DNA from: a virus
Length of the DNA stretch: 64,000 nucleotides
Strand: one strand, 5' to 3'
IMG/VR virus record: IMGVR_UViG_3300050015_000167
Coordinates: 112,795-176,794 of that record
Within the stretch, counting starts at the first letter, position 1. Each line of letters opens with the position of its first letter. Positions 1-64,000 of this stretch are shown here, one piece after another. Made by a program: the position numbers and the translations under genes. The notes under the pieces were generated by a model. The model was not told the origin of the DNA. It worked only from the letters and a program-made list of their open reading frames with translations, and searched no databases.

Positions 1-504
1 GATCCAGTTTCGAAGTTAATGCGTGATGCTGGAGTTCCTGTTGAAGATGATATAACCAGTCCAGAGAAAACAGATATTTTCTCGTTCCCAATGTTGGCAC
101 CAAAAACTGCCATCTTGAGGGATGAAGTATCGGCATTAGAACAATTGAAATTGGCCGCCATATACCAGAAATATTGGTGTGAGCATAAACCATCTATCAC
201 AGTTTATGTTCGTGAGAATGAATGGTTAGAAGTTGGAGCACAAGTCTATAAAACATTTGATGATATGAGTGGCGTTTCATTCTTACCCTATGACACTGGT
301 ACATACAGACAAGCTCCATATGAAGAGATAACGGAAGAACAGTATGCCGAGGCGTTATTAAAGATGCCTAAAAATATTGATTGGAGTCAAATTACGAGGT
401 ATGAGACCGAAGACCAAACTACAAGCGCAAAAGAATTAGCTTGTAGTGGAACTAGTTGTGATTGGACTGAACCAGCAAATCTCACAAAAGTTAATATTTT
501 ATAA
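1..504 (+). CDS. nrdJ: Class II (cobalamin-dependent) ribonucleotide reductase, C-terminal part
   Basis: The reading frame is open from base 1, so the gene begins before the window; about 167 residues are visible. They read like the C-terminal barrel and tail of adenosylcobalamin-dependent ribonucleotide reductases: an ALEQL helix, a WCEHKPSITVYVRE segment, EWLEVG, GVSFLPYD and YRQAPYEEI. The last residues include a Cys pair (ACSGTSCDW) of the type that re-reduces the active site. The enzyme makes deoxynucleotides without needing oxygen. T4 itself uses class I and III enzymes, so a class II enzyme is a notable replacement. The class is assigned from memory of family motifs; the catalytic and B12-binding region lies outside the window. 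Confidence 0.85.
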   Translation, partial: DPVSKLMRDAGVPVEDDITSPEKTDIFSFPMLAPKTAILRDEVSALEQLKLAAIYQKYWCEHKPSITVYVRENEWLEVGAQVYKTFDDMSGVSFLPYDTGTYRQAPYEEITEEQYAEALLKMPKNIDWSQITRYETEDQTTSAKELACSGTSCDWTEPANLTKVNIL

Positions 505-585
505 ATAGGATGAAAAATATATTTTCGCAAAATTATTTTATAGAAACCTGTAATCGTGTTGCGAAAATTCATAAGGTATGATATA

Positions 586-729
586 ATGAGAATAGAAACA
601 ACACTTGCAGAATTATACGAGGAGCCAAAAGATCCGGCTCCTCCAACGGAAGAAGAATTAGATTTACTTATAGAATGGTATGAACAAAATGTCAAAGGCA
701 ACAAAACTCCAAATAGCGAAACTGATTAA
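586..729 (+). CDS. Small acidic hypothetical protein (47 aa)
   Basis: A short frame beginning MRIETTLAELYEE, rich in Glu and Pro (PAPPTEEELD). It overlaps the next gene by 50 bases in another frame, which is common among the small genes here. No family recognised. It could be spurious, but the codon pattern resembles its neighbours. Confidence 0.45.
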   Translation: MRIETTLAELYEEPKDPAPPTEEELDLLIEWYEQNVKGNKTPNSETD

Positions 730-889
730 GAGTACAAAAGAAGAAATTGCCGACTTTGAACGGAGTATTAAACATGCTCCGTTAGAAGCTAAAGGGGAAT
801 TCAAATCTTTTGTACGGAAACAAAAAACCAAACTACGACAATTAGAAGAATTATTCAATTCAGGTGATTGGGAGTTCATAGATGAATAA
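680..889 (+). CDS. Small basic helical hypothetical protein (69 aa)
   Basis: Lys- and Glu-rich, probably all helical, starting MNKMSKATKLQIAKL; a second Met at codon 4 (base 689) is an alternative start. No motif recognised. It ends just before the late promoter that drives the endonuclease gene downstream. Confidence 0.55.
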   Translation: MNKMSKATKLQIAKLIKSTKEEIADFERSIKHAPLEAKGEFKSFVRKQKTKLRQLEELFNSGDWEFIDE

Positions 890-892
890 CCA

Positions 893-900
893 CTAAATAG
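893..900 (+). promoter_or_regulatory. Late promoter (CTAAATAG)
   Basis: T4-type late element; the start codon of the GIY-YIG gene follows five bases after TAAATA, implying a leaderless late transcript. Confidence 0.6.
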
Positions 901-904
901 TGGT

Positions 905-1723
905 ATGAAAGATTGGTTGTATCAAAAAATTCCTTTAATAGATCCTCCAGAATCCGTATTTGGTTTTATATACATGATTACCAATAATATTACGGGTCGC
1001 AAATATATCGGGAAAAAACAATTCATATCTAAAAGATCTAAAAAAGTTAAAGGTAAAAAGAACAGAACCCATTTTATAAAACCTTCTGATTGGCAATCAT
1101 ATTGGGGTTCTTGTGAAGAATTAATCGAAGATATAAAAATTTTAGGAGAAGAAAATTTTACTAGAGAAATTATCCGATTATGTAACACAAAACGTGATTT
1201 GACATTTGGAGAAATTGAATTACAAATTAAAAATGATGTTTTGACTTCTTTACTTCCTAACGGTGAAAGAGAATATTATAATAAAAATATTATGAGTCGT
1301 TGGTTTATTCCTACACCTATGACTGATGACCACCGAGAAAAAATAAGAAAAGCTCAAAAAGGAATAAAAAGAAAACCACTTTCAAAGGAACATAAACAAA
1401 AAATTTCTGAATCTTTAAAAGGTAATACATTTTCATTGGGATATAAACAAACACCAGAACATAAAAATAAACATTCCCAATCTTCTAAAGGGCAGAAAAA
1501 ACCACCAAGAACAATAGAACATACCGTACATTTAAACGAAAGTTTAGGTGAAAAATATCAAATTATTTTTCCTGATGGAACTATTAAGGAAATTAAAAAT
1601 TTACTTAAATTTTCTAAAGAAAATAATTTAAGTTCCTCTTGTATGTATTTGGTTTCTAAAGGAAAACAAAAACAACATAAAGGTTTTAAATGTATAAAGC
1701 TTGACAAACCCGTTAAGGCATGA
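905..1723 (+). CDS. GIY-YIG homing endonuclease (Seg-like) with NUMOD3 repeats
   Basis: The nuclease domain is at the N-terminus: GFIYMITNNITGRKYIGKKQF holds the GIY and YIG positions, followed by SDWQSYWGSCEEL. The middle carries NUMOD3-type DNA-binding motifs (SKEHKQKISESLKGN and similar), and the C-terminus has an IENR1-like module ending GKQKQHKGFKC. Such enzymes cut a cognate site in related phages and spread by recombination. It stands free between host genes and has its own late promoter. The family is clear; target unknown. Confidence 0.9.
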   Translation: MKDWLYQKIPLIDPPESVFGFIYMITNNITGRKYIGKKQFISKRSKKVKGKKNRTHFIKPSDWQSYWGSCEELIEDIKILGEENFTREIIRLCNTKRDLTFGEIELQIKNDVLTSLLPNGEREYYNKNIMSRWFIPTPMTDDHREKIRKAQKGIKRKPLSKEHKQKISESLKGNTFSLGYKQTPEHKNKHSQSSKGQKKPPRTIEHTVHLNESLGEKYQIIFPDGTIKEIKNLLKFSKENNLSSSCMYLVSKGKQKQHKGFKCIKLDKPVKA

Positions 1724-1736
1724 TAACATAGTTACA

Positions 1737-1789
1737 TTGTTTAGGGTGTGATTTCGGCTCGTTACCGTTTCACACCCATTACTATTTAG
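1737..1789 (-). promoter_or_regulatory. Orphan late promoter plus leader hairpin
   Basis: On the - strand this is CTAAATAG followed by an inverted repeat (GGGTGTGA with TCACACCC) and then AAACAATG. It matches the leaders in front of - strand endonuclease genes near 7.2 and 15.35 kb almost base for base, but no - strand gene follows here. It is probably what remains after loss of an endonuclease gene, or it now serves as a terminator for the + strand gene. Confidence 0.55.
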
Positions 1790-1842
1790 CATTTCTTCTT
1801 GACTTTTAAATTAAATAATGTTACAATAAAATCAGTGATACA

Positions 1843-2592
1843 ATGGCCTTTAAAAGAAAACCCCGAAAAACATCTACAGTATATAATATCGATGATGTAC
1901 TCCATGCCACAATGAAGATCATCGAGGATCGTCCAGGTGGTTATATATCTCAAAAAGCCGCAGGTATTACTGGTGAAGTTCCTACCTCTCAATTTGTTCT
2001 ACAACTTCTCCGAACCGGAAGTGTGGGTTCTTATCATAATGTGAAATATGATGCGAGGATTGAAGAAATTAAATTTCATTTTTCTAATCCTCCTGGTGAC
2101 AATGATGAATTCCTGAATACGGTTTATCAATTATTCTGTACAGGAATGGTTTCAGAAAATAAAATTGGTTACATAGCCGCATTACCAACCATGTATGAGA
2201 GTATGAAAGGCCGTACTACCAAGTTGATGAAGATTGCGGAGAAATATTCTACCAGCAATTACATGGGAGAAATTGGAAAACCAGATTCATTCGCAGTAAA
2301 GCTTGTAGATATTACCGATTTTAAACAGACAAATATTATATCTGGAGAACAAGAGAAACATTATCTTTATCGTGTTACAGATCGTATAGGAAATTGTGGA
2401 TTGATTTTCTCTGTATTTCCTCCAAGAGAAACTCCAGGTACTTCTGAAACCGCAGCATTCAAATTATGGGATTGCTTCGAATTTAAAGGAACACCAAAGA
2501 AACAAGAACCTAATAAAGATACAGGAATCAAAGAAACAGTATTTGGAAATGTTACTGTTACTGAAATGATAGGACAAGGAACAGAAGAATGA
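1843..2592 (+). CDS. Conserved phage protein of unknown function (249 aa)
   Basis: Starts MAFKRKPRKTSTVYNIDD with a basic N-terminus. Residues about 165-215 (YRVTDRIGNCGLIFS, then AFKLWDCFEFKGTPKK) look like a compact beta-rich domain. I do not recognise a family. The gene lies with nucleotide-metabolism and RNA-repair genes and overlaps the next small ORF by four bases (ATGA), so it is probably co-transcribed with it. Confidence 0.7.
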   Translation: MAFKRKPRKTSTVYNIDDVLHATMKIIEDRPGGYISQKAAGITGEVPTSQFVLQLLRTGSVGSYHNVKYDARIEEIKFHFSNPPGDNDEFLNTVYQLFCTGMVSENKIGYIAALPTMYESMKGRTTKLMKIAEKYSTSNYMGEIGKPDSFAVKLVDITDFKQTNIISGEQEKHYLYRVTDRIGNCGLIFSVFPPRETPGTSETAAFKLWDCFEFKGTPKKQEPNKDTGIKETVFGNVTVTEMIGQGTEE

Positions 2593-2726
2593 CATCTTTT
2601 TATACTTCAAAATGTGACCGGAGAAAAGGACGAATAAAAGGTCCTCATGGAACAAATCATCTTTATATTTTTAATTATAAATGGTGGATATCTTTTTCTA
2701 ATTGGATGGAAGATTATTTCTGGTAA
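2589..2726 (+). CDS. Small hypothetical protein (45 aa), translationally coupled
   Basis: ATG overlaps the preceding stop codon (ATGA). The product starts basic (CDRRKGRIKG) and ends rich in Trp and aromatic residues (WWISFSNWMEDYFW). Unknown function. Confidence 0.5.
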   Translation: MTSFYTSKCDRRKGRIKGPHGTNHLYIFNYKWWISFSNWMEDYFW

Positions 2727-2749
2727 TAGTATGAACAACGGAGTTAATT

Positions 2750-3997
2750 ATGGAACTTGAAATTCAAAAATATTTACGACGATATAAAGAAGGACAATTT
2801 CAACCAAGTCTTGTTGCCTTTCATTTATCCGAATTGGCAGCCGCGCCATATTTCTTGAATATCAAGAGACACCCGAAATATAATAATCTGATCCAATTTT
2901 CCTATGACCAAATTGAATCTCCTAAAGCAGATCCGATCATCCGAGAATGCCGTGGTTTGATCCTTGATGAAGCCAATAATTGGAATGTTGTTGCTTTTCC
3001 TTTTAAGCGTTTCTTCAATGAAGGAGAAGGTACAGCAGATACTATTGATTGGAATACAGCAAGAGTCCAGGAAAAGGTAGATGGCACATTAATCATCATG
3101 TATTGGTATGATGGGACATGGCAGATTGCTACTCGTGGAAGTCCCGATGCTGGCGGTTCAGTTGGAGATGCATTGTTCACCAAGAATGGTGTAACGGGTC
3201 CGATGTCTTTCCGTGATCTATTCTGGCATAGTGCTGAATATTGGCTTGAAGGATTGAGTAAATCTGGTTTATTTAATACAGGACTTACCTACATGTGGGA
3301 ATTGACTTCTCCTTATAATCGTGTGGTTTGTGATTATACTGAAGTTGGTCCCATGGGAGAAATGATTGATGGTAATGGTGTCGTCACTTTTATGGACGAC
3401 TTGGAAGATAAAACTGGTTATGCTTGTGATGGTTCACGTATCACTTTGATTGGTGTTCGTAACAATATGACACTGAAGGAATTGGATATTAGATGGTGTG
3501 TTGATGATGTATACTACGTCACCAAAGAATTTCCTTTGACCAACTTACAGGAAGTAATCGATGCATCTGTGAAATTGAATCCTCTACGTCAAGAAGGTTT
3601 TGTTGTAGTGGATGCAAACTTCAATCGTATTAAGATTAAGTCGCCCGCTTATGTGGCTATTCATCATTTGCGTGATGGTTCACCGCAACGTCGTTTAATG
3701 GAAATCATTAAGACTGGAGAGAATGATGAAATGATCTCCTATAAGATCTTGGATGATTTTCCAGCAGAGAAGAAAATGTATTTGGATATGAAAGAGAAGG
3801 TCGATACCTTAATTATAAAAACTGAGGAGGTTTACGAATCTATTAAAGATATTTCCGATCAAAAAAGCTTTGCTTTGGAAGCCATTAAAAATAAATTATC
3901 TGGAGTTTTATTTTCGGTTAGAAAAGGACAATATAAAAGTATTAGAACAGGAATTTTATCGATTCAAACAGATAAACTTTTAGATTTTATTAGATAA
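2750..3997 (+). CDS. rnlA: T4 RNA ligase 1-type RNA ligase
   Basis: Nucleotidyltransferase motifs are in the expected order: motif I EKVDGTL with the likely adenylated Lys109, then YMWELTSPYNRVV (motif IIIa region), QEGFVV (motif IV) and RIKIKS (motif V). T4 Rnl1 reseals tRNA broken by host anticodon nucleases together with polynucleotide kinase, which this phage encodes at 8.3 kb. At 415 residues it is close to the T4 enzyme's length. The last ~60 codons are noticeably more AT-rich than the rest, and the 3' end overlaps a convergent HNH gene by 18 bases, suggesting that the tail was replaced during homing. Confidence 0.88.
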   Translation: MELEIQKYLRRYKEGQFQPSLVAFHLSELAAAPYFLNIKRHPKYNNLIQFSYDQIESPKADPIIRECRGLILDEANNWNVVAFPFKRFFNEGEGTADTIDWNTARVQEKVDGTLIIMYWYDGTWQIATRGSPDAGGSVGDALFTKNGVTGPMSFRDLFWHSAEYWLEGLSKSGLFNTGLTYMWELTSPYNRVVCDYTEVGPMGEMIDGNGVVTFMDDLEDKTGYACDGSRITLIGVRNNMTLKELDIRWCVDDVYYVTKEFPLTNLQEVIDASVKLNPLRQEGFVVVDANFNRIKIKSPAYVAIHHLRDGSPQRRLMEIIKTGENDEMISYKILDDFPAEKKMYLDMKEKVDTLIIKTEEVYESIKDISDQKSFALEAIKNKLSGVLFSVRKGQYKSIRTGILSIQTDKLLDFIR

Positions 3998-4552
3998 GGT
4001 TTTCTTTTTATAAGGGCCTCGTTTCTTCCCCAATTTGGCTAATGATTGTTTCTTTTTAGTTTCTTCTGAAACTATTTTTCCTTTTTCGGTTTCTGAAATT
4101 TTTCTTTTGGATTCTTCTGAAAATTTGTGTCCTAAAGATCTTTTATTTCCTTTGGCTAACTCAGACATTTTCTTTTTGGATTCATCTGAGTGTTTAAATG
4201 TTTTACCAAATGACGGACTATTTTCTCCACAGTGAGATTTTCTATTGGTAATTTTTATTCGTTCAAACATTTTGGAATTAATAATTCTACAAGTAGTAGT
4301 TTTACTTTGGTAACCCATACGATTAAAAGCACACCACATTTTGGCTTTCAATTTTCCAGTAACCATTTTTAGCAACAGATGATGACATACCCAATGTTCC
4401 TTAAACGTCAAAGGTACTGTATCCTTACCACCAACGCACTTCGGAATAATATGATGTTTCTCCGTATATTCGGTTGGTTTGGTTCTCGCCAACGCACGAT
4501 CAATAATCTGGTAATATGTTTTGGTGTATTTGTTACAGATAAAAGTTGACAT
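3980..4552 (-). CDS. HNH homing endonuclease with NUMOD3 repeats
   Basis: The HNH core is EKHHIIPKCVGG followed by LTFKEHWVCHHLLLKM; the C-terminal half is three or four NUMOD3 motifs (SEESKRKISETEKGK). The product ends LGKKRGPYKKK. It is convergent with the RNA ligase gene and overlaps its last codons. Its ATGTCAACT start, read on the + strand, supplies the TTGACA -35 box for the MazG-like gene, so the endonuclease start and its neighbour's promoter are physically fused. Confidence 0.9.
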   Translation of the reverse strand: MSTFICNKYTKTYYQIIDRALARTKPTEYTEKHHIIPKCVGGKDTVPLTFKEHWVCHHLLLKMVTGKLKAKMWCAFNRMGYQSKTTTCRIINSKMFERIKITNRKSHCGENSPSFGKTFKHSDESKKKMSELAKGNKRSLGHKFSEESKRKISETEKGKIVSEETKKKQSLAKLGKKRGPYKKKTLSNKI

Positions 4553-4574
4553 TAGAATAATATTATGTTATACT
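4546..4574 (+). promoter_or_regulatory. Early promoter TTGACA-N17-TATACT
   Basis: -35 at 4546-4551 (inside the first codons of the - strand HNH gene) and -10 at 4569-4574; the MazG-like ATG follows after seven bases with no ribosome binding site. Confidence 0.75.
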
Positions 4575-4581
4575 TATATTT

Positions 4582-4950
4582 ATGAATAATTTAGAACAAT
4601 TAATACAAAAAATTTCGGATTTAAGGTTGACTATGTGGCCATATAGTTCAAATATGAATATGGAACAGATCGATCATTTACTCGGAACTCTATTGGAAGA
4701 AGCTGGTGAATTTCGTTCAGCAATTCGTTCCTTTATTGGGAGACCTTTCAGTCCAGAAAAGAAAGGCTCCCGAGAACATATGGTAGAGGAATTTGGAGAT
4801 ACTTTGATTCCTCTTGTGGCTCTTTCTCATATGACTGGTATCTCATTTGCGGAAGCATTGCAAGCAGCACAAACCAAATTAACTATCCGAAAGCATAATA
4901 AGGATAATGATTTGAGATTACAACATATTATGGAAAAGGATGCTCAATGA
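4582..4950 (+). CDS. mazG: MazG-like nucleotide pyrophosphohydrolase
   Basis: A 122-residue all-alpha protein with the metal-binding pattern of the MazG family: LLEEAGEFRSAI (EExxE) and EEFGDTLIPL (ExxD). The family hydrolyses (d)NTPs or alarmones; in phages it is usually linked to nucleotide pools or to resetting ppGpp-type starvation signals. The stop codon overlaps the start of the following RNA ligase by four bases, indicating one operon. The mRNA appears to be leaderless. Confidence 0.8.
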   Translation: MNNLEQLIQKISDLRLTMWPYSSNMNMEQIDHLLGTLLEEAGEFRSAIRSFIGRPFSPEKKGSREHMVEEFGDTLIPLVALSHMTGISFAEALQAAQTKLTIRKHNKDNDLRLQHIMEKDAQ

Positions 4951-5648
4951 TTTTTCCATTTGACTGTCACCAACCATTTCGTTGGGATCTAGACGACAAT
5001 ATTAATATGAGAGTAAAATATCCAAAGACGATGCATTTTCCCTGGTCACCCGGATTACAGAATGACGACCGGATGATTCAGGATAATCAAATGATTGGTC
5101 ACAGTATTGTTATGACCGAGAAATTAGATGGAGAAAATACCACTATGTACCGGGATGGTATTCATGCACGGTCTCTTTCCGATATGTCCAGACATCCATC
5201 CAGAGATTGGGTAAAAACTGTTCATGGACAAATAGCACATACTATTCCTTCTACGTGGCGCATCTGCGGTGAAAATTGTTTCGCAAAACATTCAATTCAT
5301 TATTGTTCTGCTAATCATAATGTGTTGGATTCTTGCTTCCAAGTATTCGGTATCTGGGATGGAGACTATTGTTTGTCTTGGAAAGATACTAAAATGTATG
5401 TTACTATGATGGGATTGAAAACTGTTCCTATCCTATATGAAGGAATATATGATGAAGACTTCCTAAAGAATTGGTTCAAATCTCAAGATAAAGAAAACAT
5501 GGAAGGTTATGTTGTTCGTATTGCTGAATCCTTTAAAATGGACCGATTCCAAAATGTTGTCGCTAAATATGTACGTAAGGGACATGTACAGACTTCAGAA
5601 CATTGGTTGAATGAACCACTCGTAAAGAATGAGTTTAAATATGAGTAG
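4947..5648 (+). CDS. Second RNA ligase (Rnl2-like family)
   Basis: Contains EKLDGENTT (motif I, catalytic Lys), WRICGENC (motif III region), EGYVVR (motif IV) and VAKYVRKG (motif V). At 233 residues it is just the adenylyltransferase core, smaller than T4 Rnl2, as in compact phage ligases. It is coupled to the MazG-like gene by ATGA and its own stop overlaps a small ORF. Together with Rnl1 and polynucleotide kinase it gives the phage two RNA-sealing enzymes; the exact substrate of this one is unknown. Confidence 0.85.
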   Translation: MIFPFDCHQPFRWDLDDNINMRVKYPKTMHFPWSPGLQNDDRMIQDNQMIGHSIVMTEKLDGENTTMYRDGIHARSLSDMSRHPSRDWVKTVHGQIAHTIPSTWRICGENCFAKHSIHYCSANHNVLDSCFQVFGIWDGDYCLSWKDTKMYVTMMGLKTVPILYEGIYDEDFLKNWFKSQDKENMEGYVVRIAESFKMDRFQNVVAKYVRKGHVQTSEHWLNEPLVKNEFKYE

Positions 5649-5802
5649 ATATAAAAATATTGTTATCATTGATTATAATGATGACCGTTCATTCAAAGAT
5701 ATACTTCAAGAGGAAATAAATAGAGAAATTGTCCGGGAACTTCGTAAACTTACCTTTCCAGATCATCCTATTATTCCAACAAAGCCCGCCAAATTCGATT
5801 AA
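5641..5802 (+). CDS. Small hypothetical protein (53 aa)
   Basis: Begins MSRYKNIVIIDYNDDRSF, with a short hydrophobic strand followed by a charged helix (EEINREIVRELRKL). It overlaps the end of the ligase gene by eight bases. No family recognised. Confidence 0.55.
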   Translation: MSRYKNIVIIDYNDDRSFKDILQEEINREIVRELRKLTFPDHPIIPTKPAKFD

Positions 5803-5811
5803 GGATTTAAA

Positions 5812-5976
5812 ATGACAAAACGTGATATTGTTGATATGATCGATGACCTGATGGAACATGTAAGTCTACTCACAGACATTACCGATGAACTCGAAATTGA
5901 TGAAGAGGATATGGTTTCGGTAGAAATCGAATCCAAAGTTGATAGCATCATAATGCATTTGAGATCTAAGATCTAA
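5812..5976 (+). CDS. Small acidic helical hypothetical protein (54 aa)
   Basis: Starts MTKRDIVDMIDDLMEH; almost entirely helical and acidic (ELEIDEEDM). It sits nine bases after the previous stop, with GGATTTAAA as a weak ribosome site, and two bases before the nuclease gene, so it belongs to this operon. Confidence 0.6.
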   Translation: MTKRDIVDMIDDLMEHVSLLTDITDELEIDEEDMVSVEIESKVDSIIMHLRSKI

Positions 5977-5978
5977 TA

Positions 5979-6644
5979 ATGTTTAACCACCTTAACATCG
6001 AAATCGCAGAAGTTGCCAAGCAAGTATCCAAAGATGATACAGGTGGACCAAGATTATATAAGACTCCACATGGTGATATTTACCCTTCAATCACCACAAT
6101 TTTATCTCCATTGAAAAGAGAAATACTTGAGAAATGGCGAAAACGTGTAGGTGATAAAACTGCCGACGCTGAATCACAATGGGGAAAAGATCGGGGAACA
6201 GCAATACATTTGGCAGCAGAAAATGTATTGAATAATGAAAGCATCATAGGACATCCACTTCTTGTCAGGATGTTAATTCAAGATTTGATGCCGTATCTCC
6301 GAAAGATTAATAACATTCATTGCCAAGAACAACCGTTATATTCTGATTTTTTTGAAACGGCCGGCCGGTGTGATACGATTGGTGAATACGGTGGTAAACT
6401 TTCTATCATAGATTTTAAAGGATCTAAACGTACCAAAAAGATCGAATGGGTCCAAGATTATTTTCTCCAAGTTTCGTTTTACGCATATTCCTATTATGAA
6501 AGAACCGGTTATAAAATAGAACAGGGAGTTATTCTGATTGCCAATGAACAGGGACAAGCTTCAGAATTCATTATTAATCCTTGGGAGTATTGGAGTAAAC
6601 TAAAGGAGGTCCGGAAACAGTATAAGGAAGAATTTGGAATTTAA
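5979..6644 (+). CDS. PD-(D/E)XK nuclease (RecB/Cas4/MGME1-like)
   Basis: The nuclease core is visible: SITTILSP near the N-terminus, GTAIHLAAEN (RecB-type motif I region), AGRCDTIGEY (motif II Asp), LSIIDFKGSKRTKK (motif III, D-x-K) and a Gln-Tyr helix (DYFLQVSFYAYSYYE). Proteins of this kind are common in T4-like phages and act as single-strand exonucleases in replication or recombination. The 3' end overlaps a convergent HNH gene by four bases. Confidence 0.8.
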   Translation: MFNHLNIEIAEVAKQVSKDDTGGPRLYKTPHGDIYPSITTILSPLKREILEKWRKRVGDKTADAESQWGKDRGTAIHLAAENVLNNESIIGHPLLVRMLIQDLMPYLRKINNIHCQEQPLYSDFFETAGRCDTIGEYGGKLSIIDFKGSKRTKKIEWVQDYFLQVSFYAYSYYERTGYKIEQGVILIANEQGQASEFIINPWEYWSKLKEVRKQYKEEFGI

Positions 6645-7195
6645 AATTTCTCTTTATAAGGACCCCGTTTCTTTCCTAATTTAGCTAAAGACATTTTTCT
6701 TTTAGTTTCTTCTGTCCGTTTAGAACCTATATTAAATTCTAATAATTTCTTTTTGTGAATTTCTGTAAGTTTCCTTCCTACAGAATTTGTATTACCTTTA
6801 GCAGATTTAGATTGTTTCTTTCTGGTTTCTTTAGAAACTTTTCTTTTGTAATTGATAGCATTTTCTCCAGAACAAGATAAAATATTAGCGAGTTTTGTTC
6901 TTTCAAATATTTTAAGATTTATAATTCTTCCATTTTTACCATTGAATTGCCCCATCCGATCAAATGCTAACCACATTTTAGCCTTTAATTTTCCGGTAAC
7001 CATCTTCAATAATAAATGATGGCAGATCCAATGTTCCTTAAAAGTTAATACCACAGTTTCCGTACCGCCGGCGCACTTTGGAATAGTATGATGTTTCTCC
7101 GTATACTCTAATGGTTTCGGTCGTGCCAAAGCCCGATCAATAATCCGGTAATAGGTCTTGGTATATTTGTTATCGAGATAAATAATTTCAGACAT
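6641..7195 (-). CDS. HNH homing endonuclease with NUMOD3 repeats
   Basis: Closely related to the gene at 3980-4552: same N-terminal DNKYTKTYYRIIDRALARPKP, HNH core EKHHTIPKCAGG and LTFKEHWICHHLLLKM, and the same LGKKRGPYK end. It has three NUMOD3 motifs. A late promoter and hairpin leader precede it. Its 3' end meets the nuclease gene tail to tail. Confidence 0.9.
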   Translation of the reverse strand: MSEIIYLDNKYTKTYYRIIDRALARPKPLEYTEKHHTIPKCAGGTETVVLTFKEHWICHHLLLKMVTGKLKAKMWLAFDRMGQFNGKNGRIINLKIFERTKLANILSCSGENAINYKRKVSKETRKKQSKSAKGNTNSVGRKLTEIHKKKLLEFNIGSKRTEETKRKMSLAKLGKKRGPYKEKF

Positions 7196-7198
7196 CCG

Positions 7199-7270
7199 CG
7201 GTAATCCCCTTTACTGCATTGTTTAGGGTGTGTTTTGGTATCAGCCATTTCACACCCACAACTATTTATA
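7199..7270 (-). promoter_or_regulatory. Late promoter and hairpin leader of - strand HNH gene
   Basis: On the - strand TATAAATAGT (7261-7270) is followed by an inverted repeat (GGGTGTGAAA with a partner near CACACCC), then AAACAATGCAG and the endonuclease ATG about 65 bases downstream. One of five similar leaders in the window. Confidence 0.65.
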
Positions 7271-7274
7271 TTTC

Positions 7275-7303
7275 TTGACATTTCAATTGTTTTATGATAT
7301 ACT
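7275..7303 (+). promoter_or_regulatory. Early promoter TTGACA-N17-TATACT
   Basis: Consensus -35 and -10 with 17-base spacing; the ATG at 7320 follows AGAGGT, so this gene does have a ribosome site. Confidence 0.75.
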
Positions 7304-7319
7304 TAATTTGAGAGGTAAC

Positions 7320-7556
7320 ATGATCGTTAACGTATACGTAAAAGAAACTGTAGGAAAGACTCGTAAGGTTATTCAAACTGACGTTTCTGGAAATGATTTT
7401 AATATTGCCGTTCGTGTCATCATGCAAGGCGGAGTATTCAATAAGGAAGTTTCAGATGTTGAAGGTACAGCGTTACCAGTAACCACTCTTTCTTTTTATC
7501 CTCCAACCAGTATTGAGAAAATTACTTATGAAGATAATCCAACTAAAAAACTGTAG
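7320..7556 (+). CDS. Hypothetical protein (78 aa)
   Basis: Begins MIVNVYVKETVGKTRKV. The ATG at 7320 was chosen because a promoter lies upstream and AGAGGTAAC precedes it; longer frames would start inside the promoter. Predicted alternating beta strands; no family recognised. Its end overlaps the next gene's start. Confidence 0.65.
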   Translation: MIVNVYVKETVGKTRKVIQTDVSGNDFNIAVRVIMQGGVFNKEVSDVEGTALPVTTLSFYPPTSIEKITYEDNPTKKL

Positions 7557-7773
7557 TATTGGAATCGCAAATTGCGGTGCATGTCCTTTCTTTGAATATG
7601 ATACCATGCGTGGAGAATATCATACTTGTAAAATTAAAATTGATGGACATACATTGTCTGTAGGTAAATTTGGTATTCCAACAGCTTGTCCTTTAAAGGA
7701 TAATGATAGCCGAGTAAGATTTATTGGTTGCGAATATGATGGAACAAAAGGGTGTGATACATGGCAGCTATAA
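7528..7773 (+). CDS. Cys-rich small protein, possible zinc binder
   Basis: From the ATG at 7528 it is 81 residues, with Cys in NCGACPFFEYD, EYHTCKI, TACPL, FIGCEYD and KGCDTW. The spacing resembles a small treble-clef or zinc-ribbon protein. It overlaps both neighbouring genes, typical of a tightly packed early operon. Function unknown. Confidence 0.6.
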   Translation: MKIIQLKNCSIGIANCGACPFFEYDTMRGEYHTCKIKIDGHTLSVGKFGIPTACPLKDNDSRVRFIGCEYDGTKGCDTWQL

Positions 7774-8033
7774 TTAATAAAGATGTAAAATTGTCGGAAG
7801 CACAACAGAAGGAAATTGTTGAACAATGTAATGAGGCTTATGATAAAGGTGGAGCCGATGTTCTACGTATCATCGCAGAAACCGTACAACAGATTGCCGT
7901 AGATAATGAATCTATGACGGAACATGTGGCTTTCACTTTGTATATACTTGAAGCTATCCGGCAAAGACTTTCTGAAGTGGTTCATACCGAAGAGCATGAT
8001 ACTCTTCCGGAGCCCAGTCTAATTCTTTCCTAA
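7761..8033 (+). CDS. Hypothetical helical protein (90 aa)
   Basis: Starts MAAIINKDVKLSEAQQKEI and is largely helical with an acidic C-terminus. Its stop overlaps the next start by one base (TAATG). No family recognised. Confidence 0.6.
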   Translation: MAAIINKDVKLSEAQQKEIVEQCNEAYDKGGADVLRIIAETVQQIAVDNESMTEHVAFTLYILEAIRQRLSEVVHTEEHDTLPEPSLILS

Positions 8034-8227
8034 TGCCTATTGAAAATTGGTTTCATACAACAGTAAAAGGACATAAACATCGGTGGGGTAAATTTATTAT
8101 TGTTTCGGACCAAAATATTAAATATAACCATAGAATGGTTCAAGGGAAAAAATATATTCTTAAAAGAGAATGTGAAACTTGTGGACAGATAGAATACAAA
8201 CAGTACGAAAATAAACTCGATATTTAG
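8033..8227 (+). CDS. Small hypothetical protein with CxxC (64 aa)
   Basis: Basic, with HKHRWGKF and one ECETCGQIEY knuckle that might bind zinc if it dimerises. Last gene before the promoter of the kinase gene. Confidence 0.55.
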   Translation: MPIENWFHTTVKGHKHRWGKFIIVSDQNIKYNHRMVQGKKYILKRECETCGQIEYKQYENKLDI

Positions 8228-8228
8228 C

Positions 8229-8257
8229 TTGACAAACCCGTGATAATTGTTTATACT
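8229..8257 (+). promoter_or_regulatory. Early promoter of the polynucleotide kinase gene
   Basis: TTGACA at 8229 and TATACT at 8252 with a 17-base spacer. AAACCCG at 8234-8240 and CGGGTTT at 8283-8289 form an inverted repeat bracketing the -10 box and start site. Confidence 0.7.
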
Positions 8258-8295
8258 AAAATAGTACATTCAAATTAACGCGGGTTTCTTTATTT

Positions 8296-9279
8296 ATGAA
8301 GAGAACAGATCAAACAGCAACTATCACTATCGGGCTTCCAGCTTCAGGTAAAACCACTTGGGCAAAGAAGGAAGTTGAATCGGCAGAATTCAAAGGAAAG
8401 ACTATTGTTCGGGTGAACAATGATGATATCAGAGCCGAGTTGAATGGTGATTCTGATGTTCCTTGGACTCCAGAGTTTGAAAAAAAGGTTCGCGCTATTC
8501 GTTTTGGTCGGATGGAACGTGCTCTCAAAGATGGTTTCGATATCATCGTTGATAATACCCATTTGAATTACAAGACTTTGAATAGCCTCAAGACTTGGTT
8601 GAAACAGAATTTCTCTCACGTTGCTATCATCGAAAAGAGTTTCCTTGATGTATCTATTCAGGAATGTTTGGATCGTGATAAGGCACGAGGTGATCGTGGA
8701 GAACGGTGTGTTGGTCCGGAGGTAATCATGAAGATGGTAAAAGACTCTAATCTAATACCAGAAGTTAAACCTTATCCTATTGATTGGGAATTACCATGGT
8801 GCGGTATTTCTGATTTGGATGGAACTTTAGCATTATTTGGAAAAAGACGAAACCCTTACGATGCTTCAAAATGTGATTTGATCGATACTCCCAATCTATC
8901 AGTTTTGAATTTGTTAACCGCCTATCATGATATTTACCAATTAACAGAAATTGATGGTTATCCTTTTAAATTGGGAAGAGAAAAAATATCTAAAATCTTT
9001 TTCTTTTCTGGGCGGTCTGACCAATATAAAGAACCAACGATTAAATTTCTTTTAACTAAATGTAACTTTTATATTATTGATAATCCTTATTTTGAATTGG
9101 TCATGAGAGAAAAAGGAGATAATAGATCTGATGAAATTATCAAAAAGGAATTTTTTGATGCTCATATTGTAGGTAAATATAATGTATCTTTTGTGTGCGA
9201 TGACAGAAACCGTGTTGTACGGTTATGGCATTCTCTTGGTTTACCCGTATTTAATGTTGGCACGGGAGAAGAATTTTAA
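8296..9279 (+). CDS. pseT: Polynucleotide 5'-kinase / 3'-phosphatase
   Basis: The P-loop kinase is N-terminal (GLPASGKT, residues 13-20; DNTHLN; RDKARGDRGERCV as lid). The phosphatase is C-terminal, of HAD type with DLDGT at about residue 173, and ends with FVCDDRNRVVRLWHSLGLPVF. The enzyme heals broken tRNA ends so that RNA ligase can seal them. At 327 residues it is slightly longer than T4 Pnk. From about codon 180 the codons become more AT-rich, and a decayed HNH gene lies right after the stop, so the phosphatase half may have been co-converted. Confidence 0.9.
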   Translation: MKRTDQTATITIGLPASGKTTWAKKEVESAEFKGKTIVRVNNDDIRAELNGDSDVPWTPEFEKKVRAIRFGRMERALKDGFDIIVDNTHLNYKTLNSLKTWLKQNFSHVAIIEKSFLDVSIQECLDRDKARGDRGERCVGPEVIMKMVKDSNLIPEVKPYPIDWELPWCGISDLDGTLALFGKRRNPYDASKCDLIDTPNLSVLNLLTAYHDIYQLTEIDGYPFKLGREKISKIFFFSGRSDQYKEPTIKFLLTKCNFYIIDNPYFELVMREKGDNRSDEIIKKEFFDAHIVGKYNVSFVCDDRNRVVRLWHSLGLPVFNVGTGEEF

Positions 9280-9417
9280 CTTTATAAGGACCGCGTTTCT
9301 TTCCTAATTGTGCTTCCGATTGTTTCCTTTTATGTTCTAAAGTTTGGTGCGAATCTTAGCTCTATCGATAATCTGGTAGTAGGTCTTGGCGTATTTGTTA
9401 CAAATAAAAGTTGACAT
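9280..9417 (-). pseudogene. Remnant of an HNH homing endonuclease
   Basis: Read on the - strand from ATG at 9417 the frame gives MSTFICNKYAKTYYQIID, the N-terminus of the HNH family here, then stops after about 26 codons. A second frame downstream gives RKQSEAQLGKKRGPYK, the family C-terminus. The whole HNH and NUMOD3 middle has been deleted. It sits at the same kind of site as the intact copies: directly after, and antiparallel to, a repair gene. Confidence 0.8.
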
Positions 9418-9437
9418 TCATTAGTATTTATGATACT
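9411..9437 (+). promoter_or_regulatory. Probable early promoter
   Basis: TTGACA at 9411-9416, formed by the first codons of the dead HNH gene on the other strand, and a GATACT-like -10 near 9432; spacing (15) is short. Confidence 0.4.
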
Positions 9438-9455
9438 CTGTAATAGAGACAAATT

Positions 9456-9830
9456 ATGATTTACGTTCCTAAACACGATGATATTGTGGATATGTTTTTG
9501 ACACAACATTCGGAAGAACGTATTCTTGGACGATTTCCCAAACTGAAATTTAAGGAAAATCTTAAAGTCTTTGTTTCATATTGTGAGAGTCCACGTGCCG
9601 AATCAATGTGGGCAATTCCGATCGAAGGTGGTTATGTAATTGGTAAGTGGGTCCTTTCTACAAAAGGAAGTTATATCAAAGGTATCTTTATCGCTCAAAC
9701 CGCATTGTATCATTGGCAGTTTAAGAGATCCGGTTTCATTAAAAAGATTTCGGTACAATTACAATTTAGACGTATTAATAGCCAAACAGCAAATAAGGAA
9801 AAAAGAAATGCTCATAAACGAAACGCTTGA
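9456..9830 (+). CDS. Hypothetical protein (124 aa)
   Basis: Starts MIYVPKHDDIVDMFLTQ; mixed alpha/beta with a basic tail ending KRNAHKRNA. Overlaps the next gene by 23 bases. No family recognised. Confidence 0.6.
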   Translation: MIYVPKHDDIVDMFLTQHSEERILGRFPKLKFKENLKVFVSYCESPRAESMWAIPIEGGYVIGKWVLSTKGSYIKGIFIAQTALYHWQFKRSGFIKKISVQLQFRRINSQTANKEKRNAHKRNA

Positions 9831-10098
9831 TGCTTTGAAGATTGGTGTTTGCTCTATGGTTTACACCAAGATGGATGGAGAAGTTCGTCATGCTACGGGA
9901 ACTTTGAATCCTCATTTGATTCCTGGTGAATTTCATCCTAAAAAGAAACCCGTAACAGAAGAAACCCCGAATGAATTGGCACGACGTAAGGACCTTGAAA
10001 CACCAAGTGATCTGGTTCATTACTTCGATTTTGGATCTAAAGGATGGCGTTGTTTCTGGTTGGAAAATCTGAAGTCTTTGAGCGTACATCTACTATAA
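9808..10098 (+). CDS. DUF2693-like small protein
   Basis: From ATG 9808 (preceded by AAGGAAAAAAG) it is 96 residues. The pattern MVYTKMDGEVRHATGTLNP followed by HYFDFGSKGWRCFW matches the SH3-like small proteins annotated DUF2693 in T4-like phages. A longer frame starting at 9640 is ignored because it overlaps the previous gene heavily. Role unknown. Confidence 0.65.
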   Translation: MLINETLDALKIGVCSMVYTKMDGEVRHATGTLNPHLIPGEFHPKKKPVTEETPNELARRKDLETPSDLVHYFDFGSKGWRCFWLENLKSLSVHLL

Positions 10099-10100
10099 AG

Positions 10101-10130
10101 AAAAGGGGCTTTATGCCCCTTCCTTTTCTT
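10101..10130 (+). terminator. Rho-independent terminator
   Basis: AAGGGGC-tttat-GCCCCTT hairpin followed by a T-rich run, three bases after the preceding stop; it overlaps the end of the convergent phoH gene. Confidence 0.75.
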
Positions 10131-10812
10131 TGAAAAAATCTCTCTTTGCGATAATCCATTCTTTAACTATACCAGAACGTACAATATCTTCAATACCAAA
10201 TTCTACGAAACTAAAACTTTCGCATGATTCGATGATATCCAAGAACTCTGGTAAACCAGTTTTATCATATTTACTTCTATATAAATCCGTTTGTTCTATA
10301 TCACCACAAAAGATAACCTTACATTTATCTCCCATACGAGTAATTACTGTATCTAATTCCTCAAAATTCATATTCTCTATTTCATCAACAATAACAATAG
10401 CATCATTCAATGTTGTTCCTCGTAAATGAGACGTGGTTATAAATTCTAATAATTTCTTTTCTTTTAAAAGTTGGTAAGCATCTCCTCTTCCAAATAATTC
10501 ACAACAAATCTTTTCATATGGAACTTCATATGCGGCTGCTTTTTCACCATCTGTTCCTGGTAAGAACCCCATATCCCTAGAGGGAACAGCACTTCGGACA
10601 ATAATAATCTTGGGATATTTTCTTGCGAAAACATCTTGTATGGCTAACCATAATGAAAGGAAGGTTTTTCCTGTACCGGCAACACCATGTAATACTAAAT
10701 TGTAATTATCATTATAACAATCAATAGTTTCCTGTTGATTGGGTGTTTTGGCTTCAATCCTTTTTAAAGAGAAAGACTTATCCAGTACTGGTTTCTGTTT
10801 TTTTGCTGACAT
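10111..10812 (-). CDS. phoH: PhoH-like ATPase
   Basis: Walker A GVAGTGKT at residues 43-50 and Walker B AIVIVDEIENM, with RSAVPSRDMGFLPG and CGDIEQTDL between and after, as in PhoH-family P-loop ATPases. The C-terminal VEFGIEDIVRSGIVKEWI is also family-typical. PhoH proteins are linked to RNA metabolism and phosphate stress; in phages they are common but of unproven role. One of two consecutive - strand genes inside the + strand early block. Confidence 0.9.
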   Translation of the reverse strand: MSAKKQKPVLDKSFSLKRIEAKTPNQQETIDCYNDNYNLVLHGVAGTGKTFLSLWLAIQDVFARKYPKIIIVRSAVPSRDMGFLPGTDGEKAAAYEVPYEKICCELFGRGDAYQLLKEKKLLEFITTSHLRGTTLNDAIVIVDEIENMNFEELDTVITRMGDKCKVIFCGDIEQTDLYRSKYDKTGLPEFLDIIESCESFSFVEFGIEDIVRSGIVKEWIIAKRDFFKEKEGA

Positions 10813-10874
10813 TCTTTTGATGTCCTTTAGCGGAAATTTAGGAAGTTAATATAGTACTCATCAATACAACATAT

Positions 10875-11201
10875 CTAAATCATTCTACCTGGTTGGTAAT
10901 GTGCTTTATTGAAATTCACAAATTTAGTTTTTAATTTACCATCGGGACCTTTTACGCTTCTATCAGGGACAGAGTTTTCCATACGTCCTAAAACACCATG
11001 AAGAAACGCATCTGGAGGTCTGGTTATTCCTAGGCGTATAGGATCACCAATAGCTGGAGCAGAACTTAAAAATTGGTGTACGCATCCGGTAAAATGGCAT
11101 TCAGGACATGGGGAAATTTCAGGGAGCAAATAATCTTTCATTGGTAATGAGGCTTCAATTACCGTATCACAATTGTTACAAATATATTCATAGTTTGGCA
11201 T
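10875..11201 (-). CDS. FmdB-like zinc-ribbon protein
   Basis: MPNYEYICNNCDTVIE and CPECHFTGC form two CxxC-type knuckles as in FmdB-family zinc ribbons. The C-terminal half (SVPDRSVKGPDGKLKTKF) is low in structure. It precedes phoH on the same strand. A late promoter (TATAAATA on the - strand, 11230-11237) lies 28 bases upstream, so this pair is probably expressed late. Confidence 0.7.
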   Translation of the reverse strand: MPNYEYICNNCDTVIEASLPMKDYLLPEISPCPECHFTGCVHQFLSSAPAIGDPIRLGITRPPDAFLHGVLGRMENSVPDRSVKGPDGKLKTKFVNFNKAHYQPGRMI

Positions 11202-11229
11202 AGTAGGGTCACTTTCTTTCGTCTAATAC

Positions 11230-11237
11230 TATTTATA
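11230..11237 (-). promoter_or_regulatory. Late promoter (- strand TATAAATA)
   Basis: Exact T4 late consensus upstream of the FmdB-like gene; it lies next to the divergent early promoter at 11246. Confidence 0.55.
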
Positions 11238-11245
11238 TAAATCAC

Positions 11246-11274
11246 TTGACAAGTATCAAAAATTCAGATATACT
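11246..11274 (+). promoter_or_regulatory. Early promoter TTGACA-N17-TATACT
   Basis: Consensus boxes; ATG at 11281 comes six bases after the -10 box, giving a leaderless message. Confidence 0.75.
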
Positions 11275-11280
11275 TAAATT

Positions 11281-12447
11281 ATGGGCAGACATAAACAAGT
11301 ACGCATAGTGATACCAAAAGAAGGTGAACCTGTTTCCAAAAAGGCTCTCAATGACTCCGCAGTTGTTGCTTGGGGTAGTGAGCCTATTTTTCATCCTTTG
11401 AATCCTCTATTGACCGCGGATGAAAAAGAAACAGAAACGGAAATTGCAATTTGCCAAGGTATAAATTGGTATCATTTCATGTGCGGAGAGAAAAACTTCA
11501 AGTCCTTTTTTATCGATTATGCCGAAAAATTCTTTCCAAAAGAAGCCGTAAAACTAAAACATTTGGATTCAGAACTTTTTGTTTGTGGTTCTGGCCACGC
11601 TTATGGAATTGTTGCTCGCATGATTATGCGTGGTTGGCCTGTAAAAGAAAAGCATATTGAACGCCTTGAAGAATTGATTAAGGAATATGCCAAGACTGTT
11701 GTATCGAAGGAAGATAAACCTGTACTTGTCAAGGCAAGAGATCCTAAATTGATTGAAGCTATCGGAGTTGTTAATGGACAACTTGATGATTTCGGTTTCG
11801 GTTCTAAAAAGGGATTCCCCGATACATGTATGGCTAATGTAGCTTTAAAACTTGGATGTTCTAATCCCCAAAGATTGAAAGTACATGAACATTTCGTTCC
11901 TATGATGTTGGAACTTAAACTTGCTATTGACGGTAAGAATACCGAAATGAAGGAAGCTTATTCCGGGAACACTAAAGCCACTCTGAAAAAGATCTATGAC
12001 TGGATGATTGGTGAGCCTTCTGTAGATCTTATTAAAGCGGTAAAGAAAACTCGTAAGGCTCGTAAGATAAAGCAAAAGACTCCGGCACAGATCCTGAAGT
12101 TGTTCACTTGTCAGAAATATAATAAGGAACTCAATATCAATTCGATTGAACCTGAAGATATTCTCCGAGCAGAACAGTTGTGGGTATTCAATACGAAAAC
12201 TCGGCGTCTTGGTGTTTTCTATGCAGCCGATGAAAAGGGACTTTCAGTAACTCGTAAGTCCATAGATAATTACGATGAGAAAACCAGTTATTGTAAGAAG
12301 ATTCGTAAACCAAAAGAATTTCTTCCTGGTGTATTGGCTGCTGGAAAGGTAGCACTTCGCCGTATCTTGGAAGATGTTCATGCTACCAAAACATTGTTAA
12401 AGAGTCGTATTAGTGCTGATGTTCTACTTCTAAAGGTGGTAAAATAA
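11281..12447 (+). CDS. Conserved phage protein of unknown function (388 aa)
   Basis: Begins MGRHKQVRIVIPKEGEPV. The middle is basic (KKTRKARKIKQKTP). The C-terminal ~110 residues (AEQLWVFNTKTRRLGVFYAADEK, IRKPKEFLPGVL) look like a nucleic-acid-binding beta domain. I do not recognise a family. Its own strong promoter and long monocistronic frame suggest an abundant early protein. Confidence 0.75.
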   Translation: MGRHKQVRIVIPKEGEPVSKKALNDSAVVAWGSEPIFHPLNPLLTADEKETETEIAICQGINWYHFMCGEKNFKSFFIDYAEKFFPKEAVKLKHLDSELFVCGSGHAYGIVARMIMRGWPVKEKHIERLEELIKEYAKTVVSKEDKPVLVKARDPKLIEAIGVVNGQLDDFGFGSKKGFPDTCMANVALKLGCSNPQRLKVHEHFVPMMLELKLAIDGKNTEMKEAYSGNTKATLKKIYDWMIGEPSVDLIKAVKKTRKARKIKQKTPAQILKLFTCQKYNKELNINSIEPEDILRAEQLWVFNTKTRRLGVFYAADEKGLSVTRKSIDNYDEKTSYCKKIRKPKEFLPGVLAAGKVALRRILEDVHATKTLLKSRISADVLLLKVVK

Positions 12448-12450
12448 TTA

Positions 12451-12627
12451 ATGGTTAATATGAACGCATATGAATCTTGGGTTGAATTCATGATGGAGTA
12501 TTACATGAATATTTTTCCAGGACATGAAGAAAAAATTTATCGTAGATGGGCAGTCGGATCGGTAGATCGAGCAGCCGTAATGCTCGGAGATTATTTTAGT
12601 AGGAATTATTATGATAATCGACTATAA
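12451..12627 (+). CDS. Small hypothetical protein (58 aa)
   Basis: Starts MVNMNAYESWVEFMMEYY; rich in Met and aromatic residues. Three bases after the preceding stop, overlapping the next start by 17 bases. Unknown. Confidence 0.5.
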   Translation: MVNMNAYESWVEFMMEYYMNIFPGHEEKIYRRWAVGSVDRAAVMLGDYFSRNYYDNRL

Positions 12628-12814
12628 TAATCCCGATTGTTTTTGTCCTTATTGTGAAGATCTTCTGGATGATGATGGTTCATGTCCTAATGATTGTGAT
12701 TATGAATTAGAAGATTATCTATTGGATGAAGATGATCTTATCTATGAGGATGATTTTTATGATATCATTCCTGGATATGATTTTTATTTAGAAGATTTTC
12801 CTGATTATGAATAA
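12611..12814 (+). CDS. Very acidic Cys-containing protein (67 aa)
   Basis: PDCFCPYCEDLL and SCPNDCDYE give a possible zinc site at the N-terminus; the remainder is almost all Asp, Glu and Tyr (LDEDDLIYEDDFYD). The extreme negative charge suggests a DNA mimic or inhibitor of a DNA-binding host protein, but that is inference only. Confidence 0.55.
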   Translation: MIIDYNNPDCFCPYCEDLLDDDGSCPNDCDYELEDYLLDEDDLIYEDDFYDIIPGYDFYLEDFPDYE

Positions 12815-13022
12815 AAAGACATTGGATCTTTTACCATCAACCATAGATATGGGTGTGAGATACGCAAGAGAAATTGAAATATCTCCTGAAAAGAAGATCG
12901 TTTATCTTTCCATTGATCCAGAAAAAGAAACGGAAGCATTAGCAGCCGAAGTAAAAGACTTCTGGTTGATATATAGTACTACACCGAAAGAAATTAAAAA
13001 TGATCTACAACCCACTACCTAA
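12807..13022 (+). CDS. Hypothetical protein (71 aa)
   Basis: Starts MNKKTLDLLPSTIDMG; has EISPEKKIVYLSIDPEKE. Overlaps both neighbours by several bases, fitting a packed early operon. No family recognised. Confidence 0.55.
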   Translation: MNKKTLDLLPSTIDMGVRYAREIEISPEKKIVYLSIDPEKETEALAAEVKDFWLIYSTTPKEIKNDLQPTT

Positions 13023-13479
13023 AGAAAAACAAGCATTGATGTATATTAGTCCTTCTGGAGTCTTGTCTATGGATAAGACAACACATGAACCTTTATGGAC
13101 CAGGCTCAAAAGAAAGTTTCATAATCTTTTTCAAAAGAAGATAAAACTTATCCCAATTACAGATAGCCAAAATCCTGTAGCTTGTGATATGTTGAGTAGA
13201 CAACAAGGTGAAGTAATTGCTCCTATGCCATTGGATACGGTAGAGGATATTGCTGGCATGGCATCATCTGCGGCAGCGGATCATGAATATGAGAGAGTTA
13301 TTATTTATCCTATTAATCCTGAAATGAGATCCAAAGTTTTGGAACTGATACAGAATAATAAACAGGTCTATCCGATGTTTGAATATTCTGAAGCTAATAT
13401 AGTTTCAAATGATGATTTAAATTCCAAAACAATAATATACAAATATGGTGGAAGATCTCATTATACCAAGCCCGTCTGA
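13000..13479 (+). CDS. Hypothetical protein (159 aa)
   Basis: Begins MIYNPLPKEKQALMYISP. A basic stretch (RLKRKFHNLFQKKIK) is followed by a mixed domain with YERVIIYPINPEMRSKV. Overlaps the next frame by 35 bases. Unknown function. Confidence 0.55.
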   Translation: MIYNPLPKEKQALMYISPSGVLSMDKTTHEPLWTRLKRKFHNLFQKKIKLIPITDSQNPVACDMLSRQQGEVIAPMPLDTVEDIAGMASSAAADHEYERVIIYPINPEMRSKVLELIQNNKQVYPMFEYSEANIVSNDDLNSKTIIYKYGGRSHYTKPV

Positions 13480-13678
13480 TAGGATAACATCATTAAATGA
13501 CATTATATTAGTTTGTGCGTGGGGTAGTTACGTTTTATCTAAAGAACGCAGCCAAGACGTTTTGGCGGGTATTGAGAGTATATCTACAATGTGTTTAGGC
13601 TTAACAAAAGACAATCAACCGAAACATCCATTACATATTGCTTATTCTCAAGATCTTATCCCATTTGACATCCATTAA
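13445..13678 (+). CDS. DUF1643-like protein, N-terminally truncated
   Basis: The 77 residues contain IILVCAWGSYV and CLGLTKDNQPKHPLHI, the C-terminal signature of DUF1643 proteins (usually about 160 residues). The N-terminal half of the family is missing, so this is either a minimal form or a fragment preserved next to the RNase H promoter. Confidence 0.5.
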   Translation: MVEDLIIPSPSDRITSLNDIILVCAWGSYVLSKERSQDVLAGIESISTMCLGLTKDNQPKHPLHIAYSQDLIPFDIH

Positions 13679-13693
13679 TGCTTGTGCTATAAT
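13665..13693 (+). promoter_or_regulatory. Early promoter TTGACA-N17-TATAAT
   Basis: Full consensus promoter overlapping the end of the DUF1643-like gene; RNase H ATG is nine bases after the -10. Confidence 0.75.
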
Positions 13694-13702
13694 GATTAGA
13701 TA

Positions 13703-14611
13703 ATGTCAATATTAATAGATTTTTCTCAAATCGCAATCAGTAATTTATTTGCGAATATTGGGTATGGCCATAAAGCCTCACAGGAGTTACCGGATGTGAG
13801 TGCTACACCGGGTACTCCCGGTACCAAAACGATAATAAATGAAGACTTGATCCGGCATATGGTTCTAAATTCTCTTCGAATGTATCATATGAAATTCGGA
13901 GAAAAATATGGACCATTAGTTGTCTGTGCCGATAATCGTCATTATTGGCGTAAGGATATTTTTCCCTATTATAAAGCCAGTCGTAAAAAGACCCGAGATA
14001 ATTCCGGGTTAGATTGGCATCTTATTTTTGATTCATTAAACAAGATTAGGGATGAGATTGCCGCATTTACTCCATACCGAGTTATCAATGTGAACCTTGC
14101 TGAAGCGGATGATTTGATTGGTGTTATTGCTAAGAAAGAACATACAGCGGAAAAGATTCTTATACTTTCAGGAGATCATGATTTCCAACAGTTACAGAAA
14201 TACAAGAACATTGAACAGTATGCTCCAATCCAAAAGAAATTTATGACAACAGAGAATCCTATTGAGTTTCTCCGTGAACATATTATGGTTGGAGATGCTG
14301 GTGATGGTATCCCCAATTTTAAATCTCCTGATAATACCTTTGTTGCTGGTTTGCGGCAGACTTCAATTTCAAAGAAGGATTTAGCTCGGTGGATTAAAGA
14401 ACCTAAGCCAGAGAATTTTTGTGATATCAAGATGTTATCTGGTTATAAACGTAACCAACAGCTTATTGATTTGGATTTTATTCCGAAAGATCTACAGAAA
14501 ACGATTGTTGAACTTTGGGAAACACCCTATAAAGAATCTCGGAAAAATCTTTTGAATTATTTTATCAAATTCAAGTTGTCATTACTTTTGGATCATATAG
14601 GGGAGTTTTGA
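13703..14611 (+). CDS. rnh: T4-type RNase H / 5'-3' exonuclease
   Basis: The FEN-1-like metal-site residues are all present: D6 in LIDFSQ, D77 in VVCADNRH, AEADDLIG (134-140), LSGDHDFQQL (155-164) and GDAGDGIPN (197-205). In T4 this nuclease removes RNA primers from Okazaki fragments. The length of 302 matches the T4 protein (305). The last 30 bases overlap a convergent HNH gene. Confidence 0.9.
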   Translation: MSILIDFSQIAISNLFANIGYGHKASQELPDVSATPGTPGTKTIINEDLIRHMVLNSLRMYHMKFGEKYGPLVVCADNRHYWRKDIFPYYKASRKKTRDNSGLDWHLIFDSLNKIRDEIAAFTPYRVINVNLAEADDLIGVIAKKEHTAEKILILSGDHDFQQLQKYKNIEQYAPIQKKFMTTENPIEFLREHIMVGDAGDGIPNFKSPDNTFVAGLRQTSISKKDLARWIKEPKPENFCDIKMLSGYKRNQQLIDLDFIPKDLQKTIVELWETPYKESRKNLLNYFIKFKLSLLLDHIGEF

Positions 14612-15322
14612 GCATTTAAAACCTTTATGTTGTTTGTACTTTCCTTGACTCACAGAAACCATATTACCAGCAAATAAATTATTTTCTCTACAAAATTGTT
14701 TTAAATTTTTAATAATTTTTATATCTCCTGAAGGATAAATAATTTCCCAATACCGAGATCTTGAATCAATCATTTTTAAAATTGTTTCATTGGGGAGTTT
14801 TTTATCTTTCCAATAACAATTATTTTCTCGTAATAATTGTGATGCTGACATTTTCCTTTTAGTTTCTTCTGTTGGTAATAATCCTTTATGACCCATAGAT
14901 ATTTTATTTTTGGATTCTTTTGAATGTTTAAATCCTAACATATATTGATTTCCAAAAGATTGACTATTTTCTCCAGAACATGCATCCCTATTAGCAATCT
15001 TGATCCGTTCAAACATTCTGGAATTCACAATTCTTCCTTTTCTATATGAATTATTTTGTCCCATCCTATCGAAAGCATAATACATTTTAGATTGTAATAT
15101 TCCTTTTACCATTTTGAGTAACAAATGATGACACGTCCAATGTTCCTTAAAAGTCAATGGAACCTTTTTGGATTCTGGTAACTCCAAATATTTGGTAATT
15201 GCTTGTGGTATAATATGGTGTTTTTCAGTATAACTTGGTAGTTTTGTCCGTACCAAAGCCCGGTCAATAATCCTATAATAGGTTTTGGTGTATTTGTTGT
15301 CGATATAAATATTTTTAGACAT
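14582..15322 (-). CDS. HNH homing endonuclease with NUMOD3 and IENR1 modules
   Basis: Start placed at the ATG giving MSKNIYIDNKYTKTYY because this matches sibling genes; a longer frame runs back into the leader hairpin. HNH core EKHHIIPQAITKY and LTFKEHWTCHHLLLKM; NUMOD3 motifs follow; the C-terminus (PSGDIKIIKNLKQFCRENN, GKYKQHKGFKC) is an IENR1-like helix-turn-helix module. It converges on the RNase H gene with a 30-base overlap. Confidence 0.9.
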   Translation of the reverse strand: MSKNIYIDNKYTKTYYRIIDRALVRTKLPSYTEKHHIIPQAITKYLELPESKKVPLTFKEHWTCHHLLLKMVKGILQSKMYYAFDRMGQNNSYRKGRIVNSRMFERIKIANRDACSGENSQSFGNQYMLGFKHSKESKNKISMGHKGLLPTEETKRKMSASQLLRENNCYWKDKKLPNETILKMIDSRSRYWEIIYPSGDIKIIKNLKQFCRENNLFAGNMVSVSQGKYKQHKGFKCSKLPYMIQK

Positions 15323-15397
15323 CTGCGGTATCCTTTGTACTGCATTGTTTGGGGTGTGATTTGGAATCAAGCCATTTTACACCCGATAATATTTATA
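15323..15397 (-). promoter_or_regulatory. Late promoter and hairpin leader of - strand HNH gene
   Basis: TATAAATA on the - strand (15390-15397) then a GGGTGTAAAA/ACACCCC inverted repeat and AACAATGCAG, close to the leader at 7.2 kb. The stem differs at paired positions, consistent with RNA folding. Confidence 0.65.
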
Positions 15398-15399
15398 TC

Positions 15400-15428
15400 T
15401 TGACATTTAGATAAAAATTTGTTATAAT
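15400..15428 (+). promoter_or_regulatory. Early promoter TTGACA-N17-TATAAT
   Basis: Consensus promoter immediately beside the divergent late promoter; gene start at 15445. Confidence 0.7.
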
Positions 15429-15444
15429 TTAAAAAGAAAATTTT

Positions 15445-15876
15445 ATGAAGAGCATAAATAATCTTATGGCTATCCGATTAATCCCAGAAATACTTGATGA
15501 AGTAAAAGAATGTACCACGGAAGAACAGGTAAAAACTGTCCTTTTAAAGAATCAAAGCCCGGCACTACGGTTGATGTTTCAGTATGTATTTCGGCCCGAA
15601 TCAGTTTTTACAATTAAAACACTTCCCGAATACACCCCGGATTCCGGACCATTGGGTTTAAGCCCATCTAGTCTATTCATGGAACTTAAACGTTTCTATG
15701 TTCTATTAGATATCAAAGATATTCCCGAACGAAAGAAAAGAGAAATCCTAGTTCAAATGTTGGTGAGTGTTCATCCCACCGAAGCTGTTTTGATTGGTAA
15801 GATTATCAATCATGATCTTGAAATTCCTCTTTTGACAAAGAAAGTGGTTCAGGAACTCTGGCCAACATTATTCTAA
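15445..15876 (+). CDS. Conserved T4-like phage protein (DUF6433-like)
   Basis: The order ALRLMFQYVFRPE, EYTPDSGPLGLSP, KKREILVQMLVSVHPTEA and TKKVVQELWPTLF matches a protein family widespread in T4-like phages of environmental bacteria and annotated DUF6433. Function unknown; linked here to DNA-processing nucleases. The stop codon abuts the exonuclease start. Confidence 0.65.
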   Translation: MKSINNLMAIRLIPEILDEVKECTTEEQVKTVLLKNQSPALRLMFQYVFRPESVFTIKTLPEYTPDSGPLGLSPSSLFMELKRFYVLLDIKDIPERKKREILVQMLVSVHPTEAVLIGKIINHDLEIPLLTKKVVQELWPTLF

Positions 15877-16473
15877 ATGACACCATCTATTATATCTACA
15901 GGAGAAATTTATGTTTCAATAGACATTGAAGCAGATGGAAAAATCCCTGGTGAAAGTTCCATGATTAACTTTGGTGCGGCTTTCTATGATAATATCGGCA
16001 CACCATTGAATGTTGAGTATGAAGCAAATTTGGAACCACTTTCGTATCCTGCAAAACCAGATCCAGACACAACTATTTGGTGGGAACAACAATTTAAAAA
16101 GAATCCTAAATTGAAAGAACATTTAACTTCTAATGTTCGTCCCGCTTCTATTGTGATGCAAGAGTTTGTGGATCTATCCAATACAATAGGAAAACAATAT
16201 AAAGCCCCATTAACACCGATTGCCTATCCTGCCGGGTTCGATTGGACATGGATGTATTGGTATTTGGTTTCTTTTACCAAAAATTCACCATATAGTTTTT
16301 CTTGCTTAGATATCAAGTCTTTTGCTATGGCTAAGATGAATTGTGATTACCGATGGGCTGTAAAACGTAATATGCCAAAGACTTGGTTTAATAAAACTCT
16401 CAAACACGACCACAGCGGATTAACAGATTGTAGAGGACAAGCCGCCCTTTTCTTTTCGATGAAGAATGTATAA
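15877..16473 (+). CDS. DnaQ-type 3'-5' exonuclease
   Basis: DEDDh motifs: SIDIEADG (D16, E18), AGFDWTWMYW (D122) and HDHSGLTD (H179, D184). At 198 residues it is a stand-alone exonuclease similar in size to T4 DexA. It starts directly at the previous stop, so it is co-translated with the upstream gene. Likely role: degradation or trimming of DNA during replication and repair. Confidence 0.85.
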   Translation: MTPSIISTGEIYVSIDIEADGKIPGESSMINFGAAFYDNIGTPLNVEYEANLEPLSYPAKPDPDTTIWWEQQFKKNPKLKEHLTSNVRPASIVMQEFVDLSNTIGKQYKAPLTPIAYPAGFDWTWMYWYLVSFTKNSPYSFSCLDIKSFAMAKMNCDYRWAVKRNMPKTWFNKTLKHDHSGLTDCRGQAALFFSMKNV

Positions 16474-16476
16474 ATA
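16469..16476 (+). promoter_or_regulatory. Late promoter TATAAATA
   Basis: Overlaps the exonuclease stop; the SprT-like ATG at 16483 is six bases later. Confidence 0.55.
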
Positions 16477-16482
16477 GCATTG

Positions 16483-16878
16483 ATGCTACCTATTCTGGAA
16501 AAGATCAATGAGGAAGGTGAATACCGGCCGACCATTAAAGAAGTACGCCAATGGTGCTGTTTATTAAACTCAATTGTTTTTGAAGGAAAATTTCCTAAAT
16601 TTTCTAATATTACAGTGAAATCTTTTTATGGTCAATTTGCTGCGGTAACACCATATATCAATACCAAAACAAATAAACGGTCTTGCCAATTAGAAATGGA
16701 TATTTCTTTTAGGAATTTTAAATTTTTTATTACCATATTAGCTCATGAAATGATTCATGCTCATCAATGGATAGTGAAAGAAATTATACCTAATCACGAC
16801 CGAAAAACATTTTTTATTTGGAAAACAGCGTTAGCATTACATGGTATAGAATTACACGTACACTATACCAGAAATTAA
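16483..16878 (+). CDS. SprT-like zinc metalloprotease
   Basis: LAHEMIHAHQW carries the HExxH zinc site (residues 88-92), with further His residues downstream (NHDRKTFF, LHVHY), as in the SprT-like domain of Spartan-type DNA-protein crosslink proteases. At 131 residues only the protease core is present. The frame could also start at a TTG one codon earlier. Confidence 0.75.
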   Translation: MLPILEKINEEGEYRPTIKEVRQWCCLLNSIVFEGKFPKFSNITVKSFYGQFAAVTPYINTKTNKRSCQLEMDISFRNFKFFITILAHEMIHAHQWIVKEIIPNHDRKTFFIWKTALALHGIELHVHYTRN

Positions 16879-16882
16879 TCAC

Positions 16883-16912
16883 TTGACATTAATGGCCTTC
16901 ATCTGCTATACT
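16883..16912 (+). promoter_or_regulatory. Early promoter TTGACA-N18-TATACT
   Basis: -10 ends eight bases before the ATG of the small membrane protein. Confidence 0.7.
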
Positions 16913-16920
16913 TAAAAAAG

Positions 16921-17085
16921 ATGAAAGAAACACTAGCATTTATATTACCCTGTGTAACGATTGCATTAAGTTTGGGTGCATCGGCCGTTTATGGTTATTG
17001 TGGTGATTGGCGTCGTTGCATTTATTGGTTTGCTGGTTCACTTATTACGGCATCAATGACCGCGCCCGATAGTTGGTTTAAATAG
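16921..17085 (+). CDS. Small membrane protein (54 aa)
   Basis: Two hydrophobic stretches (LAFILPCVTIALSLGASA and CIYWFAGSLITASMTA) separated by a short charged turn (CGDWRRC) suggest a two-helix inner-membrane hairpin. This shape fits holins or superinfection-exclusion proteins, but no family is recognised. It is transcribed from its own promoter. Confidence 0.6.
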   Translation: MKETLAFILPCVTIALSLGASAVYGYCGDWRRCIYWFAGSLITASMTAPDSWFK

Positions 17086-17089
17086 TTTG

Positions 17090-17096
17090 CTAAATA
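17090..17096 (+). promoter_or_regulatory. Late promoter CTAAATA before the RNA gene block
   Basis: Lies 17 bases before the mature 5' end of tRNA-Pro and after the preceding stop; it could transcribe the tRNA/tmRNA block late. Confidence 0.45.
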
Positions 17097-17113
17097 GAGT
17101 TTGAAAGAATTTT

Positions 17114-17191
17114 AGGGAATTAGGGAAGTCTGGTCGTCCCGTGTGCCCTGGGAGCACAAGATCCCCGGTTCAAATCCGGGATTCCCTACCA
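17114..17191 (+). tRNA. tRNA-Pro (TGG)
   Basis: Acceptor AGGGAAT pairs with ATTCCCT; discriminator A and encoded CCA at 17189-17191. Anticodon stem TGTGC/GCACA encloses CCTGGGA, giving TGG, with C instead of the usual T at position 33. The T arm is CCCGG-TTCAAAT-CCGGG. Confidence 0.85.
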
Positions 17192-17195
17192 ATTT

Positions 17196-17286
17196 TCATC
17201 TGTAGTTTAAAGTGTATAGAACGGTGCCATTTGGAGGCAATGATTACGGTGGGTTTTAGGACAGCAACGACCGCACAGATGGACCA
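17196..17286 (+). tRNA. Degenerate tRNA-like gene, possibly Gln (TTG)
   Basis: TCATCTG pairs with CAGATGG (first pair T-G), followed by ACCA. A GTTT/GAAC D-stem and a TGCC/GGCA anticodon stem with loop ATTTGGA (TTG anticodon) are visible. The region where the T arm belongs has no TTCGANT loop and is about 13 bases too long. It may be a decayed tRNA or carry an insertion. Confidence 0.4.
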
Positions 17287-17370
17287 ATTTTGCCGGCGTA
17301 TCGGTTCTGAGAACCGGCAAAAGGTGTTGTGGGAACTAGAGTTTGAGAGTCTTCCTAGTTTGGCACCTTA
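17287..17370 (+). other. Non-coding stretch with strong hairpins
   Basis: TTTTGCCGG (17288-17296) pairs with CCGGCAAAA (17314-17322) around an inner GGTTC/GAACC; AAGGTG and CACCTT bracket the following segment. No open frame and no canonical tRNA; likely a processed spacer or a decayed tRNA. Confidence 0.4.
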
Positions 17371-17459
17371 AACTTTCTGGAATCTCTGTTAAAATCGGAT
17401 AATTTCCGGTAGCCACGCTAAGGCCAGCATTGAGGTTCGTCTCTAAAATGGCACGTCAT

Positions 17460-17531
17460 GACGAGGAACGGCGACAATCGGAGGCCTATGTGTATCCGGT
17501 CAGTAGGGTTCGACTCCTTACCTTCGCCCCA
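17460..17531 (+). tRNA. tRNA-like 3' half with T arm and CCA
   Basis: TAGGG-TTCGACT-CCTTA is a good T arm, followed by seven bases, a discriminator and CCA at 17529-17531. The only 72-base partner, GACGAGG at 17460, pairs imperfectly and no clear anticodon arm can be drawn. It could be a decayed tRNA or part of a larger RNA that starts near 17380. Confidence 0.3.
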
Positions 17532-17596
17532 GGAGTAGTTTATGAATTATCAAGGAGGTCACTATGAGGTATTTCCGTTAAGTTAGGAGAAACTCA

Positions 17597-17785
17597 GTGT
17601 CTAAAAAAAGAGCAGTTATTACGTGCGGTTGTAAACAATGTATGGGATGTCCAAGATCATCTTGGGCTAAAAGTACCATTCAAAACACCATACAAAAACT
17701 TCGGCACAGAACAAAACAGTTTTTAAAAACAGGCGAATACGATAAAGCCTTAGATGTAATAGTTTCAACAGGTTATTTAGATTAA
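17597..17785 (+). CDS. Small Cys-containing protein inside the RNA block (62 aa)
   Basis: Starts with GTG after TAGGAGAAACTCA. TCGCKQCMGCPRSS is a four-Cys cluster; the rest is basic and helical. No family recognised. Its position between tRNA-like segments and the tmRNA is unusual. Confidence 0.5.
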   Translation: MSKKRAVITCGCKQCMGCPRSSWAKSTIQNTIQKLRHRTKQFLKTGEYDKALDVIVSTGYLD

Positions 17786-17790
17786 AGTTT

Positions 17791-17886
17791 TGAAGGAAGA
17801 TGACTCGGAGATACACCGTGTTAGTTCGTATGTGCATTGAGCATAAATCTGGGACTCGTACCCAGTTAAGCGGCTGTCTTTCCTTC
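17791..17886 (+). other. Stem-closed non-coding segment upstream of the tmRNA
   Basis: GAAGGAAGA pairs with TCTTTCCTTC at the ends, and CTGGG/CCCAG forms an internal hairpin. It cannot be folded as a standard tRNA. It may be a processing element of the tmRNA precursor or a separate small RNA. Confidence 0.3.
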
Positions 17887-18136
17887 AACCGGTATTATCG
17901 TTTAGAGTAATATAGACACTTTTCAAGACGGGAGTTCGACTCTCCCCACTTCCACCAACTTATGGGAGTGTAAAGGTTTCGATTGGACTGATGCGAGTAT
18001 TATGCGATACGTAGAGCACCTACGCTAAATAGAGCAAACACAACAAAAGACGAATTTAATTATTCTCTTCCATTAGCCGCCTAAGAAGCGCATGGACGGG
18101 TTCGGTAGCTTCCCTGGTCACCCAAAAGCTACCAAC
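17887..18136 (+). ncRNA. ssrA: Circularly permuted transfer-messenger RNA (tmRNA)
   Basis: tmRNA rescues ribosomes stalled on broken mRNA and tags the product for proteolysis. Upstream half: a T arm GGGAG-TTCGACT-CTCCC (17930-17946), acceptor strand CACTTCC (17947-17953) and ACCA. Six bases later the other half begins: GGGAGTG (17964-17970) pairs with CACTTCC in seven pairs, the third being G-U, the alanyl-tRNA synthetase identity element. TAAAGGTTTCGATTGG is the typical tmRNA D-analogue. Then a CGTAG/CTACG hairpin, an AAATAGAGCAAAC resume region, the tag frame, a stop-containing hairpin CTTC..TTAG/CTAAGAAG, and a final GGTAGCTT/AAGCTACC stem (18104-18133). GTATTAT (17997) can pair with GTAATAT (17907) as P2. 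The outer ends are estimates. Confidence 0.85.
18034..18084 (+). other. tmRNA tag-peptide reading frame
   Basis: From the GCA resume codon the frame reads ANTTKDEFNYSLPLAA and stops at TAA. A starting Ala-Asn and a hydrophobic tail ending Ala-Ala are hallmarks of ssrA tags recognised by ClpXP-type proteases. Confidence 0.9.
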
Positions 18137-18160
18137 TAAATCACACACAAAGGACACACC

Positions 18161-18400
18161 ATGGACAAAAATCCATTTCAAATCAGAACAGAACTATTGA
18201 AGCAAGCGCAAGAAATTGCCACAGCAGATTATTACAGGGAATTGAATAAGGCGGAAACCCTATTTAATTGTTATGTGAACAAGGGAGAAATACCTGAAGC
18301 AAAAAAGGTTATTTATCCTTCTGCTCCTACTGCGGCTGATATCATCAAAGTTGCCACAGAATTGAATAACTTTATTTCGGTTTCATTCCGAAAATCATAA
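18161..18400 (+). CDS. Conserved small T4-like phage protein (79 aa)
   Basis: Begins MDKNPFQIRTELLKQAQEI, a start I associate with small conserved proteins of environmental T4-like phages. Helical, with a C-terminal VATELNNFISVS segment. It lies 25 bases after the tmRNA; CACAAAGGACACACC precedes the ATG as ribosome site. Confidence 0.65.
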   Translation: MDKNPFQIRTELLKQAQEIATADYYRELNKAETLFNCYVNKGEIPEAKKVIYPSAPTAADIIKVATELNNFISVSFRKS

Positions 18401-18402
18401 AC

Positions 18403-18408
18403 TAAATA
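18403..18408 (+). promoter_or_regulatory. Late promoter (ACTAAATAG)
   Basis: TAAATA ends five bases before the endolysin ATG. Confidence 0.6.
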
Positions 18409-18413
18409 GATGC

Positions 18414-18917
18414 ATGAACACACTCCGAAAAATAATCCTATTACTATGTCTCTGTGTGTCCCTACAAGCCTCAGACCAAAGATTAAAAAAAACAGTTTCC
18501 TTAATTGAAAATTTTGAAGGTTTCTCTGAAAAAGCTTATTGGGATATTGATGCTTATTCCATAGGTTACGGGACCCATTTAACTACTCCTTCTTTAATTA
18601 CTTCCTACAGATTTGCTACAATATCTAAAACCGAAGCACAAGAATTAATGATTGAAAAAGTAATGGATATACATAATGTTTTATTATGCATTGTTAAAGT
18701 TCCATTAACAGACAATCAATATTCAGTTTTGGTATCTTTTACCTATAATGTAGGAATTCCTGGTTTAATGCATTCTAAATTGGTAGAATGTTTAAATGCC
18801 CGTCAATACAAATTAGCCAGCAATCAATTACGTAGATGGGTACATACAAAACATCGGGTAAATAAAAGTTTAATTAAACGACGTAAGAATGAACGTCTTT
18901 TATTCCTCAAAAAATAG
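18414..18917 (+). CDS. GH24 endolysin with N-terminal signal or signal-anchor
   Basis: Residues 1-20 (MNTLRKIILLLCLCVSLQAS) form a secretion signal or SAR sequence. The lysozyme core starts with IENFEGFSEKAYWD (candidate catalytic E35 and D44) and YSIGYGTH, with Ser where T4 lysozyme has its Thr. LTDNQYSVLVSFTYNVG and RRWVH follow as in the family. It cuts peptidoglycan at lysis; export by the host Sec system would explain why no holin is obvious next door. It is late and leaderless. Confidence 0.85.
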   Translation: MNTLRKIILLLCLCVSLQASDQRLKKTVSLIENFEGFSEKAYWDIDAYSIGYGTHLTTPSLITSYRFATISKTEAQELMIEKVMDIHNVLLCIVKVPLTDNQYSVLVSFTYNVGIPGLMHSKLVECLNARQYKLASNQLRRWVHTKHRVNKSLIKRRKNERLLFLKK

Positions 18918-18918
18918 A

Positions 18919-18947
18919 TTGCTATCCATTTATGAATGTGCTATAAT
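18919..18947 (+). promoter_or_regulatory. Promoter TTGCTA-N17-TATAAT
   Basis: -10 box ends six bases before ATG 18954, which is why the upstream ATG at 18936 is not chosen. Confidence 0.65.
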
Positions 18948-18953
18948 GTTATT

Positions 18954-19238
18954 ATGAATAAAACACTGATCGTTGAGGATTTCGATTCTCTATTTATCGA
19001 TCATCCCTTGTATCAGTTAAAGGAACAAATTGAGTTGGCTGTTATGACCTCATCGACATTTTCCCTTGCTATCGAAAAGCTTGTCAAAGATGAAAAGATG
19101 GATTATCTTGACGCAACATGTAAGCTATGTGAACAATACGAAATTGATTACTCTTCTGTTCCAAAACTATTGACTTCTGATATGCGGGATAAAATTGAAA
19201 TGGCAGCAACAGAACGAAAATTCAGAATAGGAAAGTAA
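18954..19238 (+). CDS. 33: Late transcription co-activator, T4 gp33-like
   Basis: The stretch IEKLVKDEKMDYLDATCKLCEQYEI followed by SVPKLLTSDMRDKIEMAATE resembles gp33 of T4-like phages, which bridges RNA polymerase and the sliding clamp to activate late promoters. At 94 residues it is close to the usual size. Its presence agrees with the TAAATA late promoters seen throughout. The late sigma factor gp55 is not in this window. Confidence 0.7.
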   Translation: MNKTLIVEDFDSLFIDHPLYQLKEQIELAVMTSSTFSLAIEKLVKDEKMDYLDATCKLCEQYEIDYSSVPKLLTSDMRDKIEMAATERKFRIGK

Positions 19239-19239
19239 T

Positions 19240-19449
19240 ATGGAACTATTGATTTGTCCCAAAAAATATTTTGATGGTGCACCCTATGGAGTTACTGTAA
19301 GTGCACCAGAACCTGAGATTTGGAGAAGAGAAAGTTTAAATCGCTTCCTATTAGACAAAGTTGTTAAGTCTGTAGAGTGGTCCGAAAATGCTAACCTTTT
19401 GTTTCATTTTTCGGATGATTCTACTCTCTATATTTCTGCCATACAATGA
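19240..19449 (+). CDS. Hypothetical protein (69 aa)
   Basis: Starts MELLICPKKYFDGAPYGV directly after the previous stop; beta-rich with FHFSDDSTLYIS at the end. Overlaps the gp59 start by four bases. Unknown. Confidence 0.6.
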   Translation: MELLICPKKYFDGAPYGVTVSAPEPEIWRRESLNRFLLDKVVKSVEWSENANLLFHFSDDSTLYISAIQ

Positions 19450-20063
19450 ACGCCTTCGAAGCTTACGAAAATTATCTAGCCATTAAAAGACACTTTACCA
19501 GTACATATGACTTTTTTAAATATAATGGAAAAGTAAATACTTCAGTAGCCGCATTTGAACGGCGCCGTGATAAATTCTTCTTTGAGAAAATAGCCAAAAA
19601 ATACTCCATCGCAAAATCTACCGATCTTTTTGTTTCCAATTTTTTAGTTAACCCAGATCAATGGATAGGAGATTTCTTTGACGATGAAGTTGAAGAAATT
19701 TACGCTGAATGGCAAAAGAAAATTGAAAGTCTTTCCTATCATTTCTCAGAAGAGTGTGGAGCTTTATTATTCTGGGCAGAAACCAATGGGTTTAAATTCG
19801 ATGAACTTTTCCGAACTAAAGATGGGTGTCACCCAATCATTGTCAAAATGGCTTTACAAAAAGTCGTTTCATTGGAAACTTTTATTATCTTAAACCAATT
19901 AATAGGATTTCTTCCTAATCTAGATAAAGAATTAAAGGACGTTATTTTTCAGGAATTACAATTTAAAATTTATAAATATCTTCCTTTTTTGAAAATAGAT
20001 TTGGAGAGTTGTAAATGTCTATTATTGAAAAAAATCAAAAATGATTTTCCTTCTTTGGTATAA
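19446..20063 (+). CDS. 59: Helicase loader, T4 gp59-like
   Basis: FFKYNGKVNTSVAAFERRRDKFFFEKIAKKYS and FVSNFLVNPDQWIGDFFDD align by eye with T4 gp59, including the RRDK motif; the length of 205 is near T4's 217. The protein loads replicative helicase gp41 onto gp32-coated DNA. Its gene is two genes upstream of gp32, as in T4. Confidence 0.85.
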   Translation: MNAFEAYENYLAIKRHFTSTYDFFKYNGKVNTSVAAFERRRDKFFFEKIAKKYSIAKSTDLFVSNFLVNPDQWIGDFFDDEVEEIYAEWQKKIESLSYHFSEECGALLFWAETNGFKFDELFRTKDGCHPIIVKMALQKVVSLETFIILNQLIGFLPNLDKELKDVIFQELQFKIYKYLPFLKIDLESCKCLLLKKIKNDFPSLV

Positions 20064-20066
20064 ATA
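20059..20066 (+). promoter_or_regulatory. Late promoter TATAAATA
   Basis: Overlaps the gp59 stop codon and precedes the HNH gene start by five bases. Confidence 0.55.
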
Positions 20067-20071
20067 AAGAT

Positions 20072-20560
20072 GTGATGAATTACCCAACGCCGCACAAACA
20101 CCATATTTTTCCAAAACATATGGGTGGAGATAATTCTCCCGATAATATCACACCGCCAATTTCGGTAGTGTTACATGCTGCATTACATAAAGATCTTTAT
20201 GACCATTATGGAAAGATTCAAGATCTAAAAGCTTCTCGTTTATTAATAGGTCAATCATTATCTGGAATAATGCAATCTGTTGAAACTAGAAATAAGATTT
20301 CAAAAGCATTAATAGGTAAAAAAGTTTCTGAAGAAACTAAAAAGAAGATGTCCCTATCTCATAAGGGCAATCAAAATTTATTAGGACATATAACTACTGA
20401 AGAAACAAAAAATAAAATTTCTATAGCTAATAAAGGCAAAAAACGTTCGGATGAAACTCGAAATTTAATGTCGGCCCATCATAAAGGTATGAAAGGTAAA
20501 CATCATTCCGAAGAATCCAAACTAAAAATGTCTGAAACTATGAAAAGGAAATCTTCATGA
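20072..20560 (+). CDS. HNH homing endonuclease with NUMOD3 repeats
   Basis: A compact HNH type: PHKHHIFPKHMGGDNSPDNIT and HAALHKDLYDHYG make the core, then five NUMOD3 motifs (SEETKKKMSLSHKGN and similar). Starts GTG-ATG, either of which could be used. Same subfamily as the genes at 21.0 and 26.7 kb, unlike the NKYTKTYY subfamily. Confidence 0.9.
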   Translation: MMNYPTPHKHHIFPKHMGGDNSPDNITPPISVVLHAALHKDLYDHYGKIQDLKASRLLIGQSLSGIMQSVETRNKISKALIGKKVSEETKKKMSLSHKGNQNLLGHITTEETKNKISIANKGKKRSDETRNLMSAHHKGMKGKHHSEESKLKMSETMKRKSS

Positions 20561-20751
20561 GTAATGAAGATCTAGTAGAACAATACAATTCAGTTTGCGA
20601 AAAATGCAAAAAGATTATTTCCAGAGCAAACGAAGAAATTGCCAAGAGTGCATGTTTGGAAGTTGAATTAGCAGGAATGAGAGTAGAATTAAAAGCAGCA
20701 TATGAGGAACTCACAGAGTTGAAGTATCAAAGGAAGTTGAGGGATATATGA
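20557..20751 (+). CDS. Small coiled-coil protein (64 aa)
   Basis: ATGA overlap with the endonuclease stop. Heptad-like helix throughout (ISRANEEIAKSACLEVELAGM) with CEKC near the N-terminus. Unknown function. Confidence 0.55.
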   Translation: MSNEDLVEQYNSVCEKCKKIISRANEEIAKSACLEVELAGMRVELKAAYEELTELKYQRKLRDI

Positions 20752-20909
20752 ATAATGTGAAATTAACCATAACAACTGAAGATCCAGAATTGATTCAGGA
20801 ATTGAAAACCTTTTTGTGGAACAAACCTTACCAGAAATATAAAATGATTTCTGACTATACAAATGGTCCGCAAAACTTGAATGAAATTTTTTATTCACAA
20901 GATGAATAG
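20748..20909 (+). CDS. Small hypothetical protein (53 aa)
   Basis: Overlaps the previous stop (ATGA). Starts MNNVKLTITTEDPELIQEL, a beta strand then helix. Unknown. Confidence 0.5.
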   Translation: MNNVKLTITTEDPELIQELKTFLWNKPYQKYKMISDYTNGPQNLNEIFYSQDE

Positions 20910-20916
20910 ATAGTAC

Positions 20917-20945
20917 TTGACATTTACCGAAATTTGTAGTATAAT
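20917..20945 (+). promoter_or_regulatory. 32: Promoter of the gp32 leader, TTGACA-N17-TATAAT
   Basis: Full consensus; the transcript would start near 20952 and run through the duplicated leader and HNH gene into gp32. Confidence 0.75.
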
Positions 20946-20982
20946 AAATATAATCAAGTAACACCTACATTATGAGATCCTT

Positions 20983-21018
20983 GTGAACAAGACAAATAAT
21001 ACAATACAAGGAAATATA
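20983..21018 (+). repeat. Upstream copy of the gp32 leader
   Basis: GTGAACAAGACAAAT.. ACAAGGAAATATA; repeated with a few changes at 21561-21595 directly before gp32. The HNH gene lies exactly between the copies. Confidence 0.75.
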
Positions 21019-21023
21019 AAGAT

Positions 21024-21596
21024 TTGCTACACCACCATCATATCCAACCTAAATATTTAATTGGGAAAGATAATTCACCAGATAATCTCACACCTCCAAT
21101 TTCGGTCCAATTACACTCAGCATTACATAAGGATCTTTACGATCATTTAGGTAATACAGAAGATCTCCGAGCATATAAAATGTTATTAGGAGAATCCTTA
21201 AGTGGAATAATGGAAACCCCCGAATACCGGAAGAAAATAAGTGTGGCTTTAAAAGGTATAAAGAAACCTCCATTTTCGGAAGCACATAAGCAAAATCTTT
21301 CTAAATCACATAAAAATTTAAAACATACCAAAAATCAAATTAATAAAATTTCTATTTCTTTATTAGGAAACAAAAGAGCCATAGGTAATGCCAAATTATG
21401 GATAATTATTTTCCCTGATGGATCAGAAAAAGAAATTTTAAATCTTAAACAATTCTGTAAAGAAAATTCATTGAATCCTACACATATGAGTAATGTTGCT
21501 CAAGGTAAATTTAAAGCACATAAAGGATTTAAATGTTTAAAAGTAAATGATAATGATAAGGTGAACAAGACAAATATAATACAAGGAAATATATGA
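21024..21596 (+). CDS. HNH homing endonuclease inserted in the gp32 leader
   Basis: Starts with TTG after an AAGGAAATATAAA ribosome site borrowed from gp32. The core is HHHIQPKYLIGKDNSPDNLT with HSALHKDLYDHLG; then NUMOD3 motifs and an IENR1-like end (FPDGSEKEILNLKQFCKEN, GKFKAHKGFKC). The stop overlaps the gp32 ATG by four bases. Lacking its own promoter, it depends on gp32 transcription. Confidence 0.88.
   Translation: MLHHHHIQPKYLIGKDNSPDNLTPPISVQLHSALHKDLYDHLGNTEDLRAYKMLLGESLSGIMETPEYRKKISVALKGIKKPPFSEAHKQNLSKSHKNLKHTKNQINKISISLLGNKRAIGNAKLWIIIFPDGSEKEILNLKQFCKENSLNPTHMSNVAQGKFKAHKGFKCLKVNDNDKVNKTNIIQGNI
21561..21595 (+). repeat. Downstream copy of the gp32 leader
   Basis: Contains the ribosome site ACAAGGAAATAT just before the gp32 ATG; paired with 20983-21018. 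Confidence 0.75.
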
Positions 21597-22579
21597 GTTT
21601 CGCAAATTACAAAAAGACAAGAACAGATTTAACCAGGATCAACAAGAAAGTGGATGAAATCGCTGAAGGAACAAGAAAGTCTTACAAAGATGATCGGTTC
21701 TGGCGTCCTGTGGTTGATAAAGCAGGATCCGGCGCAGCAAGAATTAGATTCCTACCAGCAGCCGAAGGAGAAGATCTTCCTTGGGTACAATTTCACCAAC
21801 ATAACTTCGACATTGATGGAACTTATTTCATCGAAATGTGTCCCACAACTTTAGGCAGAGATTGCCCAGTTTGTAAGGCAAATGGTATTCTTTGGAAAAC
21901 CGAGATCGAAGACAATCAAAAAATCGTCAAAACCCGTAAACGTAAGCTATGCTATGTTTCCAACATTCTTGTATTAAAGGATAAAGAAGTTCCTGAGAAT
22001 GAAGGAAAAGTATTCTTATATCAATATGGACAGAAAATCTTTGAAAAGATCAAGGGCGCATTGAAACCCAAGGACGAAGACGATCCAGCAGTAAACGTAT
22101 TTGACTTCTGGGAAGGTGCTGACTTCTCATTAGAAATTAAGAAAGTGGCCGGTTATCGTAATTACGATGATTCGAAGTTTAGAGCCGCTTCACCGTTGTT
22201 CAAGGGTGATGATACTGAATTGGAGAAGATCTTCAAAGTATTATATGCTCTACAACCATTCGTTGCTGATGCCAAATTCAAATCATATGAAGTTTTGGAG
22301 AAGCAATTCAACGAGACTGTTACCGGAGTTAAGGGAAAGGTTCAAAAGAAAGCTGATGAACTATTTCCTGATACCGAAAAGCCAGCAACCGTAGAAGCAC
22401 CTGTAAAGAAAGAACGCAAGCCAAAGGATACTAGCGCAGAGCCACCTTGGGAAGAAGCTGTTCGCAAACCCAAAGCAAACGCAAAGAAAACTCCTAAAAC
22501 TGAAAAGAACACAGAAGAAGTTCCAGTTGAATCGGATAGCACATTGAACTATTACGAGAAATTGGCAGAAGATGAATAA
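21593..22579 (+). CDS. 32: Single-stranded DNA-binding protein, T4 gp32-like
   Basis: Zinc-binding cysteines C83, C91 and C94 lie in MCPTTLGRDCPVCK with upstream His residues (FHQHNFD), as in gp32. The N-terminus (MSFANYKKTRTDL) is the cooperativity arm; the tail ends acidic (YYEKLAEDE), where partner proteins dock. At 328 residues it is somewhat longer than T4's 301, mainly through a Lys/Pro-rich linker near residue 270. Coats replicating DNA and recruits gp59. Confidence 0.92.
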   Translation: MSFANYKKTRTDLTRINKKVDEIAEGTRKSYKDDRFWRPVVDKAGSGAARIRFLPAAEGEDLPWVQFHQHNFDIDGTYFIEMCPTTLGRDCPVCKANGILWKTEIEDNQKIVKTRKRKLCYVSNILVLKDKEVPENEGKVFLYQYGQKIFEKIKGALKPKDEDDPAVNVFDFWEGADFSLEIKKVAGYRNYDDSKFRAASPLFKGDDTELEKIFKVLYALQPFVADAKFKSYEVLEKQFNETVTGVKGKVQKKADELFPDTEKPATVEAPVKKERKPKDTSAEPPWEEAVRKPKANAKKTPKTEKNTEEVPVESDSTLNYYEKLAEDE

Positions 22580-22610
22580 TCTTCTCTTTTGAAAGTAAAA
22601 TAAACCAAGA

Positions 22611-22650
22611 AACCGGTCCATAACGAAAGATGTTATGGACCGGTTTTGTA
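22611..22650 (+). terminator. Strong rho-independent terminator
   Basis: A 14-base perfect stem (AACCGGTCCATAAC / GTTATGGACCGGTT) with loop GAAAGAT and T-rich tail, 31 bases after gp32. It separates the replication operon from the convergent virion genes. Confidence 0.85.
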
Positions 22651-22766
22651 TTTGGATTCGACTCTTTTTTGACGTTTTAATCTCAAAGTAGCACTAGATA
22701 TCAGTTATGCTCAAACAATCGCGTGGCCAGTCTAGAAACCCCAAGAAACAGCATCACAGATGCTTA

Positions 22767-25559
22767 TTAACTGCTGAAACTGTTATTGCGTCGGGTATCT
22801 CTATAAGTATTGTCTCGGTTATGTGGATCTTGTTGTTGTGATATAACTGCCGCAGAATTATTGGTTGTATTTGATGGAGCTACAACTACATTTCCTCCAC
22901 CTTTATTTTGAGATTGTTCTGCCTTTTTGTCTTCATTATCTTTAGTTGTGGCTAAAATAGCTTTACCTTGAGAAGGAGGTGCTGGTGGTAATAATGCTAC
23001 TTGACTAGAAGAAAAAGCGGCAGCCTCTTCTGTTCTACGATCATTTAAACTAGAAAGTACTTCTACTTTATTTGTTTTTGGATTATGCCATTTATTGTAC
23101 GATTTCATGGTTGAAATTGCACCGGTATAATCTCTCTTATTTAATTTAGCAGCAACTTTTGGTACAGCAGCCGGTAGATTATAAGCCAAATCAATCATAG
23201 AATCTGCCATATCTTGTGTTAATGGAATCTTAACAGAATTATTTACTATTTTTTCATATTTTGTCATATCTCCTTTTAGAAGAGTAGTAGCAGTAGCTTT
23301 ATCAATTTCAGTAAATTTTTCACCTTTCTGTATTTGGTGTCCATATCCTATAGATTGATGACCGAAACCATCAGGATAAGGTTTAGCAGCAAACCCTTCA
23401 TGTTTCTTAATTCCTTCAATACCTTTAGTAGACATTTTCATTTGACCAGGTTGTACTAAACCTGTTGTTAATACGGGTGCTGATGGTTGAGGTGCTGTTG
23501 ATGGTGTCATTGAAGGAGGTGGTGAAGATACGGGTGCGTTAGCTGATGATCCTGAAACCATTGTGGGTGTTTGAGAACTTGATTGATATACATTTGGTTG
23601 TCCGGTAGTTCCCATTTTCGATGGCGCAACAAATGCAGCATTTCCTGCACCAGGGCCAGCCATTTTAGGTGATGGTGGTTCTTTTTCTTTAGGTGTGGGT
23701 CCTGGTGCCGGTGTTTGTTCTGATGTTTTTTCTTTTGGAGATTCAGCAGCATGAAGTTTTTTAGCTTCATCTGGATGTTTGCTTTTCAACCATTCATCAT
23801 ACCAAGATGTTCCACCATAAGCTTTAGATAAACCTTTAAAATTATTCCAAACTTTAGTTTTCCAAACTACATCAGGAATCCACCAATGTTTTTCCATACC
23901 CTTAACACCATTATCTGTTAAGGCTTCAGCATATAAATCAAATGGAGGTTGGTCGACACCCATTACATCGAGTGCTTTATCTGCCATTTTATTAGCAACC
24001 CATCCAGAAGCAATTACAGTTCCAGCAGCACCAGCTAATCCTAATGCTGCACCACCGGCACCTAATGTTCCTGCGGCACCGGCAACTCCTGCTGCTCCAG
24101 CGCCGGCGGCACCCGCTCCTGCTCCAGCACCGGCTCCAGCCGCCGCACCGGCTCCTGCTCCAGCACCTGGCAACATATCTTTAAGTGTATCCCAAATACC
24201 TTTTTTATTTAGATCCTTCTCTTTATTATTAGTTGTAGGTCCTGTTCCTAATAATTTAATAGTTTTGATTAATTCATCCTGTTGTTCTTTTGTGGCAATT
24301 CTTTTTTCTTCTTCTTGTGCTAAAGTAGCATCTGTTTTAGTTGTTTCTTCATCATGATATTTACCCATATCATCATGAATTTTAACAGCGATTATTTGTA
24401 GATCCTTCAAAGATTTCGTAGCATCATTTTCTAATGGTGCTGGTGTTGGAATTTCTACTCCTTTTTGTTTAGGAACATAATTTCCTTCCATCATACCAGG
24501 AGCAAAACGTCCCTTTTGATTTCTATTCCGGAATTTACCTTCATTTAAAAAGAGGGGTTGTTGAGGTGGATAATTAAAATCTCTATTTTGTCCTTCTCTT
24601 AATGCTCTATCTTTTGGTGTTACATCTACAGGTCTATTTCTTTCTCGTTCAGCTTCGGCTTCCTGATTCATTTCATGGGAGGCCAAAACTAATTGTGGTG
24701 CACTAACATCCGGATATGATTGTCTTTCTCCAAAAGGAACTTGTCCTAAATCTTCAAATTCAGCATCAATGATATTATCTTTATTGGGAGAAGTTTCTGG
24801 TTCTTCATTTAAAGGATTATCATGAGTTTCTGGTGTCGATTTGTTTTTCTTTAGTTTTTCTTTTCGTTCTTTTTCCGGAGAACCTTCACCAGAAAATCTT
24901 CGGCGCCTTCCATTACCTTTTCCGGGTTTACCAGGAAGTCCTCCATTTTGTAATTTTTCTTTTTGGCGATTTAATAGATCTCTATAAGCAATGGAATCTA
25001 AAAGACTAGATCTTTTACTACTATCTTCAGCTTTTTTGGCAGCCTTATTACGATCTAAAAGATACTTTATTCCTAATTGTACAATGGGGGCTTTTGAGGT
25101 TAAAGCCTCTGTAATACTGATAGAATTGATACCTTGACGTTTTAAGAAACCTCCTAATTGAGCCCCTAACTTTTTCCTTGAACGGATTTCATCATCAATC
25201 TTGGTAGCAATCAAGGCATATTGTTGATATACACCTTTCCCTTGTTCTGAACCACCAAGAGATTCATTTGCCATTTTTCGGAGATTTTCTAACCGAGATT
25301 TATTATCTTTTAGTTGAGCAATAGATGCCTTTTTCATTTCTGCGGCAATAGAATCAAACCGCTGATTGAAAAATTCGGCAGCATTATTAGATTTTCCTTG
25401 TCCAGGAACTTCAGAAGTGGCACTTACAGCCTTCATTTTGGCTTGAAGATCTTCGATAGATTGACCTAATCCATCAATCGTTTTTTTAATACGATCATTT
25501 AAGTCTTTTAAAGACTTTTCTATTTTAGTGGTATCAAAACTATCTTTTTTGAGATCCAT
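22767..25559 (-). CDS. Large virion-associated protein with C-terminal GH24 lysozyme domain
   Basis: 930 residues. The N-terminal ~200 are coiled-coil (IEKSLKDLNDRIKKTIDG), followed by basic and disordered stretches. A Gly/Ala-rich hydrophobic segment lies near 465-515, and a Pro-rich linker near 600-700. The C-terminal domain, about 710-865, is lysozyme: IKKHEGFAAKPYPD, QSIGYGH, DMADSMIDLAYNLP. The layout suggests a structural or injected protein that opens the cell wall during infection. In T4 that enzyme is built into gp5; this phage's gp5 lacks it. First gene of a - strand virion operon end. Confidence 0.75.
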   Translation of the reverse strand: MDLKKDSFDTTKIEKSLKDLNDRIKKTIDGLGQSIEDLQAKMKAVSATSEVPGQGKSNNAAEFFNQRFDSIAAEMKKASIAQLKDNKSRLENLRKMANESLGGSEQGKGVYQQYALIATKIDDEIRSRKKLGAQLGGFLKRQGINSISITEALTSKAPIVQLGIKYLLDRNKAAKKAEDSSKRSSLLDSIAYRDLLNRQKEKLQNGGLPGKPGKGNGRRRRFSGEGSPEKERKEKLKKNKSTPETHDNPLNEEPETSPNKDNIIDAEFEDLGQVPFGERQSYPDVSAPQLVLASHEMNQEAEAERERNRPVDVTPKDRALREGQNRDFNYPPQQPLFLNEGKFRNRNQKGRFAPGMMEGNYVPKQKGVEIPTPAPLENDATKSLKDLQIIAVKIHDDMGKYHDEETTKTDATLAQEEEKRIATKEQQDELIKTIKLLGTGPTTNNKEKDLNKKGIWDTLKDMLPGAGAGAGAAAGAGAGAGAGAAGAGAAGVAGAAGTLGAGGAALGLAGAAGTVIASGWVANKMADKALDVMGVDQPPFDLYAEALTDNGVKGMEKHWWIPDVVWKTKVWNNFKGLSKAYGGTSWYDEWLKSKHPDEAKKLHAAESPKEKTSEQTPAPGPTPKEKEPPSPKMAGPGAGNAAFVAPSKMGTTGQPNVYQSSSQTPTMVSGSSANAPVSSPPPSMTPSTAPQPSAPVLTTGLVQPGQMKMSTKGIEGIKKHEGFAAKPYPDGFGHQSIGYGHQIQKGEKFTEIDKATATTLLKGDMTKYEKIVNNSVKIPLTQDMADSMIDLAYNLPAAVPKVAAKLNKRDYTGAISTMKSYNKWHNPKTNKVEVLSSLNDRRTEEAAAFSSSQVALLPPAPPSQGKAILATTKDNEDKKAEQSQNKGGGNVVVAPSNTTNNSAAVISQQQDPHNRDNTYRDTRRNNSFSS

Positions 25560-25568
25560 GAAAGTTCC

Positions 25569-25823
25569 TTATTTCTTATTAATTACTTCTGATTGTCCCA
25601 ACTTCTTACCACTTACGAAAGTAGTTAGCGCGGTCATACCTGTTTCCCAAACTCTGGCATTTCCTTGAAAAATCCCAATCAAAGTTATACTAAAAAACAT
25701 TACGATAATCGCACCTGATAATGAAAGCGCCTCTACAAATTGAAATAACCAATTATCTGGAACTAATTTTGTTACAGATGTAGTTGTTGTAGTTGTCGGT
25801 GTTGTATCTTGCTTATCTTCCAT
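25569..25823 (-). CDS. Single-span membrane protein (84 aa)
   Basis: Thr-rich N-terminus, then a long hydrophobic segment around residues 34-52 (LSLSGAIIVMFFSITLIGIF) and a short soluble tail. Could be a holin-like or virion membrane protein. It overlaps the end of the gp51-like frame by 11 bases. Confidence 0.6.
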   Translation of the reverse strand: MEDKQDTTPTTTTTTSVTKLVPDNWLFQFVEALSLSGAIIVMFFSITLIGIFQGNARVWETGMTALTTFVSGKKLGQSEVINKK

Positions 25824-25965
25824 TTTTTTTGTCTAACCTCGCTTGTTCCTCTTTCACCCATTTTGCTACAAGTTCTACGTAAATATTGCGTTCCCACGGA
25901 AGCATTTCATTTAATTCAGTGAAAGTATATCCATGATGTAATCTTAAGGCATGATTGGTTAGCAT
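25813..25965 (-). CDS. 51: Baseplate hub assembly protein, gp51-like (short)
   Basis: From the first ATG it reads MLTNHALRLHHGYTFTELNE followed by MLPWERNIYVELVAKW. This resembles the short gp51 proteins of T4-like phages that follow gp26 and help assemble the hub. The frame continues upstream to an ATA next to the gp26 stop, so the true start may be a rare codon or this ATG. It has the expected position after gp26. Confidence 0.55.
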   Translation of the reverse strand: MLTNHALRLHHGYTFTELNEMLPWERNIYVELVAKWVKEEQARLDKKNGR

Positions 25966-25994
25966 TAAATTGGCTAGAGTTTCATGCCTTAATC

Positions 25995-26762
25995 CTATGC
26001 TAAAAAACTTTTAGTTCCTTCTACAATAATATCCGCCTCATGTTTACATTTAGGGCATTTGAAATGAACTTCATGCCGAATAACTGGTAATGTATCAAAG
26101 AATTTTAGGATCTTTGCGTATTGTTTTTGAGATAAAGATTCCAAGAATGTAATTAATTCCTGTTTATCTAAATGTTCCTTTTCATATGTTTTTCCTTCTT
26201 TATCATAAATCATTTCAATACATTCTATGATTACTTCAAAGGATACTTTACTTTCATCCAAAGTAGGAAGTTTAGTTAATTTTTGATAAATTTCAAAAGT
26301 AGGATAACTTAATACAATACCTATTCCATCTTGTAATTCTATTTTAGGATTATTTTCTGGATTTTTCTTAATTTCAATAGCATCTAAATTGACGGGCACA
26401 TTGACAATGTATCCACAATAATCTCTTTCATTTCCATCTTGATCTTTTTCTGTTACACCTTCTGGTAATGAAGCATGACATTCAAAAGGTAATGTAACCA
26501 TTTCTTCAACTGATTTACTTCTGATCTTTAACCAGATATAATCAATATCAAAAATAGGGAGTTTATATACATTCAATTTGGAATTCAATAAGCAATTTTC
26601 TAGCACTTGCCGTAATGCTCTAATCTGGGTTTCGGTATCATCTTCAATAGCAATCAAAAGCAATTGCTCTTCCTTAACTGTGAATGGACGAAACATTATT
26701 GTTTCTCCACTCGAAGGAAGAATTAGAGTATATTTGGGTAGATTAATTTGTGGAAGATTCAT
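25995..26762 (-). CDS. 26: Baseplate hub subunit, gp26-like
   Basis: MNLPQINLPKYTLILPSSGETIMFRPFTVKEEQLLL is typical of gp26 in T4-like phages, and the C-terminus has a CPKCKHEADIIVEG zinc knuckle. The 255 residues exceed T4 gp26 (208) but match environmental relatives. A convergent-type overlap of 20 bases with the HNH gene upstream on the same strand shows where the endonuclease inserted. Confidence 0.8.
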   Translation of the reverse strand: MNLPQINLPKYTLILPSSGETIMFRPFTVKEEQLLLIAIEDDTETQIRALRQVLENCLLNSKLNVYKLPIFDIDYIWLKIRSKSVEEMVTLPFECHASLPEGVTEKDQDGNERDYCGYIVNVPVNLDAIEIKKNPENNPKIELQDGIGIVLSYPTFEIYQKLTKLPTLDESKVSFEVIIECIEMIYDKEGKTYEKEHLDKQELITFLESLSQKQYAKILKFFDTLPVIRHEVHFKCPKCKHEADIIVEGTKSFLA

Positions 26763-27270
26763 AACTATGCCTTTTAGATTTTCTCATTTTTTCTTTTGTT
26801 TGTTCCGAAAGAGGTTTTCCTTTATTTCCTGAACCATTTTTATTTCCTAACTGAGCTTTTCTCATTTTTTCCTTAGTTTCTTCAGTAAACGGTTTTCGTT
26901 TTTTACCTAAATGAGACAAAGAAATTTTCTTTTTTGTTTCTTCGGAACGAAGTTTTTGTTTCTTTCCCTTAGTAGACTTTGAAATCTTATTTTTGGTTTC
27001 TTCTGTATGGTGTTTACCTAACCGTCTTTTATTACCTTTTCCAGCCTCACTTAATTTCTTCCTATATTCTAAAGAATTCATTACATCACTTTCAGATTCT
27101 CCAAGTAACATTTTATATGCTTTTAAATCTTGGATTTTTCCAAATCTTTCATACAATTCTTTATGTGCTTGTGCATGGTCTTCAATAGAAAGTACAACAA
27201 TATTTTCCGGTGAATTATCGTAAATTCCTCCGGTCATATGTCTTGGTTTTATATGATGATTATGTAACAT
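26743..27270 (-). CDS. HNH homing endonuclease with NUMOD3 repeats
   Basis: Start placed at the ATG of MLHNHHIKPRHMTGG, which has AAAGGTTAAA before it; a longer frame would overlap the tube gene. Core NHHIKPRH.. with HAQAHKELYERFG; about five NUMOD3 motifs (TEETKEKMRKAQLGN). Its stop lies inside the gp26 start region. It is co-oriented with the virion operon and probably translated from its message. Confidence 0.88.
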   Translation of the reverse strand: MLHNHHIKPRHMTGGIYDNSPENIVVLSIEDHAQAHKELYERFGKIQDLKAYKMLLGESESDVMNSLEYRKKLSEAGKGNKRRLGKHHTEETKNKISKSTKGKKQKLRSEETKKKISLSHLGKKRKPFTEETKEKMRKAQLGNKNGSGNKGKPLSEQTKEKMRKSKRHSYESSTN

Positions 27271-27271
27271 T

Positions 27272-28003
27272 TTAACCTTTTTGTTGTGGATTATAAATTG
27301 TGGTTTCAAAACCTTTTGGTACTCCACCTGACGGTTCAATCGTTGTTGGTGTACCTGCATTAACTCTTAAATTAATCCATTTACGATATTCAAACGTAAT
27401 AGGAAGAATATGATATTGATTATGTGCTGAATAGTCTAAATTTAATTGTCCAATAGTAAGAGGCCAACATTGGAAAAATCTTACTCCATAAGTAGCATTA
27501 TCAGTATCATCTAATTGATAAACATCCATTGTAGTGGCATAATCAGAAATATAATTAAAATCTGATGTATCTGGATCTTGTATAGTATAGGACCATGCAT
27601 CAAAGAAATGTCTTTCTAACATATCTTGTCCGACAATAAAATTTAAAGTTATATCGGAATATACATCAACATGAGGCATTGAGAAGAATGATCCGTAAGT
27701 CCTAATATCAGATATTCCATATGTTTTGCCTGGTAGTTCGGCTCGTGTACACATGAAATCTAAACGATTAGGAAGATCGGCGCCTTCAACACCTATCTGT
27801 CGAAAATAATTAGGTAAGGCACCTAAAGATTGAGGACTTTGTCCTGATAAAGCAGCAAGTGAAGCTATTCTGGTTTGATCGGTTTCTGTATTTCCAACAG
27901 TAAGAGATTGAATAATTCTTGGTGGAACAATTTGAACAGCAAACCTTGTTGGTCTGGCTAATCCACTAGCGTCGGCAATTTGTGATATAAAATCTTGTAT
28001 CAT
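27272..28003 (-). CDS. Tail tube / tube initiator protein, gp54/gp19-like
   Basis: Contains ELPGKTYGISDIRTYG, DVYSDITLNFIVGQDM, ERHFFDAWSYTIQDP and ILPITFEYRKWIN, the pattern of the gp19/gp54 tube fold. Its place in a baseplate cluster favours the tube-initiator role (gp54). The N-terminal ~60 residues are divergent. Confidence 0.65.
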   Translation of the reverse strand: MIQDFISQIADASGLARPTRFAVQIVPPRIIQSLTVGNTETDQTRIASLAALSGQSPQSLGALPNYFRQIGVEGADLPNRLDFMCTRAELPGKTYGISDIRTYGSFFSMPHVDVYSDITLNFIVGQDMLERHFFDAWSYTIQDPDTSDFNYISDYATTMDVYQLDDTDNATYGVRFFQCWPLTIGQLNLDYSAHNQYHILPITFEYRKWINLRVNAGTPTTIEPSGGVPKGFETTIYNPQQKG

Positions 28004-28750
28004 TTATGTCTTCTTTGTTGGTAAACCATTTGAATTAACTACGCTTGTTGGAACTAAACCTGTCGATGTTGATGTTGTTTTTGTACCTTTAGGAAGTCCA
28101 TTAGTACTGGGTCCCTTTTGTGTTCCTGCTATAATTCCGTCAGAATCTTTCCATACAAATGTTTTCGGCCGTTTTACAAAACTTTCAACAGGTAAAAATA
28201 AAGCTGTTTCCCAATCGGGTGCTTCTACTCTCACCAAATGGCTCATCATATTGGCTGGAATATATTTATGAAGGCATGGTTTAAATGCTTTGAACCGTGC
28301 CATAGATTTTAATGCGCGATACGAAAGTTTTAAACGCGCCCGAGGATCTGTAGGATGTTTATCTGCCAAAGTAAGTAATTCATGAAAAAGGAAATATCTC
28401 TGTTGATAACTTAAATAGTGAAAGTTTATTCCTAACCATGTACCATCAGAACATGGTCCAATAAAGAACACTAAAGGAAATCTATCCCAATAAGGAAGAG
28501 TCTTTTTGTGCTTTGCATCGTAAGCAAACAAATACATTTGCCCTGGATAATAATTTGTTCTTGCTCTACCTTTATCTGCCAATAAATCACTTTTAATATT
28601 TGATCCTCTTGAGTAATGAGAATCTCCAGTATAACCGCTCAAGTTTCTAATTTGATCTCGGTACCATTTAATGGCTCCGGCAACATTTTTAGAAAGTGGT
28701 TCCTTTTTAATTTTTGCTCTGACCTTATCGAGAATACTTATGTACGCCAT
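28004..28750 (-). CDS. Conserved T4-like structural protein of unknown role
   Basis: YYPGQMYLFAYDAKHKKTLPYWDRFPLVFFIG followed by WLGINFHYLSYQQRYFLFHELL is a signature I associate with a conserved T4-like tail-region protein next to gp4 in environmental phages. The Ser/Thr/Gly-rich tail (about residue 205 on) looks disordered. Start codon sits five bases after a - strand late promoter. Confidence 0.65.
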   Translation of the reverse strand: MAYISILDKVRAKIKKEPLSKNVAGAIKWYRDQIRNLSGYTGDSHYSRGSNIKSDLLADKGRARTNYYPGQMYLFAYDAKHKKTLPYWDRFPLVFFIGPCSDGTWLGINFHYLSYQQRYFLFHELLTLADKHPTDPRARLKLSYRALKSMARFKAFKPCLHKYIPANMMSHLVRVEAPDWETALFLPVESFVKRPKTFVWKDSDGIIAGTQKGPSTNGLPKGTKTTSTSTGLVPTSVVNSNGLPTKKT

Positions 28751-28755
28751 AATAG

Positions 28756-28763
28756 TATTTATG
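28756..28763 (-). promoter_or_regulatory. Late promoter (- strand CATAAATA)
   Basis: TAAATA lies five bases before the ATG of the structural protein gene at 28750. Confidence 0.55.
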
Positions 28764-29217
28764 AGTTACCGTAAATATTTTTCTCTGTAAGTATTTTAAA
28801 TTCCCAATTTCTAACCTGGCAAAATTTTGTAGCGGCAGCCCATTTAGAAATATTGATAGCATATGTGGCACACCGAGCAAAATATTTCCGAGATTTCTTT
28901 TGGGGTTGTTTAGGAGGAAGAGTTTGAATTAAAGGCTTAACCTCAATCATAGTTACTTTTTCTTTACCATCATTAGTTTTAGCAAGAATAATAAAGTCAG
29001 GATAATATAGATGTTGTCTATTATCTTTAGGAGAAATATATGGAATACATAAATCTTTATTTCCTGTTGGGGCCATCCAACTTAAAATACTTGAACTATT
29101 ATCAAAAAATTTCATGACAGTTCTTTCCCATAAAGAAAGATATTTTATTTTTCCATTACATGTAGTACCTTTATATTTTTCTTCGTTGTGTAAGTGATAC
29201 ATTCCTGAATATGCCAT
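28759..29217 (-). CDS. 4: Head completion protein, gp4-like
   Basis: MAYSGMYHLHNEEKYKGT, YLSLWERTVMKFFDN, YYPDFIIL, MIEVKPLIQTLPPKQPQKK and WAAATKFC match gp4 (gp50/65) of T4-like phages, a nuclease-fold protein that seals the capsid before tail joining. The D-x(n)-E-x-K arrangement of that fold is visible. Length 152 equals the family norm. Confidence 0.88.
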   Translation of the reverse strand: MAYSGMYHLHNEEKYKGTTCNGKIKYLSLWERTVMKFFDNSSSILSWMAPTGNKDLCIPYISPKDNRQHLYYPDFIILAKTNDGKEKVTMIEVKPLIQTLPPKQPQKKSRKYFARCATYAINISKWAAATKFCQVRNWEFKILTEKNIYGNS

Positions 29218-29272
29218 ATTACTATGTATGAGACATGTGTATCATGGGAGAAATAAAACCCATAAAGGATAC

Positions 29273-29280
29273 ACTAAATA
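29273..29280 (+). promoter_or_regulatory. Late promoter ACTAAATA
   Basis: Heads the + strand baseplate cluster, 13 bases before gp48; with the - strand gp4 gene this region is divergently transcribed. Confidence 0.55.
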
Positions 29281-29293
29281 CAATTAGAACAAT

Positions 29294-30295
29294 ATGGCTA
29301 CTCAATTTCCAACAGACAGTATTAATAATCGGCAAGGAACAAATAATCCTTTACATAAACTTGAAAAAAATGGTTATAATGTCTCTAGTTTTAGTTATCC
29401 TATTGATCTAACAAATGATCCTGGTGAAAATCATATGATCGTTTTTTATATCAATGAATCAGCTACAACCCAATATGGAACTAGAAATGCTTCTGGTGAA
29501 TTGGCATTTGATTCAAATACAGGATTAAAAACTAATTCAATTACACCAACAGTAAATGGAACCCAACAACCCGCACAAGCGCAAGCTAATAGTGGTTTAC
29601 AACAAAATAAACGTAATGTAAATCGTGTTCCTACAGTTATAACAATGTATATTCCTCCTTTAGTACAAACTACGTATCAAACACAATGGGATACAGCAGA
29701 ATTAGGAGCCATTGGTGGAATCGCAAAAGCATTACTTAGTGACAATCCTAATATTGTTAGAGCTTTGGGAGAAATTGCAGTTTCTACTGTAAAGGATTTA
29801 TTTGAATCAGGAAAAGATGCCGCTTCAAAAGCCGGTATTAATGCAGATGTTGTTTCTGGAGTTTCATTAGCAACTAGAGTGGCTGTCAATCCTCATATGG
29901 AAATGCTATTTCGAGGAATTGATTTTAGAACATTTCAATTTGATTTCAAGTTTACTCCTCGTTCACAAGAAGAAGCTTTAAATGTGGCTAATATTGTTAA
30001 GGCATTTAAATTCTATTCTGCTCCTGAAGTACGAACAGGAGAAAATACTCCAAAATTTTATATATTTCCAGCAGAATTTGATATTGAGTTTTGGAGTAAT
30101 GGAAAAGAAAATAATTGGATTAATAAAATTTCTACATGTGCTTGTACATCCGTTCAAGTTAATTACACTGGTGCGAATATGTGGTCAGCATTTCGTAATG
30201 GAAATATTAATGGTATGGGCGTCGAAACCAACCTCACGCTCGTCTTTAAGGAATTGGAAATCATTACGAAAGATCGTATCCTTGCCGGGTTTTAG
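29294..30295 (+). CDS. 48: Baseplate tail-tube cap, gp48-like
   Basis: NPLHKLEKNGYNVSSFSYPIDL near the start, ITMYIPPLVQTTYQTQWDT in the middle, and MEMLFRGIDFRTFQFDFKFTPRS in the second half match gp48, which caps the baseplate and primes tube assembly. The C-terminal NLTLVFKELEIITKDRI is also typical. A truncated endonuclease gene follows immediately. Confidence 0.85.
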   Translation: MATQFPTDSINNRQGTNNPLHKLEKNGYNVSSFSYPIDLTNDPGENHMIVFYINESATTQYGTRNASGELAFDSNTGLKTNSITPTVNGTQQPAQAQANSGLQQNKRNVNRVPTVITMYIPPLVQTTYQTQWDTAELGAIGGIAKALLSDNPNIVRALGEIAVSTVKDLFESGKDAASKAGINADVVSGVSLATRVAVNPHMEMLFRGIDFRTFQFDFKFTPRSQEEALNVANIVKAFKFYSAPEVRTGENTPKFYIFPAEFDIEFWSNGKENNWINKISTCACTSVQVNYTGANMWSAFRNGNINGMGVETNLTLVFKELEIITKDRILAGF

Positions 30296-30330
30296 CCCAA
30301 AAGAAACGGTTTGAAAATTCACCTGGTCCT

Positions 30331-30747
30331 ATGAAAAATAAAAAACATTCCGAAAAAACCAAAAAGCAACAATCGGAATCCCATCTAAATATGACCGAAG
30401 ATACAAAAAAACAAATAGGACAAAAATCTAAAGCTATGTGGCAAAATCCAGAATCCCGAAAAAAAGTTTTAGAACACATTCAAAATCCTACAAAAGAAAC
30501 TCGGAAAAGAATGTCTGAAGCAAAAATTGGAAAACCTTCTTGGAATAAAGGATTACCTAATACCTGGACAAATTTATCCAAAAAATATATTATTACTTTT
30601 CCAGATAGTTCAACACAAGAAATAACCAATCTTCGTCAATTCGCAAAAGACCATAATTTAAGCCAAGGAACATTACATATGACCTCTTCTGGAAAAAGAA
30701 AATCACATAAAGGATTTAAATGTGAATTAGTTGAGGTAATTTCCTAA
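30331..30747 (+). CDS. NUMOD3/IENR1 protein lacking a nuclease domain
   Basis: The frame is open upstream (KRFENSPGPM) and resembles the start of a NUMOD3 module, so the nuclease half has been lost. It keeps two NUMOD3 motifs (SEKTKKQQSESH, TKETRKRMSEAKIGK) and an IENR1-like tail (FPDSSTQEITNLRQFAKDHN, GKRKSHKGFKC). Probably a decaying homing gene; a surviving role as a site-specific DNA-binding protein cannot be excluded. The stop overlaps the gp53 start. Confidence 0.7.
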   Translation: MKNKKHSEKTKKQQSESHLNMTEDTKKQIGQKSKAMWQNPESRKKVLEHIQNPTKETRKRMSEAKIGKPSWNKGLPNTWTNLSKKYIITFPDSSTQEITNLRQFAKDHNLSQGTLHMTSSGKRKSHKGFKCELVEVIS

Positions 30748-31277
30748 TGCCGTCACAATACTTTACCAAATTCCCAAAAATCGGATATGATATCGATAAT
30801 ACTGGAACTAATGTTCGCATTGTTACTGATATTATTCATAAAGCAAAATTCCTTGATATTGTTCGTCAAAATGATATAATATTTTATCCTTATGATGTCA
30901 AAGAAGGAGAAACACCAGAAATTATTGCTGCTAAATTATATGATTCCGCCCAATATCATTGGGTTGTTTTATTGGCTAATGATATTAAAAATTTATGGAC
31001 AGAATGGCCTCTTTCGTATGACCAATTAGTGGCATTCTTTGTTGCTAATTATGGATCAGTTGCTTCAGCACAAACCACCGTAGATCATTATGAAGCATCA
31101 AATGGAGATTATATTGATCTCGATACTTACAATGCTACCTATTCTCAAGGAAGTATTATTGTATATGCCGATCAATATTGGATAGCACAGAACGACGCTA
31201 AAAAAATAATCCGTCTAATAGATCCACAATATATTTCTTTAATCGAAAATGAATTGGATAATCTACTAATTACCTAA
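30747..31277 (+). CDS. 53: Baseplate wedge protein, gp53-like
   Basis: QYFTKFPKIGYDIDN and VTDIIHKAKFLDIVRQND, then KLYDSAQYHWVVLLANDI, are typical of gp53, which links wedges to the hub and has a LysM-like fold. The 176 residues fit the family. Confidence 0.85.
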   Translation: MPSQYFTKFPKIGYDIDNTGTNVRIVTDIIHKAKFLDIVRQNDIIFYPYDVKEGETPEIIAAKLYDSAQYHWVVLLANDIKNLWTEWPLSYDQLVAFFVANYGSVASAQTTVDHYEASNGDYIDLDTYNATYSQGSIIVYADQYWIAQNDAKKIIRLIDPQYISLIENELDNLLIT

Positions 31278-31282
31278 CCCAT

Positions 31283-32548
31283 ATGAGCCCAGGACCAGCG
31301 CAAGCAACAGATTTTGAAATTAAGGAACTCGTACTTGAGAGTGTAAATGGAATTGAAACCGACCTTCTTCTTCAAATGGCAGAAATAAACGTATATGAGA
31401 ACCTACATAACTCATGTATCTCCGCAGATATAGCAATTGATGATGCTCTTAACCAGATCATGAATCTTCCTATTACTGGGCATGAATGGATTCGGTTTTC
31501 TTTCAAGACACCAGGACAATCTTTAATTAAGTTACATTTAAGGATTTATAAGATTAGTTCAAGAGAATTGGAAAAATTACGCCGGCAAGTTTTCGTATTA
31601 CATTGTATTGATGGAATTGAATTTGAAAACGCCGAAATGCGCGTGAGCAAAGCTTATAAAGGAAAATTAATTAGTGATATAGTTACAAATATCCAAAGTG
31701 AATATCTTGGGTCGTCTTTCAATAAAATTGAATCAACCAAAAATCTTTTTCATATTATTCCTGCTTATTGGACACCAATTAAAACAATAAATTTTTTGGC
31801 TTCTCGCGCCAATAGCTCTACATATCTTGGATCAAATTACGTCTATTATCAAACTGTAGATGGTTTCAATTTTATTTCTATTGAAAAGCTTTGCGATACT
31901 ACTCCAGTACAAAAATATATTTCTCAACCAGCGAATATTAGAGAACAAGGTTCAGTGTCTCATGCATCTAAAACAATTAATTCTGACCAAGTAGCTATTC
32001 AATCATATAAATTTGATAGCAATTTCGATACATTGGAAAATATCACAAACGGAATGTACTCTAACCGTTTACTTTGGCATGATATTAGAACGAAACAATT
32101 TGGAGAAACTGATTTTTCTTATCCTGGTTCTTATGATAATTACAAACATATTGAACTCAATAAGGTTCAAGGTGGATCTTCTAGATTATGGACTTCTAAA
32201 TCTGATTTCGATAATGATGTATTTGGAGCATTTCGTTTTGCTTCAACAGGAATGCCAAATCAGGAATCATTTGTTAAACAATGGTTACAACAAAGAATTT
32301 CCCAAATGCAGCAGATTCAAAATGTTCGTATGTTCGCTACAGTTCCTGGAGACAGTAATCGTAGAGTTGGTGATATCGTAGAAGTTTCTCTACCTTCACC
32401 AGAAGCCCCTATTCATAATCAATTGGTTATTGATAAATTCTATACCAATCGTTATTTGATATCTGGACTTCGACATACTATCAATAGGAAACAATATTTG
32501 ACCACATGTGAGTTAATAAAAGACTCGGTATTCCAAGCCTACCCCTGA
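31283..32548 (+). CDS. 27: Baseplate hub protein, gp27-like
   Basis: LVLESVNGIETDLLLQMAEINVYENL, a central RANSSTYLGSNYVYYQT and the C-terminal barrel (VPGDSNRRVGDIVEVSLPSP, RYLISGLRHTINRKQYLTTCELI) agree with gp27-type hubs. It should form the trimeric ring that holds gp5. Length 421 versus 391 in T4. Confidence 0.8.
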   Translation: MSPGPAQATDFEIKELVLESVNGIETDLLLQMAEINVYENLHNSCISADIAIDDALNQIMNLPITGHEWIRFSFKTPGQSLIKLHLRIYKISSRELEKLRRQVFVLHCIDGIEFENAEMRVSKAYKGKLISDIVTNIQSEYLGSSFNKIESTKNLFHIIPAYWTPIKTINFLASRANSSTYLGSNYVYYQTVDGFNFISIEKLCDTTPVQKYISQPANIREQGSVSHASKTINSDQVAIQSYKFDSNFDTLENITNGMYSNRLLWHDIRTKQFGETDFSYPGSYDNYKHIELNKVQGGSSRLWTSKSDFDNDVFGAFRFASTGMPNQESFVKQWLQQRISQMQQIQNVRMFATVPGDSNRRVGDIVEVSLPSPEAPIHNQLVIDKFYTNRYLISGLRHTINRKQYLTTCELIKDSVFQAYP

Positions 32549-32598
32549 TGTTTGTAAACTGTTGAAAAAAAAAAGGTTATTTCTAAAATCTTTACTTT

Positions 32599-32606
32599 TA
32601 TAAATA
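32599..32606 (+). promoter_or_regulatory. Late promoter TATAAATA
   Basis: Perfect T4 consensus, five bases before the GIY-YIG ATG. Confidence 0.65.
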
Positions 32607-32611
32607 GTGGT

Positions 32612-33253
32612 ATGAAAATTTACCAAATATATAAAGCAACATGTTTTACAACAAAAAAGATTTATATTGGATATACTAGCAATTTTGATGTGCGTAAAGC
32701 TACTCATAAGAAAAATTCTGAGAACGGAAAAGAACAATCTTTTTATTGTGCTATACGAAAATATGGTTGGAAAGATTTTTCATGGGAAATACTTTATTGT
32801 TCTAAAGATAAAGAACACACTTTGAGACAAATGGAACCTTATTTCATTTCTTTATTTGATAGTATGAATCCTAAATTTGGATATAATATGACTTCTGGTG
32901 GTTATGGGGGTAATTGTTCTGAAGAAACCAAAAAGAAAATTTCCTTATCAAAACTTGGTAAAAAAAGATCTCCCGAAACTATAGAAAAAATGAGAAAGGC
33001 TCTCACAGGAAGAAAAGTTTCCAAAGAAGCTTTACAACACATGCAAGAAGGACAACTTAAACGATACAAAACAAAACCTTCTAAACTAAAAGGAACGCAT
33101 CATTCCGAAGAAACCAAAAAGAAGATCGGAAAAGCCTCTAAAGGAAATACCCACCGTTTAGGAAAACCACAGTCTGAAGAAACCAAAAAGAAAATAAGCC
33201 AAAATATGAAGGATAATTTTGACCGAAAACATCAAAAATCCATACCAAAATAA
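32612..33253 (+). CDS. GIY-YIG homing endonuclease with NUMOD3 repeats
   Basis: N-terminal KIYQIYKATCFTTKKIYIGYT carries the GIY-type/YIG positions, with CAIRKYGWKDFSWEIL and a MEPYFISLFDS helix (catalytic Glu). Four NUMOD3 motifs follow. It separates gp27 from gp5, genes adjacent in hub function. Confidence 0.88.
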   Translation: MKIYQIYKATCFTTKKIYIGYTSNFDVRKATHKKNSENGKEQSFYCAIRKYGWKDFSWEILYCSKDKEHTLRQMEPYFISLFDSMNPKFGYNMTSGGYGGNCSEETKKKISLSKLGKKRSPETIEKMRKALTGRKVSKEALQHMQEGQLKRYKTKPSKLKGTHHSEETKKKIGKASKGNTHRLGKPQSEETKKKISQNMKDNFDRKHQKSIPK

Positions 33254-33270
33254 TTTATTTTCAAAATCCC

Positions 33271-33299
33271 TTGACATTGCTCTTGACATTTGCTACAAT
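33271..33299 (+). promoter_or_regulatory. Early promoter TTGACA-N17-TACAAT
   Basis: A second TTGACA lies inside the spacer at 33283, so two -35 boxes are possible. It drives two small ORFs inside the late cluster. Confidence 0.65.
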
Positions 33300-33338
33300 G
33301 AGTGTGTAGCCTATGATTAAAGGTACATTGAGTATATT

Positions 33339-33446
33339 ATGGTAACCAGAAGAAAAGAAGATCCGAGGAGTATTCTCCAAATAGCTTTAGATGTTCATAT
33401 GTATTCTAATGGATTATATGAACGGAGTGGTCTTGAATATGATTGA
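33339..33446 (+). CDS. Very small hypothetical protein (35 aa)
   Basis: Starts MVTRRKEDPRSILQIALDVH; overlaps the next start by eight bases. Weakly supported. Confidence 0.35.
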   Translation: MVTRRKEDPRSILQIALDVHMYSNGLYERSGLEYD

Positions 33447-33684
33447 GTACCAAATTATATTAAATGTATATCAACCAGCAAATGGTGGAACAACAATCAA
33501 ACAAATACTTCATTGTTCTGATAGGGAATCTGCCATAGAGAAATTCAAGTACATTGGAGAATTAGTTGTAGATAAAAAACGCGCGAGAGAATTACAAGAA
33601 TGGCGTGAAGATAATGATATAAAAGGAACCATCGTGAGCACAGATGGACTCTTTGGCGTCAGTCTAATAAAAATTCTTCCATAA
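33439..33684 (+). CDS. Hypothetical protein (81 aa)
   Basis: ATG at 33439 preferred over upstream codons that would overlap the preceding ORF. Begins MIEYQIILNVYQPANGG; alpha/beta with a basic helix (KKRARELQEWRED). Unknown; expressed from its own early-type promoter. Confidence 0.55.
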   Translation: MIEYQIILNVYQPANGGTTIKQILHCSDRESAIEKFKYIGELVVDKKRARELQEWREDNDIKGTIVSTDGLFGVSLIKILP

Positions 33685-33686
33685 CA

Positions 33687-33693
33687 CTAAATA
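33687..33693 (+). promoter_or_regulatory. Late promoter CTAAATA
   Basis: Six bases before the GTG start of the HNH gene. Confidence 0.55.
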
Positions 33694-33699
33694 AATTAT

Positions 33700-34317
33700 G
33701 TGACCTTTTTAAATAACAAATACACCAAGATATATTACCAAATTATCGACCGAGCCAAATCTCGTCCAAAACCTTCCGAATATACGGAGAAACACCATAT
33801 CATTCCAAAGTGTGCTGGTGGTAAGGAAACTGTGGTGTTGACCTTCAAGGAACATTGGGTATGTCACCATTTGTTGCTCAAGATGGTTACTGGAAAATTA
33901 CTTGGAAAGATGTTTTATGCTTTTATGAAAATAGGACAAATAAGTCCTAAACAAAAAGAAAAAAGAATTGTGAATTCCAAAATGTTTGAACGAATCAAAA
34001 TTTCTAATATAGTATCTTGTTCTGGAAAAAATAGTCCTTTATATAAAAAAAAGAGAAAACCATTTACTGAAGAAACTAAATGTAAAATGGGTAAATGGCA
34101 AATAGGGCGTAAAATCTCTGAAGAATCTAAAGAAAAAAATCGTCAAAAACATTTAGGAAAAAAAGTTTCAGAGGAAACTAAAGAAAAGATTTCTAAAACA
34201 CTAAAAGGAAGAATTTCTCCAAATAAAGGAAAGAAATTTTCTGAAGAAACAAAAAGAAGAATGAGTTTAGCTCATTTAGGCAAAAAAAATCCTAAAATGG
34301 AGATTAAAAATGCCTAA
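33700..34317 (+). CDS. HNH homing endonuclease with NUMOD3 repeats
   Basis: NKYTKIYYQIIDRAKSRPKPSEYTEKHHIIPKC places it with the genes at 4.0, 6.6, 14.6 and 52.5 kb, but it is on the + strand. Start is GTG; an ATG two bases upstream is out of frame. Four or five NUMOD3 motifs. The stop overlaps the gp5 start by eight bases. Confidence 0.88.
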   Translation: MTFLNNKYTKIYYQIIDRAKSRPKPSEYTEKHHIIPKCAGGKETVVLTFKEHWVCHHLLLKMVTGKLLGKMFYAFMKIGQISPKQKEKRIVNSKMFERIKISNIVSCSGKNSPLYKKKRKPFTEETKCKMGKWQIGRKISEESKEKNRQKHLGKKVSEETKEKISKTLKGRISPNKGKKFSEETKRRMSLAHLGKKNPKMEIKNA

Positions 34318-35428
34318 TGAACCTAATTTTATGGGCCGGGATGGGTTTTTATGGTTCCATGGAGTCGTAGAAGACCGAATGGATCCAGATCAACTTGGAA
34401 GAGTAAAAGTACGAATTCTCGGTTGTCATACCAAAGATAAATCCTATATCGCAACTGAAGATTTACAATGGGCATATGTTATGATGCCGATTACTTCAGC
34501 TTCAATGAATGGTATAGGTGAATCTCCTATTGGTGTAGTACCTGGTTCATGGGTTCTCGGATTTTTCCGTGATGGTTCAGCAATGCAGGAACCATGTATC
34601 ATAGGAACTTTAGGTGGAATTCCTCAAGATGGTCCTAATAAGGGTGAAGGATTTAATGACCCGCGTGATTCTTCAGGAACAACAGAAACTCTAGCATCTT
34701 CTCCAAGGCATATTGCGAGTCGTTCCTATCCTAAAGATGGTTCGGGCGCTAAACTTACAAATGATACCAAAGGACCGGTTTATCCAAATATATTGAATGA
34801 ACCAGATACAAATCGTATCGCCCGAAATAGTAATACCTCCAGCACAATACTACAAATTATCCGAAATATTATCGATACCAATGTGCCTATCTCTTTTAGT
34901 GGTTCCTGGAATGAACCTGGAATCTGGTATAATGGTAAATATCCTTATGTTCACGTCCTTGAATCTGAATCAGGACATATTAAGGTAACAGATGATACTC
35001 CTAATTCAGAAGGTGAATTAAGCTTTAACAGAACAGGAACATTCGAACAAATTCAAACTGACGGAACAAAAATTACTAAAATCGTCGGTGATGGATATAC
35101 TATTGTAATGCGTGGTAATCATGTTCATGTAATGAACAATGAAAATGAAAGATTCGATAAGGAATATAATGTATCAGTCGGTGGTCGATGGAATGTTGAA
35201 GTTTCTGGAAATATTAACATTCTTTGTCATGGATCATTATATGCTAAAGTTAATGGGGAAGCCGATATTACAGTAGGTGGATCAGCAAAAATAAAAGCCC
35301 AAGATGTAAGTTTAACAACAATCAAATTGGATATTAAAAGTGCCGGACCAATTGCTATAGATGCTCCTAAAGTAGATATAAATATGGGGACAGCAGCACC
35401 AAAAGTACCGGTTGAACCTAAAAAATAA
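34310..35428 (+). CDS. 5: Baseplate hub/spike protein, gp5-like without lysozyme
   Basis: An N-terminal OB-fold (FHGVVEDRMDPDQLGRVKVRILG, WVLGFFRDGSAMQEPCIIGTLGG) as in gp5, then a linker, then repeated short strands (GNHVHVM, GGRWNVEVSGNINIL, GEADITVGGSAKIKAQ) forming the spike beta-helix. T4 gp5 has a lysozyme domain between these parts; here it is absent. The C-terminus is Pro/Lys-rich. Confidence 0.85.
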   Translation: MPNEPNFMGRDGFLWFHGVVEDRMDPDQLGRVKVRILGCHTKDKSYIATEDLQWAYVMMPITSASMNGIGESPIGVVPGSWVLGFFRDGSAMQEPCIIGTLGGIPQDGPNKGEGFNDPRDSSGTTETLASSPRHIASRSYPKDGSGAKLTNDTKGPVYPNILNEPDTNRIARNSNTSSTILQIIRNIIDTNVPISFSGSWNEPGIWYNGKYPYVHVLESESGHIKVTDDTPNSEGELSFNRTGTFEQIQTDGTKITKIVGDGYTIVMRGNHVHVMNNENERFDKEYNVSVGGRWNVEVSGNINILCHGSLYAKVNGEADITVGGSAKIKAQDVSLTTIKLDIKSAGPIAIDAPKVDINMGTAAPKVPVEPKK

Positions 35429-35432
35429 AATC

Positions 35433-35735
35433 ATGAAAACCAAAATTAAAAAGCCAATAAAGAAAATAGTAAAGACAGTAGTTCCTGAAGTTACTCCGGT
35501 AGTTCCTCCACCAAATAAAAATGTTTATGAAGTAGCATATACATTCATATTTGATGAAAATGGAAAAGAAGTTTCAGGAAAAATTCTTGTAATTGTTCCG
35601 ACACTTCCTGAAGTTATTAATAAGCTTTATGAATATGTCCAAGCTTTAGTTAATACTTCAATGGGAACAGTTTCTTTAACAAAAGTACATATTGATTATT
35701 TCAAAAAAGCCACAGAAAATTTCGTTATAATCTAA
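35433..35735 (+). CDS. Hypothetical protein with basic N-terminus (100 aa)
   Basis: ATG at 35433 gives MKTKIKKPIKKIVKTVVPEV, then a Pro-rich stretch (TPVVPPPNKN) and an alpha/beta domain. It abuts the next gene (stop then ATG). Possibly a small virion accessory protein. Confidence 0.55.
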   Translation: MKTKIKKPIKKIVKTVVPEVTPVVPPPNKNVYEVAYTFIFDENGKEVSGKILVIVPTLPEVINKLYEYVQALVNTSMGTVSLTKVHIDYFKKATENFVII

Positions 35736-36908
35736 ATGGAAGCAACGACCATCTTAAATTCCCTGGCATGGGCCCACGGCCAAAATAAAACATTCCAAGA
35801 GGCTTTAAAATATCTCAAAGCATCATACGAAATTACACCAAGTGCTGAAACTTTGGTGAATATGACTGTTGCTTATAAAGCTAATTGGGAAATGGATAAA
35901 GTATTAGAATATTCGTTGAAAGCTTTAGAAATAAATCCAAATTCTAAAGTATATGATACTTTAATTTTTTGTTATCAACAATTATGTGATGATAAAAAGG
36001 TTATTGAATATATTCATAAGGGATTGAAATATAATCCAGAAGACCTAAATGTCCTATTTCATAGAGCAATATATTACATGAATAAAGGACAATTTAAAGA
36101 AGGATGGATAGATTGGTTATCAAGAGAATCCAGAAGACTTCATCTTTCGGAAATGAAAAAGAATTTTCCTACTAAACCTGAATGGGATGGGAAAAGTAAT
36201 CCAGGAAAATTATTGGTAATAGGAGAACATGGATTAGGAGATCAAATTCTTTTCTGTAGATACTTAAAAGGAATATCCAAACATACAATTTTTCTAACAA
36301 GAAATTCATTGATTCGTCTTTTCAAAAAAGCTAAATTTGATGTTAAATTTTTATTAGACGAAACCTGTCTGATGCCAGAATTTGATAGTTGGATAGGGAT
36401 AGAATCTCTTCCTTATGTTCTCAATGAACCTATTAGAAAAGTTTCTGGATCGTATTTACCTTCCAAATATCAACCAAGAAAAATAAAAAATATTGGAATT
36501 TGTTGGGAAAATAAAAATCCACCAGAACCTTATAGAGGTATGGAATGGAATAAATTTGAACCTATAATAGATCATAAAAGATTCAAATACACCTCATTAC
36601 AATTTAATAAGATATGTCCAGATTCTAAAATAGATTCTACACAGATGTTAAAATCCAAAGATATATTAGACACATCTAATATTATGGATAATTTGGATTT
36701 GGTTATTACTGTAGATTCTGTTCTTGCCCATTTGAGTGCTGCTAAAGGAATACCAACATGGGTATTGCGTTCTAAACCCTATGAATGGCGTTTCGGTGAA
36801 ACTGGTCAAACTCCTTGGTATGATAATGTCAAGGTTTATAGACAAGATATCATTAAAGATTGGAATAAACCAATAAATATGGTAAAAAAAGATTTACTGG
36901 ACGTATAA
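35736..36908 (+). CDS. TPR protein with glycosyltransferase-like C-terminus
   Basis: Residues 1-150 are TPR-like helical repeats (ALKYLKASYEITPSAE, VLEYSLKALEINPNSK, VIEYIHKGLKYNPED). The C-terminal ~230 residues resemble GT9/GT41-type transferases: LLVIGEHGLGDQILFCRYL, IGICWENKN and ITVDSVLAHLSAAKGIPTWVL. Such fusions glycosylate proteins or cell-surface sugars. Lying directly before the tail-fibre gene, it may modify the Ser/Thr-rich fibre; that is inference. T4 has no equivalent here. Confidence 0.7.
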   Translation: MEATTILNSLAWAHGQNKTFQEALKYLKASYEITPSAETLVNMTVAYKANWEMDKVLEYSLKALEINPNSKVYDTLIFCYQQLCDDKKVIEYIHKGLKYNPEDLNVLFHRAIYYMNKGQFKEGWIDWLSRESRRLHLSEMKKNFPTKPEWDGKSNPGKLLVIGEHGLGDQILFCRYLKGISKHTIFLTRNSLIRLFKKAKFDVKFLLDETCLMPEFDSWIGIESLPYVLNEPIRKVSGSYLPSKYQPRKIKNIGICWENKNPPEPYRGMEWNKFEPIIDHKRFKYTSLQFNKICPDSKIDSTQMLKSKDILDTSNIMDNLDLVITVDSVLAHLSAAKGIPTWVLRSKPYEWRFGETGQTPWYDNVKVYRQDIIKDWNKPINMVKKDLLDV

Positions 36909-36911
36909 ATA
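36904..36911 (+). promoter_or_regulatory. Late promoter TATAAATA
   Basis: Perfect consensus at the end of the transferase gene; tail-fibre ATG six bases later. Confidence 0.65.
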
Positions 36912-36917
36912 CTATCG

Positions 36918-38921
36918 ATGTCTATAAACCTAATTAACATCTTTGATACAGTAACAATACCATCGATACCGAAAATTCAGGCAAATTTCGATACTTTACA
37001 AAGTTCGATTAATGGTCTTAATTTATCGGATATTTCTGGACAAGTTTTCGCGTCACAAATCGCCAGTGTTTTCGCGTCTGCTATAGATGGATTACTTCAG
37101 GGATCTCAAATTTCTGGAATTGACGCTAGCCAGATTAATGGATTTATCCAAGCATCACAAATCAATACAATTCTTGCAAGTCAAATTAGTGGTGTTATTG
37201 AAGCTTCACAAATCAATACTATACTTGCTGCCCAAATTACAGGAGTAATTGTAGCTTCCCAAATTAGTACAATAGATGCGGGACAAATTACAGGAGCCAT
37301 TGTATCTTCCCAAATTAGTACAATAAATGCCTCACAGGTTACAGGAGCTATTGTTGCTTCCCAAATTAGTACAATTGCGGCATCACAAATATCTGGAGCA
37401 ATTGTAGCGTCACAAGTAGGAAGTATATCGGCCGCAGTAATTAATGGAGTAATCATAACATCACAATTAGCTGATGGAATATTATCAACATTAAGTAAAT
37501 TTGCTACAGATTTACGTCCTGTTGCTGTTGTAAATTCTTTACCAATATTACCAGATACTAATTATCCTATAGGGTCATCTGTATTTTTAACAACAATAGA
37601 TGGTCTAAATTTACCAAATAAAAATTATAGAAATGTTGCCGATGTATGGATAGCAACAACGGCTGCCGGAGATATTTCAGGACAATTAGCGGCAACCCAA
37701 ATAAGCACAGTAAGTGCTTCAAGTATTACCGGATTAATTTTAGCAGCACAAATTAGTACAGTAAGTGCAGGATCTATTACTGGAGCCATAATAGCATCAC
37801 AAATTAGTACGGTAAGTGCCTCATCGATTAATGGAACAATAGTTGCTTCGCAAATAAGTACGGTAAGTGCCGGATCTATTACTGGAGCTATAACAGCATC
37901 ACAAATTAGTACGGTAAGTGCTTCCAGTATCTCTGGTACAATTGTAGCATCCCAAATTAGTACAGTTAGTGCTTCAAGTATTGCTGGAACTATAGTTGCT
38001 TCCCAAATTAGTACAGTAAGTGCTTCAAGTATTGCTGGAACTATAGTTGCTTCTCAAATTAGTAGAGTGAGTGCTTCCAGTATTTCAGGAACTATAGTTG
38101 CCAGTCAAATAAGCACAGTAAGTGCTTCCAGTATTTCTGGTACAATTTTAGCAGCCCAAATAAGCACAGTAAGTGCTTCCAGTATTTCTGGAACAATAAC
38201 TGCTGGACAAATTGGTTCAGTAAGTGCTAATACTATTACAGGAACATTAGTTGCTTCACAGATTAGTTTGGTAAGTGCTTCAAGTATTACCGGAATAATT
38301 TCTGCATCTAATATTTCTGGAATAGTCGCATCCCAAATTAGTACCATAAGTGCTTCAAGTATTTCTGGAACTATTAGCGCAACATTAATTAATTCATTGA
38401 TTGCTTCTACTGTTACCGTTTCTGGTGGAGGATGGACAGACACACAAATAGGTACATTAAATGCTAGCCATATTAATGCAGGAACAATTTCAGCATTAAC
38501 TATAAGTGCATGTTCCTTTATTGGTGGTTCAATTTCTTTAACAACTGCAACTGGTATTTGTTTAATATCGGCCGCATCTTCTGGTATTTCTTTTTCAAAT
38601 GGTGTTGGACAACCAACCGCAACTTTAGGTAATACAGGATTATTTTGTGTTTCAGGAGCATTTATATCTAGTATGTCCGGAACGCAATTAAATATTGCTA
38701 ATATTTCTGTGATAAGTGTTGCAGGACAATTTATTGGAACTGGTGGAGTAAGTACGGTAGGAAATATTAATGGATCAGTAATTACCTCATCTGCGGCAAT
38801 TGTAGCTGGAACTGTTTATGATGTTGTTGGAGGATATTTTGGACAAGATGCTACTGGTGGTTTAGTTTGTGGAGTACATACCCTATATTTCAAGGGTGGG
38901 ATTTTATATTCATATACATAA
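36918..38921 (+). CDS. Repeat-rich tail fibre protein
   Basis: 667 residues. Two arrays of a 17-residue repeat: about seven units near residues 70-190 (QISTINASQVTGAIVAS type) and about thirteen near 255-490 (QISTVSASSISGTIVAS type). They are separated by a unique ~70-residue module (LPDTNYPIGSSVFLTT). The regular Ser/Ala/Ile pattern suggests a fibrous beta-structured shaft; the C-terminal ~130 residues are unique and probably form the tip. At DNA level the 51-base units are similar enough to recombine. Confidence 0.8.
   Translation: MSINLINIFDTVTIPSIPKIQANFDTLQSSINGLNLSDISGQVFASQIASVFASAIDGLLQGSQISGIDASQINGFIQASQINTILASQISGVIEASQINTILAAQITGVIVASQISTIDAGQITGAIVSSQISTINASQVTGAIVASQISTIAASQISGAIVASQVGSISAAVINGVIITSQLADGILSTLSKFATDLRPVAVVNSLPILPDTNYPIGSSVFLTTIDGLNLPNKNYRNVADVWIATTAAGDISGQLAATQISTVSASSITGLILAAQISTVSAGSITGAIIASQISTVSASSINGTIVASQISTVSAGSITGAITASQISTVSASSISGTIVASQISTVSASSIAGTIVASQISTVSASSIAGTIVASQISRVSASSISGTIVASQISTVSASSISGTILAAQISTVSASSISGTITAGQIGSVSANTITGTLVASQISLVSASSITGIISASNISGIVASQISTISASSISGTISATLINSLIASTVTVSGGGWTDTQIGTLNASHINAGTISALTISACSFIGGSISLTTATGICLISAASSGISFSNGVGQPTATLGNTGLFCVSGAFISSMSGTQLNIANISVISVAGQFIGTGGVSTVGNINGSVITSSAAIVAGTVYDVVGGYFGQDATGGLVCGVHTLYFKGGILYSYT
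37680..38400 (+). repeat. 51-base tandem repeat array in the tail-fibre gene
   Basis: Units built on CAAATTAGTAC-GTAAGTGCTTC-AGTATT with silent and conservative variation; two neighbouring units near 37960-38060 are almost identical. Confidence 0.8.
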
Positions 38922-38942
38922 AAATTGAAAAGGTTTTAAAAA

Positions 38943-39302
38943 ATGACAACGATTAAATTGAATTTTGTTAATAGAATTAAACTGATGAGTGTTTTAACCA
39001 TCGCTACAGGATTAGAAGGTGGTTTAGATAAATTGAATGCCTTTCTGAAAATGTATGAAAAGATACGGTTTTCGGAAGAAGAAGTGAAACAAATGATTAT
39101 CAAAGATTTAGGAAATGGTAATTTACATTATGAAATCATTCAACCCCAAAATGACAAAAATTTTGGTTCCAAGATTATAAAATTAGAAGACGCCCACGCT
39201 AAATGGTTACTTAAAGAAATGGAATCAGTTGTAAAAATGATAACTATGAGTGATCTACAATGGTTCAATCCTTTGTATGCCGATCTACAAAAATCTGACT
39301 AA
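38943..39302 (+). CDS. Hypothetical protein after the tail fibre (119 aa)
   Basis: Starts MTTIKLNFVNRIKLMSVL, mostly helical (AHAKWLLKEMESVVKMI). Its position between fibre and baseplate genes suggests a structural accessory or assembly factor. No family recognised. Confidence 0.6.
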   Translation: MTTIKLNFVNRIKLMSVLTIATGLEGGLDKLNAFLKMYEKIRFSEEEVKQMIIKDLGNGNLHYEIIQPQNDKNFGSKIIKLEDAHAKWLLKEMESVVKMITMSDLQWFNPLYADLQKSD

Positions 39303-39305
39303 ATA
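39299..39305 (+). promoter_or_regulatory. Late promoter CTAAATA
   Basis: Straddles the previous stop; gp25 ATG five bases later. Confidence 0.6.
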
Positions 39306-39310
39306 CCATT

Positions 39311-39700
39311 ATGTCTACTCAACCCAGGTTCAAAGATGTTTCTCTTACATTTCGTGCTAATCCTGTTACGGGAGATGTTGTAACATTATTAGATGATGAT
39401 GCGGTAAAAGCGTCTGTAAAGAATTTGGTTCTCACGATGAACTATGAGATACCATTTCATCCAGAAATAGGATGTGCTGTTATGACTTCTTTGTTTGATA
39501 ATTTTAGTCCAGCAACAGCAATAAACATCCGAAGATCTATTATGGATGTTTTACAAAACTTTGAACCTAGGGTAACTGTTTTGGGTGTAGATGTTCAGGT
39601 TGATCCTGATGCTAATGGATACAATGCGATGATAATTTTTAGAATTATTAATAGACCTGAACCAGTAACAATCACACTATTTTTACAAAAGGAACGATAA
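39311..39700 (+). CDS. 25: Baseplate wedge protein, gp25-like
   Basis: NLVLTMNYEIPFHPEIGCAVMTSLFDNFSPATA is the core of gp25, the conserved sheath-initiating baseplate component of contractile systems, and includes the family's EIPF-type signature. Length 129 matches T4 (132). Stop and the gp6 start adjoin. Confidence 0.9.
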   Translation: MSTQPRFKDVSLTFRANPVTGDVVTLLDDDAVKASVKNLVLTMNYEIPFHPEIGCAVMTSLFDNFSPATAINIRRSIMDVLQNFEPRVTVLGVDVQVDPDANGYNAMIIFRIINRPEPVTITLFLQKER

Positions 39701-41488
39701 ATGGCTAATTCTTCATTCTCTAATAAATTACAAATTTCGGAGTTGGACTTTGATGCCATCAAGTTAGCTCTCCAAAATTATCTTTCTGCCCAGTCACAAT
39801 TTACGGATTACAATTTTGAGGGATCCGGTCTTTCTGTAATCTTAAATATACTTTCATATAATACTCACTACTTATCATATTATTTAAATATGGTTGCCAA
39901 TGAGATGTTTCTTGATTCGGCTGATAGAAGAGAGAGTATTGTATCCTTGGCAAAAACTTTAGGATATACTCCACGTTCAAGAAAAGCAGCACAAGCATTA
40001 ATCAATATTGTTATTACTCCTCCAGGGAGTCCAACACCACCGGCAACATTAACTTTGGATAAAAATACCAGATTTAATAGTTCGGTTAATGGAGTGGTTT
40101 ATACTTTCGTTACATTAGAAGCTGTAACGGCATCTTTAATTTCCTCAAGTTACACTTTTAATAATGTTGTGGTTCAAGAAGGTATTCCATATACATTCAA
40201 ATATACAGTAAATAATACTACTCCCGTAAGATATATTATTCCAAATTCTGGTGTTGATACTTCTACTCTCAATGTAAGAGTACAAGATAGCTCTCAAAGT
40301 GCTTTAATTACCACATTCAATTTGGCTACAGATATTAACGTATTAGATGGAACAGCTAACGCTTATTTCTTACAAGAAATTGAAAATGAAACTTATGAAG
40401 TTTATTTTGGAGATGGAATATTAGGTAAGTTACTTCAAGATGGAAATATAGTTTATCTTGATTTTGTAAATTGTAATGGAGATGCTGCCAACTTTGCTAA
40501 CGTTTTCACACCCGCAAGCGCATTTAATGGTGTTGTAGTTATTACCACAGTAAATGCTGCCGCCGGCGGTGCAGAACGAGAAACAAACGATAGTATCCGT
40601 TTTAGTGCTCCTAAAAATTATCAGACACAAAATCGGGCTGTTACTGCCGGAGATTATAAAACAATAATCACCAGAGAATATCCTAATGTTTCGAGTGTTG
40701 CTGTATGGGGTGGAGAAACAAATGTACCACCACAGTATGGAAAAGTTTTTATTAGCTTGAAACCAGTACAAGGATATGTAATTACACAACTAACTAAAAA
40801 TAGTATTGTGACCAATATTTTACAAAAAAGGAATATAGTTTCAATTATTCCAGTAGTTATTGATCCGGATTATATTTTCCTTATTGTGAATTCTCTTGTT
40901 AAATATACCGCACAGGATACTACGAAAACAGCCGACCAAATTAAAGCATTGGTTATTTCTTCTATTGAAAATTTCGCACAAACAAACATCGATCAATTCG
41001 ATAGTATTTTCCGTTATACAAAATTGACAGGAACAATAGATGCTACAGATCCTTCAATTACAAATAACCTAACATCAATTTTGATGAAGAAAATATTTGC
41101 TCCACGATTAAATATAATGGATACATATACTATTCAATTTGTGAATGCTGTAGTTCCTAAAACATTGTCAAGTTCGGCATTCGTAGATACTTTAGATCCA
41201 TCTTATGCTACAGGAGACCAATACTTCTTTGATGATGATGGTTTAGGAGTTGTCAGAATTTATAAGTTTGTAGGACCAATAAAAACTTATACAAAACCTA
41301 ATGCCGGTTCGGTAAATTATTCTACAGGAATAGTAACATTGAATAATTTCCGACCATCAGATGTTATTGATTCTTCCAAGAATTTGAATATCATTATGCA
41401 GCCTCAAATTAATGATGTTGTTCCCGTAAGAAACAATATTATCGTTATAGATGCCGCAGATATTATAGTAAATACACAGGTAAATTAA
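39701..41488 (+). CDS. 6: Baseplate wedge protein, gp6-like
   Basis: LSYNTHYLSYYLNMVANEMFLDSADRRESIVSLAKTLGYTPRS is the conserved N-terminal region of gp6, and NDSIRFSAPKNYQTQNRAVTAGDYKTII follows in the J-like part. Length 595 versus 660 in T4. gp6 dimers tie wedges into the ring. Its stop overlaps the gp7 start by one base. Confidence 0.9.
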   Translation: MANSSFSNKLQISELDFDAIKLALQNYLSAQSQFTDYNFEGSGLSVILNILSYNTHYLSYYLNMVANEMFLDSADRRESIVSLAKTLGYTPRSRKAAQALINIVITPPGSPTPPATLTLDKNTRFNSSVNGVVYTFVTLEAVTASLISSSYTFNNVVVQEGIPYTFKYTVNNTTPVRYIIPNSGVDTSTLNVRVQDSSQSALITTFNLATDINVLDGTANAYFLQEIENETYEVYFGDGILGKLLQDGNIVYLDFVNCNGDAANFANVFTPASAFNGVVVITTVNAAAGGAERETNDSIRFSAPKNYQTQNRAVTAGDYKTIITREYPNVSSVAVWGGETNVPPQYGKVFISLKPVQGYVITQLTKNSIVTNILQKRNIVSIIPVVIDPDYIFLIVNSLVKYTAQDTTKTADQIKALVISSIENFAQTNIDQFDSIFRYTKLTGTIDATDPSITNNLTSILMKKIFAPRLNIMDTYTIQFVNAVVPKTLSSSAFVDTLDPSYATGDQYFFDDDGLGVVRIYKFVGPIKTYTKPNAGSVNYSTGIVTLNNFRPSDVIDSSKNLNIIMQPQINDVVPVRNNIIVIDAADIIVNTQVN

Positions 41489-43935
41489 TGTTGAATAATA
41501 TCAGCCAATATACAAGAATACAACCTGGCGCTACTCAAAATATCAGAGATAATTATCCAATAATACTCGATTTTTTGACGGCATACTATGAGTGGTTGGA
41601 AACAGATTATGATATTTATACTTACTATGTGGATCCTATAAATGGTAAAGATTCGAATTCTGGAAAAGCAATTAATCAAGCATGGAAAACAACAGAACAT
41701 TCTGATATTGTAGTTTTAGATCCTGGACAGACTATCGGATATAATCAATTTGGTGTATGGGTTTTATATCGTACTCCAGGTATGACAGCAAATATGTCCG
41801 ATATGTTAATAGAGTTTATGACGGCAACTCCAGAAGAATTTACAGGGAAATTAATAATAGGACAGACACCTGGTCTAATACCAACAATATTAAATTTATT
41901 AGAACAACGAGATGTTGATAAATCTTTTGAAAGATTTTTGGTATATTTTGAAAAGGAATATCTCTTAAATATTCCTGTAGATATTTTAGCCGATCCCAGA
42001 AAATTAATCAAACACATTAAAGATTTTAATTTAGCAAGAGGATCAGAAAAATCTTTTCAATTATTATTTCGTATTTTGTATAATGATTCTGTCAAATTTT
42101 ATTATCCAAAAATTGATATTATCAAACCATCAGACGGTAAATGGACAGTAGATACTGTTATTCGAACAACTACAACCAATGATACCAAAGAATTCATTGC
42201 GCGGGTAATTACTGGAGTAACATCGCACGCAACAGCATTCGTTGAAAATGTTGTTCAGAAACAAATTAGTGCTTCTTTAGTAAGTGAGATTTATATTACC
42301 AATTTAGTTGGAGTATTTGATATAGGGGAAACTATAGCAGTAGTTCTCCCAAATAATACTACAGTTAATGAAACTGTTTATGGATTAGTTACAGGAGCAA
42401 CAATAACTAATCCTGGGTCAGGATATCAACCTGATGATATAATTGTAATTACTGGATCAAATCAAACAGGAGTTTTAGCTATAGATTTTGTTGATGGAAA
42501 TGAACGTGGAAGAGTTGTACAAGCTAATTCTGCTAATTACCCTCAACCGGCATCTATACAATTAGCAACCACAGCATCAAATATTGATAATTTTTACAAC
42601 AATACCTTTTTAACAATCATTGATGGAAAAGGTGCGGGTCAAGTTAAGAAAATTATCGATTATATTGGAGTAAATCGCGCGGCAATTCTTGAAACAGATT
42701 GGAATATTATTCCTGATGTTACAAGTCATTATAATATTGTTTTGGGAAATGTACATTCTGTAAAAGTCAAAGATTTTGGAATAGGATATACTACACCTAT
42801 TGCTGCTGATTTTTCAGTCGCAGGAAATGGTGATGCTACTGGTACGATTACTGTAGGTGCTGTTGGTAGATATACTGGTAGATTCGTTGATGATAGTGGT
42901 TTCTTAAGCGATCACAAATATATCCAAGATAGTTTCTTTTATCAAGATTTTTCCTATGTTTTGAAAGTACATGAAACATTGGTAACTTATAAAAATGTAG
43001 TAGAAAATCTTTTACATCCAGCTTCTTTGGCATTATTTGGTAATTATGAAATTGATGGAATTAATCTTACGAGAAAAATTCGACCTCTTTCAGGAGAAGT
43101 AATAACAAAAGCATTTAGTGGTGCGTTACCTACAAGAGGATTAATTGCCCAATATGATATGATCGAAAATCTATTGGATACTCAATTACTCTTTGACGTT
43201 AGTGGTGCTTACCCTAATGGAATTAATATTGATATTGGATCATTACATTCAAGTGATATAAATGATCCTTTATTTGTTCCAGGTATTGGAATAGATTGTA
43301 CAAATACCTATATTAATGGAAATATTATACCAATCGACAATACAGCGCAAACTATTATTGTGGTAGCTAAATCTCAAGTTATGCATCCTGTTTCTGGAGT
43401 TATTGGAACAATTGATAATCCTTCAGATTCAAGTGTTACAGGTTTTCAAATTGCTGTTGATGTAGATGGAAGTTTATTATTTAGATCTCAAAAGATTAAT
43501 AGTCCTTTTGTTCGTAATGATCTAATAGCAGCATATCCACCAGCATCAATTAATACAACAGATTATTTCTTTGCCGCTTTGAGATACAATAATAATACTC
43601 TTATTGGAAATTTAAATCAATTACCATCTATATTGAAAACTTATGGAAGTGATATCGATGCTTCTAATTTCTTGGTTAATTCTCGTGGTTATTATATGGG
43701 TATAGGTGGATATCACCCAAGTTTATCATCTCCTGATCTTTATGGGATGGGTTTAGCTGGATCAACGATTCCCCATGTGGGTAGTGTCTCTGTACCAACA
43801 GCAATTTATACTGGGTATTTTGATGGCATACTTAGCTACGCAATCATTTATAATGTTTTCTTAACCGATACAGAAATAAGTAATGCTTTCCAATATTTGA
43901 AAGGCGTTATGCTTGGAAGAGGAATAGCATTATAA
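41488..43935 (+). CDS. 7: Baseplate wedge protein, gp7-like, with C-terminal lectin-like domain
   Basis: The first ~540 residues match gp7 of environmental T4-like phages: DNYPIILDFLTAYYEWLE, KHIKDFNLARGSEKSFQLLFRILYND and KIDIIKPSDGKW. After about residue 540 a new ~270-residue region (LIAQYDMIENLLDTQLLFDVSG, FFAALRYNNNTLIGNLNQ, YFDGILSYAIIYNVFLTDTEIS) has the pattern of a LamG/concanavalin-like jelly roll, often carbohydrate-binding. The extension may help adsorption. Confidence 0.8.
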   Translation: MLNNISQYTRIQPGATQNIRDNYPIILDFLTAYYEWLETDYDIYTYYVDPINGKDSNSGKAINQAWKTTEHSDIVVLDPGQTIGYNQFGVWVLYRTPGMTANMSDMLIEFMTATPEEFTGKLIIGQTPGLIPTILNLLEQRDVDKSFERFLVYFEKEYLLNIPVDILADPRKLIKHIKDFNLARGSEKSFQLLFRILYNDSVKFYYPKIDIIKPSDGKWTVDTVIRTTTTNDTKEFIARVITGVTSHATAFVENVVQKQISASLVSEIYITNLVGVFDIGETIAVVLPNNTTVNETVYGLVTGATITNPGSGYQPDDIIVITGSNQTGVLAIDFVDGNERGRVVQANSANYPQPASIQLATTASNIDNFYNNTFLTIIDGKGAGQVKKIIDYIGVNRAAILETDWNIIPDVTSHYNIVLGNVHSVKVKDFGIGYTTPIAADFSVAGNGDATGTITVGAVGRYTGRFVDDSGFLSDHKYIQDSFFYQDFSYVLKVHETLVTYKNVVENLLHPASLALFGNYEIDGINLTRKIRPLSGEVITKAFSGALPTRGLIAQYDMIENLLDTQLLFDVSGAYPNGINIDIGSLHSSDINDPLFVPGIGIDCTNTYINGNIIPIDNTAQTIIVVAKSQVMHPVSGVIGTIDNPSDSSVTGFQIAVDVDGSLLFRSQKINSPFVRNDLIAAYPPASINTTDYFFAALRYNNNTLIGNLNQLPSILKTYGSDIDASNFLVNSRGYYMGIGGYHPSLSSPDLYGMGLAGSTIPHVGSVSVPTAIYTGYFDGILSYAIIYNVFLTDTEISNAFQYLKGVMLGRGIAL

Positions 43936-43938
43936 ATG

Positions 43939-43945
43939 CTAAATA
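43939..43945 (+). promoter_or_regulatory. Late promoter CTAAATA
   Basis: Eight bases before the gp8 ATG. Confidence 0.5.
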
Positions 43946-43953
43946 ATTAAGAC

Positions 43954-45288
43954 ATGAATAAAGCTTTAGAAAATAACCAATTTCGAATCTATTCAACCCA
44001 AGCTTTCTTGGAAAAATTATTAGAGACACAACTTTCTGTTAATAATCTTTATGTATGGATAGGAAAAACTTCTCCTTGGAGTAATGATGCGAACCCAGAT
44101 CAACCATGGGATACAGTATCTTCTCGGATTGGTTCTTTCTTTGATATGTTGGCCGCAAAGAAAGTATCTCCTTCTGATGGTATTTTAGTCATACCGAGAA
44201 ATGATTGGACAGCAAGTACCGTCTATGCCCAATATTCAGATTTAGGTGCTGTATATTCTGGAATCTATTATGACCAATATGAACCATTAACAGCATCAGC
44301 ACCATTTTATGTTATTACGGATGAATTTAATGTTTATAAATGTTTGAATAACAATAATGGTGGAACTTCTTCAATTAAACCTACGGGCACAGGAACTACT
44401 CCAATTATAACGGCTGACGGGTATCATTGGAAATTTATGTTCCAAGTATCATCTACTAATGTTCAAAAGTTTTTATCAGATTTTTGGATTCCAATTTATA
44501 CTTTGAAAAATAATGATGGATCATTACAATGGTCAGTACAAGCAACTGCTATTTCTGGTTCAATTGAAACAATTCAAGTCACCAATGGTGGAACAAGTTA
44601 TACCAGTGATCCTTCAGTTACAATAACAGGAGATGGTATAAATTGTACGGCTTCAGCTAATAGAACAGGAACAGTAGTAACTAGTATCACAGTATTAACT
44701 CCAGGTACAGGTTATACAAATGCAACCGTAACAATTGGTGGTCCTGGTAATAATGCGGCAGCACACGCAATCATTAGTCCTCCTGGTGGTCATGGTTCTG
44801 ATCCAATTAATGAATTAGGTGCTATGTATGCTATGGTTGATGTCACTTTCAATTACGAAGAATCAGGAAAAGTTACTATTGATAATGATTATCGTAAATT
44901 TGGTTTATTATTGAATCCTATTAAATTTGGAACAGTTCTTAATTATACTGCATTATTAGCAGATATGACTACAAAAATCACAATCGGTAGCATTACAGGA
45001 GTTTATAGTCCCGACGATATAGTTACCGGGGGAACTAGTCTTGCTACCGCAAAGGTCGTAGATTTCAACAGCGTAACAAATATAGTTCGATTGATAGAAG
45101 TTGTTGGAACTTTTGTTATTGGTGAAACTTTGACAGATATTACATCTTCTGCCATTTCAACAACTTCCGCAATCGTTTCTCCTGATATTCAACCAAATAC
45201 AGGATTAATTCTTACAACCGAACATATGTCTCCGGTAACAAGAGCATCAAACCAGATAGAAGATGTAAAAATCGTGGTACCCTTCTAG
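43954..45288 (+). CDS. 8: Baseplate wedge protein, gp8-like
   Basis: NNLYVWIGKTSPWSNDANPDQPWDT and FFDMLAAKKVSPSDGILVIPRNDW, then EFNVYKCLNNNNGG, are classic gp8 features. A repeated Gly-rich beta module (VTNGGTSYTSDPSVTITG, TPGTGYTNATVTIGGPG) occupies residues ~205-270. Length 444 versus 334 in T4, owing to that insert. Confidence 0.88.
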   Translation: MNKALENNQFRIYSTQAFLEKLLETQLSVNNLYVWIGKTSPWSNDANPDQPWDTVSSRIGSFFDMLAAKKVSPSDGILVIPRNDWTASTVYAQYSDLGAVYSGIYYDQYEPLTASAPFYVITDEFNVYKCLNNNNGGTSSIKPTGTGTTPIITADGYHWKFMFQVSSTNVQKFLSDFWIPIYTLKNNDGSLQWSVQATAISGSIETIQVTNGGTSYTSDPSVTITGDGINCTASANRTGTVVTSITVLTPGTGYTNATVTIGGPGNNAAAHAIISPPGGHGSDPINELGAMYAMVDVTFNYEESGKVTIDNDYRKFGLLLNPIKFGTVLNYTALLADMTTKITIGSITGVYSPDDIVTGGTSLATAKVVDFNSVTNIVRLIEVVGTFVIGETLTDITSSAISTTSAIVSPDIQPNTGLILTTEHMSPVTRASNQIEDVKIVVPF

Positions 45289-45297
45289 GAAGAATTA

Positions 45298-45305
45298 CAT
45301 AAATA
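45298..45305 (+). promoter_or_regulatory. Late promoter CATAAATA
   Basis: Five bases before the GIY-YIG ATG. Confidence 0.6.
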
Positions 45306-45310
45306 CTATT

Positions 45311-45880
45311 ATGTACTTGATTTATAAAATTACTAACGAAAAAACAGGAAAATCTTATATAGGATATACCTCTAAAACGATAGAAGATCGTTGGAAAATT
45401 CATTTAAAGTTTTCTAAAAGGAAAAATAATAAAAATCATTTTTCTTGTGCTATTCGTAAATATAATTTATCAGATTGGAAAAAAGAAATTTTAATTTCTA
45501 AAATTAAAAATATTCAAGAAGCAGAAAGAAAAGAAATTGAAATGATTTCCAAATATGATACCTATAAAAATGGTTATAATTCAACATTAGGTGGTATAGG
45601 TCTTAAAGAAACAACTGAATTAGTTAGAAAAAATATGTCGGTTTCAGCTAAAAAAGCATATAAAAATAATCCAAATTTACGAGAAATAAAAAGAAATATT
45701 ATAGGATTAGAAATAAGAGCTAAAACTTGGAATTTAATTTTACCTAATAAAAAATATGTTAGTATTTTTAATCTTAAAAAATATTGCCGTCAACACGATT
45801 TGAATTATGGTTCATTGTTTTGGGCTCTTAACAATAAAAAAGAATATAAGGGCATAAAACTTCAAAAGGAAAGCAAATAA
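45311..45880 (+). CDS. GIY-YIG homing endonuclease with IENR1-like tail
   Basis: MYLIYKITNEKTGKSYIGYTSK provides the GIY/YIG strands, CAIRKYNLSDWKKEIL and EAERKEIEMISKYDT the catalytic helices. It lacks the long NUMOD3 array and ends with a short DNA-binding module (IFNLKKYCRQHDLN, NNKKEYKGIKL). Very AT-rich compared with gp8 and its downstream neighbour. Confidence 0.85.
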   Translation: MYLIYKITNEKTGKSYIGYTSKTIEDRWKIHLKFSKRKNNKNHFSCAIRKYNLSDWKKEILISKIKNIQEAERKEIEMISKYDTYKNGYNSTLGGIGLKETTELVRKNMSVSAKKAYKNNPNLREIKRNIIGLEIRAKTWNLILPNKKYVSIFNLKKYCRQHDLNYGSLFWALNNKKEYKGIKLQKESK

Positions 45881-45881
45881 T

Positions 45882-48800
45882 ATGCCACTTACATTTAATA
45901 CAAATCCATATTTCGATGATACCGATCCTTCAAGTGATTTTTATAAAGTGCTTTTTCGACCGGGCTACGCTCTACAGACAAGAGAATTAAATGGCCTTCA
46001 ATCGATATTGGAAGAACAGATCGCAAGATTTGGTAATCATATATTTGTTGAAGGAAGTATGGTTATTCCTGGTCAAATCGCATACGATCAAAATTTGGCT
46101 TTTGTTAAAGTTAATGCGACCTTCGGTGGCCCCATAGTTGATTATGATGTTATCGATCCTTTAGTTACAGGAACAATTGTACAAATTAAAGGAGTCACAA
46201 CTGGTGTTGTGGCCCAGGTTATTCAAGTTGCCAGAGATATTAATACCCTTTATGTTAAATACGTAGCAACAGGAACTAACAATACAACAGGTATATTTGG
46301 TGACAATGAAATCCTCAAATTACTTCCATCTAATACAAATATTTGCCAATCTATTGTAACATCTTCTACTGGTATTACCGCATCAGCATCTATTCAAGAT
46401 GGAATTTATTTTATATTTGGGAAATTCATGAGTGTTTATTCCCAAATAATCAGATTAACAGATTATAATTCAACTCCCAGTGTAAGAGTTGGTTTGCAAG
46501 TCGTTGAATCATTTGTAACACCAGAAAGTGATCCAAGTTTGAATGATAATGCTTCTGGTTCAACAAATTTTGCGGCCCCTGGAGCACATAGATATAAAGC
46601 TGAATTAGTTTTAACCGCAATAGACATTAATGCTATTACGGATGAAAATTTCGTTGAATTATTACGAGTTGTTAATGGAACAGTTCAATCTAAAGTTGAG
46701 ACTACCATTTATAGTGAAATTGAAAAAACATTGGCACGGAGAACATATGATGCTAATGGTGATTTCATTACTACACCATTCGCTTTTGATTTACATGAAC
46801 ATTTATTAAGTGGAACAAATGGTGGAATATTTACATCAGGACAAGGTGGAGATGAAACTAAACTTGCTTTAGGTATTGAACCAGGAAAAGCCTATGTTCA
46901 AGGACATGAAATTCAAACAATTTCTAAACAATATATTAATCTTAATAAGGCACGCAGCACAAACTTTTTTCAAAATAGTCACACAAGAGCCTATTTAGGA
47001 AATTATGTTTATATTAATCGTTTATTTGCCATGCCAAATTATGATACATGGCCTACGGTTAATTTATATGATACTCCTATTGTAACTGATGGAGTTGCAC
47101 CAGTAGTATCACCAATTGGAACAGCAACAGTTCGTGGTTTAGAATTTCATAGTGGAGTATTCCAATCAATTAGTAATCCTGGTCCAATCTTTAAATGTTT
47201 CCTTGCAGATATTAATATCACAACACCCAATAAATCTACAATTGACATACATTCATTAGCAGTTTCAGATGGAACATTATTAACAACCGCTAATGTACTT
47301 TCACAAGTAGATATTGTTAATGTTGTAGGTAATTTTTCACCAACAGCAACAATTACAAATGGTGCATTAGTAGAAACAATTTATGCTTGGGATACAACCA
47401 ATAATCTATTATTGACTTTACCAAATACCACACCAATTCCTACAAATTTTCCTATTGTGTCTTCATCTACAGGAACAGCTAATATTTTACAACGTATCAC
47501 ATTATTTGATACTTCAAATAATATTTTAGTATATACTTTACCACAATCTGTGGTATCTACTGTACGAGACCAAAATAACAATGTTACAACCACATACTCT
47601 TATAGAAAGGTATTTACTCCAGTTGCTACAACTGCGGGACAAGTAACCTTTGCTACAGGAGTTAATGAAGTTTTTGCGTCCTTATCTATCAGTGATTATG
47701 TGGCATCTATTGAATCAGGAGCAAATGCGGGAACATTAATTGATGTAACGAATTCCAGTCCTATTTTCGCATCAGGATTAACACAATTAATATTCAATAC
47801 ACCTCCTGGAACTACAATTAAACTTTCAGCTACAGTAGTTAAAGAAATTTCTGCGGAAAAAACAAAGACTTTGAATACCCAAAATTTGACCGTTGCTTCA
47901 CCAGGAGCAATAGTTAATTTGGGACGCGCTGACATTTATACGATTACTGGTGTTTGGATTGGAACAAATAATACAGGTCAAGAAATTACATCTTGGTATA
48001 AATTAGATAATGGACAACGAGATAATCGGTATGATTTTGGATCATTAACACTTCAACCAGGATTTACATCTCCAACATCTATCTATATTACCTATACATA
48101 TTTTTCACATAGTGGTGGAGATTATTTCTGTGTGAATAGTTATAATAATTTTGGTTCATTTACAGACTGGTATTCACGTATTCCTTCTTATAATCAATTT
48201 GCATTACGTGATTGTTTAGATTTTCGTCCTCGTGTAGATGATATTTCTGTATTCCCACCAGTGGGACCAGTACCAACAACACCTACGTATATTTCAGGTA
48301 TTGGTAAATTAGTTAAACCTAACGATGATGTGGTTACAGATTTTTCTTATTATTTGGCTCGTATAGATAAAATCTATCTATCAGATACAGGATTTTTTAC
48401 CGTAATAGAAGGAACACCGGCATTAGCACCATTGGCACCACCTAATCCATTAATTGGAATGTTAGTGGCTGTTATTACTTACTCTGCCTATACATTTTCA
48501 CCAAAATTTGTTTCTATTAAATCTATTCCTAATAAAGTATTTCCTATGAATGCTATAGGAAAATTAGAGAAACGAATTGAAAATTTGGAATATTATACAG
48601 AATTGAATCTATTAGAACAACAGACCGCATCATTTAATGTTCCTGATTCTACTACAGGTTTAGATCGTTTCAAATCTGGATTTGTGGTTGATCGATTCGT
48701 AGATATGTCCATTGCAGATTTTAATAATACCGATACAAAATTTTCAATTGATGCCCCTAATGGCATTATGCGTCCTACTTATGGATCAAATGCTATTAAT

Positions 48801-51404
48801 ATGGTTTTCGATGCGGCGCAAAGTGCTAATGTAGAATATAATACATTAAAACCAACAAATAAGATATTGACTTTACCTTATACAGAATCACCAATAGTTA
48901 CTCAAGATAAAGCTTCAAGATTAGAAAATATAAATCCTTATAATATTTTCCAGTTTATTGGTACAATTGTATTAGATCCTGAAACAGATACATGGAAAAG
49001 TACCGTTTATTTACCAGATATAACAATAACAGATAATTCTGTCTATAACGCTACTGTTGCCCGTTTGGGTTCATTAAATACTTTAGGTACAGTTTGGAAT
49101 GAATGGACCACTACGTGGGTTGGTGCGCCGGTTTCAGGAACAGATACAGAATGGACATACGATCTTGAACCAAGTGGAGCCCATCTTATAACTACGGTAT
49201 CGGCTTCTACAAAGGTAACAACAAATCAAACAAGAACAGGAACACAAACTACACTTATAAATGTTCCTAATAAGACTGTAAATAATTCTTTAATTAATAC
49301 AGGTTTAGTTCCATATTGTCGAAAGAATACAATCAATTTTACGGCAAAAGGATTACGTCCATTAACTTTATTTTATGCTTATTTTGATAATGTTGATGTA
49401 ACTTCATTATGTTCTGGTACTTTAATTAGTGATGCGAATGGAGCATTAACGGGTACATTTAATTTACCTGATCCAGATGTATCTAATCCTACAAATTCTT
49501 TCAGAACTGGAACTAGAGTTTTTAAATTAACCAATGATGCCAACAATAATGCGAATAATACAACATCATTTGCAACGGCTAATTATATTGCTTCAGGTGT
49601 CATAGAAACTGACCAAAAAACTATTACCTCTGTTGGTAATGCTGTAGTACAAACACAAACTGTAAGTGATACCAGAACAATAGATCAAGTTACTACTAAA
49701 GTTCTTTCAACTACTCCGATTACTTGGATTGATCCATTAGCACAATCATTATTAGTGGGTACATTACAAGGAGGATTTTGTGCAACTTCTGTTGATATCT
49801 ATTTTGCTACCAAAGATGCTAATATTCCAGTAATGTTACAAATTCGTGAAATGCAAAATGGATCACCTACTCAATCTGTTGTTCCTTTTAGTACTGTGGT
49901 TTTAAATCCTTCATCTATAAATATTTCATCTGATGCAAGTATTAAAACAAATTTCCAATTTTCTTCGCCTATTTATTTGAAACAAAATGTTGAATATGCT
50001 ATTGTATTGATGTCCAATAGTAATGCATATTTTGTTTGGACCGCATTAATGGGAGATTTTGAATTAAATACTGACCGATTGATTTCTAAAGTTCCATATA
50101 CTGGTCTTTTATTTAAATCTCAAAATTCAAGTACTTGGGTTCCAGCACCAGCAGAAGCATTAAAATTTACACTTTATCGCGCCGTATTCAATTATGGAGT
50201 TCTTGGTGTAGGTATCACAGAAAATCCAATATTACCAACCAAAACTTTACCAGATCTTTCGTTAATTACATATAATGGTTTTAATACTGTTAGAATACTA
50301 CACTCAAATCATGGAATGCCAGTTGGAAGTAAAGTAACTATAACAATCCCTCCTGGTGCTGGTAATGTTAATTGGGCTGCCAGTTATAATGGTATTCCTG
50401 TCAGTGATATAATTCCTACGATTAATGGAGATCTTCGAACATCTTCATGGGCTTCTGGAATTGCTGATACAGTTTTAGGTTCAAGAACATATACTATAAA
50501 TAATTCTGAATTAGATTCCTATACAATTAATATAGTTGATGGAGTAGGTGTCGTAGTTAATGCCTCTTCTTCTGGTTTAACTGGTATTTCTTTAAGTGCT
50601 ACGGAAAATTATTCTTATGATGTAATGATGCCTATTATCAATGAATTGAATTTCCCAGGAACTAGTACTAATTATTATTTCCGAGCAATTACAGAAACTT
50701 CTACTCATGGATCACAAATTCCTTACCAGAGAGATCTCGGCGGAGTATTTCCTTTTACTAAATTTATTCCTAATAAGAATGTAGATTTATCTTCTCCAAG
50801 AGTAGTGGCATCATTAATTAATGAAACCAATTTGATTAATTTAGGTACAACTTTTGCTAATAAGAGTTTGGTATGGGAAATTAATTTAACATCAACAGTT
50901 GATAATTTATCCCCAATGATTGATATATCAAGATGTTCTGCTGTATTAATTAATAATAGAATAGATTATAGAATAGACGCAAATACACCAGCAACAGTTC
51001 CAACAGCCGCCGAACCATTATATATTGCACCAACAGTAGATGTTGGTGGAACAGATGCAGCACAGTATATTACTCGTCCTGTTTTATTGGCTGTTGCTGC
51101 TAATAGTATTCATTTCTTATTAAGTGTTATGAGACCTTACGGATCACAAGTTGATGTATATTATAAAATATTACCAACAAATACCAATGAATCATTCGAT
51201 ACACAATCTTATGTTTTGATGACACCTGATCCAAATACAAATTTCTCTCCAGCACAAAGTCCAATAGATTTTAAAGATTATTATTGGTTAGCTGATAATA
51301 TTGGCGAATTTACAACATTTGCCATTAAAGTAGTTATGAGATCTACTAATTCAAGTGCTGTACCACTTTGCAAACAGTTAAGAGCAATCGCATTAGAGAC
51401 ATAA
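45882..51404 (+). CDS. Very large baseplate/tail structural protein (DUF4815-like N-terminus)
   Basis: 1840 residues. The N-terminal ~380 (FRPGYALQTRELNGLQSILEEQI, FVEGSMVIPGQIAYDQN, KLALGIEPGKAYVQGHEI) match the DUF4815-type domain found in giant baseplate-attached proteins of T4-like phages. The rest is Thr/Asn/Ser-rich beta structure with many short fibre-like segments. In T4 the equivalent place is taken by gp9-gp10-gp11. Probably a short-fibre or wedge-periphery protein involved in host contact. Longest gene in the window. Confidence 0.78.
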   Translation: MPLTFNTNPYFDDTDPSSDFYKVLFRPGYALQTRELNGLQSILEEQIARFGNHIFVEGSMVIPGQIAYDQNLAFVKVNATFGGPIVDYDVIDPLVTGTIVQIKGVTTGVVAQVIQVARDINTLYVKYVATGTNNTTGIFGDNEILKLLPSNTNICQSIVTSSTGITASASIQDGIYFIFGKFMSVYSQIIRLTDYNSTPSVRVGLQVVESFVTPESDPSLNDNASGSTNFAAPGAHRYKAELVLTAIDINAITDENFVELLRVVNGTVQSKVETTIYSEIEKTLARRTYDANGDFITTPFAFDLHEHLLSGTNGGIFTSGQGGDETKLALGIEPGKAYVQGHEIQTISKQYINLNKARSTNFFQNSHTRAYLGNYVYINRLFAMPNYDTWPTVNLYDTPIVTDGVAPVVSPIGTATVRGLEFHSGVFQSISNPGPIFKCFLADINITTPNKSTIDIHSLAVSDGTLLTTANVLSQVDIVNVVGNFSPTATITNGALVETIYAWDTTNNLLLTLPNTTPIPTNFPIVSSSTGTANILQRITLFDTSNNILVYTLPQSVVSTVRDQNNNVTTTYSYRKVFTPVATTAGQVTFATGVNEVFASLSISDYVASIESGANAGTLIDVTNSSPIFASGLTQLIFNTPPGTTIKLSATVVKEISAEKTKTLNTQNLTVASPGAIVNLGRADIYTITGVWIGTNNTGQEITSWYKLDNGQRDNRYDFGSLTLQPGFTSPTSIYITYTYFSHSGGDYFCVNSYNNFGSFTDWYSRIPSYNQFALRDCLDFRPRVDDISVFPPVGPVPTTPTYISGIGKLVKPNDDVVTDFSYYLARIDKIYLSDTGFFTVIEGTPALAPLAPPNPLIGMLVAVITYSAYTFSPKFVSIKSIPNKVFPMNAIGKLEKRIENLEYYTELNLLEQQTASFNVPDSTTGLDRFKSGFVVDRFVDMSIADFNNTDTKFSIDAPNGIMRPTYGSNAINMVFDAAQSANVEYNTLKPTNKILTLPYTESPIVTQDKASRLENINPYNIFQFIGTIVLDPETDTWKSTVYLPDITITDNSVYNATVARLGSLNTLGTVWNEWTTTWVGAPVSGTDTEWTYDLEPSGAHLITTVSASTKVTTNQTRTGTQTTLINVPNKTVNNSLINTGLVPYCRKNTINFTAKGLRPLTLFYAYFDNVDVTSLCSGTLISDANGALTGTFNLPDPDVSNPTNSFRTGTRVFKLTNDANNNANNTTSFATANYIASGVIETDQKTITSVGNAVVQTQTVSDTRTIDQVTTKVLSTTPITWIDPLAQSLLVGTLQGGFCATSVDIYFATKDANIPVMLQIREMQNGSPTQSVVPFSTVVLNPSSINISSDASIKTNFQFSSPIYLKQNVEYAIVLMSNSNAYFVWTALMGDFELNTDRLISKVPYTGLLFKSQNSSTWVPAPAEALKFTLYRAVFNYGVLGVGITENPILPTKTLPDLSLITYNGFNTVRILHSNHGMPVGSKVTITIPPGAGNVNWAASYNGIPVSDIIPTINGDLRTSSWASGIADTVLGSRTYTINNSELDSYTINIVDGVGVVVNASSSGLTGISLSATENYSYDVMMPIINELNFPGTSTNYYFRAITETSTHGSQIPYQRDLGGVFPFTKFIPNKNVDLSSPRVVASLINETNLINLGTTFANKSLVWEINLTSTVDNLSPMIDISRCSAVLINNRIDYRIDANTPATVPTAAEPLYIAPTVDVGGTDAAQYITRPVLLAVAANSIHFLLSVMRPYGSQVDVYYKILPTNTNESFDTQSYVLMTPDPNTNFSPAQSPIDFKDYYWLADNIGEFTTFAIKVVMRSTNSSAVPLCKQLRAIALET

Positions 51405-51407
51405 ATA

Positions 51408-51650
51408 ATGAAACCCGATTATATCGAAATAGAAAATAACCCAGGATTATTAAGACATGTAAATAGTATGGGAATAATAAATACAGATTTACAAGCCAGA
51501 AACCGGTATCTAATACAAAAGAAGAAAATTATGGAAGAAAAACAATTGCTATCGGGTGCCTTATATGAGGTTTCTAATCTAAGAAAAGAATTAGATGGTC
51601 TTAAAAAAATTGTAGAACTCTGTCTAATGAGAGAACCACTAAATAGTTAA
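51408..51650 (+). CDS. Small coiled-coil protein (80 aa)
   Basis: Three bases after the giant gene. Helical: NRYLIQKKKIMEEKQLLSGALYE then a leucine-rich helix. Likely a minor structural or assembly protein; no family recognised. Confidence 0.6.
   Translation: MKPDYIEIENNPGLLRHVNSMGIINTDLQARNRYLIQKKKIMEEKQLLSGALYEVSNLRKELDGLKKIVELCLMREPLNS
51639..51645 (+). promoter_or_regulatory. Late promoter CTAAATA
   Basis: Overlaps the end of the preceding gene; AGAGGTAATA then precedes the next ATG, so this transcript has a ribosome site. Confidence 0.5.
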
Positions 51651-51660
51651 AGAGGTAATA

Positions 51661-52014
51661 ATGAGTTTATCAACAACGTTTCATAATATCGTCAATTCAG
51701 TAGTCGGGTTTTTCACTTCAGGAAAAGCCAAGGCCGCATTACAAACCGCCGCAGAGTTAGCAACAATTGCATTACCTATTGTTCAACAAATCAACACTTT
51801 AGCACCCAATAAAACTGTAACAGAAGTTTTGTACGCATACAACAAATATGGAGTACCAGTAGCTAATGTAGCCATGAATGATGGTGATGTTAATACAGCA
51901 TTATTAAATTTGGCAACCTCAGTTTTACAAAAGAATTTACCGGCCGCAAAGGCAACAGCAAGTGTATCCATTTTACAAACAGCAGTCCAATTAGCTGTCT
52001 TGGCCGCAAAATAA
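51661..52014 (+). CDS. Ala-rich hydrophobic protein (117 aa)
   Basis: Short amphipathic helices rich in Ala, Leu and Val (AALQTAAELATIALPIVQQI, SILQTAVQLAVLAAK). Could be membrane-active or a coiled virion component. No family recognised. Confidence 0.6.
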   Translation: MSLSTTFHNIVNSVVGFFTSGKAKAALQTAAELATIALPIVQQINTLAPNKTVTEVLYAYNKYGVPVANVAMNDGDVNTALLNLATSVLQKNLPAAKATASVSILQTAVQLAVLAAK

Positions 52015-52022
52015 GGAAAATT

Positions 52023-52523
52023 ATGACAAACACAACCCTAGATGTAACCAAAGTCCCTGGTGCAGTTCTTGTACCATTTTATTCAATGTTCGCTGCCTTA
52101 TCAGATGGAAAAGGTATCGAAAATCAATCCACTTATATGGCAAATGAAGTGGCCCAAACAAATGCCACAAGTATTAATGCTTTTAACTTCAATGTCAAGA
52201 ATTGGACAAATGATGCTTTGGCAGCCCGTGATGTTTTACATACTTCAATTCCAGTTCAACCTCCAGTTCCATTATTGAAAGTTTTCTTACGTCAAGATCT
52301 TCCTAATAGTGGTGGTTCGTGGTTAGCTGAAGTTGATGGAGCACCTGTTGGTGTTTATCCTCCTCTTCCCGCACCTGTAGCAGCTTCATTACCAGCGGTT
52401 ACTGGTATGGTTGTAGCAGGAACAGAAGTTCAATTGTCACAGGATCAAAAATTAGATGGTATTTGGGCTGATGTAAAAGCTTTGAAAGCCGCATTGAAAG
52501 CTATGGGAGCTCCTGGTCTTTAA
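52023..52523 (+). CDS. Hypothetical protein (166 aa)
   Basis: Starts MTNTTLDVTKVPGAVLVPFY after AAGGAAAATT. Contains a Pro-rich middle (VQPPVPLLK, VYPPLPAPVAA) and a helical tail. May be a structural partner of the preceding protein, with which it forms a two-gene late unit. Confidence 0.6.
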   Translation: MTNTTLDVTKVPGAVLVPFYSMFAALSDGKGIENQSTYMANEVAQTNATSINAFNFNVKNWTNDALAARDVLHTSIPVQPPVPLLKVFLRQDLPNSGGSWLAEVDGAPVGVYPPLPAPVAASLPAVTGMVVAGTEVQLSQDQKLDGIWADVKALKAALKAMGAPGL

Positions 52524-52533
52524 TTTTAAGGTT

Positions 52534-53193
52534 CTAATAGCGTAAATTTAAGGGATCTATTAGAACTATTTCTGGAGCAGTATCCTGGATAGTTCTAATA
52601 GATCCCTTTCTTTTTCTAGCAGATAAAGACATTTTCTTTTTAGTTTCTTCCGAACGTTTATATCTTTTTCCAAAATTTGGATTATTTTCTCCCGAAACAT
52701 TTGCATGATTTTGAGACATTTTCTTTTTAGTTTCTTCCGAACGTTTATATCTTTTTCCAAAATTTGGATGTTTTCTTCCAGAAAAATCTAAATGATTGTC
52801 AGACATTTTACGTTTTGTTTCTTCGGAATATTTAGTTCCAAATCTCGGATTATTTTTACCAGAACAAGCATCTTTGTTAGCCATTTTAATCCTACAAAAC
52901 ATTTGGGAATTTATAACTCTTTTTCCTTGTTGTTTTGGATTAACATGTCCCATCCGATTGAAGGCATAATACATTTTAGCCTTCAACTCTCCAGTTACCA
53001 TCTTGAGTAATAGGTGATGTACCACCCAATGCTCTTTGAAAGTCAACACCACAATTTCCTTACCACCAGAGCATTTTGGAATAATATGATGTTTCTCCGT
53101 ATATTCGGATGGCTTTGGACGTAATTTGGCTCGGTCAATGATTCGGAAGTAAGTCTTGGTATATTTGTTAACAAGATAAATAGTGGTAGACAT
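52534..53193 (-). CDS. HNH homing endonuclease with an internal 87-base duplication
   Basis: NKYTKTYFRIIDRAKLRPKP and EKHHIIPKCSGG with LTFKEHWVVHHLLLKM form the HNH core. Two NUMOD3 units (NPNFGKRYKRSEETKKKMSQ and a twin) are a recent duplication of 29 codons: bases from 52628 and from 52715 are nearly identical for over 50 positions. Convergent with the virion genes. Confidence 0.9.
   Translation of the reverse strand: MSTTIYLVNKYTKTYFRIIDRAKLRPKPSEYTEKHHIIPKCSGGKEIVVLTFKEHWVVHHLLLKMVTGELKAKMYYAFNRMGHVNPKQQGKRVINSQMFCRIKMANKDACSGKNNPRFGTKYSEETKRKMSDNHLDFSGRKHPNFGKRYKRSEETKKKMSQNHANVSGENNPNFGKRYKRSEETKKKMSLSARKRKGSIRTIQDTAPEIVLIDPLNLRY
52628..52801 (-). repeat. Two-copy 87-base tandem duplication
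   Basis: Unit period 87 bases (29 codons) inside the HNH gene, adding one NUMOD3 DNA-binding motif. Confidence 0.8.
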
Positions 53194-53195
53194 TT

Positions 53196-53268
53196 GCGTT
53201 CCTTTGAAACACGGATGTTAGGGTCAATGCGATGGCGATAACCATTACTTGACCCATTACTATTTATA
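53196..53268 (-). promoter_or_regulatory. Late promoter and hairpin leader of - strand HNH gene
   Basis: TATAAATAGT on the - strand (53259-53268), then GGGTCAA and TTGACCC as a stem around an ATGGTTATCGCCAT core, then the ATG region with AAAGGAACGCA. The stem sequence differs fully from other leaders yet remains paired. Confidence 0.65.
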
Positions 53269-53363
53269 AAACGAAATTTTGAGACCGAAAGTTCCATAAA
53301 TTGTGTTTTTCTCGGCCATATAAGATGATACGAAAAGTGCTCGTATGGAAAGAAAAATAGTTC

Positions 53364-53392
53364 TTGACATTCCTTTTTAAAACAGTTATACT
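53364..53392 (+). promoter_or_regulatory. Early promoter of the structured RNA
   Basis: TTGACA-N17-TATACT; start predicted near 53399-53400, exactly where the folded region begins. Confidence 0.75.
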
Positions 53393-53398
53393 TGTTAA

Positions 53399-53775
53399 AG
53401 ATCGACAGAGCAAACGACCAACGTATCCGAGTATGGCAACGTTTAATGTTCTTGTCGATTCAGGAACACCTACTGCGAAAGACAGAATCGGACTGTGGAG
53501 ATGATTTCAAATCTTAAGAAAAGGTAACGCTGGAGCGGACCGTAACGTTGTCTAAAGAGTACGGAGGTAGCCAGCCATGGTTAAGCACCACCGACAGTAG
53601 GTTATTAAAATAGTCTGATCCAATATAGTGATATATTGGTAGCTACCCACCCGGGGCGCTATGATCTCAAGGTCCAGTAAATCGGTGCTTTAATGCCGTA
53701 AATCCAGATGAATAGGACCCAAGGACTATTAATTAGATCGAGAGAGGTACGCAGTAGCAATTACAAATACGGATA
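53399..53775 (+). ncRNA. Candidate structured RNA or long regulatory leader (unknown family)
   Basis: About 375 bases without a credible gene. ATCGACA (53401) pairs with TGTCGAT near 53454, enclosing AACGT/ACGTT. GCTGG pairs with CCAGC around a CCGTA/TACGG stem (about 53530-53578). CCAATATA-gtga-TATATTGG is a perfect hairpin near 53620-53640. AATAGTC near 53610 can pair with GACTATT near 53725. It could be a free RNA or the leader of the gene at 53781. I see no match to RNase P, tmRNA, group I core or known riboswitches. Confidence 0.55.
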
Positions 53776-53780
53776 AAATT

Positions 53781-54008
53781 ATGGCAAAACAACATTTGAG
53801 CGATGTAGTAGAGAAACTGGTCCGCGGTTTGGTTCAGGAACCCGAGGATCTCCAAGATATTCTGGTCGGCGTTCATAACGCCATGTGTCATGGAGAAATC
53901 CTTGAAGAAAAGAACATTATGTTCTCGGATGACCATTTGGTCCTTTTCTTCAAGGGAATGGACAAGTGCATCAAGGCTGCCAAGAAGATTAATAAGTTCA
54001 ATCTGTAA
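53781..54008 (+). CDS. Hypothetical protein (75 aa)
   Basis: Starts MAKQHLSDVVEKLVRGL; helical with a Lys-rich C-terminus (KGMDKCIKAAKKINK). GC content and codon use are higher than in the virion cluster, like the next genes. Unknown; perhaps controlled by the long leader above. Confidence 0.65.
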   Translation: MAKQHLSDVVEKLVRGLVQEPEDLQDILVGVHNAMCHGEILEEKNIMFSDDHLVLFFKGMDKCIKAAKKINKFNL

Positions 54009-54012
54009 TCCC

Positions 54013-54240
54013 ATGAACGAGGACATGTATCTATGGGGTTATCACCGGATATCTGGTGAATGGAAGAGACTTCAAGGTCCTTCCAATCATGCTACTCTGG
54101 ATTCTTATTGGCAATATTTTCGTCACGATACCGTGGCTGAATCTTACGCCGGTGTTCCCTATAGTGGGTTTGCTAATGATACTAGGAAACTCTACGTTGA
54201 CGCCAGAATTTCGAAATTGAAACCAAGAGGAAAACCATGA
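54013..54240 (+). CDS. Hypothetical protein (75 aa)
   Basis: ATG 54013 selected since it follows the previous stop closely; the longer open frame overlaps it. Contains MYLWGYHRISGEWKRLQGP and YVDARISKLKPRG. Overlaps the next start by four bases. Confidence 0.6.
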   Translation: MNEDMYLWGYHRISGEWKRLQGPSNHATLDSYWQYFRHDTVAESYAGVPYSGFANDTRKLYVDARISKLKPRGKP

Positions 54241-54416
54241 AACGCTCAACCCGTGACGATTTGTTGATCCGTGTATTGCAGTCCGTGAAAAATATGGATA
54301 CTTACGAAGCCAAGTATAATCTCGGTTCTCTTGGGGAATCTCTGGTTACCGAGTACAAGGACCTCGATAAGAAACAGGTAATGGCCGAATTGGAAATTAT
54401 CAACGCCGGTAATTAA
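54237..54416 (+). CDS. Small helical hypothetical protein (59 aa)
   Basis: ATGA-coupled to the previous gene. Starts MKRSTRDDLLIRVLQSVKNM and ends ELEIINAGN. Unknown; last gene before a strong terminator. Confidence 0.6.
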   Translation: MKRSTRDDLLIRVLQSVKNMDTYEAKYNLGSLGESLVTEYKDLDKKQVMAELEIINAGN

Positions 54417-54475
54417 AGTCTCTTGAGGACGTACCTGTCCTTAGAGTGGTGGAGGCACGTCATCCGACGTCCCCT

Positions 54476-54510
54476 GAAAGGGAAGTGAAAGCTTCCCTTT
54501 TCTTTTTTGT
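54476..54510 (+). terminator. Rho-independent terminator
   Basis: AAGGGAAG-tgaaag-CTTCCCTT stem followed by TTCTTTTTT. Confidence 0.85.
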
Positions 54511-54522
54511 ATTCAAGCTTTC

Positions 54523-54533
54523 GTTATCATAAC
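54523..54533. promoter_or_regulatory. Palindromic operator-like site GTTATCATAAC
   Basis: Inverted repeat GTTAT-C-ATAAC located nine bases upstream of a -35 box. The same site recurs at 58337, 60918 and 62707. Confidence 0.6.
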
Positions 54534-54542
54534 AGATTCCGC

Positions 54543-54571
54543 TTGACAACCAAGCCATAAAATGAGACAAT
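54543..54571 (+). promoter_or_regulatory. Early promoter TTGACA-N17-GACAAT
   Basis: ATG follows six bases after the -10; leaderless geometry. Confidence 0.6.
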
Positions 54572-54577
54572 GTAACT

Positions 54578-54781
54578 ATGAGCACTATGAGAGACCAAAT
54601 TCAATACGAAAATACCAAATTTGTTACGGGTTGTTATTCTCGTGGCCGCATCTTTATGGAACATGTAACTTTGGATGCCGCCCAGAAAATGATGGATACT
54701 TTTCCTTGTCTTGTTCAGGATGATTATTGTATCTATACCCGTGATGAATGGAATGGACAATGTCCGTATTTTGGTGATTAA
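54578..54781 (+). CDS. Hypothetical protein (67 aa)
   Basis: Begins MSTMRDQIQYENTKFVTG; has three Cys residues (TGCYSRG, FPCLV, GQCPYF). Followed one base later by another small gene. Unknown. Confidence 0.6.
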   Translation: MSTMRDQIQYENTKFVTGCYSRGRIFMEHVTLDAAQKMMDTFPCLVQDDYCIYTRDEWNGQCPYFGD

Positions 54782-54782
54782 T

Positions 54783-54962
54783 ATGACCAATGAAGAATAC
54801 GAACGGTGGGAATCTAAAGAACCGATAACTCCCAGAAAACAAGGATTTTGTCATCTTTGTGGATGTTCTCCTTGCGAAAGTCCTGGAGCATGTCGAAGTC
54901 AGGCAAATTATGAAGAGGGAGAAGAACCTAGGAATCGACGACAGAATGAAGATTGGTATTAG
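54783..54962 (+). CDS. Small Cys-rich protein (59 aa)
   Basis: GFCHLCGCSPCESPGACRS clusters five Cys, suggesting a zinc-binding knuckle; flanks are charged. ATG 54783 follows the preceding stop (TAATATG). Unknown. Confidence 0.55.
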   Translation: MTNEEYERWESKEPITPRKQGFCHLCGCSPCESPGACRSQANYEEGEEPRNRRQNEDWY

Positions 54963-55076
54963 ATTTCTTTTTATATTTTCGTCACCAGACATACCAAATC
55001 CGGTAAAGATGTCCGTTGGACTTTCTCCCATGAATACAATACCTACGTGGGAGCAGAACAATATTTCTGGATCTGA
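54963..55076 (+). CDS. Possible small ORF with unusual start (37 aa)
   Basis: Directly after a TAG the frame is open with ATT as first codon and reads VTRHTKSGKDVRWTFSHEY and VGAEQYFWI, a natural-looking sequence. A competing frame from ATG 54946 (MKIGIRFLFIFSSPD) looks less protein-like. Either a non-standard start or a broken gene. Confidence 0.3.
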   Translation: MSFYIFVTRHTKSGKDVRWTFSHEYNTYVGAEQYFWI

Positions 55077-55105
55077 TTGACATCCAGGCCCACATTCGCT
55101 ATACT
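55077..55105 (+). promoter_or_regulatory. Early promoter TTGACA-N17-TATACT
   Basis: Drives the AAA ATPase gene with a ~30-base leader that carries CAGGAGC as ribosome site. Confidence 0.75.
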
Positions 55106-55140
55106 ACTTAAGTAAGCAAATTACAATTTCAGGAGCAAAC

Positions 55141-56169
55141 ATGGGTGCATTTAACGTGCCGAAGAAACCTTTCAGTTCTGCGGTACAAGAAATAGTAGCA
55201 TTGCATGGAGTCAAGATCTCTCGGAAGAATCTACACGCATATTGCACCAAAAACAATGTCTTGATTCCGGCCGTATTATACTCCCAGCATCGATTGCCGG
55301 GTGTTCGTGGTTGGTTCGATCTAACAGTACTACTCCAGAATGCTCAAGGTACCAACACTCAGTTTTCGCCGGCCGTGCCTCCACCACCAGAAATGACTGA
55401 TGAGGAAATTGAGTCTGATATATGTGCGAGGTTTGCTACTCTTGAATTGATGGCGGAGGGAGTGGCAGATCAGAGTTTTAAATCGCTAATAGTTTCCGGA
55501 AATCCAGGAATTGGTAAAACATTTGCTTTAGAAAATATCCTAGAAAAAGCTGCCAATAATTCTAAAATTCTATTTACCGGTGTTAGAGGATATGTCCGTG
55601 CTACAGGACTATTTCGGTTGATGTGGGAATCCCGTCATAAGGAGGCAGTACTATTATTTGATGATTCTGATTTCGTATTTACCGACGAAATATCATTAAA
55701 TCTACTTAAAGGGGGACTTGACACAACAAAACGTAGGAAAATTAGTTGGCATTCGGAAAAGAATTTTGAGGATGATGGTGGCGAGGAAATCCCGAAAGAA
55801 TTTGAATTTAATGGATCGATAGTTTTTATCTCAAATCTAAATTTCCCAAGATTGGTGGCTCAAGGTAATAAATTAGCTCCACATTTATCTGCGTTGATGG
55901 ACCGCAGCTTTTACCTTGACCTAAATCTTAATAGTGTAAGGGAACAATTGATCCGGATAAAATGGGTAGCGAAAAATTCGGATATTTTAAAGGACGTTGA
56001 TAAAAAAGGAAAAGATCAAATATTAGAGTACATTGAAACCAATCAGGAAAGGTTTAGAGAACTTTCTTTGCGTTCTTTGGTAAAATTACAAATTCTTTAT
56101 AAAGGAAGTAAAGGTAATATTAACCAATTTAAAAGGATAGCTTCTGCTACTCTCCTAGTAAGAAAATAA
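55141..56169 (+). CDS. AAA+ family ATPase
   Basis: Walker A GNPGIGKT at about residues 121-128, Walker B AVLLFDDSD, a sensor-like IVFISNLNFP and an Arg-containing DRSFYLDL. The N-terminal ~100 residues include a helix-turn-helix-like LHGVKISRKNLHAYC. Family members act as helicase loaders, DNA remodelers or portal-type switches; the specific role is unknown. Codon use changes to AT-rich at about residue 115. A homing-endonuclease remnant lies just after the stop. Confidence 0.75.
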   Translation: MGAFNVPKKPFSSAVQEIVALHGVKISRKNLHAYCTKNNVLIPAVLYSQHRLPGVRGWFDLTVLLQNAQGTNTQFSPAVPPPPEMTDEEIESDICARFATLELMAEGVADQSFKSLIVSGNPGIGKTFALENILEKAANNSKILFTGVRGYVRATGLFRLMWESRHKEAVLLFDDSDFVFTDEISLNLLKGGLDTTKRRKISWHSEKNFEDDGGEEIPKEFEFNGSIVFISNLNFPRLVAQGNKLAPHLSALMDRSFYLDLNLNSVREQLIRIKWVAKNSDILKDVDKKGKDQILEYIETNQERFRELSLRSLVKLQILYKGSKGNINQFKRIASATLLVRK

Positions 56170-56185
56170 TTGGGAAAAGGAAAAA

Positions 56186-56413
56186 CTAATTCTGATAGTT
56201 CTTCCTATTCCGTGCTTTTTGGGATTCTGATTGTTTATTTTTTACCTCTGGACGATTTTGGGCTACTTTTTGGGCTTCGGATCTTCTTTTTCTGGATTCT
56301 TCAGTAATAGTAGGTCTATTTTTGGCGGCTTCAGAACAATGTTTTCTATATTCCTCTGATCGAGGTGGTCGTGGATTAATTTCCTTTTTATAAGGTTTTT
56401 TGCGAGGCCCAAA
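56186..56413 (-). pseudogene. C-terminal remnant of a NUMOD3 homing endonuclease
   Basis: The - strand reads FGPRKKPYKKEINPRPPRS, then repeated NUMOD3 motifs (SEEYRKHCSEAAKNRP, TEESRKRRSEAQKVAQNRP, NKQSESQKAR) to a stop at 56186. There is no start codon and no nuclease domain. It follows the AAA ATPase gene, the usual location of these elements. Confidence 0.75.
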
Positions 56414-56539
56414 TATTTACCGAAACCCGCGCTATTGCCCGGGAACGAATTGGTAAAGTTCCATCACGGCGCGTCTTCCTTTCCAAAAAGGATCGCCAGA
56501 ACCGAAGACGGGAAAAAGTAATATATGAAACGGATTAAT
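56414..56539 (+). pseudogene. Orphan C-terminal coding fragment
   Basis: The + strand frame reads EAQIFTETRAIARERIGK and SRRVFLSKKDRQNRRREKV before a stop at about 56538, with no start codon of its own. It looks like the tail of a gene cut off by the neighbouring rearrangement. Parent unknown. Confidence 0.35.
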
Positions 56540-56686
56540 CATTTTGAATGGAACATTTGTTTCCAATCTTGGGATATCGGTCTCGGATTTTCTTGGGGAA
56601 CATATGACTTTACCATCCATTTCCTTTGTCTTCATTTGATGTGGTGGTCGGAACCTAATCTGAAACAAATAACTTACGAATTGTAA
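56525..56686 (+). CDS. Small Trp-rich protein (53 aa)
   Basis: Starts MKRINHFEWNICFQSWDIG with many aromatic and His residues (HFLCLHLMWWSEP). Similar in flavour to the small ORF at 2589. Unknown. Confidence 0.5.
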   Translation: MKRINHFEWNICFQSWDIGLGFSWGTYDFTIHFLCLHLMWWSEPNLKQITYEL

Positions 56687-56690
56687 ATCC

Positions 56691-57344
56691 ATGTTATACT
56701 TTTCTCCTAAAACCATCGAAGAAGGAAAAGAAACCGTTGTAGGTGGTATGAATGGGGTTTCGATGGAAGAAAGATGGGAAATTGAAACTCCACGGTTCGC
56801 TAAAGTCATCAAAGATCTCTTTCCTTTAGTTTCATCAGGACACACTGTAAAACATGTTTTAGATTACGGATGTGGAATAGGAAGACTTTCAAAGGAAATC
56901 CTTAAAACAAGTAAAGTCAAAATCCTTGGTGTTGATATGAGTCCTGATGAAAGACTCCTCGCACCGAAGTATGTAAATCATCCCAATTTTTCGGTCATTG
57001 CTCCCGAAGATATTCCTCCAAATTATTCCGCAGATATTGCCTTGTGTATTTATGTCCTACAGCACACACCAGCAATAGATCTCCGAGAAACTATTCAAAC
57101 AATTTATGACCATTTGAAGACTGATGGAGTTCTTGTTTATTGTGGAAGTGACCATCGCATGGCGGCTCGATTCGATGCTGCCGGTTTCTTTGATGACCGA
57201 TTTCTTGGAGTAAATGTCCGAGAAGAATTAGAATGTTGGTTTAAACCAAGTGGAGATCTTTTCACTACACGACAATTGAAGGAAAATCCAACTTTTGAGT
57301 TCCTTATGTCTCTCCATCACGCTACGGTCTATCGTAAACGGTAA
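56691..57344 (+). CDS. SAM-dependent methyltransferase (class I)
   Basis: VLDYGCGIGRLSKEIL is motif I of Rossmann methyltransferases, followed by ILGVDMSPD, a VIAPEDIPPNYSADIALCIYVLQHTP segment and DGVLVYCGSDH. The substrate cannot be read from sequence; small-molecule or protein targets are as likely as DNA. It starts four bases after the small ORF. Confidence 0.75.
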   Translation: MLYFSPKTIEEGKETVVGGMNGVSMEERWEIETPRFAKVIKDLFPLVSSGHTVKHVLDYGCGIGRLSKEILKTSKVKILGVDMSPDERLLAPKYVNHPNFSVIAPEDIPPNYSADIALCIYVLQHTPAIDLRETIQTIYDHLKTDGVLVYCGSDHRMAARFDAAGFFDDRFLGVNVREELECWFKPSGDLFTTRQLKENPTFEFLMSLHHATVYRKR

Positions 57345-57473
57345 ATCAGGTTCTAATAGTCTATTGGTATATGATTTGCCGGGCGTACCGAGCCCGCCAT
57401 GCGATTGCCGAGCATAAACTGGGGTAAGATGCGTCCAAATCGATAAAACCGTAAAAAATACCCATATTCCTAC
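57345..57473 (+). other. Non-coding gap with GC-rich inverted repeats
   Basis: Contains GCCGGGCGTACCGAGCCCGCC (a partial GGGC/GCCC hairpin) and only an 18-codon frame (MICRAYRARHAIAEHKLG). No RNA family recognised. Confidence 0.3.
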
Positions 57474-57502
57474 TTGTTATCCCAAAAGAAGTATGTTATG
57501 AT
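57474..57502 (+). promoter_or_regulatory. Promoter TTGTTA-N17-TATGAT
   Basis: -10 ends six bases before the PEP-CTERM gene ATG. Confidence 0.5.
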
Positions 57503-57508
57503 GAAATT

Positions 57509-58063
57509 ATGAGAAAACTTCTTTTTATGATTTTACTGGCTGCATCCACTTGCTTTGGATCCACTATTACAATCAATAGTGCTCCCTATGGTAATTACAT
57601 TGGTCCATATACCGCTACTGTAGATGGCATTCCTAACATCTTGGTTTTTTGCTTGGATGAAAACAAATCAACCAATATTGGACAACAATATAATGGTTCA
57701 TATGTACCCATTACCACTCAACAGGAACAAGAGTCTGCTTTCCTTGTTGCGGGTGCTTTGTTTGCTGGCGGTGCCCAGGAAGACCGTTCCTTGGCAATTT
57801 GGTTTATTATGGGAACACTTGAACCTTCCCTTACTCCAATGACCGATGCGGCTAATCAGTTTGTTGTTGATGCGGAGAATGCTTTCACTAACCATACAAT
57901 TCCATCTTATGTATTGGAGAATGAGAGAATCTTTGTTCCAAATGATAATACAGTACAACGGTTTATGACCGATCCCGTACCTGAACCCCTTACGATTTGG
58001 ATTTGTGCTACCGGTCTTATGTTCCTCGGACTCTTCAAACGGAGGAAATTGGTAAAGGTTTAA
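57509..58063 (+). CDS. Secreted PEP-CTERM protein (exosortase substrate)
   Basis: Residues 1-18 (MRKLLFMILLAASTCFGS) are a signal peptide. The C-terminus is a full PEP-CTERM sorting signal: VPEPLTIW, a hydrophobic helix (ICATGLMFLGLF) and a basic KRRK cluster. Host exosortase would cleave at the PEP motif and export or anchor the protein. The ~135-residue ectodomain (YTATVDGIPNILVFCLDEN) resembles bacterial PEP-CTERM surface proteins. The phage has probably captured a host gene to alter the cell surface during infection, for example to block superinfection; function is inference. Confidence 0.85.
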   Translation: MRKLLFMILLAASTCFGSTITINSAPYGNYIGPYTATVDGIPNILVFCLDENKSTNIGQQYNGSYVPITTQQEQESAFLVAGALFAGGAQEDRSLAIWFIMGTLEPSLTPMTDAANQFVVDAENAFTNHTIPSYVLENERIFVPNDNTVQRFMTDPVPEPLTIWICATGLMFLGLFKRRKLVKV

Positions 58064-58085
58064 AAACTCCGAAAGGAGTTTTCAA
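58063..58085 (+). terminator. Probable terminator hairpin
   Basis: AAAACTCC-gaaa-GGAGTTTT directly at the stop of the PEP-CTERM gene; short T tract. Confidence 0.6.
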
Positions 58086-58113
58086 GCAAGTATTATCATG
58101 TTTGGAGAAAGAT

Positions 58114-58308
58114 ATGAATGATACCAAAGACCGGCTGAAAAAGCGGATGGATCTTATTGAATTCCTTGAATACATGAGGGACGATGATAACACCAAGATT
58201 ATTGATGTTTTTATTTCCTTTATTATGGATCAAGAAATGCAAGTAATGGCAATGGGTGAAGTAATGGATAAACTAAATGAAGTTATTGCCATGATGACCG
58301 GTAAATAG
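58114..58308 (+). CDS. Small helical hypothetical protein (64 aa)
   Basis: Start at 58114, preceded by TTTGGAGAAAGAT. Reads MNDTKDRLKKRMDLIEFLEY and ends with a Met-rich amphipathic helix (MQVMAMGEVMDKLNEVIAMM). Unknown. Confidence 0.6.
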   Translation: MNDTKDRLKKRMDLIEFLEYMRDDDNTKIIDVFISFIMDQEMQVMAMGEVMDKLNEVIAMMTGK

Positions 58309-58330
58309 GAACCCAAAAGGTTCCTTTCAA
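58307..58330 (+). terminator. Probable rho-independent terminator
   Basis: GGAACC-caaaa-GGTTCC stem with TTT tail, overlapping the preceding stop codon. Confidence 0.65.
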
Positions 58331-58336
58331 ACATGC

Positions 58337-58347
58337 ATTATCATAAC
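58337..58347. promoter_or_regulatory. Operator-like site ATTATCATAAC
   Basis: One base different from the GTTATCATAAC palindrome; nine bases before the -35 box, same as at 54523. Confidence 0.55.
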
Positions 58348-58356
58348 AAATACTTA

Positions 58357-58386
58357 TTGACTTCCGCTCTAATAGCGTGATATACT
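58357..58386 (+). promoter_or_regulatory. Early promoter TTGACT-N18-TATACT
   Basis: Near-consensus, with a 40-base leader to the next gene. Confidence 0.6.
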
Positions 58387-58426
58387 TAAACTATTGAAAG
58401 AATACATTATTCGAATAAAGGAAAAT

Positions 58427-58636
58427 ATGGCTTACGTATATCCGAATTACAAAAGTAAAAAGGAATTGATTGCCGCTGTCAAGGATGGCGTCTGTCTTGA
58501 AACCTATAACCCATCGGGGATGTTTCCGACTACACAAAACGGAACCGATGTAATCGAAGGACCGCATTATCCGAAACCGCACCGGTGGTACGCTGCCGTC
58601 GTGGTCAAAGACGGTGTAGTAGTTTCCGCAAAGTAA
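58427..58636 (+). CDS. Hypothetical protein (69 aa)
   Basis: ATG 58427 follows AAAGGAAAAT. Contains YPNYKSKKELIAAVKDG and a beta hairpin end (RWYAAVVVKDGVVVS). Unknown. Confidence 0.6.
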   Translation: MAYVYPNYKSKKELIAAVKDGVCLETYNPSGMFPTTQNGTDVIEGPHYPKPHRWYAAVVVKDGVVVSAK

Positions 58637-58645
58637 GGAACTATT

Positions 58646-58954
58646 ATGGAAAAATCTAAACGGGTACTTGTAGGACACATTGGAGTTGATGCGGGTCTTT
58701 GTTGGATTGGAGATCCGTGTTACATCCTTCATAAGGAAGATGGTCTTCCAGAATCTCTCGGTAAGAATTGGGGAGATTTCTGTAATACTTTGGGTGAAGT
58801 ATATCCTACCCTGAAGACTTTTGGCTTCTCTAATAAGGATAATGAGGGTTTGGGTGTATGTGTTTCTACTGGTTGGGGAGACGGTTATTACCCAGTTTAT
58901 GCCACTATCAAGGCTGGCCGGGTAGCGCGAATCTCTGTGGATTTTAACGTATAA
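58646..58954 (+). CDS. DUF4241-like protein
   Basis: IGVDAGLCWIGDPCYI, GVCVSTGWGDGYYPVYA and RVARISVDF match the conserved blocks of a small family annotated DUF4241 in bacteria and phages. Function unknown. Its stop overlaps the next start by one base. Confidence 0.6.
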   Translation: MEKSKRVLVGHIGVDAGLCWIGDPCYILHKEDGLPESLGKNWGDFCNTLGEVYPTLKTFGFSNKDNEGLGVCVSTGWGDGYYPVYATIKAGRVARISVDFNV

Positions 58955-59208
58955 TGGAAACCGTAATGTGTGCGGCGGTCCGGACCGATACAGGTGGTAT
59001 CGTAATGGGCCGTCGCCATCATCAATGCCTCGCATGGATCTCCGAACACGGATTTACACGAGACATGTCCTCAAAAGGACAAGGATTCATCACGTCAATA
59101 GGACGGTATGTTACACGGCATGAAGGAAGAGAACTCCAAGATGCTGCTGGTATCCCTTCCAAAGTCGGGTATCGTGGTAATTTATTATTTTCAGAGGATC
59201 TCTATTAA
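58954..59208 (+). CDS. Conserved small phage protein (84 aa)
   Basis: AVRTDTGGIVMGRRHHQCLAWI and SKGQGFITSIGRYVTRHEG recall small phage proteins that describe a 'request handled by host' type beta domain, but I cannot name a family. Coupled to the preceding gene. Confidence 0.55.
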   Translation: METVMCAAVRTDTGGIVMGRRHHQCLAWISEHGFTRDMSSKGQGFITSIGRYVTRHEGRELQDAAGIPSKVGYRGNLLFSEDLY

Positions 59209-59212
59209 TCAC

Positions 59213-59241
59213 TTGACATCCAGGCCATGATTTGATACACT
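59213..59241 (+). promoter_or_regulatory. Early promoter TTGACA-N17-TACACT
   Basis: Helicase ATG is five bases after the -10; leaderless geometry. Confidence 0.65.
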
Positions 59242-59246
59242 TAATC

Positions 59247-60848
59247 ATGGCCGATATTATTATATTGTCACCTGAACAAAAAGCCGTCCTTGATTTCACT
59301 TCAAGGACTGGTAATTTCCATGGCAACGGGCTCGTTGTAGCTGTGGCTGGTAGCGGCAAAACTTTCACAATCCTTCAATGTGTTCCTGGTATGGATGGAT
59401 TTGTAGCGATGGCTGCGTATAATTCAGCCATCGCCGGAGAGATTGAAGGTAAAATGTCCTTGGTTACACTCCCCAATGGCACGCGGTGCTTTGTGGGAAC
59501 CGTTCATCGTTTTGGACGCAAAGCATTAGCACGGCAATTCCCCAAGGGCCGTCTCCCAAATAAGGGTGAGAAATCCAAAATCGATCAGATGATGGAAACA
59601 ATCCGTCATCCTAAAACGGGTATCGTCGGTGTTCCTGAACATCTAAAAACTTGCGTCCGCAAGGCATATAATCTTGGACGTGATTGGGGCGCCGGCGTGC
59701 TGCCCGAATTTCCTTTCAAGAGCCGTGAGAAATGGCTCGACCTGGTAGAGCACTTCGACCTCCGCGATGATTTTGCCAATTCTGACGGCGACCTCCCACT
59801 TGATATCGACCAATTGATTTCCGAATCGATTAACTGGGCAGTCCGGTTAATTCGGCGTGGCGTTGAAATGTGTGCCACGATTTGGGACTTCTCGGATATG
59901 ATTTATGTCCCTTTATTCTTGAATCTCCGGATTGAACCGTTCAATTGGGTTCTTGTGGATGAATGCCAAGATATCAATCCTACACGGCGCGCATTGATTA
60001 AGAAAATGTTGGCTCCTGGTGGTCGCGCATTGTTCGTTGGTGATCCACACCAAGCGTGCTACGGTTTTACCGGCGCTGATTCGGAATCATTTGAGAATAT
60101 CCGTAAAGAATTCGGTTGTACCGATCTCGGTCTCACATGGTCTTTCCGTTGCGCGAAATCGATTGTGAGATATGTCCAGCAATTTGTTTCCCACATTCAA
60201 TCTCATCCAGATGCTCCAGAGGGTGAAGTCATTCAGACGGATGAAGTGGGCATGTGGGGATTAAATCCTGGCGTTGATGATGCTATCTTATGTCGGAATA
60301 ACGCTCCGTTATGCCAATTATTTTTTGAACTCCTGAAACGAGGTATTCCTTCTCATGTAGAAGGGAAAGATTTTTCAGGGAAACTTTTGAAAACAGCATC
60401 CCGTTGGCCGGCATTGAAGTCTCTGGTTGCCTTGGGTGGGAAACTTGAAGAGTACAAGGAACGCCAAATACAAAAGGGACTTCAGTCCGGTCGGGAAGAT
60501 AAGGCAGAAGAGATTTCCGATATTGTAGATGCCATTCAGGCTGTAATTGCTGGGCTCCCTGTTGGTAGTAAAGTAGAGGATTTGAAACGGGTTATTACCG
60601 AAATGTTTGAGGACACCAAAGAAGGAAAGAAACCCAAAAACCTCACATTAACCAGCATTCACAAGGCAAAGGGAAGAGAATGGAATCGGGTCATATGGTA
60701 CGGAAAGAATCGTTATAATCCTTCCTCCTACGCTCGGCAGCAATGGCAAATGACCCAAGAAAATAATTTGATGTATATTGCCGGGACCCGCGCCAAAACT
60801 ACTCTGGTGATTGTTGATGTTGTAATTCCTCCAAAGCGGAGATTTTAA
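59247..60848 (+). CDS. SF1 (UvrD/Dda-like) DNA helicase
   Basis: Start at ATG 59247, since upstream codons lie in the -10 box. Motif I AVAGSGKTF, motif II WVLVDECQDINP, motif III VGDPHQACYGFTGAD, motif IV-like TWSFRCAKSI, motif V TLTSIHKAKGREW and motif VI NLMYIAGTRAKTTL are all present in order. At 533 residues it is larger than T4 Dda (439). Likely role in replication initiation or fork restart. Its GC content is clearly higher than average here. An endonuclease scar lies at its 3' end. Confidence 0.88.
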   Translation: MADIIILSPEQKAVLDFTSRTGNFHGNGLVVAVAGSGKTFTILQCVPGMDGFVAMAAYNSAIAGEIEGKMSLVTLPNGTRCFVGTVHRFGRKALARQFPKGRLPNKGEKSKIDQMMETIRHPKTGIVGVPEHLKTCVRKAYNLGRDWGAGVLPEFPFKSREKWLDLVEHFDLRDDFANSDGDLPLDIDQLISESINWAVRLIRRGVEMCATIWDFSDMIYVPLFLNLRIEPFNWVLVDECQDINPTRRALIKKMLAPGGRALFVGDPHQACYGFTGADSESFENIRKEFGCTDLGLTWSFRCAKSIVRYVQQFVSHIQSHPDAPEGEVIQTDEVGMWGLNPGVDDAILCRNNAPLCQLFFELLKRGIPSHVEGKDFSGKLLKTASRWPALKSLVALGGKLEEYKERQIQKGLQSGREDKAEEISDIVDAIQAVIAGLPVGSKVEDLKRVITEMFEDTKEGKKPKNLTLTSIHKAKGREWNRVIWYGKNRYNPSSYARQQWQMTQENNLMYIAGTRAKTTLVIVDVVIPPKRRF

Positions 60849-60911
60849 AGCATTTAAATCCCTTATGAGATTTGCGTTTTCCATTTGCTACTTCGACAAT
60901 TGAAGTATGAA
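60846..60911 (-). pseudogene. IENR1-type tail of a lost homing endonuclease
   Basis: On the - strand the sequence reads TSIVEVANGKRKSHKGFKCFK, the exact C-terminal module of the intact genes at 905, 14582 and 21024. Nothing else of the gene remains. It abuts the helicase stop codon. Confidence 0.75.
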
Positions 60912-60917
60912 TACTCT

Positions 60918-60928
60918 GTTATCATAAC
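60918..60928. promoter_or_regulatory. Operator-like site GTTATCATAAC
   Basis: Exact copy of the palindrome; here no TTGACA follows at the usual distance and no gene starts, so it is probably an orphaned site. The following 70 bases hold only a CGGCCT/AGGCCG hairpin. Confidence 0.5.
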
Positions 60929-60993
60929 GAGACTTTCCTCTACTTTAACGCTACAGATTCGTTCGGCCTAAAAGGCCGTGCTACCCCACACAC

Positions 60994-61653
60994 TCAATGG
61001 ACAAATGCAGCCAGCGTCATTGTAGCGCGTGTTTTTCTACGCTTGTGAGCCGCGCATAACTTCGCTTTTGTTTCATCAGAAGCTTTCATTCCCTTATGAG
61101 CTAAAGAAATTTTCCTTTTAGTTTCTTCAGATAATGGTTTACGTTTCTTTCCTAATTGTATAGCCGAAATCTTTTTACAAGTTTCTTCCGAATGTTTATA
61201 TCCTTTTCTCGAAGCATTTATATGGTCTTGATGCTCCTTTGTTTTCTTTTTCCCCTTCATAGAATTGGATATTTTTAATTTGGTTTCTTCCGTAATATTA
61301 TAAAGATGTCCTTTAGTTCCTTCACCACCATACGTCATATTATATCCTTGTCCCTCTTTATAATGAGTTTGATATAACCTTATAAAATATTCTTCCATAT
61401 ATTTTAAAGTATGTTCCTCATCTTGGGAACAATATAAAATATCTAATGCAAATGATTTTGGAGAATATTTCCTAATAGCTTTCGGAAGTAACCTGCCATA
61501 TTTACTATTCCTAAAATCTAGTTTATGGGAAGCATCATATAAATGCTCCTTAAATCTTTCTTCTGGATTTTTACTGGTAAAACCAATATAAGATTTTGAT
61601 GGATTTATAGATGTATTGGTGATTCGGTAAATGTAATAAATATGATTGGGCAT
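60994..61653 (-). CDS. GIY-YIG homing endonuclease with NUMOD3 repeats
   Basis: Start at the ATG of MPNHIYYIYRITN, after AAAGGAACATT. Nuclease domain: YIYRITNTSINPSKSYIGFTSK, AIRKYSPKSFALDIL, YMEEYFIRLYQ (catalytic Glu). Four NUMOD3 motifs, then a basic tail that ends differently from relatives (RRKTRATMTLAAFVH), perhaps read-through into flanking DNA. It sits between the helicase scar and gp13. Confidence 0.88.
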   Translation of the reverse strand: MPNHIYYIYRITNTSINPSKSYIGFTSKNPEERFKEHLYDASHKLDFRNSKYGRLLPKAIRKYSPKSFALDILYCSQDEEHTLKYMEEYFIRLYQTHYKEGQGYNMTYGGEGTKGHLYNITEETKLKISNSMKGKKKTKEHQDHINASRKGYKHSEETCKKISAIQLGKKRKPLSEETKRKISLAHKGMKASDETKAKLCAAHKRRKTRATMTLAAFVH

Positions 61654-61655
61654 AA

Positions 61656-61720
61656 TGTTCCTTTCAAACATTGTGTTTACGGGTACCGTCTCGAATAACG
61701 GTACCCACAATACTATTTAG
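61656..61720 (-). promoter_or_regulatory. Late promoter and hairpin leader of - strand GIY-YIG gene
   Basis: CTAAATAGTA on the - strand (61711-61720), then GGGTACCG and CGGTACCC forming an eight-pair stem, then AAACACAATG. Same layout as HNH leaders although the gene family differs. Confidence 0.65.
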
Positions 61721-61732
61721 TAAAAGGTAAAT

Positions 61733-62704
61733 ATGGCACAACCGTTATCAAGATCGGATTTTAAACAGTATATTTTACAGGAATTGGGATCTCCAATTAT
61801 TAATATTGAAGTTACCGATGCCCAATTAAATAATAGGATAGATGATTCCTTACAAATGTTTCGTCAATTCCATTATGATGCTTCTCAAAGGACATACTTA
61901 AAACATCAAATCACGATGGATGACATGAATAATCATTATATTCCTTGTGATGATTCTATTATGTCCGTAGTAAGGATAGTATCAACATTTTCAGATAACC
62001 TTAGTATCTTCGATATTCGTTACCAACTCCGTTAAAATGTAAGCGGCTCTAATGAGTAATCATTGGATGTAAACTCTGTGAATTGCTGGAAACTCCTTTT
62101 AAAGGACAATCAGCAGCCAAGCCTAGAAATAGGAAGGTTCAACGACTAGGATTTAATCCGTAGGCAACAGTGTTGCCGAAGTACAGAGTATCCTATAAAG
62201 GATAATGATATAGTCTGAACTCATAGGTAACTATGAGAGTTTATTCGGAAACGGAATAAACGCAACACCTTGTTACAAGATTTTTATAACTTCTCTAACG
62301 TGTCAATGCAACATTACGTCATAACGATGGAGAAACTCCGTCTTATTGATTGGTTATTAAATCCTGAAGCCACCGTATCTTTTGACAGGTTCAATAACAA
62401 AATATTCCTTAATGTTGATTGGGCAAACAGAGTATCTTTGAACGATTGGTTCATTTTGGAAGTTTATCAATATTTGGACGAGACTACAAAAATTTGGCAG
62501 GATGATTGGTTAAAGAAATATGCTGTGGCGATGGTTCGAAAACAGTGGGGAGCAAACGTCAAAAAATTTAATGGCATACAAACGTTAGGACAAGTCCAAT
62601 TAAATGGACAGCAAATCTATGATGAGGCGGTAGAAGAAATAACGGAATTAGAAAGAATATTACATTCGGATTTCCAAATCCCACCGCGGTTATTCATCGG
62701 ATAA
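61733..62704 (+). CDS. 13: Neck protein gp13, split by a group I intron
   Basis: Exons 61733-62032 and 62273-62704 join in frame to a 243-residue protein. Exon 1 has DAQLNNRIDDSLQMFRQFHYD and ends SIFDIRYQLR; exon 2 resumes LQDFYNFSNVSMQHYVITME, with FNNKIFLNVDW and YAVAMVRKQWGANVKKF, all typical of gp13 of T4-like phages, which joins head and tail. The junction restores the expected continuous alignment. Without splicing, a stop codon follows directly after exon 1. Confidence 0.85.
62033..62272 (+). ncRNA. Group I intron (240 bases) in gene 13
   Basis: Exon 1 ends CCGT, which pairs with intron GCGG (62043-62046) to give P1 with the required U-G at the splice site. The intron ends in G. The core shows GAATTGCTGGAAACTCC, CAATCAGCAGCCAAGCC, a TAGAAATA turn, AACGACTA and GATATAGTC (P7 strands GACTA/TAGTC). 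No endonuclease is inside; it is a minimal intron, although a free-standing GIY-YIG gene sits just upstream. Confidence 0.85.
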
Positions 62705-62706
62705 TC

Positions 62707-62717
62707 GTTATCATAAC
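62707..62717. promoter_or_regulatory. Operator-like site GTTATCATAAC
   Basis: Exact palindrome, ten bases before a TTGACA box. Confidence 0.6.
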
Positions 62718-62727
62718 GCAATCTTGC

Positions 62728-62756
62728 TTGACATCCATACCCCATTGTGCTATCAT
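62728..62756 (+). promoter_or_regulatory. Early promoter TTGACA-N17-TATCAT
   Basis: ATG five bases after the -10 hexamer. Confidence 0.65.
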
Positions 62757-62761
62757 GGGGT

Positions 62762-62938
62762 ATGCTCAAAAGATATCAATACGGTTTTCGAATGCTTCCG
62801 TGCGATAGGTGGACTACCGAATACATCGATCTTCCAGAATTCACGGCAACATTCGATGATATGTGTAGGGGTTTGGATAATCTCCAAAATGAATTCCATA
62901 CCTCTGCTGAATGGCGATGCATTGAAGTGAGAGGATAA
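62762..62938 (+). CDS. Hypothetical protein (58 aa)
   Basis: Start 62762 (MLKRYQYGFRMLPCDRW); an upstream in-frame ATG lies within the promoter. Followed after two bases by another small gene. Unknown. Confidence 0.55.
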   Translation: MLKRYQYGFRMLPCDRWTTEYIDLPEFTATFDDMCRGLDNLQNEFHTSAEWRCIEVRG

Positions 62939-62940
62939 TT

Positions 62941-63111
62941 ATGCCGAAATTTTTCGAGAACTGGTTGAGAAGTCTTTCTCCACGACAGAAGGATGAAATG
63001 TGGGAATACTTCGATGGAAGTTTTACCAATTGTGAAGATATTACTTCCATTGTAGGTAAGGAAGATGGTACATCAAATGATCCCGCATATCAATGGGGAG
63101 AAATGTACTAA
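62941..63111 (+). CDS. Hypothetical protein (56 aa)
   Basis: Starts MPKFFENWLRSLSPRQKDEM; acidic C-terminus. Its stop overlaps the next start (TAATG). Unknown. Confidence 0.55.
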   Translation: MPKFFENWLRSLSPRQKDEMWEYFDGSFTNCEDITSIVGKEDGTSNDPAYQWGEMY

Positions 63112-63329
63112 TGGATAACTACGACCGCATGGTTAAGACCAGGGCATGGGCAAAGATCCGTGAAGCCCAGACCGCCTTGTTCGATCTACAAATGATTCTG
63201 GAAGGTGCGGATATGAATTCTGAATTCGCTTACCGCGCCCGTGTTGAATTAGGCACAGTAGAAAACCAGATAAGATTTCATTTTAAACACTTGACATCCA
63301 TCGCAGAATGTGAGATACTTGAAATATGA
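63111..63329 (+). CDS. Helical hypothetical protein (72 aa)
   Basis: Start 63111 (MDNYDRMVKTRAWAKIREAQ) chosen from the TAATG overlap. One long helical hairpin. Its end contains the promoter of the next gene. Unknown. Confidence 0.55.
   Translation: MDNYDRMVKTRAWAKIREAQTALFDLQMILEGADMNSEFAYRARVELGTVENQIRFHFKHLTSIAECEILEI
63291..63319 (+). promoter_or_regulatory. Early promoter TTGACA-N17-GATACT
   Basis: Leaderless geometry (six bases to ATG); duplicated 588 bases downstream. Confidence 0.65.
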
Positions 63330-63874
63330 TGATTACAACTACAATCCAAAGAATCCATGATGCCGGAGCCTGTCTTCCGAGATACCAGTATCTCCTTAAA
63401 AACATTGGAGTATCCGACCACTCCGAAGTCATTGATGCTCTCCAAGTACTCCGGTGTAATGGAGTGGAAGACACCCTCTGGTTGCTCCGGAGTACCGCAT
63501 GTTTTGAAGACACGGCTCCGGCATTGACGGAGTACGATAAGGTGAAGGCTCAGGCATGGGCGGAGTACAATAAGGTGGCGGCGCCGGCACTGGCGGAGTA
63601 CAATAAGGTGACGGCTCAGGCATGGGCGGAGTACAATAAGGTGGCGGCGCCGGCACTGGCGGAGTACGATAAGGTGAAGGCTCAGGCATGGGCGGAGTAC
63701 AATAAGGTGGCGGCTCAGGCATGGGCGGAGTACAATAAGGTGGCGGCGCCGGCACTGGCGGAGTACAATAAGGTGAAGGCTCAGGCATGGGCGGAGTACG
63801 ATAAGGTGAAGGCTCCGGCATGGGCGGAGCACGATAAGGTGAAGGCTCCGGCATTAGAAAATATACTTTCGTAA
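63326..63874 (+). CDS. Protein with 11-residue AEYNKVAAPAL repeats
   Basis: About 60 N-terminal residues form a globular region (AGACLPRYQYLLKNIGVSD). Then about eleven tandem 11-residue units such as AEYNKVAAPAL and AEYDKVKAQAW follow, ending NILS. Repeats of this kind occur in scattered phage and bacterial proteins and probably form a long charged helix. Role unknown. The repeat count is likely to vary by recombination. Confidence 0.65.
   Translation: MMITTTIQRIHDAGACLPRYQYLLKNIGVSDHSEVIDALQVLRCNGVEDTLWLLRSTACFEDTAPALTEYDKVKAQAWAEYNKVAAPALAEYNKVTAQAWAEYNKVAAPALAEYDKVKAQAWAEYNKVAAQAWAEYNKVAAPALAEYNKVKAQAWAEYDKVKAPAWAEHDKVKAPALENILS
63525..63855 (+). repeat. 33-base tandem repeats
   Basis: Units of the type GCGGAGTACAATAAGGTGGC-GGCGCCGGCACTG, high identity and in frame; GC-rich against an AT-rich genome. 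Confidence 0.85.
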
Positions 63875-63878
63875 GCAC

Positions 63879-63907
63879 TTGACATCCACCGAAGAATGTG
63901 AGATACT
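63879..63907 (+). promoter_or_regulatory. Early promoter, second copy
   Basis: Duplicate of 63291-63319 with three base changes in the spacer. Confidence 0.65.
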
Positions 63908-63913
63908 TGAAAT

Positions 63914-64000
63914 ATGATGATTACAACTACAATCCAAAGAATCCATGATGCCGGAGCCTGTCTTCCGAGATACCAGTATCTCCTTAAAAACATTGGAGTA
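63914..64000 (+). CDS. Second copy of the repeat-protein gene, 5' part
   Basis: All 87 visible bases are identical to the start of the gene at 63326, beginning MMITTTIQRIHDAGACLPR. It runs off the window, so whether it is intact cannot be seen. Confidence 0.7.
   Translation, partial: MMITTTIQRIHDAGACLPRYQYLLKNIGV

Follow-up and report, generated by a model that had tools for sequence, protein, structure and literature searches.

A circularly permuted tmRNA gene upstream of gp33 in a T4-like phage

Can a T4-like phage carry its own circularly permuted tmRNA, and what could such a gene contribute to infection? The question is raised by a locus at positions 17896–18136 (+ strand) of the window, as we call the whole stretch of 64,000 nucleotides analysed, which corresponds to bases 112795–176794 of a 176,794-bp virus record. 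The first-pass annotation had proposed a phage-encoded tmRNA of this kind and had suggested covariance models for checking it. The locus is a real, intact permuted tmRNA gene, and the genome is T4-like, with homologues of gp33, gp59, gp32 and gp6 in the window.

Identification and anatomy of the gene

In the Rfam covariance search of the window, positions 17896–18084 (+) were matched by the tmRNA_permuted model RF04321 over its full length (1–213) with 96.1 bits (E 2.2e-17), above the curated gathering threshold of 47 bits, and the search of the whole virus record gave this match as the single one. The order of the parts is that of the family: T arm, acceptor 3′ strand, spacer, acceptor 5′ strand, D-analogue and tag. 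Among the clade-specific models the best is RF01850 (beta_tmRNA), which aligns end to end to 17807–18143 with 67.8 bits, under its cut-off of 84, and the gene is thus not a betaproteobacterial tmRNA by score. Nor is it of the alpha or cyano type by score, as RF01849 and RF01851 gave no match in the window at the gathering threshold. ARAGORN made no tmRNA call anywhere in the window; 17 of the 93 sequences submitted to it, some of them truncated at a contig edge, received no call. Since this program misses part of the permuted tmRNAs, published counts based on it are likely lower bounds.

The T arm (17930–17946, +) consists of GGGAG, the loop TTCGACT and CTCCC, with all five stem pairs formed (17930–34/17942–46) and in agreement with RF04321. 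It is followed by the acceptor 3′ strand CACTTCC with the discriminator A and CCA (17947–17957, +; ACCA at 17954–57), by the six-base intervening sequence ACTTAT (17958–17963, +), whose removal on maturation is expected, and by the acceptor 5′ strand GGGAGTG (17964–17970, +), where the coding piece starts. The base-by-base check agreed in full with what had been noticed at first, namely that the T arm, acceptor 3′ strand and ACCA precede the tag half by six bases and that the third of seven acceptor pairs is G-U: GGGAGTG pairs 7/7 with 17953–47, the third pair being G17966·U17951 (G3:U70), which together with ACCA gives the alanine identity. The D-analogue TAAAGGTTTCGATTG (17971–17985, +), placed by the RF04321 alignment, contains GGTTTCGA, the reference point for the tag offsets given below.

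P2, which would join the two pieces, is formed by TATCG (17896–17900, +) and CGATA (18005–18009, +) with 5/5 pairs in the base-by-base check. A small hairpin, GTTTA...TAGAC (17900–17917, +), lies 5′ of the T arm with five pairs; on paper G17900 is common to it and to P2, so that one of the two pairs there gives way. The pre-tag hairpin CGTAG/CTACG (18010–18026, +), found by the same check, has a weak extension of only three pairs, AGC/GCT, which is a candidate for PK1. The post-tag pseudoknot (18098–18133, +), with which the conserved core ends (the beta_tmRNA alignment reaches 18143), is formed by GGGT (18098–101) and ACCC (18120–23) interleaved with GGTAGCTT (18104–11) and AAGCTACC (18126–33), with 12/12 pairs. 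Folded separately, the pieces have energies that improve little or not at all on those of shuffles.

A tRNA-Pro gene and several tRNA-like stretches lie close by, which would fit a T arm that is part of a separate tRNA beside an unrelated ORF, the case that the first-pass annotation itself had named as fatal to its proposal. We give this reading a negligible probability and reject it on the RF04321 alignment, the ARAGORN result and the acceptor pairing: a single permuted-model alignment covers both halves, no separate tRNA was detected there, and the acceptor strands pair in all seven positions across the spacer. As six nucleotides make a plausible hairpin loop, a working tmRNA could also be imagined that is left uncut, the spacer being a simple loop. 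Such a molecule would have no free 3′ CCA left for charging, however, and bacteria with spacers of 2–4 nt and normal tags exist; we think that it is very improbable.

The nearest relative found, in the contig IMGVR_UViG_3300044648_000053 (hereafter L046), is 72% identical over 176 nt and resembles the window in its 7-nt spacer AACTTAT, its resume codon GAC, the same flanking ORF and gp33, whereas its helix sequences are partly altered. Compensatory changes preserve P2 (TGCCG/CGGCA), the T stem, the acceptor, the small hairpin (seven pairs, GTCTATA/TATAGAC) and the post-tag pseudoknot, which is likewise interleaved but of other sequence (GACGT/ACGTC and TGGTCCC/GGGACCA); the pre-tag hairpin is ACGTG/CACGT. 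Helix conservation was also examined in 91 distinct permuted tmRNAs (the one of the window included) retrieved by a pattern leaving seven pairs free: all 91 have canonical pairs at the four free T-stem positions, and 88–90 of them, depending on the pair, at the three free acceptor positions. The phage loci retrieved by pattern have spacers of 2–30 nt.

The tag and its resume codon

In the relatives, a GCAAA motif is found at an offset of about 48–54 after GGTTTCGA and the resume codon about 15 nt further on, mostly at offset 65–69. The window has the corresponding pre-tag motif GAGCAAA at 18032–18038 (+), conserved at that offset in most relatives, and, in frame at offset 66, the codon GAC 18049. 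L046 also resumes with GAC at offset 66, and ARAGORN called its tag as DEQYALPMAA. Given the conserved motif and the equal offset in L046, GAC 18049 is the most likely first codon of the tag, which would read DEFNYSLPLAA, encoded by 18049–18084 (+) up to the TAA. AAA 18046 and GCA 18034 are possible alternative resume codons. The first-pass annotation was right in that D-analogue, resume region and tag are present, but the tag that it quoted, ANTTKDEFNYSLPLAA, probably begins 15 nt too early: its GCA 18034 lies in the conserved pre-tag motif and does not match the offset in L046, and we judge it unlikely. The frame is open and ends with the hydrophobic LPLAA before the stop, and resumption at 18049 would give Asp instead of the usual Ala as first encoded residue.

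Position beside gp33 and spread among phages

Upstream of the tmRNA there are a 3′-5′ exonuclease-like gene (15877–16473, PF16473), a gene whose SprT-like match is weak and just under the Pfam cut-off, the tRNA-Pro gene and a Cys-rich 62-aa ORF. Downstream follow a 79-aa ORF, a lysozyme-type endolysin, the gp33-like late-transcription coactivator (18936–19238, +; PF16805, E 2.3e-17; phrog_254), the gp59-like helicase loader (19446–20063, +; phrog_269, E 8.7e-65) and gp32. The neighbourhood of L046 has the same order, from a homologous Cys-rich small ORF (62 and 76 aa in the two phages) to the tmRNA and gp33, although there is no endolysin between the last two.

In the first-pass annotation such a gene was held to be unusual in a T4-like phage. 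This does not stand, as permuted tmRNAs are annotated at the syntenic site of phage Melnitz and in phage Mosig, are present without annotation in HTVC008M, and occur by the dozen in viral contigs. A two-piece tmRNA has been reported for Melnitz, a T4-like Methylophilales phage; two-piece structures made up 53 of the 133 unique phage tmRNAs in that study, in which permuted tmRNAs were found in 17 of the 47 contigs of the Melnitz cluster (PMC9004378). In addition, RF04321 has been described together with a list of 79 unique bacteriophage tmRNAs (PMC11915505). The find is therefore not without precedent, since two-piece phage tmRNAs are already published. Viral contigs yielded at least 89 further distinct permuted tmRNAs. 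At 29 of these 89 loci gp33, gp59 or gp32 could be detected, in all 29 downstream and on the same strand, and among 30 viral records chosen by gp59 alone 17 contain a permuted tmRNA. None was found in the T4-like phages phiM12, S-CREM1 and S-SSM5, hence the gene is not universal in this group. The gene of Pelagibacter phage HTVC008M (L232; KC465899.1, 145161–145370), which has no annotation in the GenBank record, scores 90.6 bits, and ARAGORN gives its tag as ANFNEYALAA.

The tmRNA of the window agrees with the Melnitz/Mosig type in lying on the same strand as gp33 and gp59 and upstream of both. Melnitz (MZ577097, SsrA 45984–46436) shares the T4-like genome, the permuted order and the position upstream of gp59, and Pelagibacter phage Mosig (MT647606), also T4-like, has its annotated permuted tmRNA between a nuclease gene and gp33; the order nuclease gene, tmRNA, gp33 is common to Melnitz, Mosig and HTVC008M. 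The differences are in the details: the Melnitz tmRNA is of the alpha type (RF01849, 106.7 bits), with a long spacer, the tag ANDNYVPVDYALAA and a glutamine riboswitch after it, whereas the window has a 6-nt spacer, the putative tag DEFNYSLPLAA and no riboswitch match in Rfam, and in it an ORF and the endolysin gene sit between tmRNA and gp33. Betaproteobacterial permuted tmRNAs (RF01850; Accumulibacter and other Rhodocyclaceae) have the same core layout and very short spacers of 2–4 nt, but carry ANDERFALAA-like tags and reach 229–235 bits against RF01850 (two examples), compared to 67.8 for the window. The window extends the family by a tmRNA that falls outside the alpha and beta cut-offs, has a very short spacer and probably carries an Asp-initial LPLAA tag; short spacers are present too in Rhodocyclaceae and other phages.

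BLAST of a 271-nt core against phages gave short matches only, most of them T-arm-like, and the plasmid search gave no match to the tmRNA of the window.

The mycobacteriophage Bxz1 group and Bacillus phage G also carry ssrA genes (PMC4131195). Their tmRNAs are one-piece and not permuted, and these phages belong to groups that differ from that of the window. Both tmRNAs and SmpB have been reported in huge phages (PMC7162821), and jumbo-size phage contigs of our set (L028, L051 and L059, 224–328 kb) likewise carry permuted tmRNAs.

A score of 96 bits, against about 160 for the Rhodocyclaceae tmRNAs, and three degenerate-looking tRNA-like stretches directly upstream might suggest a captured bacterial ssrA copy that is decaying and has no role in infection. 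We find this quite improbable: no helix is broken, the tag frame remains open, compensatory changes are seen in L046, and divergent phages share the position upstream of gp33.

T4-like phages thus often have a permuted tmRNA, at a single conserved site beside the late-transcription coactivator, and we think that this wider gp33-locus pattern and the correction of the tag are useful additions. The pattern raises the questions of whether phages retain a ribosome rescue system of their own for use in the late phase and whether it is on purpose that their tags are unlike those of the host. More speculatively, the permuted tmRNA could be a long-standing module that a broad T4-like clade has in its late-gene and replication locus (tmRNA-gp33-gp59-gp32). 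The window and L046 would then form a subtype of their own, beyond the alpha, beta and cyano cut-offs, whose Asp-initial LP(L/M)AA tag is tuned to a proteolytic fate other than that of the host tag. In our opinion this full proposal is rather unlikely as it stands.

Possible role in infection and neighbouring elements

The reading that we favour, with high confidence, is that of a functional-looking permuted tmRNA gene belonging to a T4-like phage, which would serve ribosome rescue with host SmpB. By analogy with established tmRNA biology, the 6-nt spacer would be the cleavage site of its transcript, with RNase P acting at G17964 and the 3′ end being trimmed back to the encoded CCA (last base 17957), and the acceptor and coding pieces would be held together by the acceptor stem and P2. 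The molecule would be charged with alanine through the G3:U70 pair. Assisted by SmpB and EF-Tu of the host, it would go into ribosomes that have stalled on mRNAs which are broken or lack a stop; Ala and then DEFNYSLPLAA would be added, translation would end at the TAA with release of the ribosome, and the tagged peptide would go to a ClpXP-type protease. The benefit may be that ribosomes stay available during the destruction of host mRNA, and perhaps of host tmRNA as well. Ribosome rescue, replacement of the host tmRNA and retargeted proteolysis, the functions first put forward for it, are all plausible for a phage tmRNA.

No SmpB was found in the phage contig, which may be incomplete, and this implies host SmpB as the partner. 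The same result would suit an RNA that inhibits trans-translation in the host or acts as a decoy, titrating SmpB or ribosomes; as a precedent, such a role has been suggested for the tmRNA of mycobacteriophage DS6A, which is reduced to its tRNA domain (PMC4131195, PMC11915505). Unlike that of DS6A, however, the tmRNA of the window retains an open tag, a stop codon and the post-tag pseudoknot, which are dispensable for a decoy, and we think that a decoy is improbable.

The tRNA-like stretches directly 5′ of the tmRNA lie at 17196–17533 and 17790–17885 (+). One of the three ends in ...ACAGATGGACCA, another combines a good T arm with CTTCGCCCCA near 17502–17531, and the third has a cloverleaf-like fold. 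Over 17196–17895 they gave no ARAGORN call and no credible Rfam family; they could represent tRNAs in decay or of a highly unusual kind, or be due to chance. Elsewhere in the same virus record, outside the window, there are 19 more tRNA matches at about 67–86 kb (G000:C1:67178-86152).

Between gp59 and gp32 there are two similar ORFs, 20072–20560 and 21024–21596 (+). The first matches NUMOD3/homing endonuclease families and the second resembles the first in the N-terminal half, and both are likely free-standing homing endonucleases. A group I intron at 62023–62237 (+; RF00028, 102 bits) splits the head-tail adaptor gene, whose halves (61733–62035 and 62270–62704) both match phrog_211, and a GIY-YIG/NUMOD3 homing-type endonuclease is encoded at 60994–61710 on the strand opposite to the intron.
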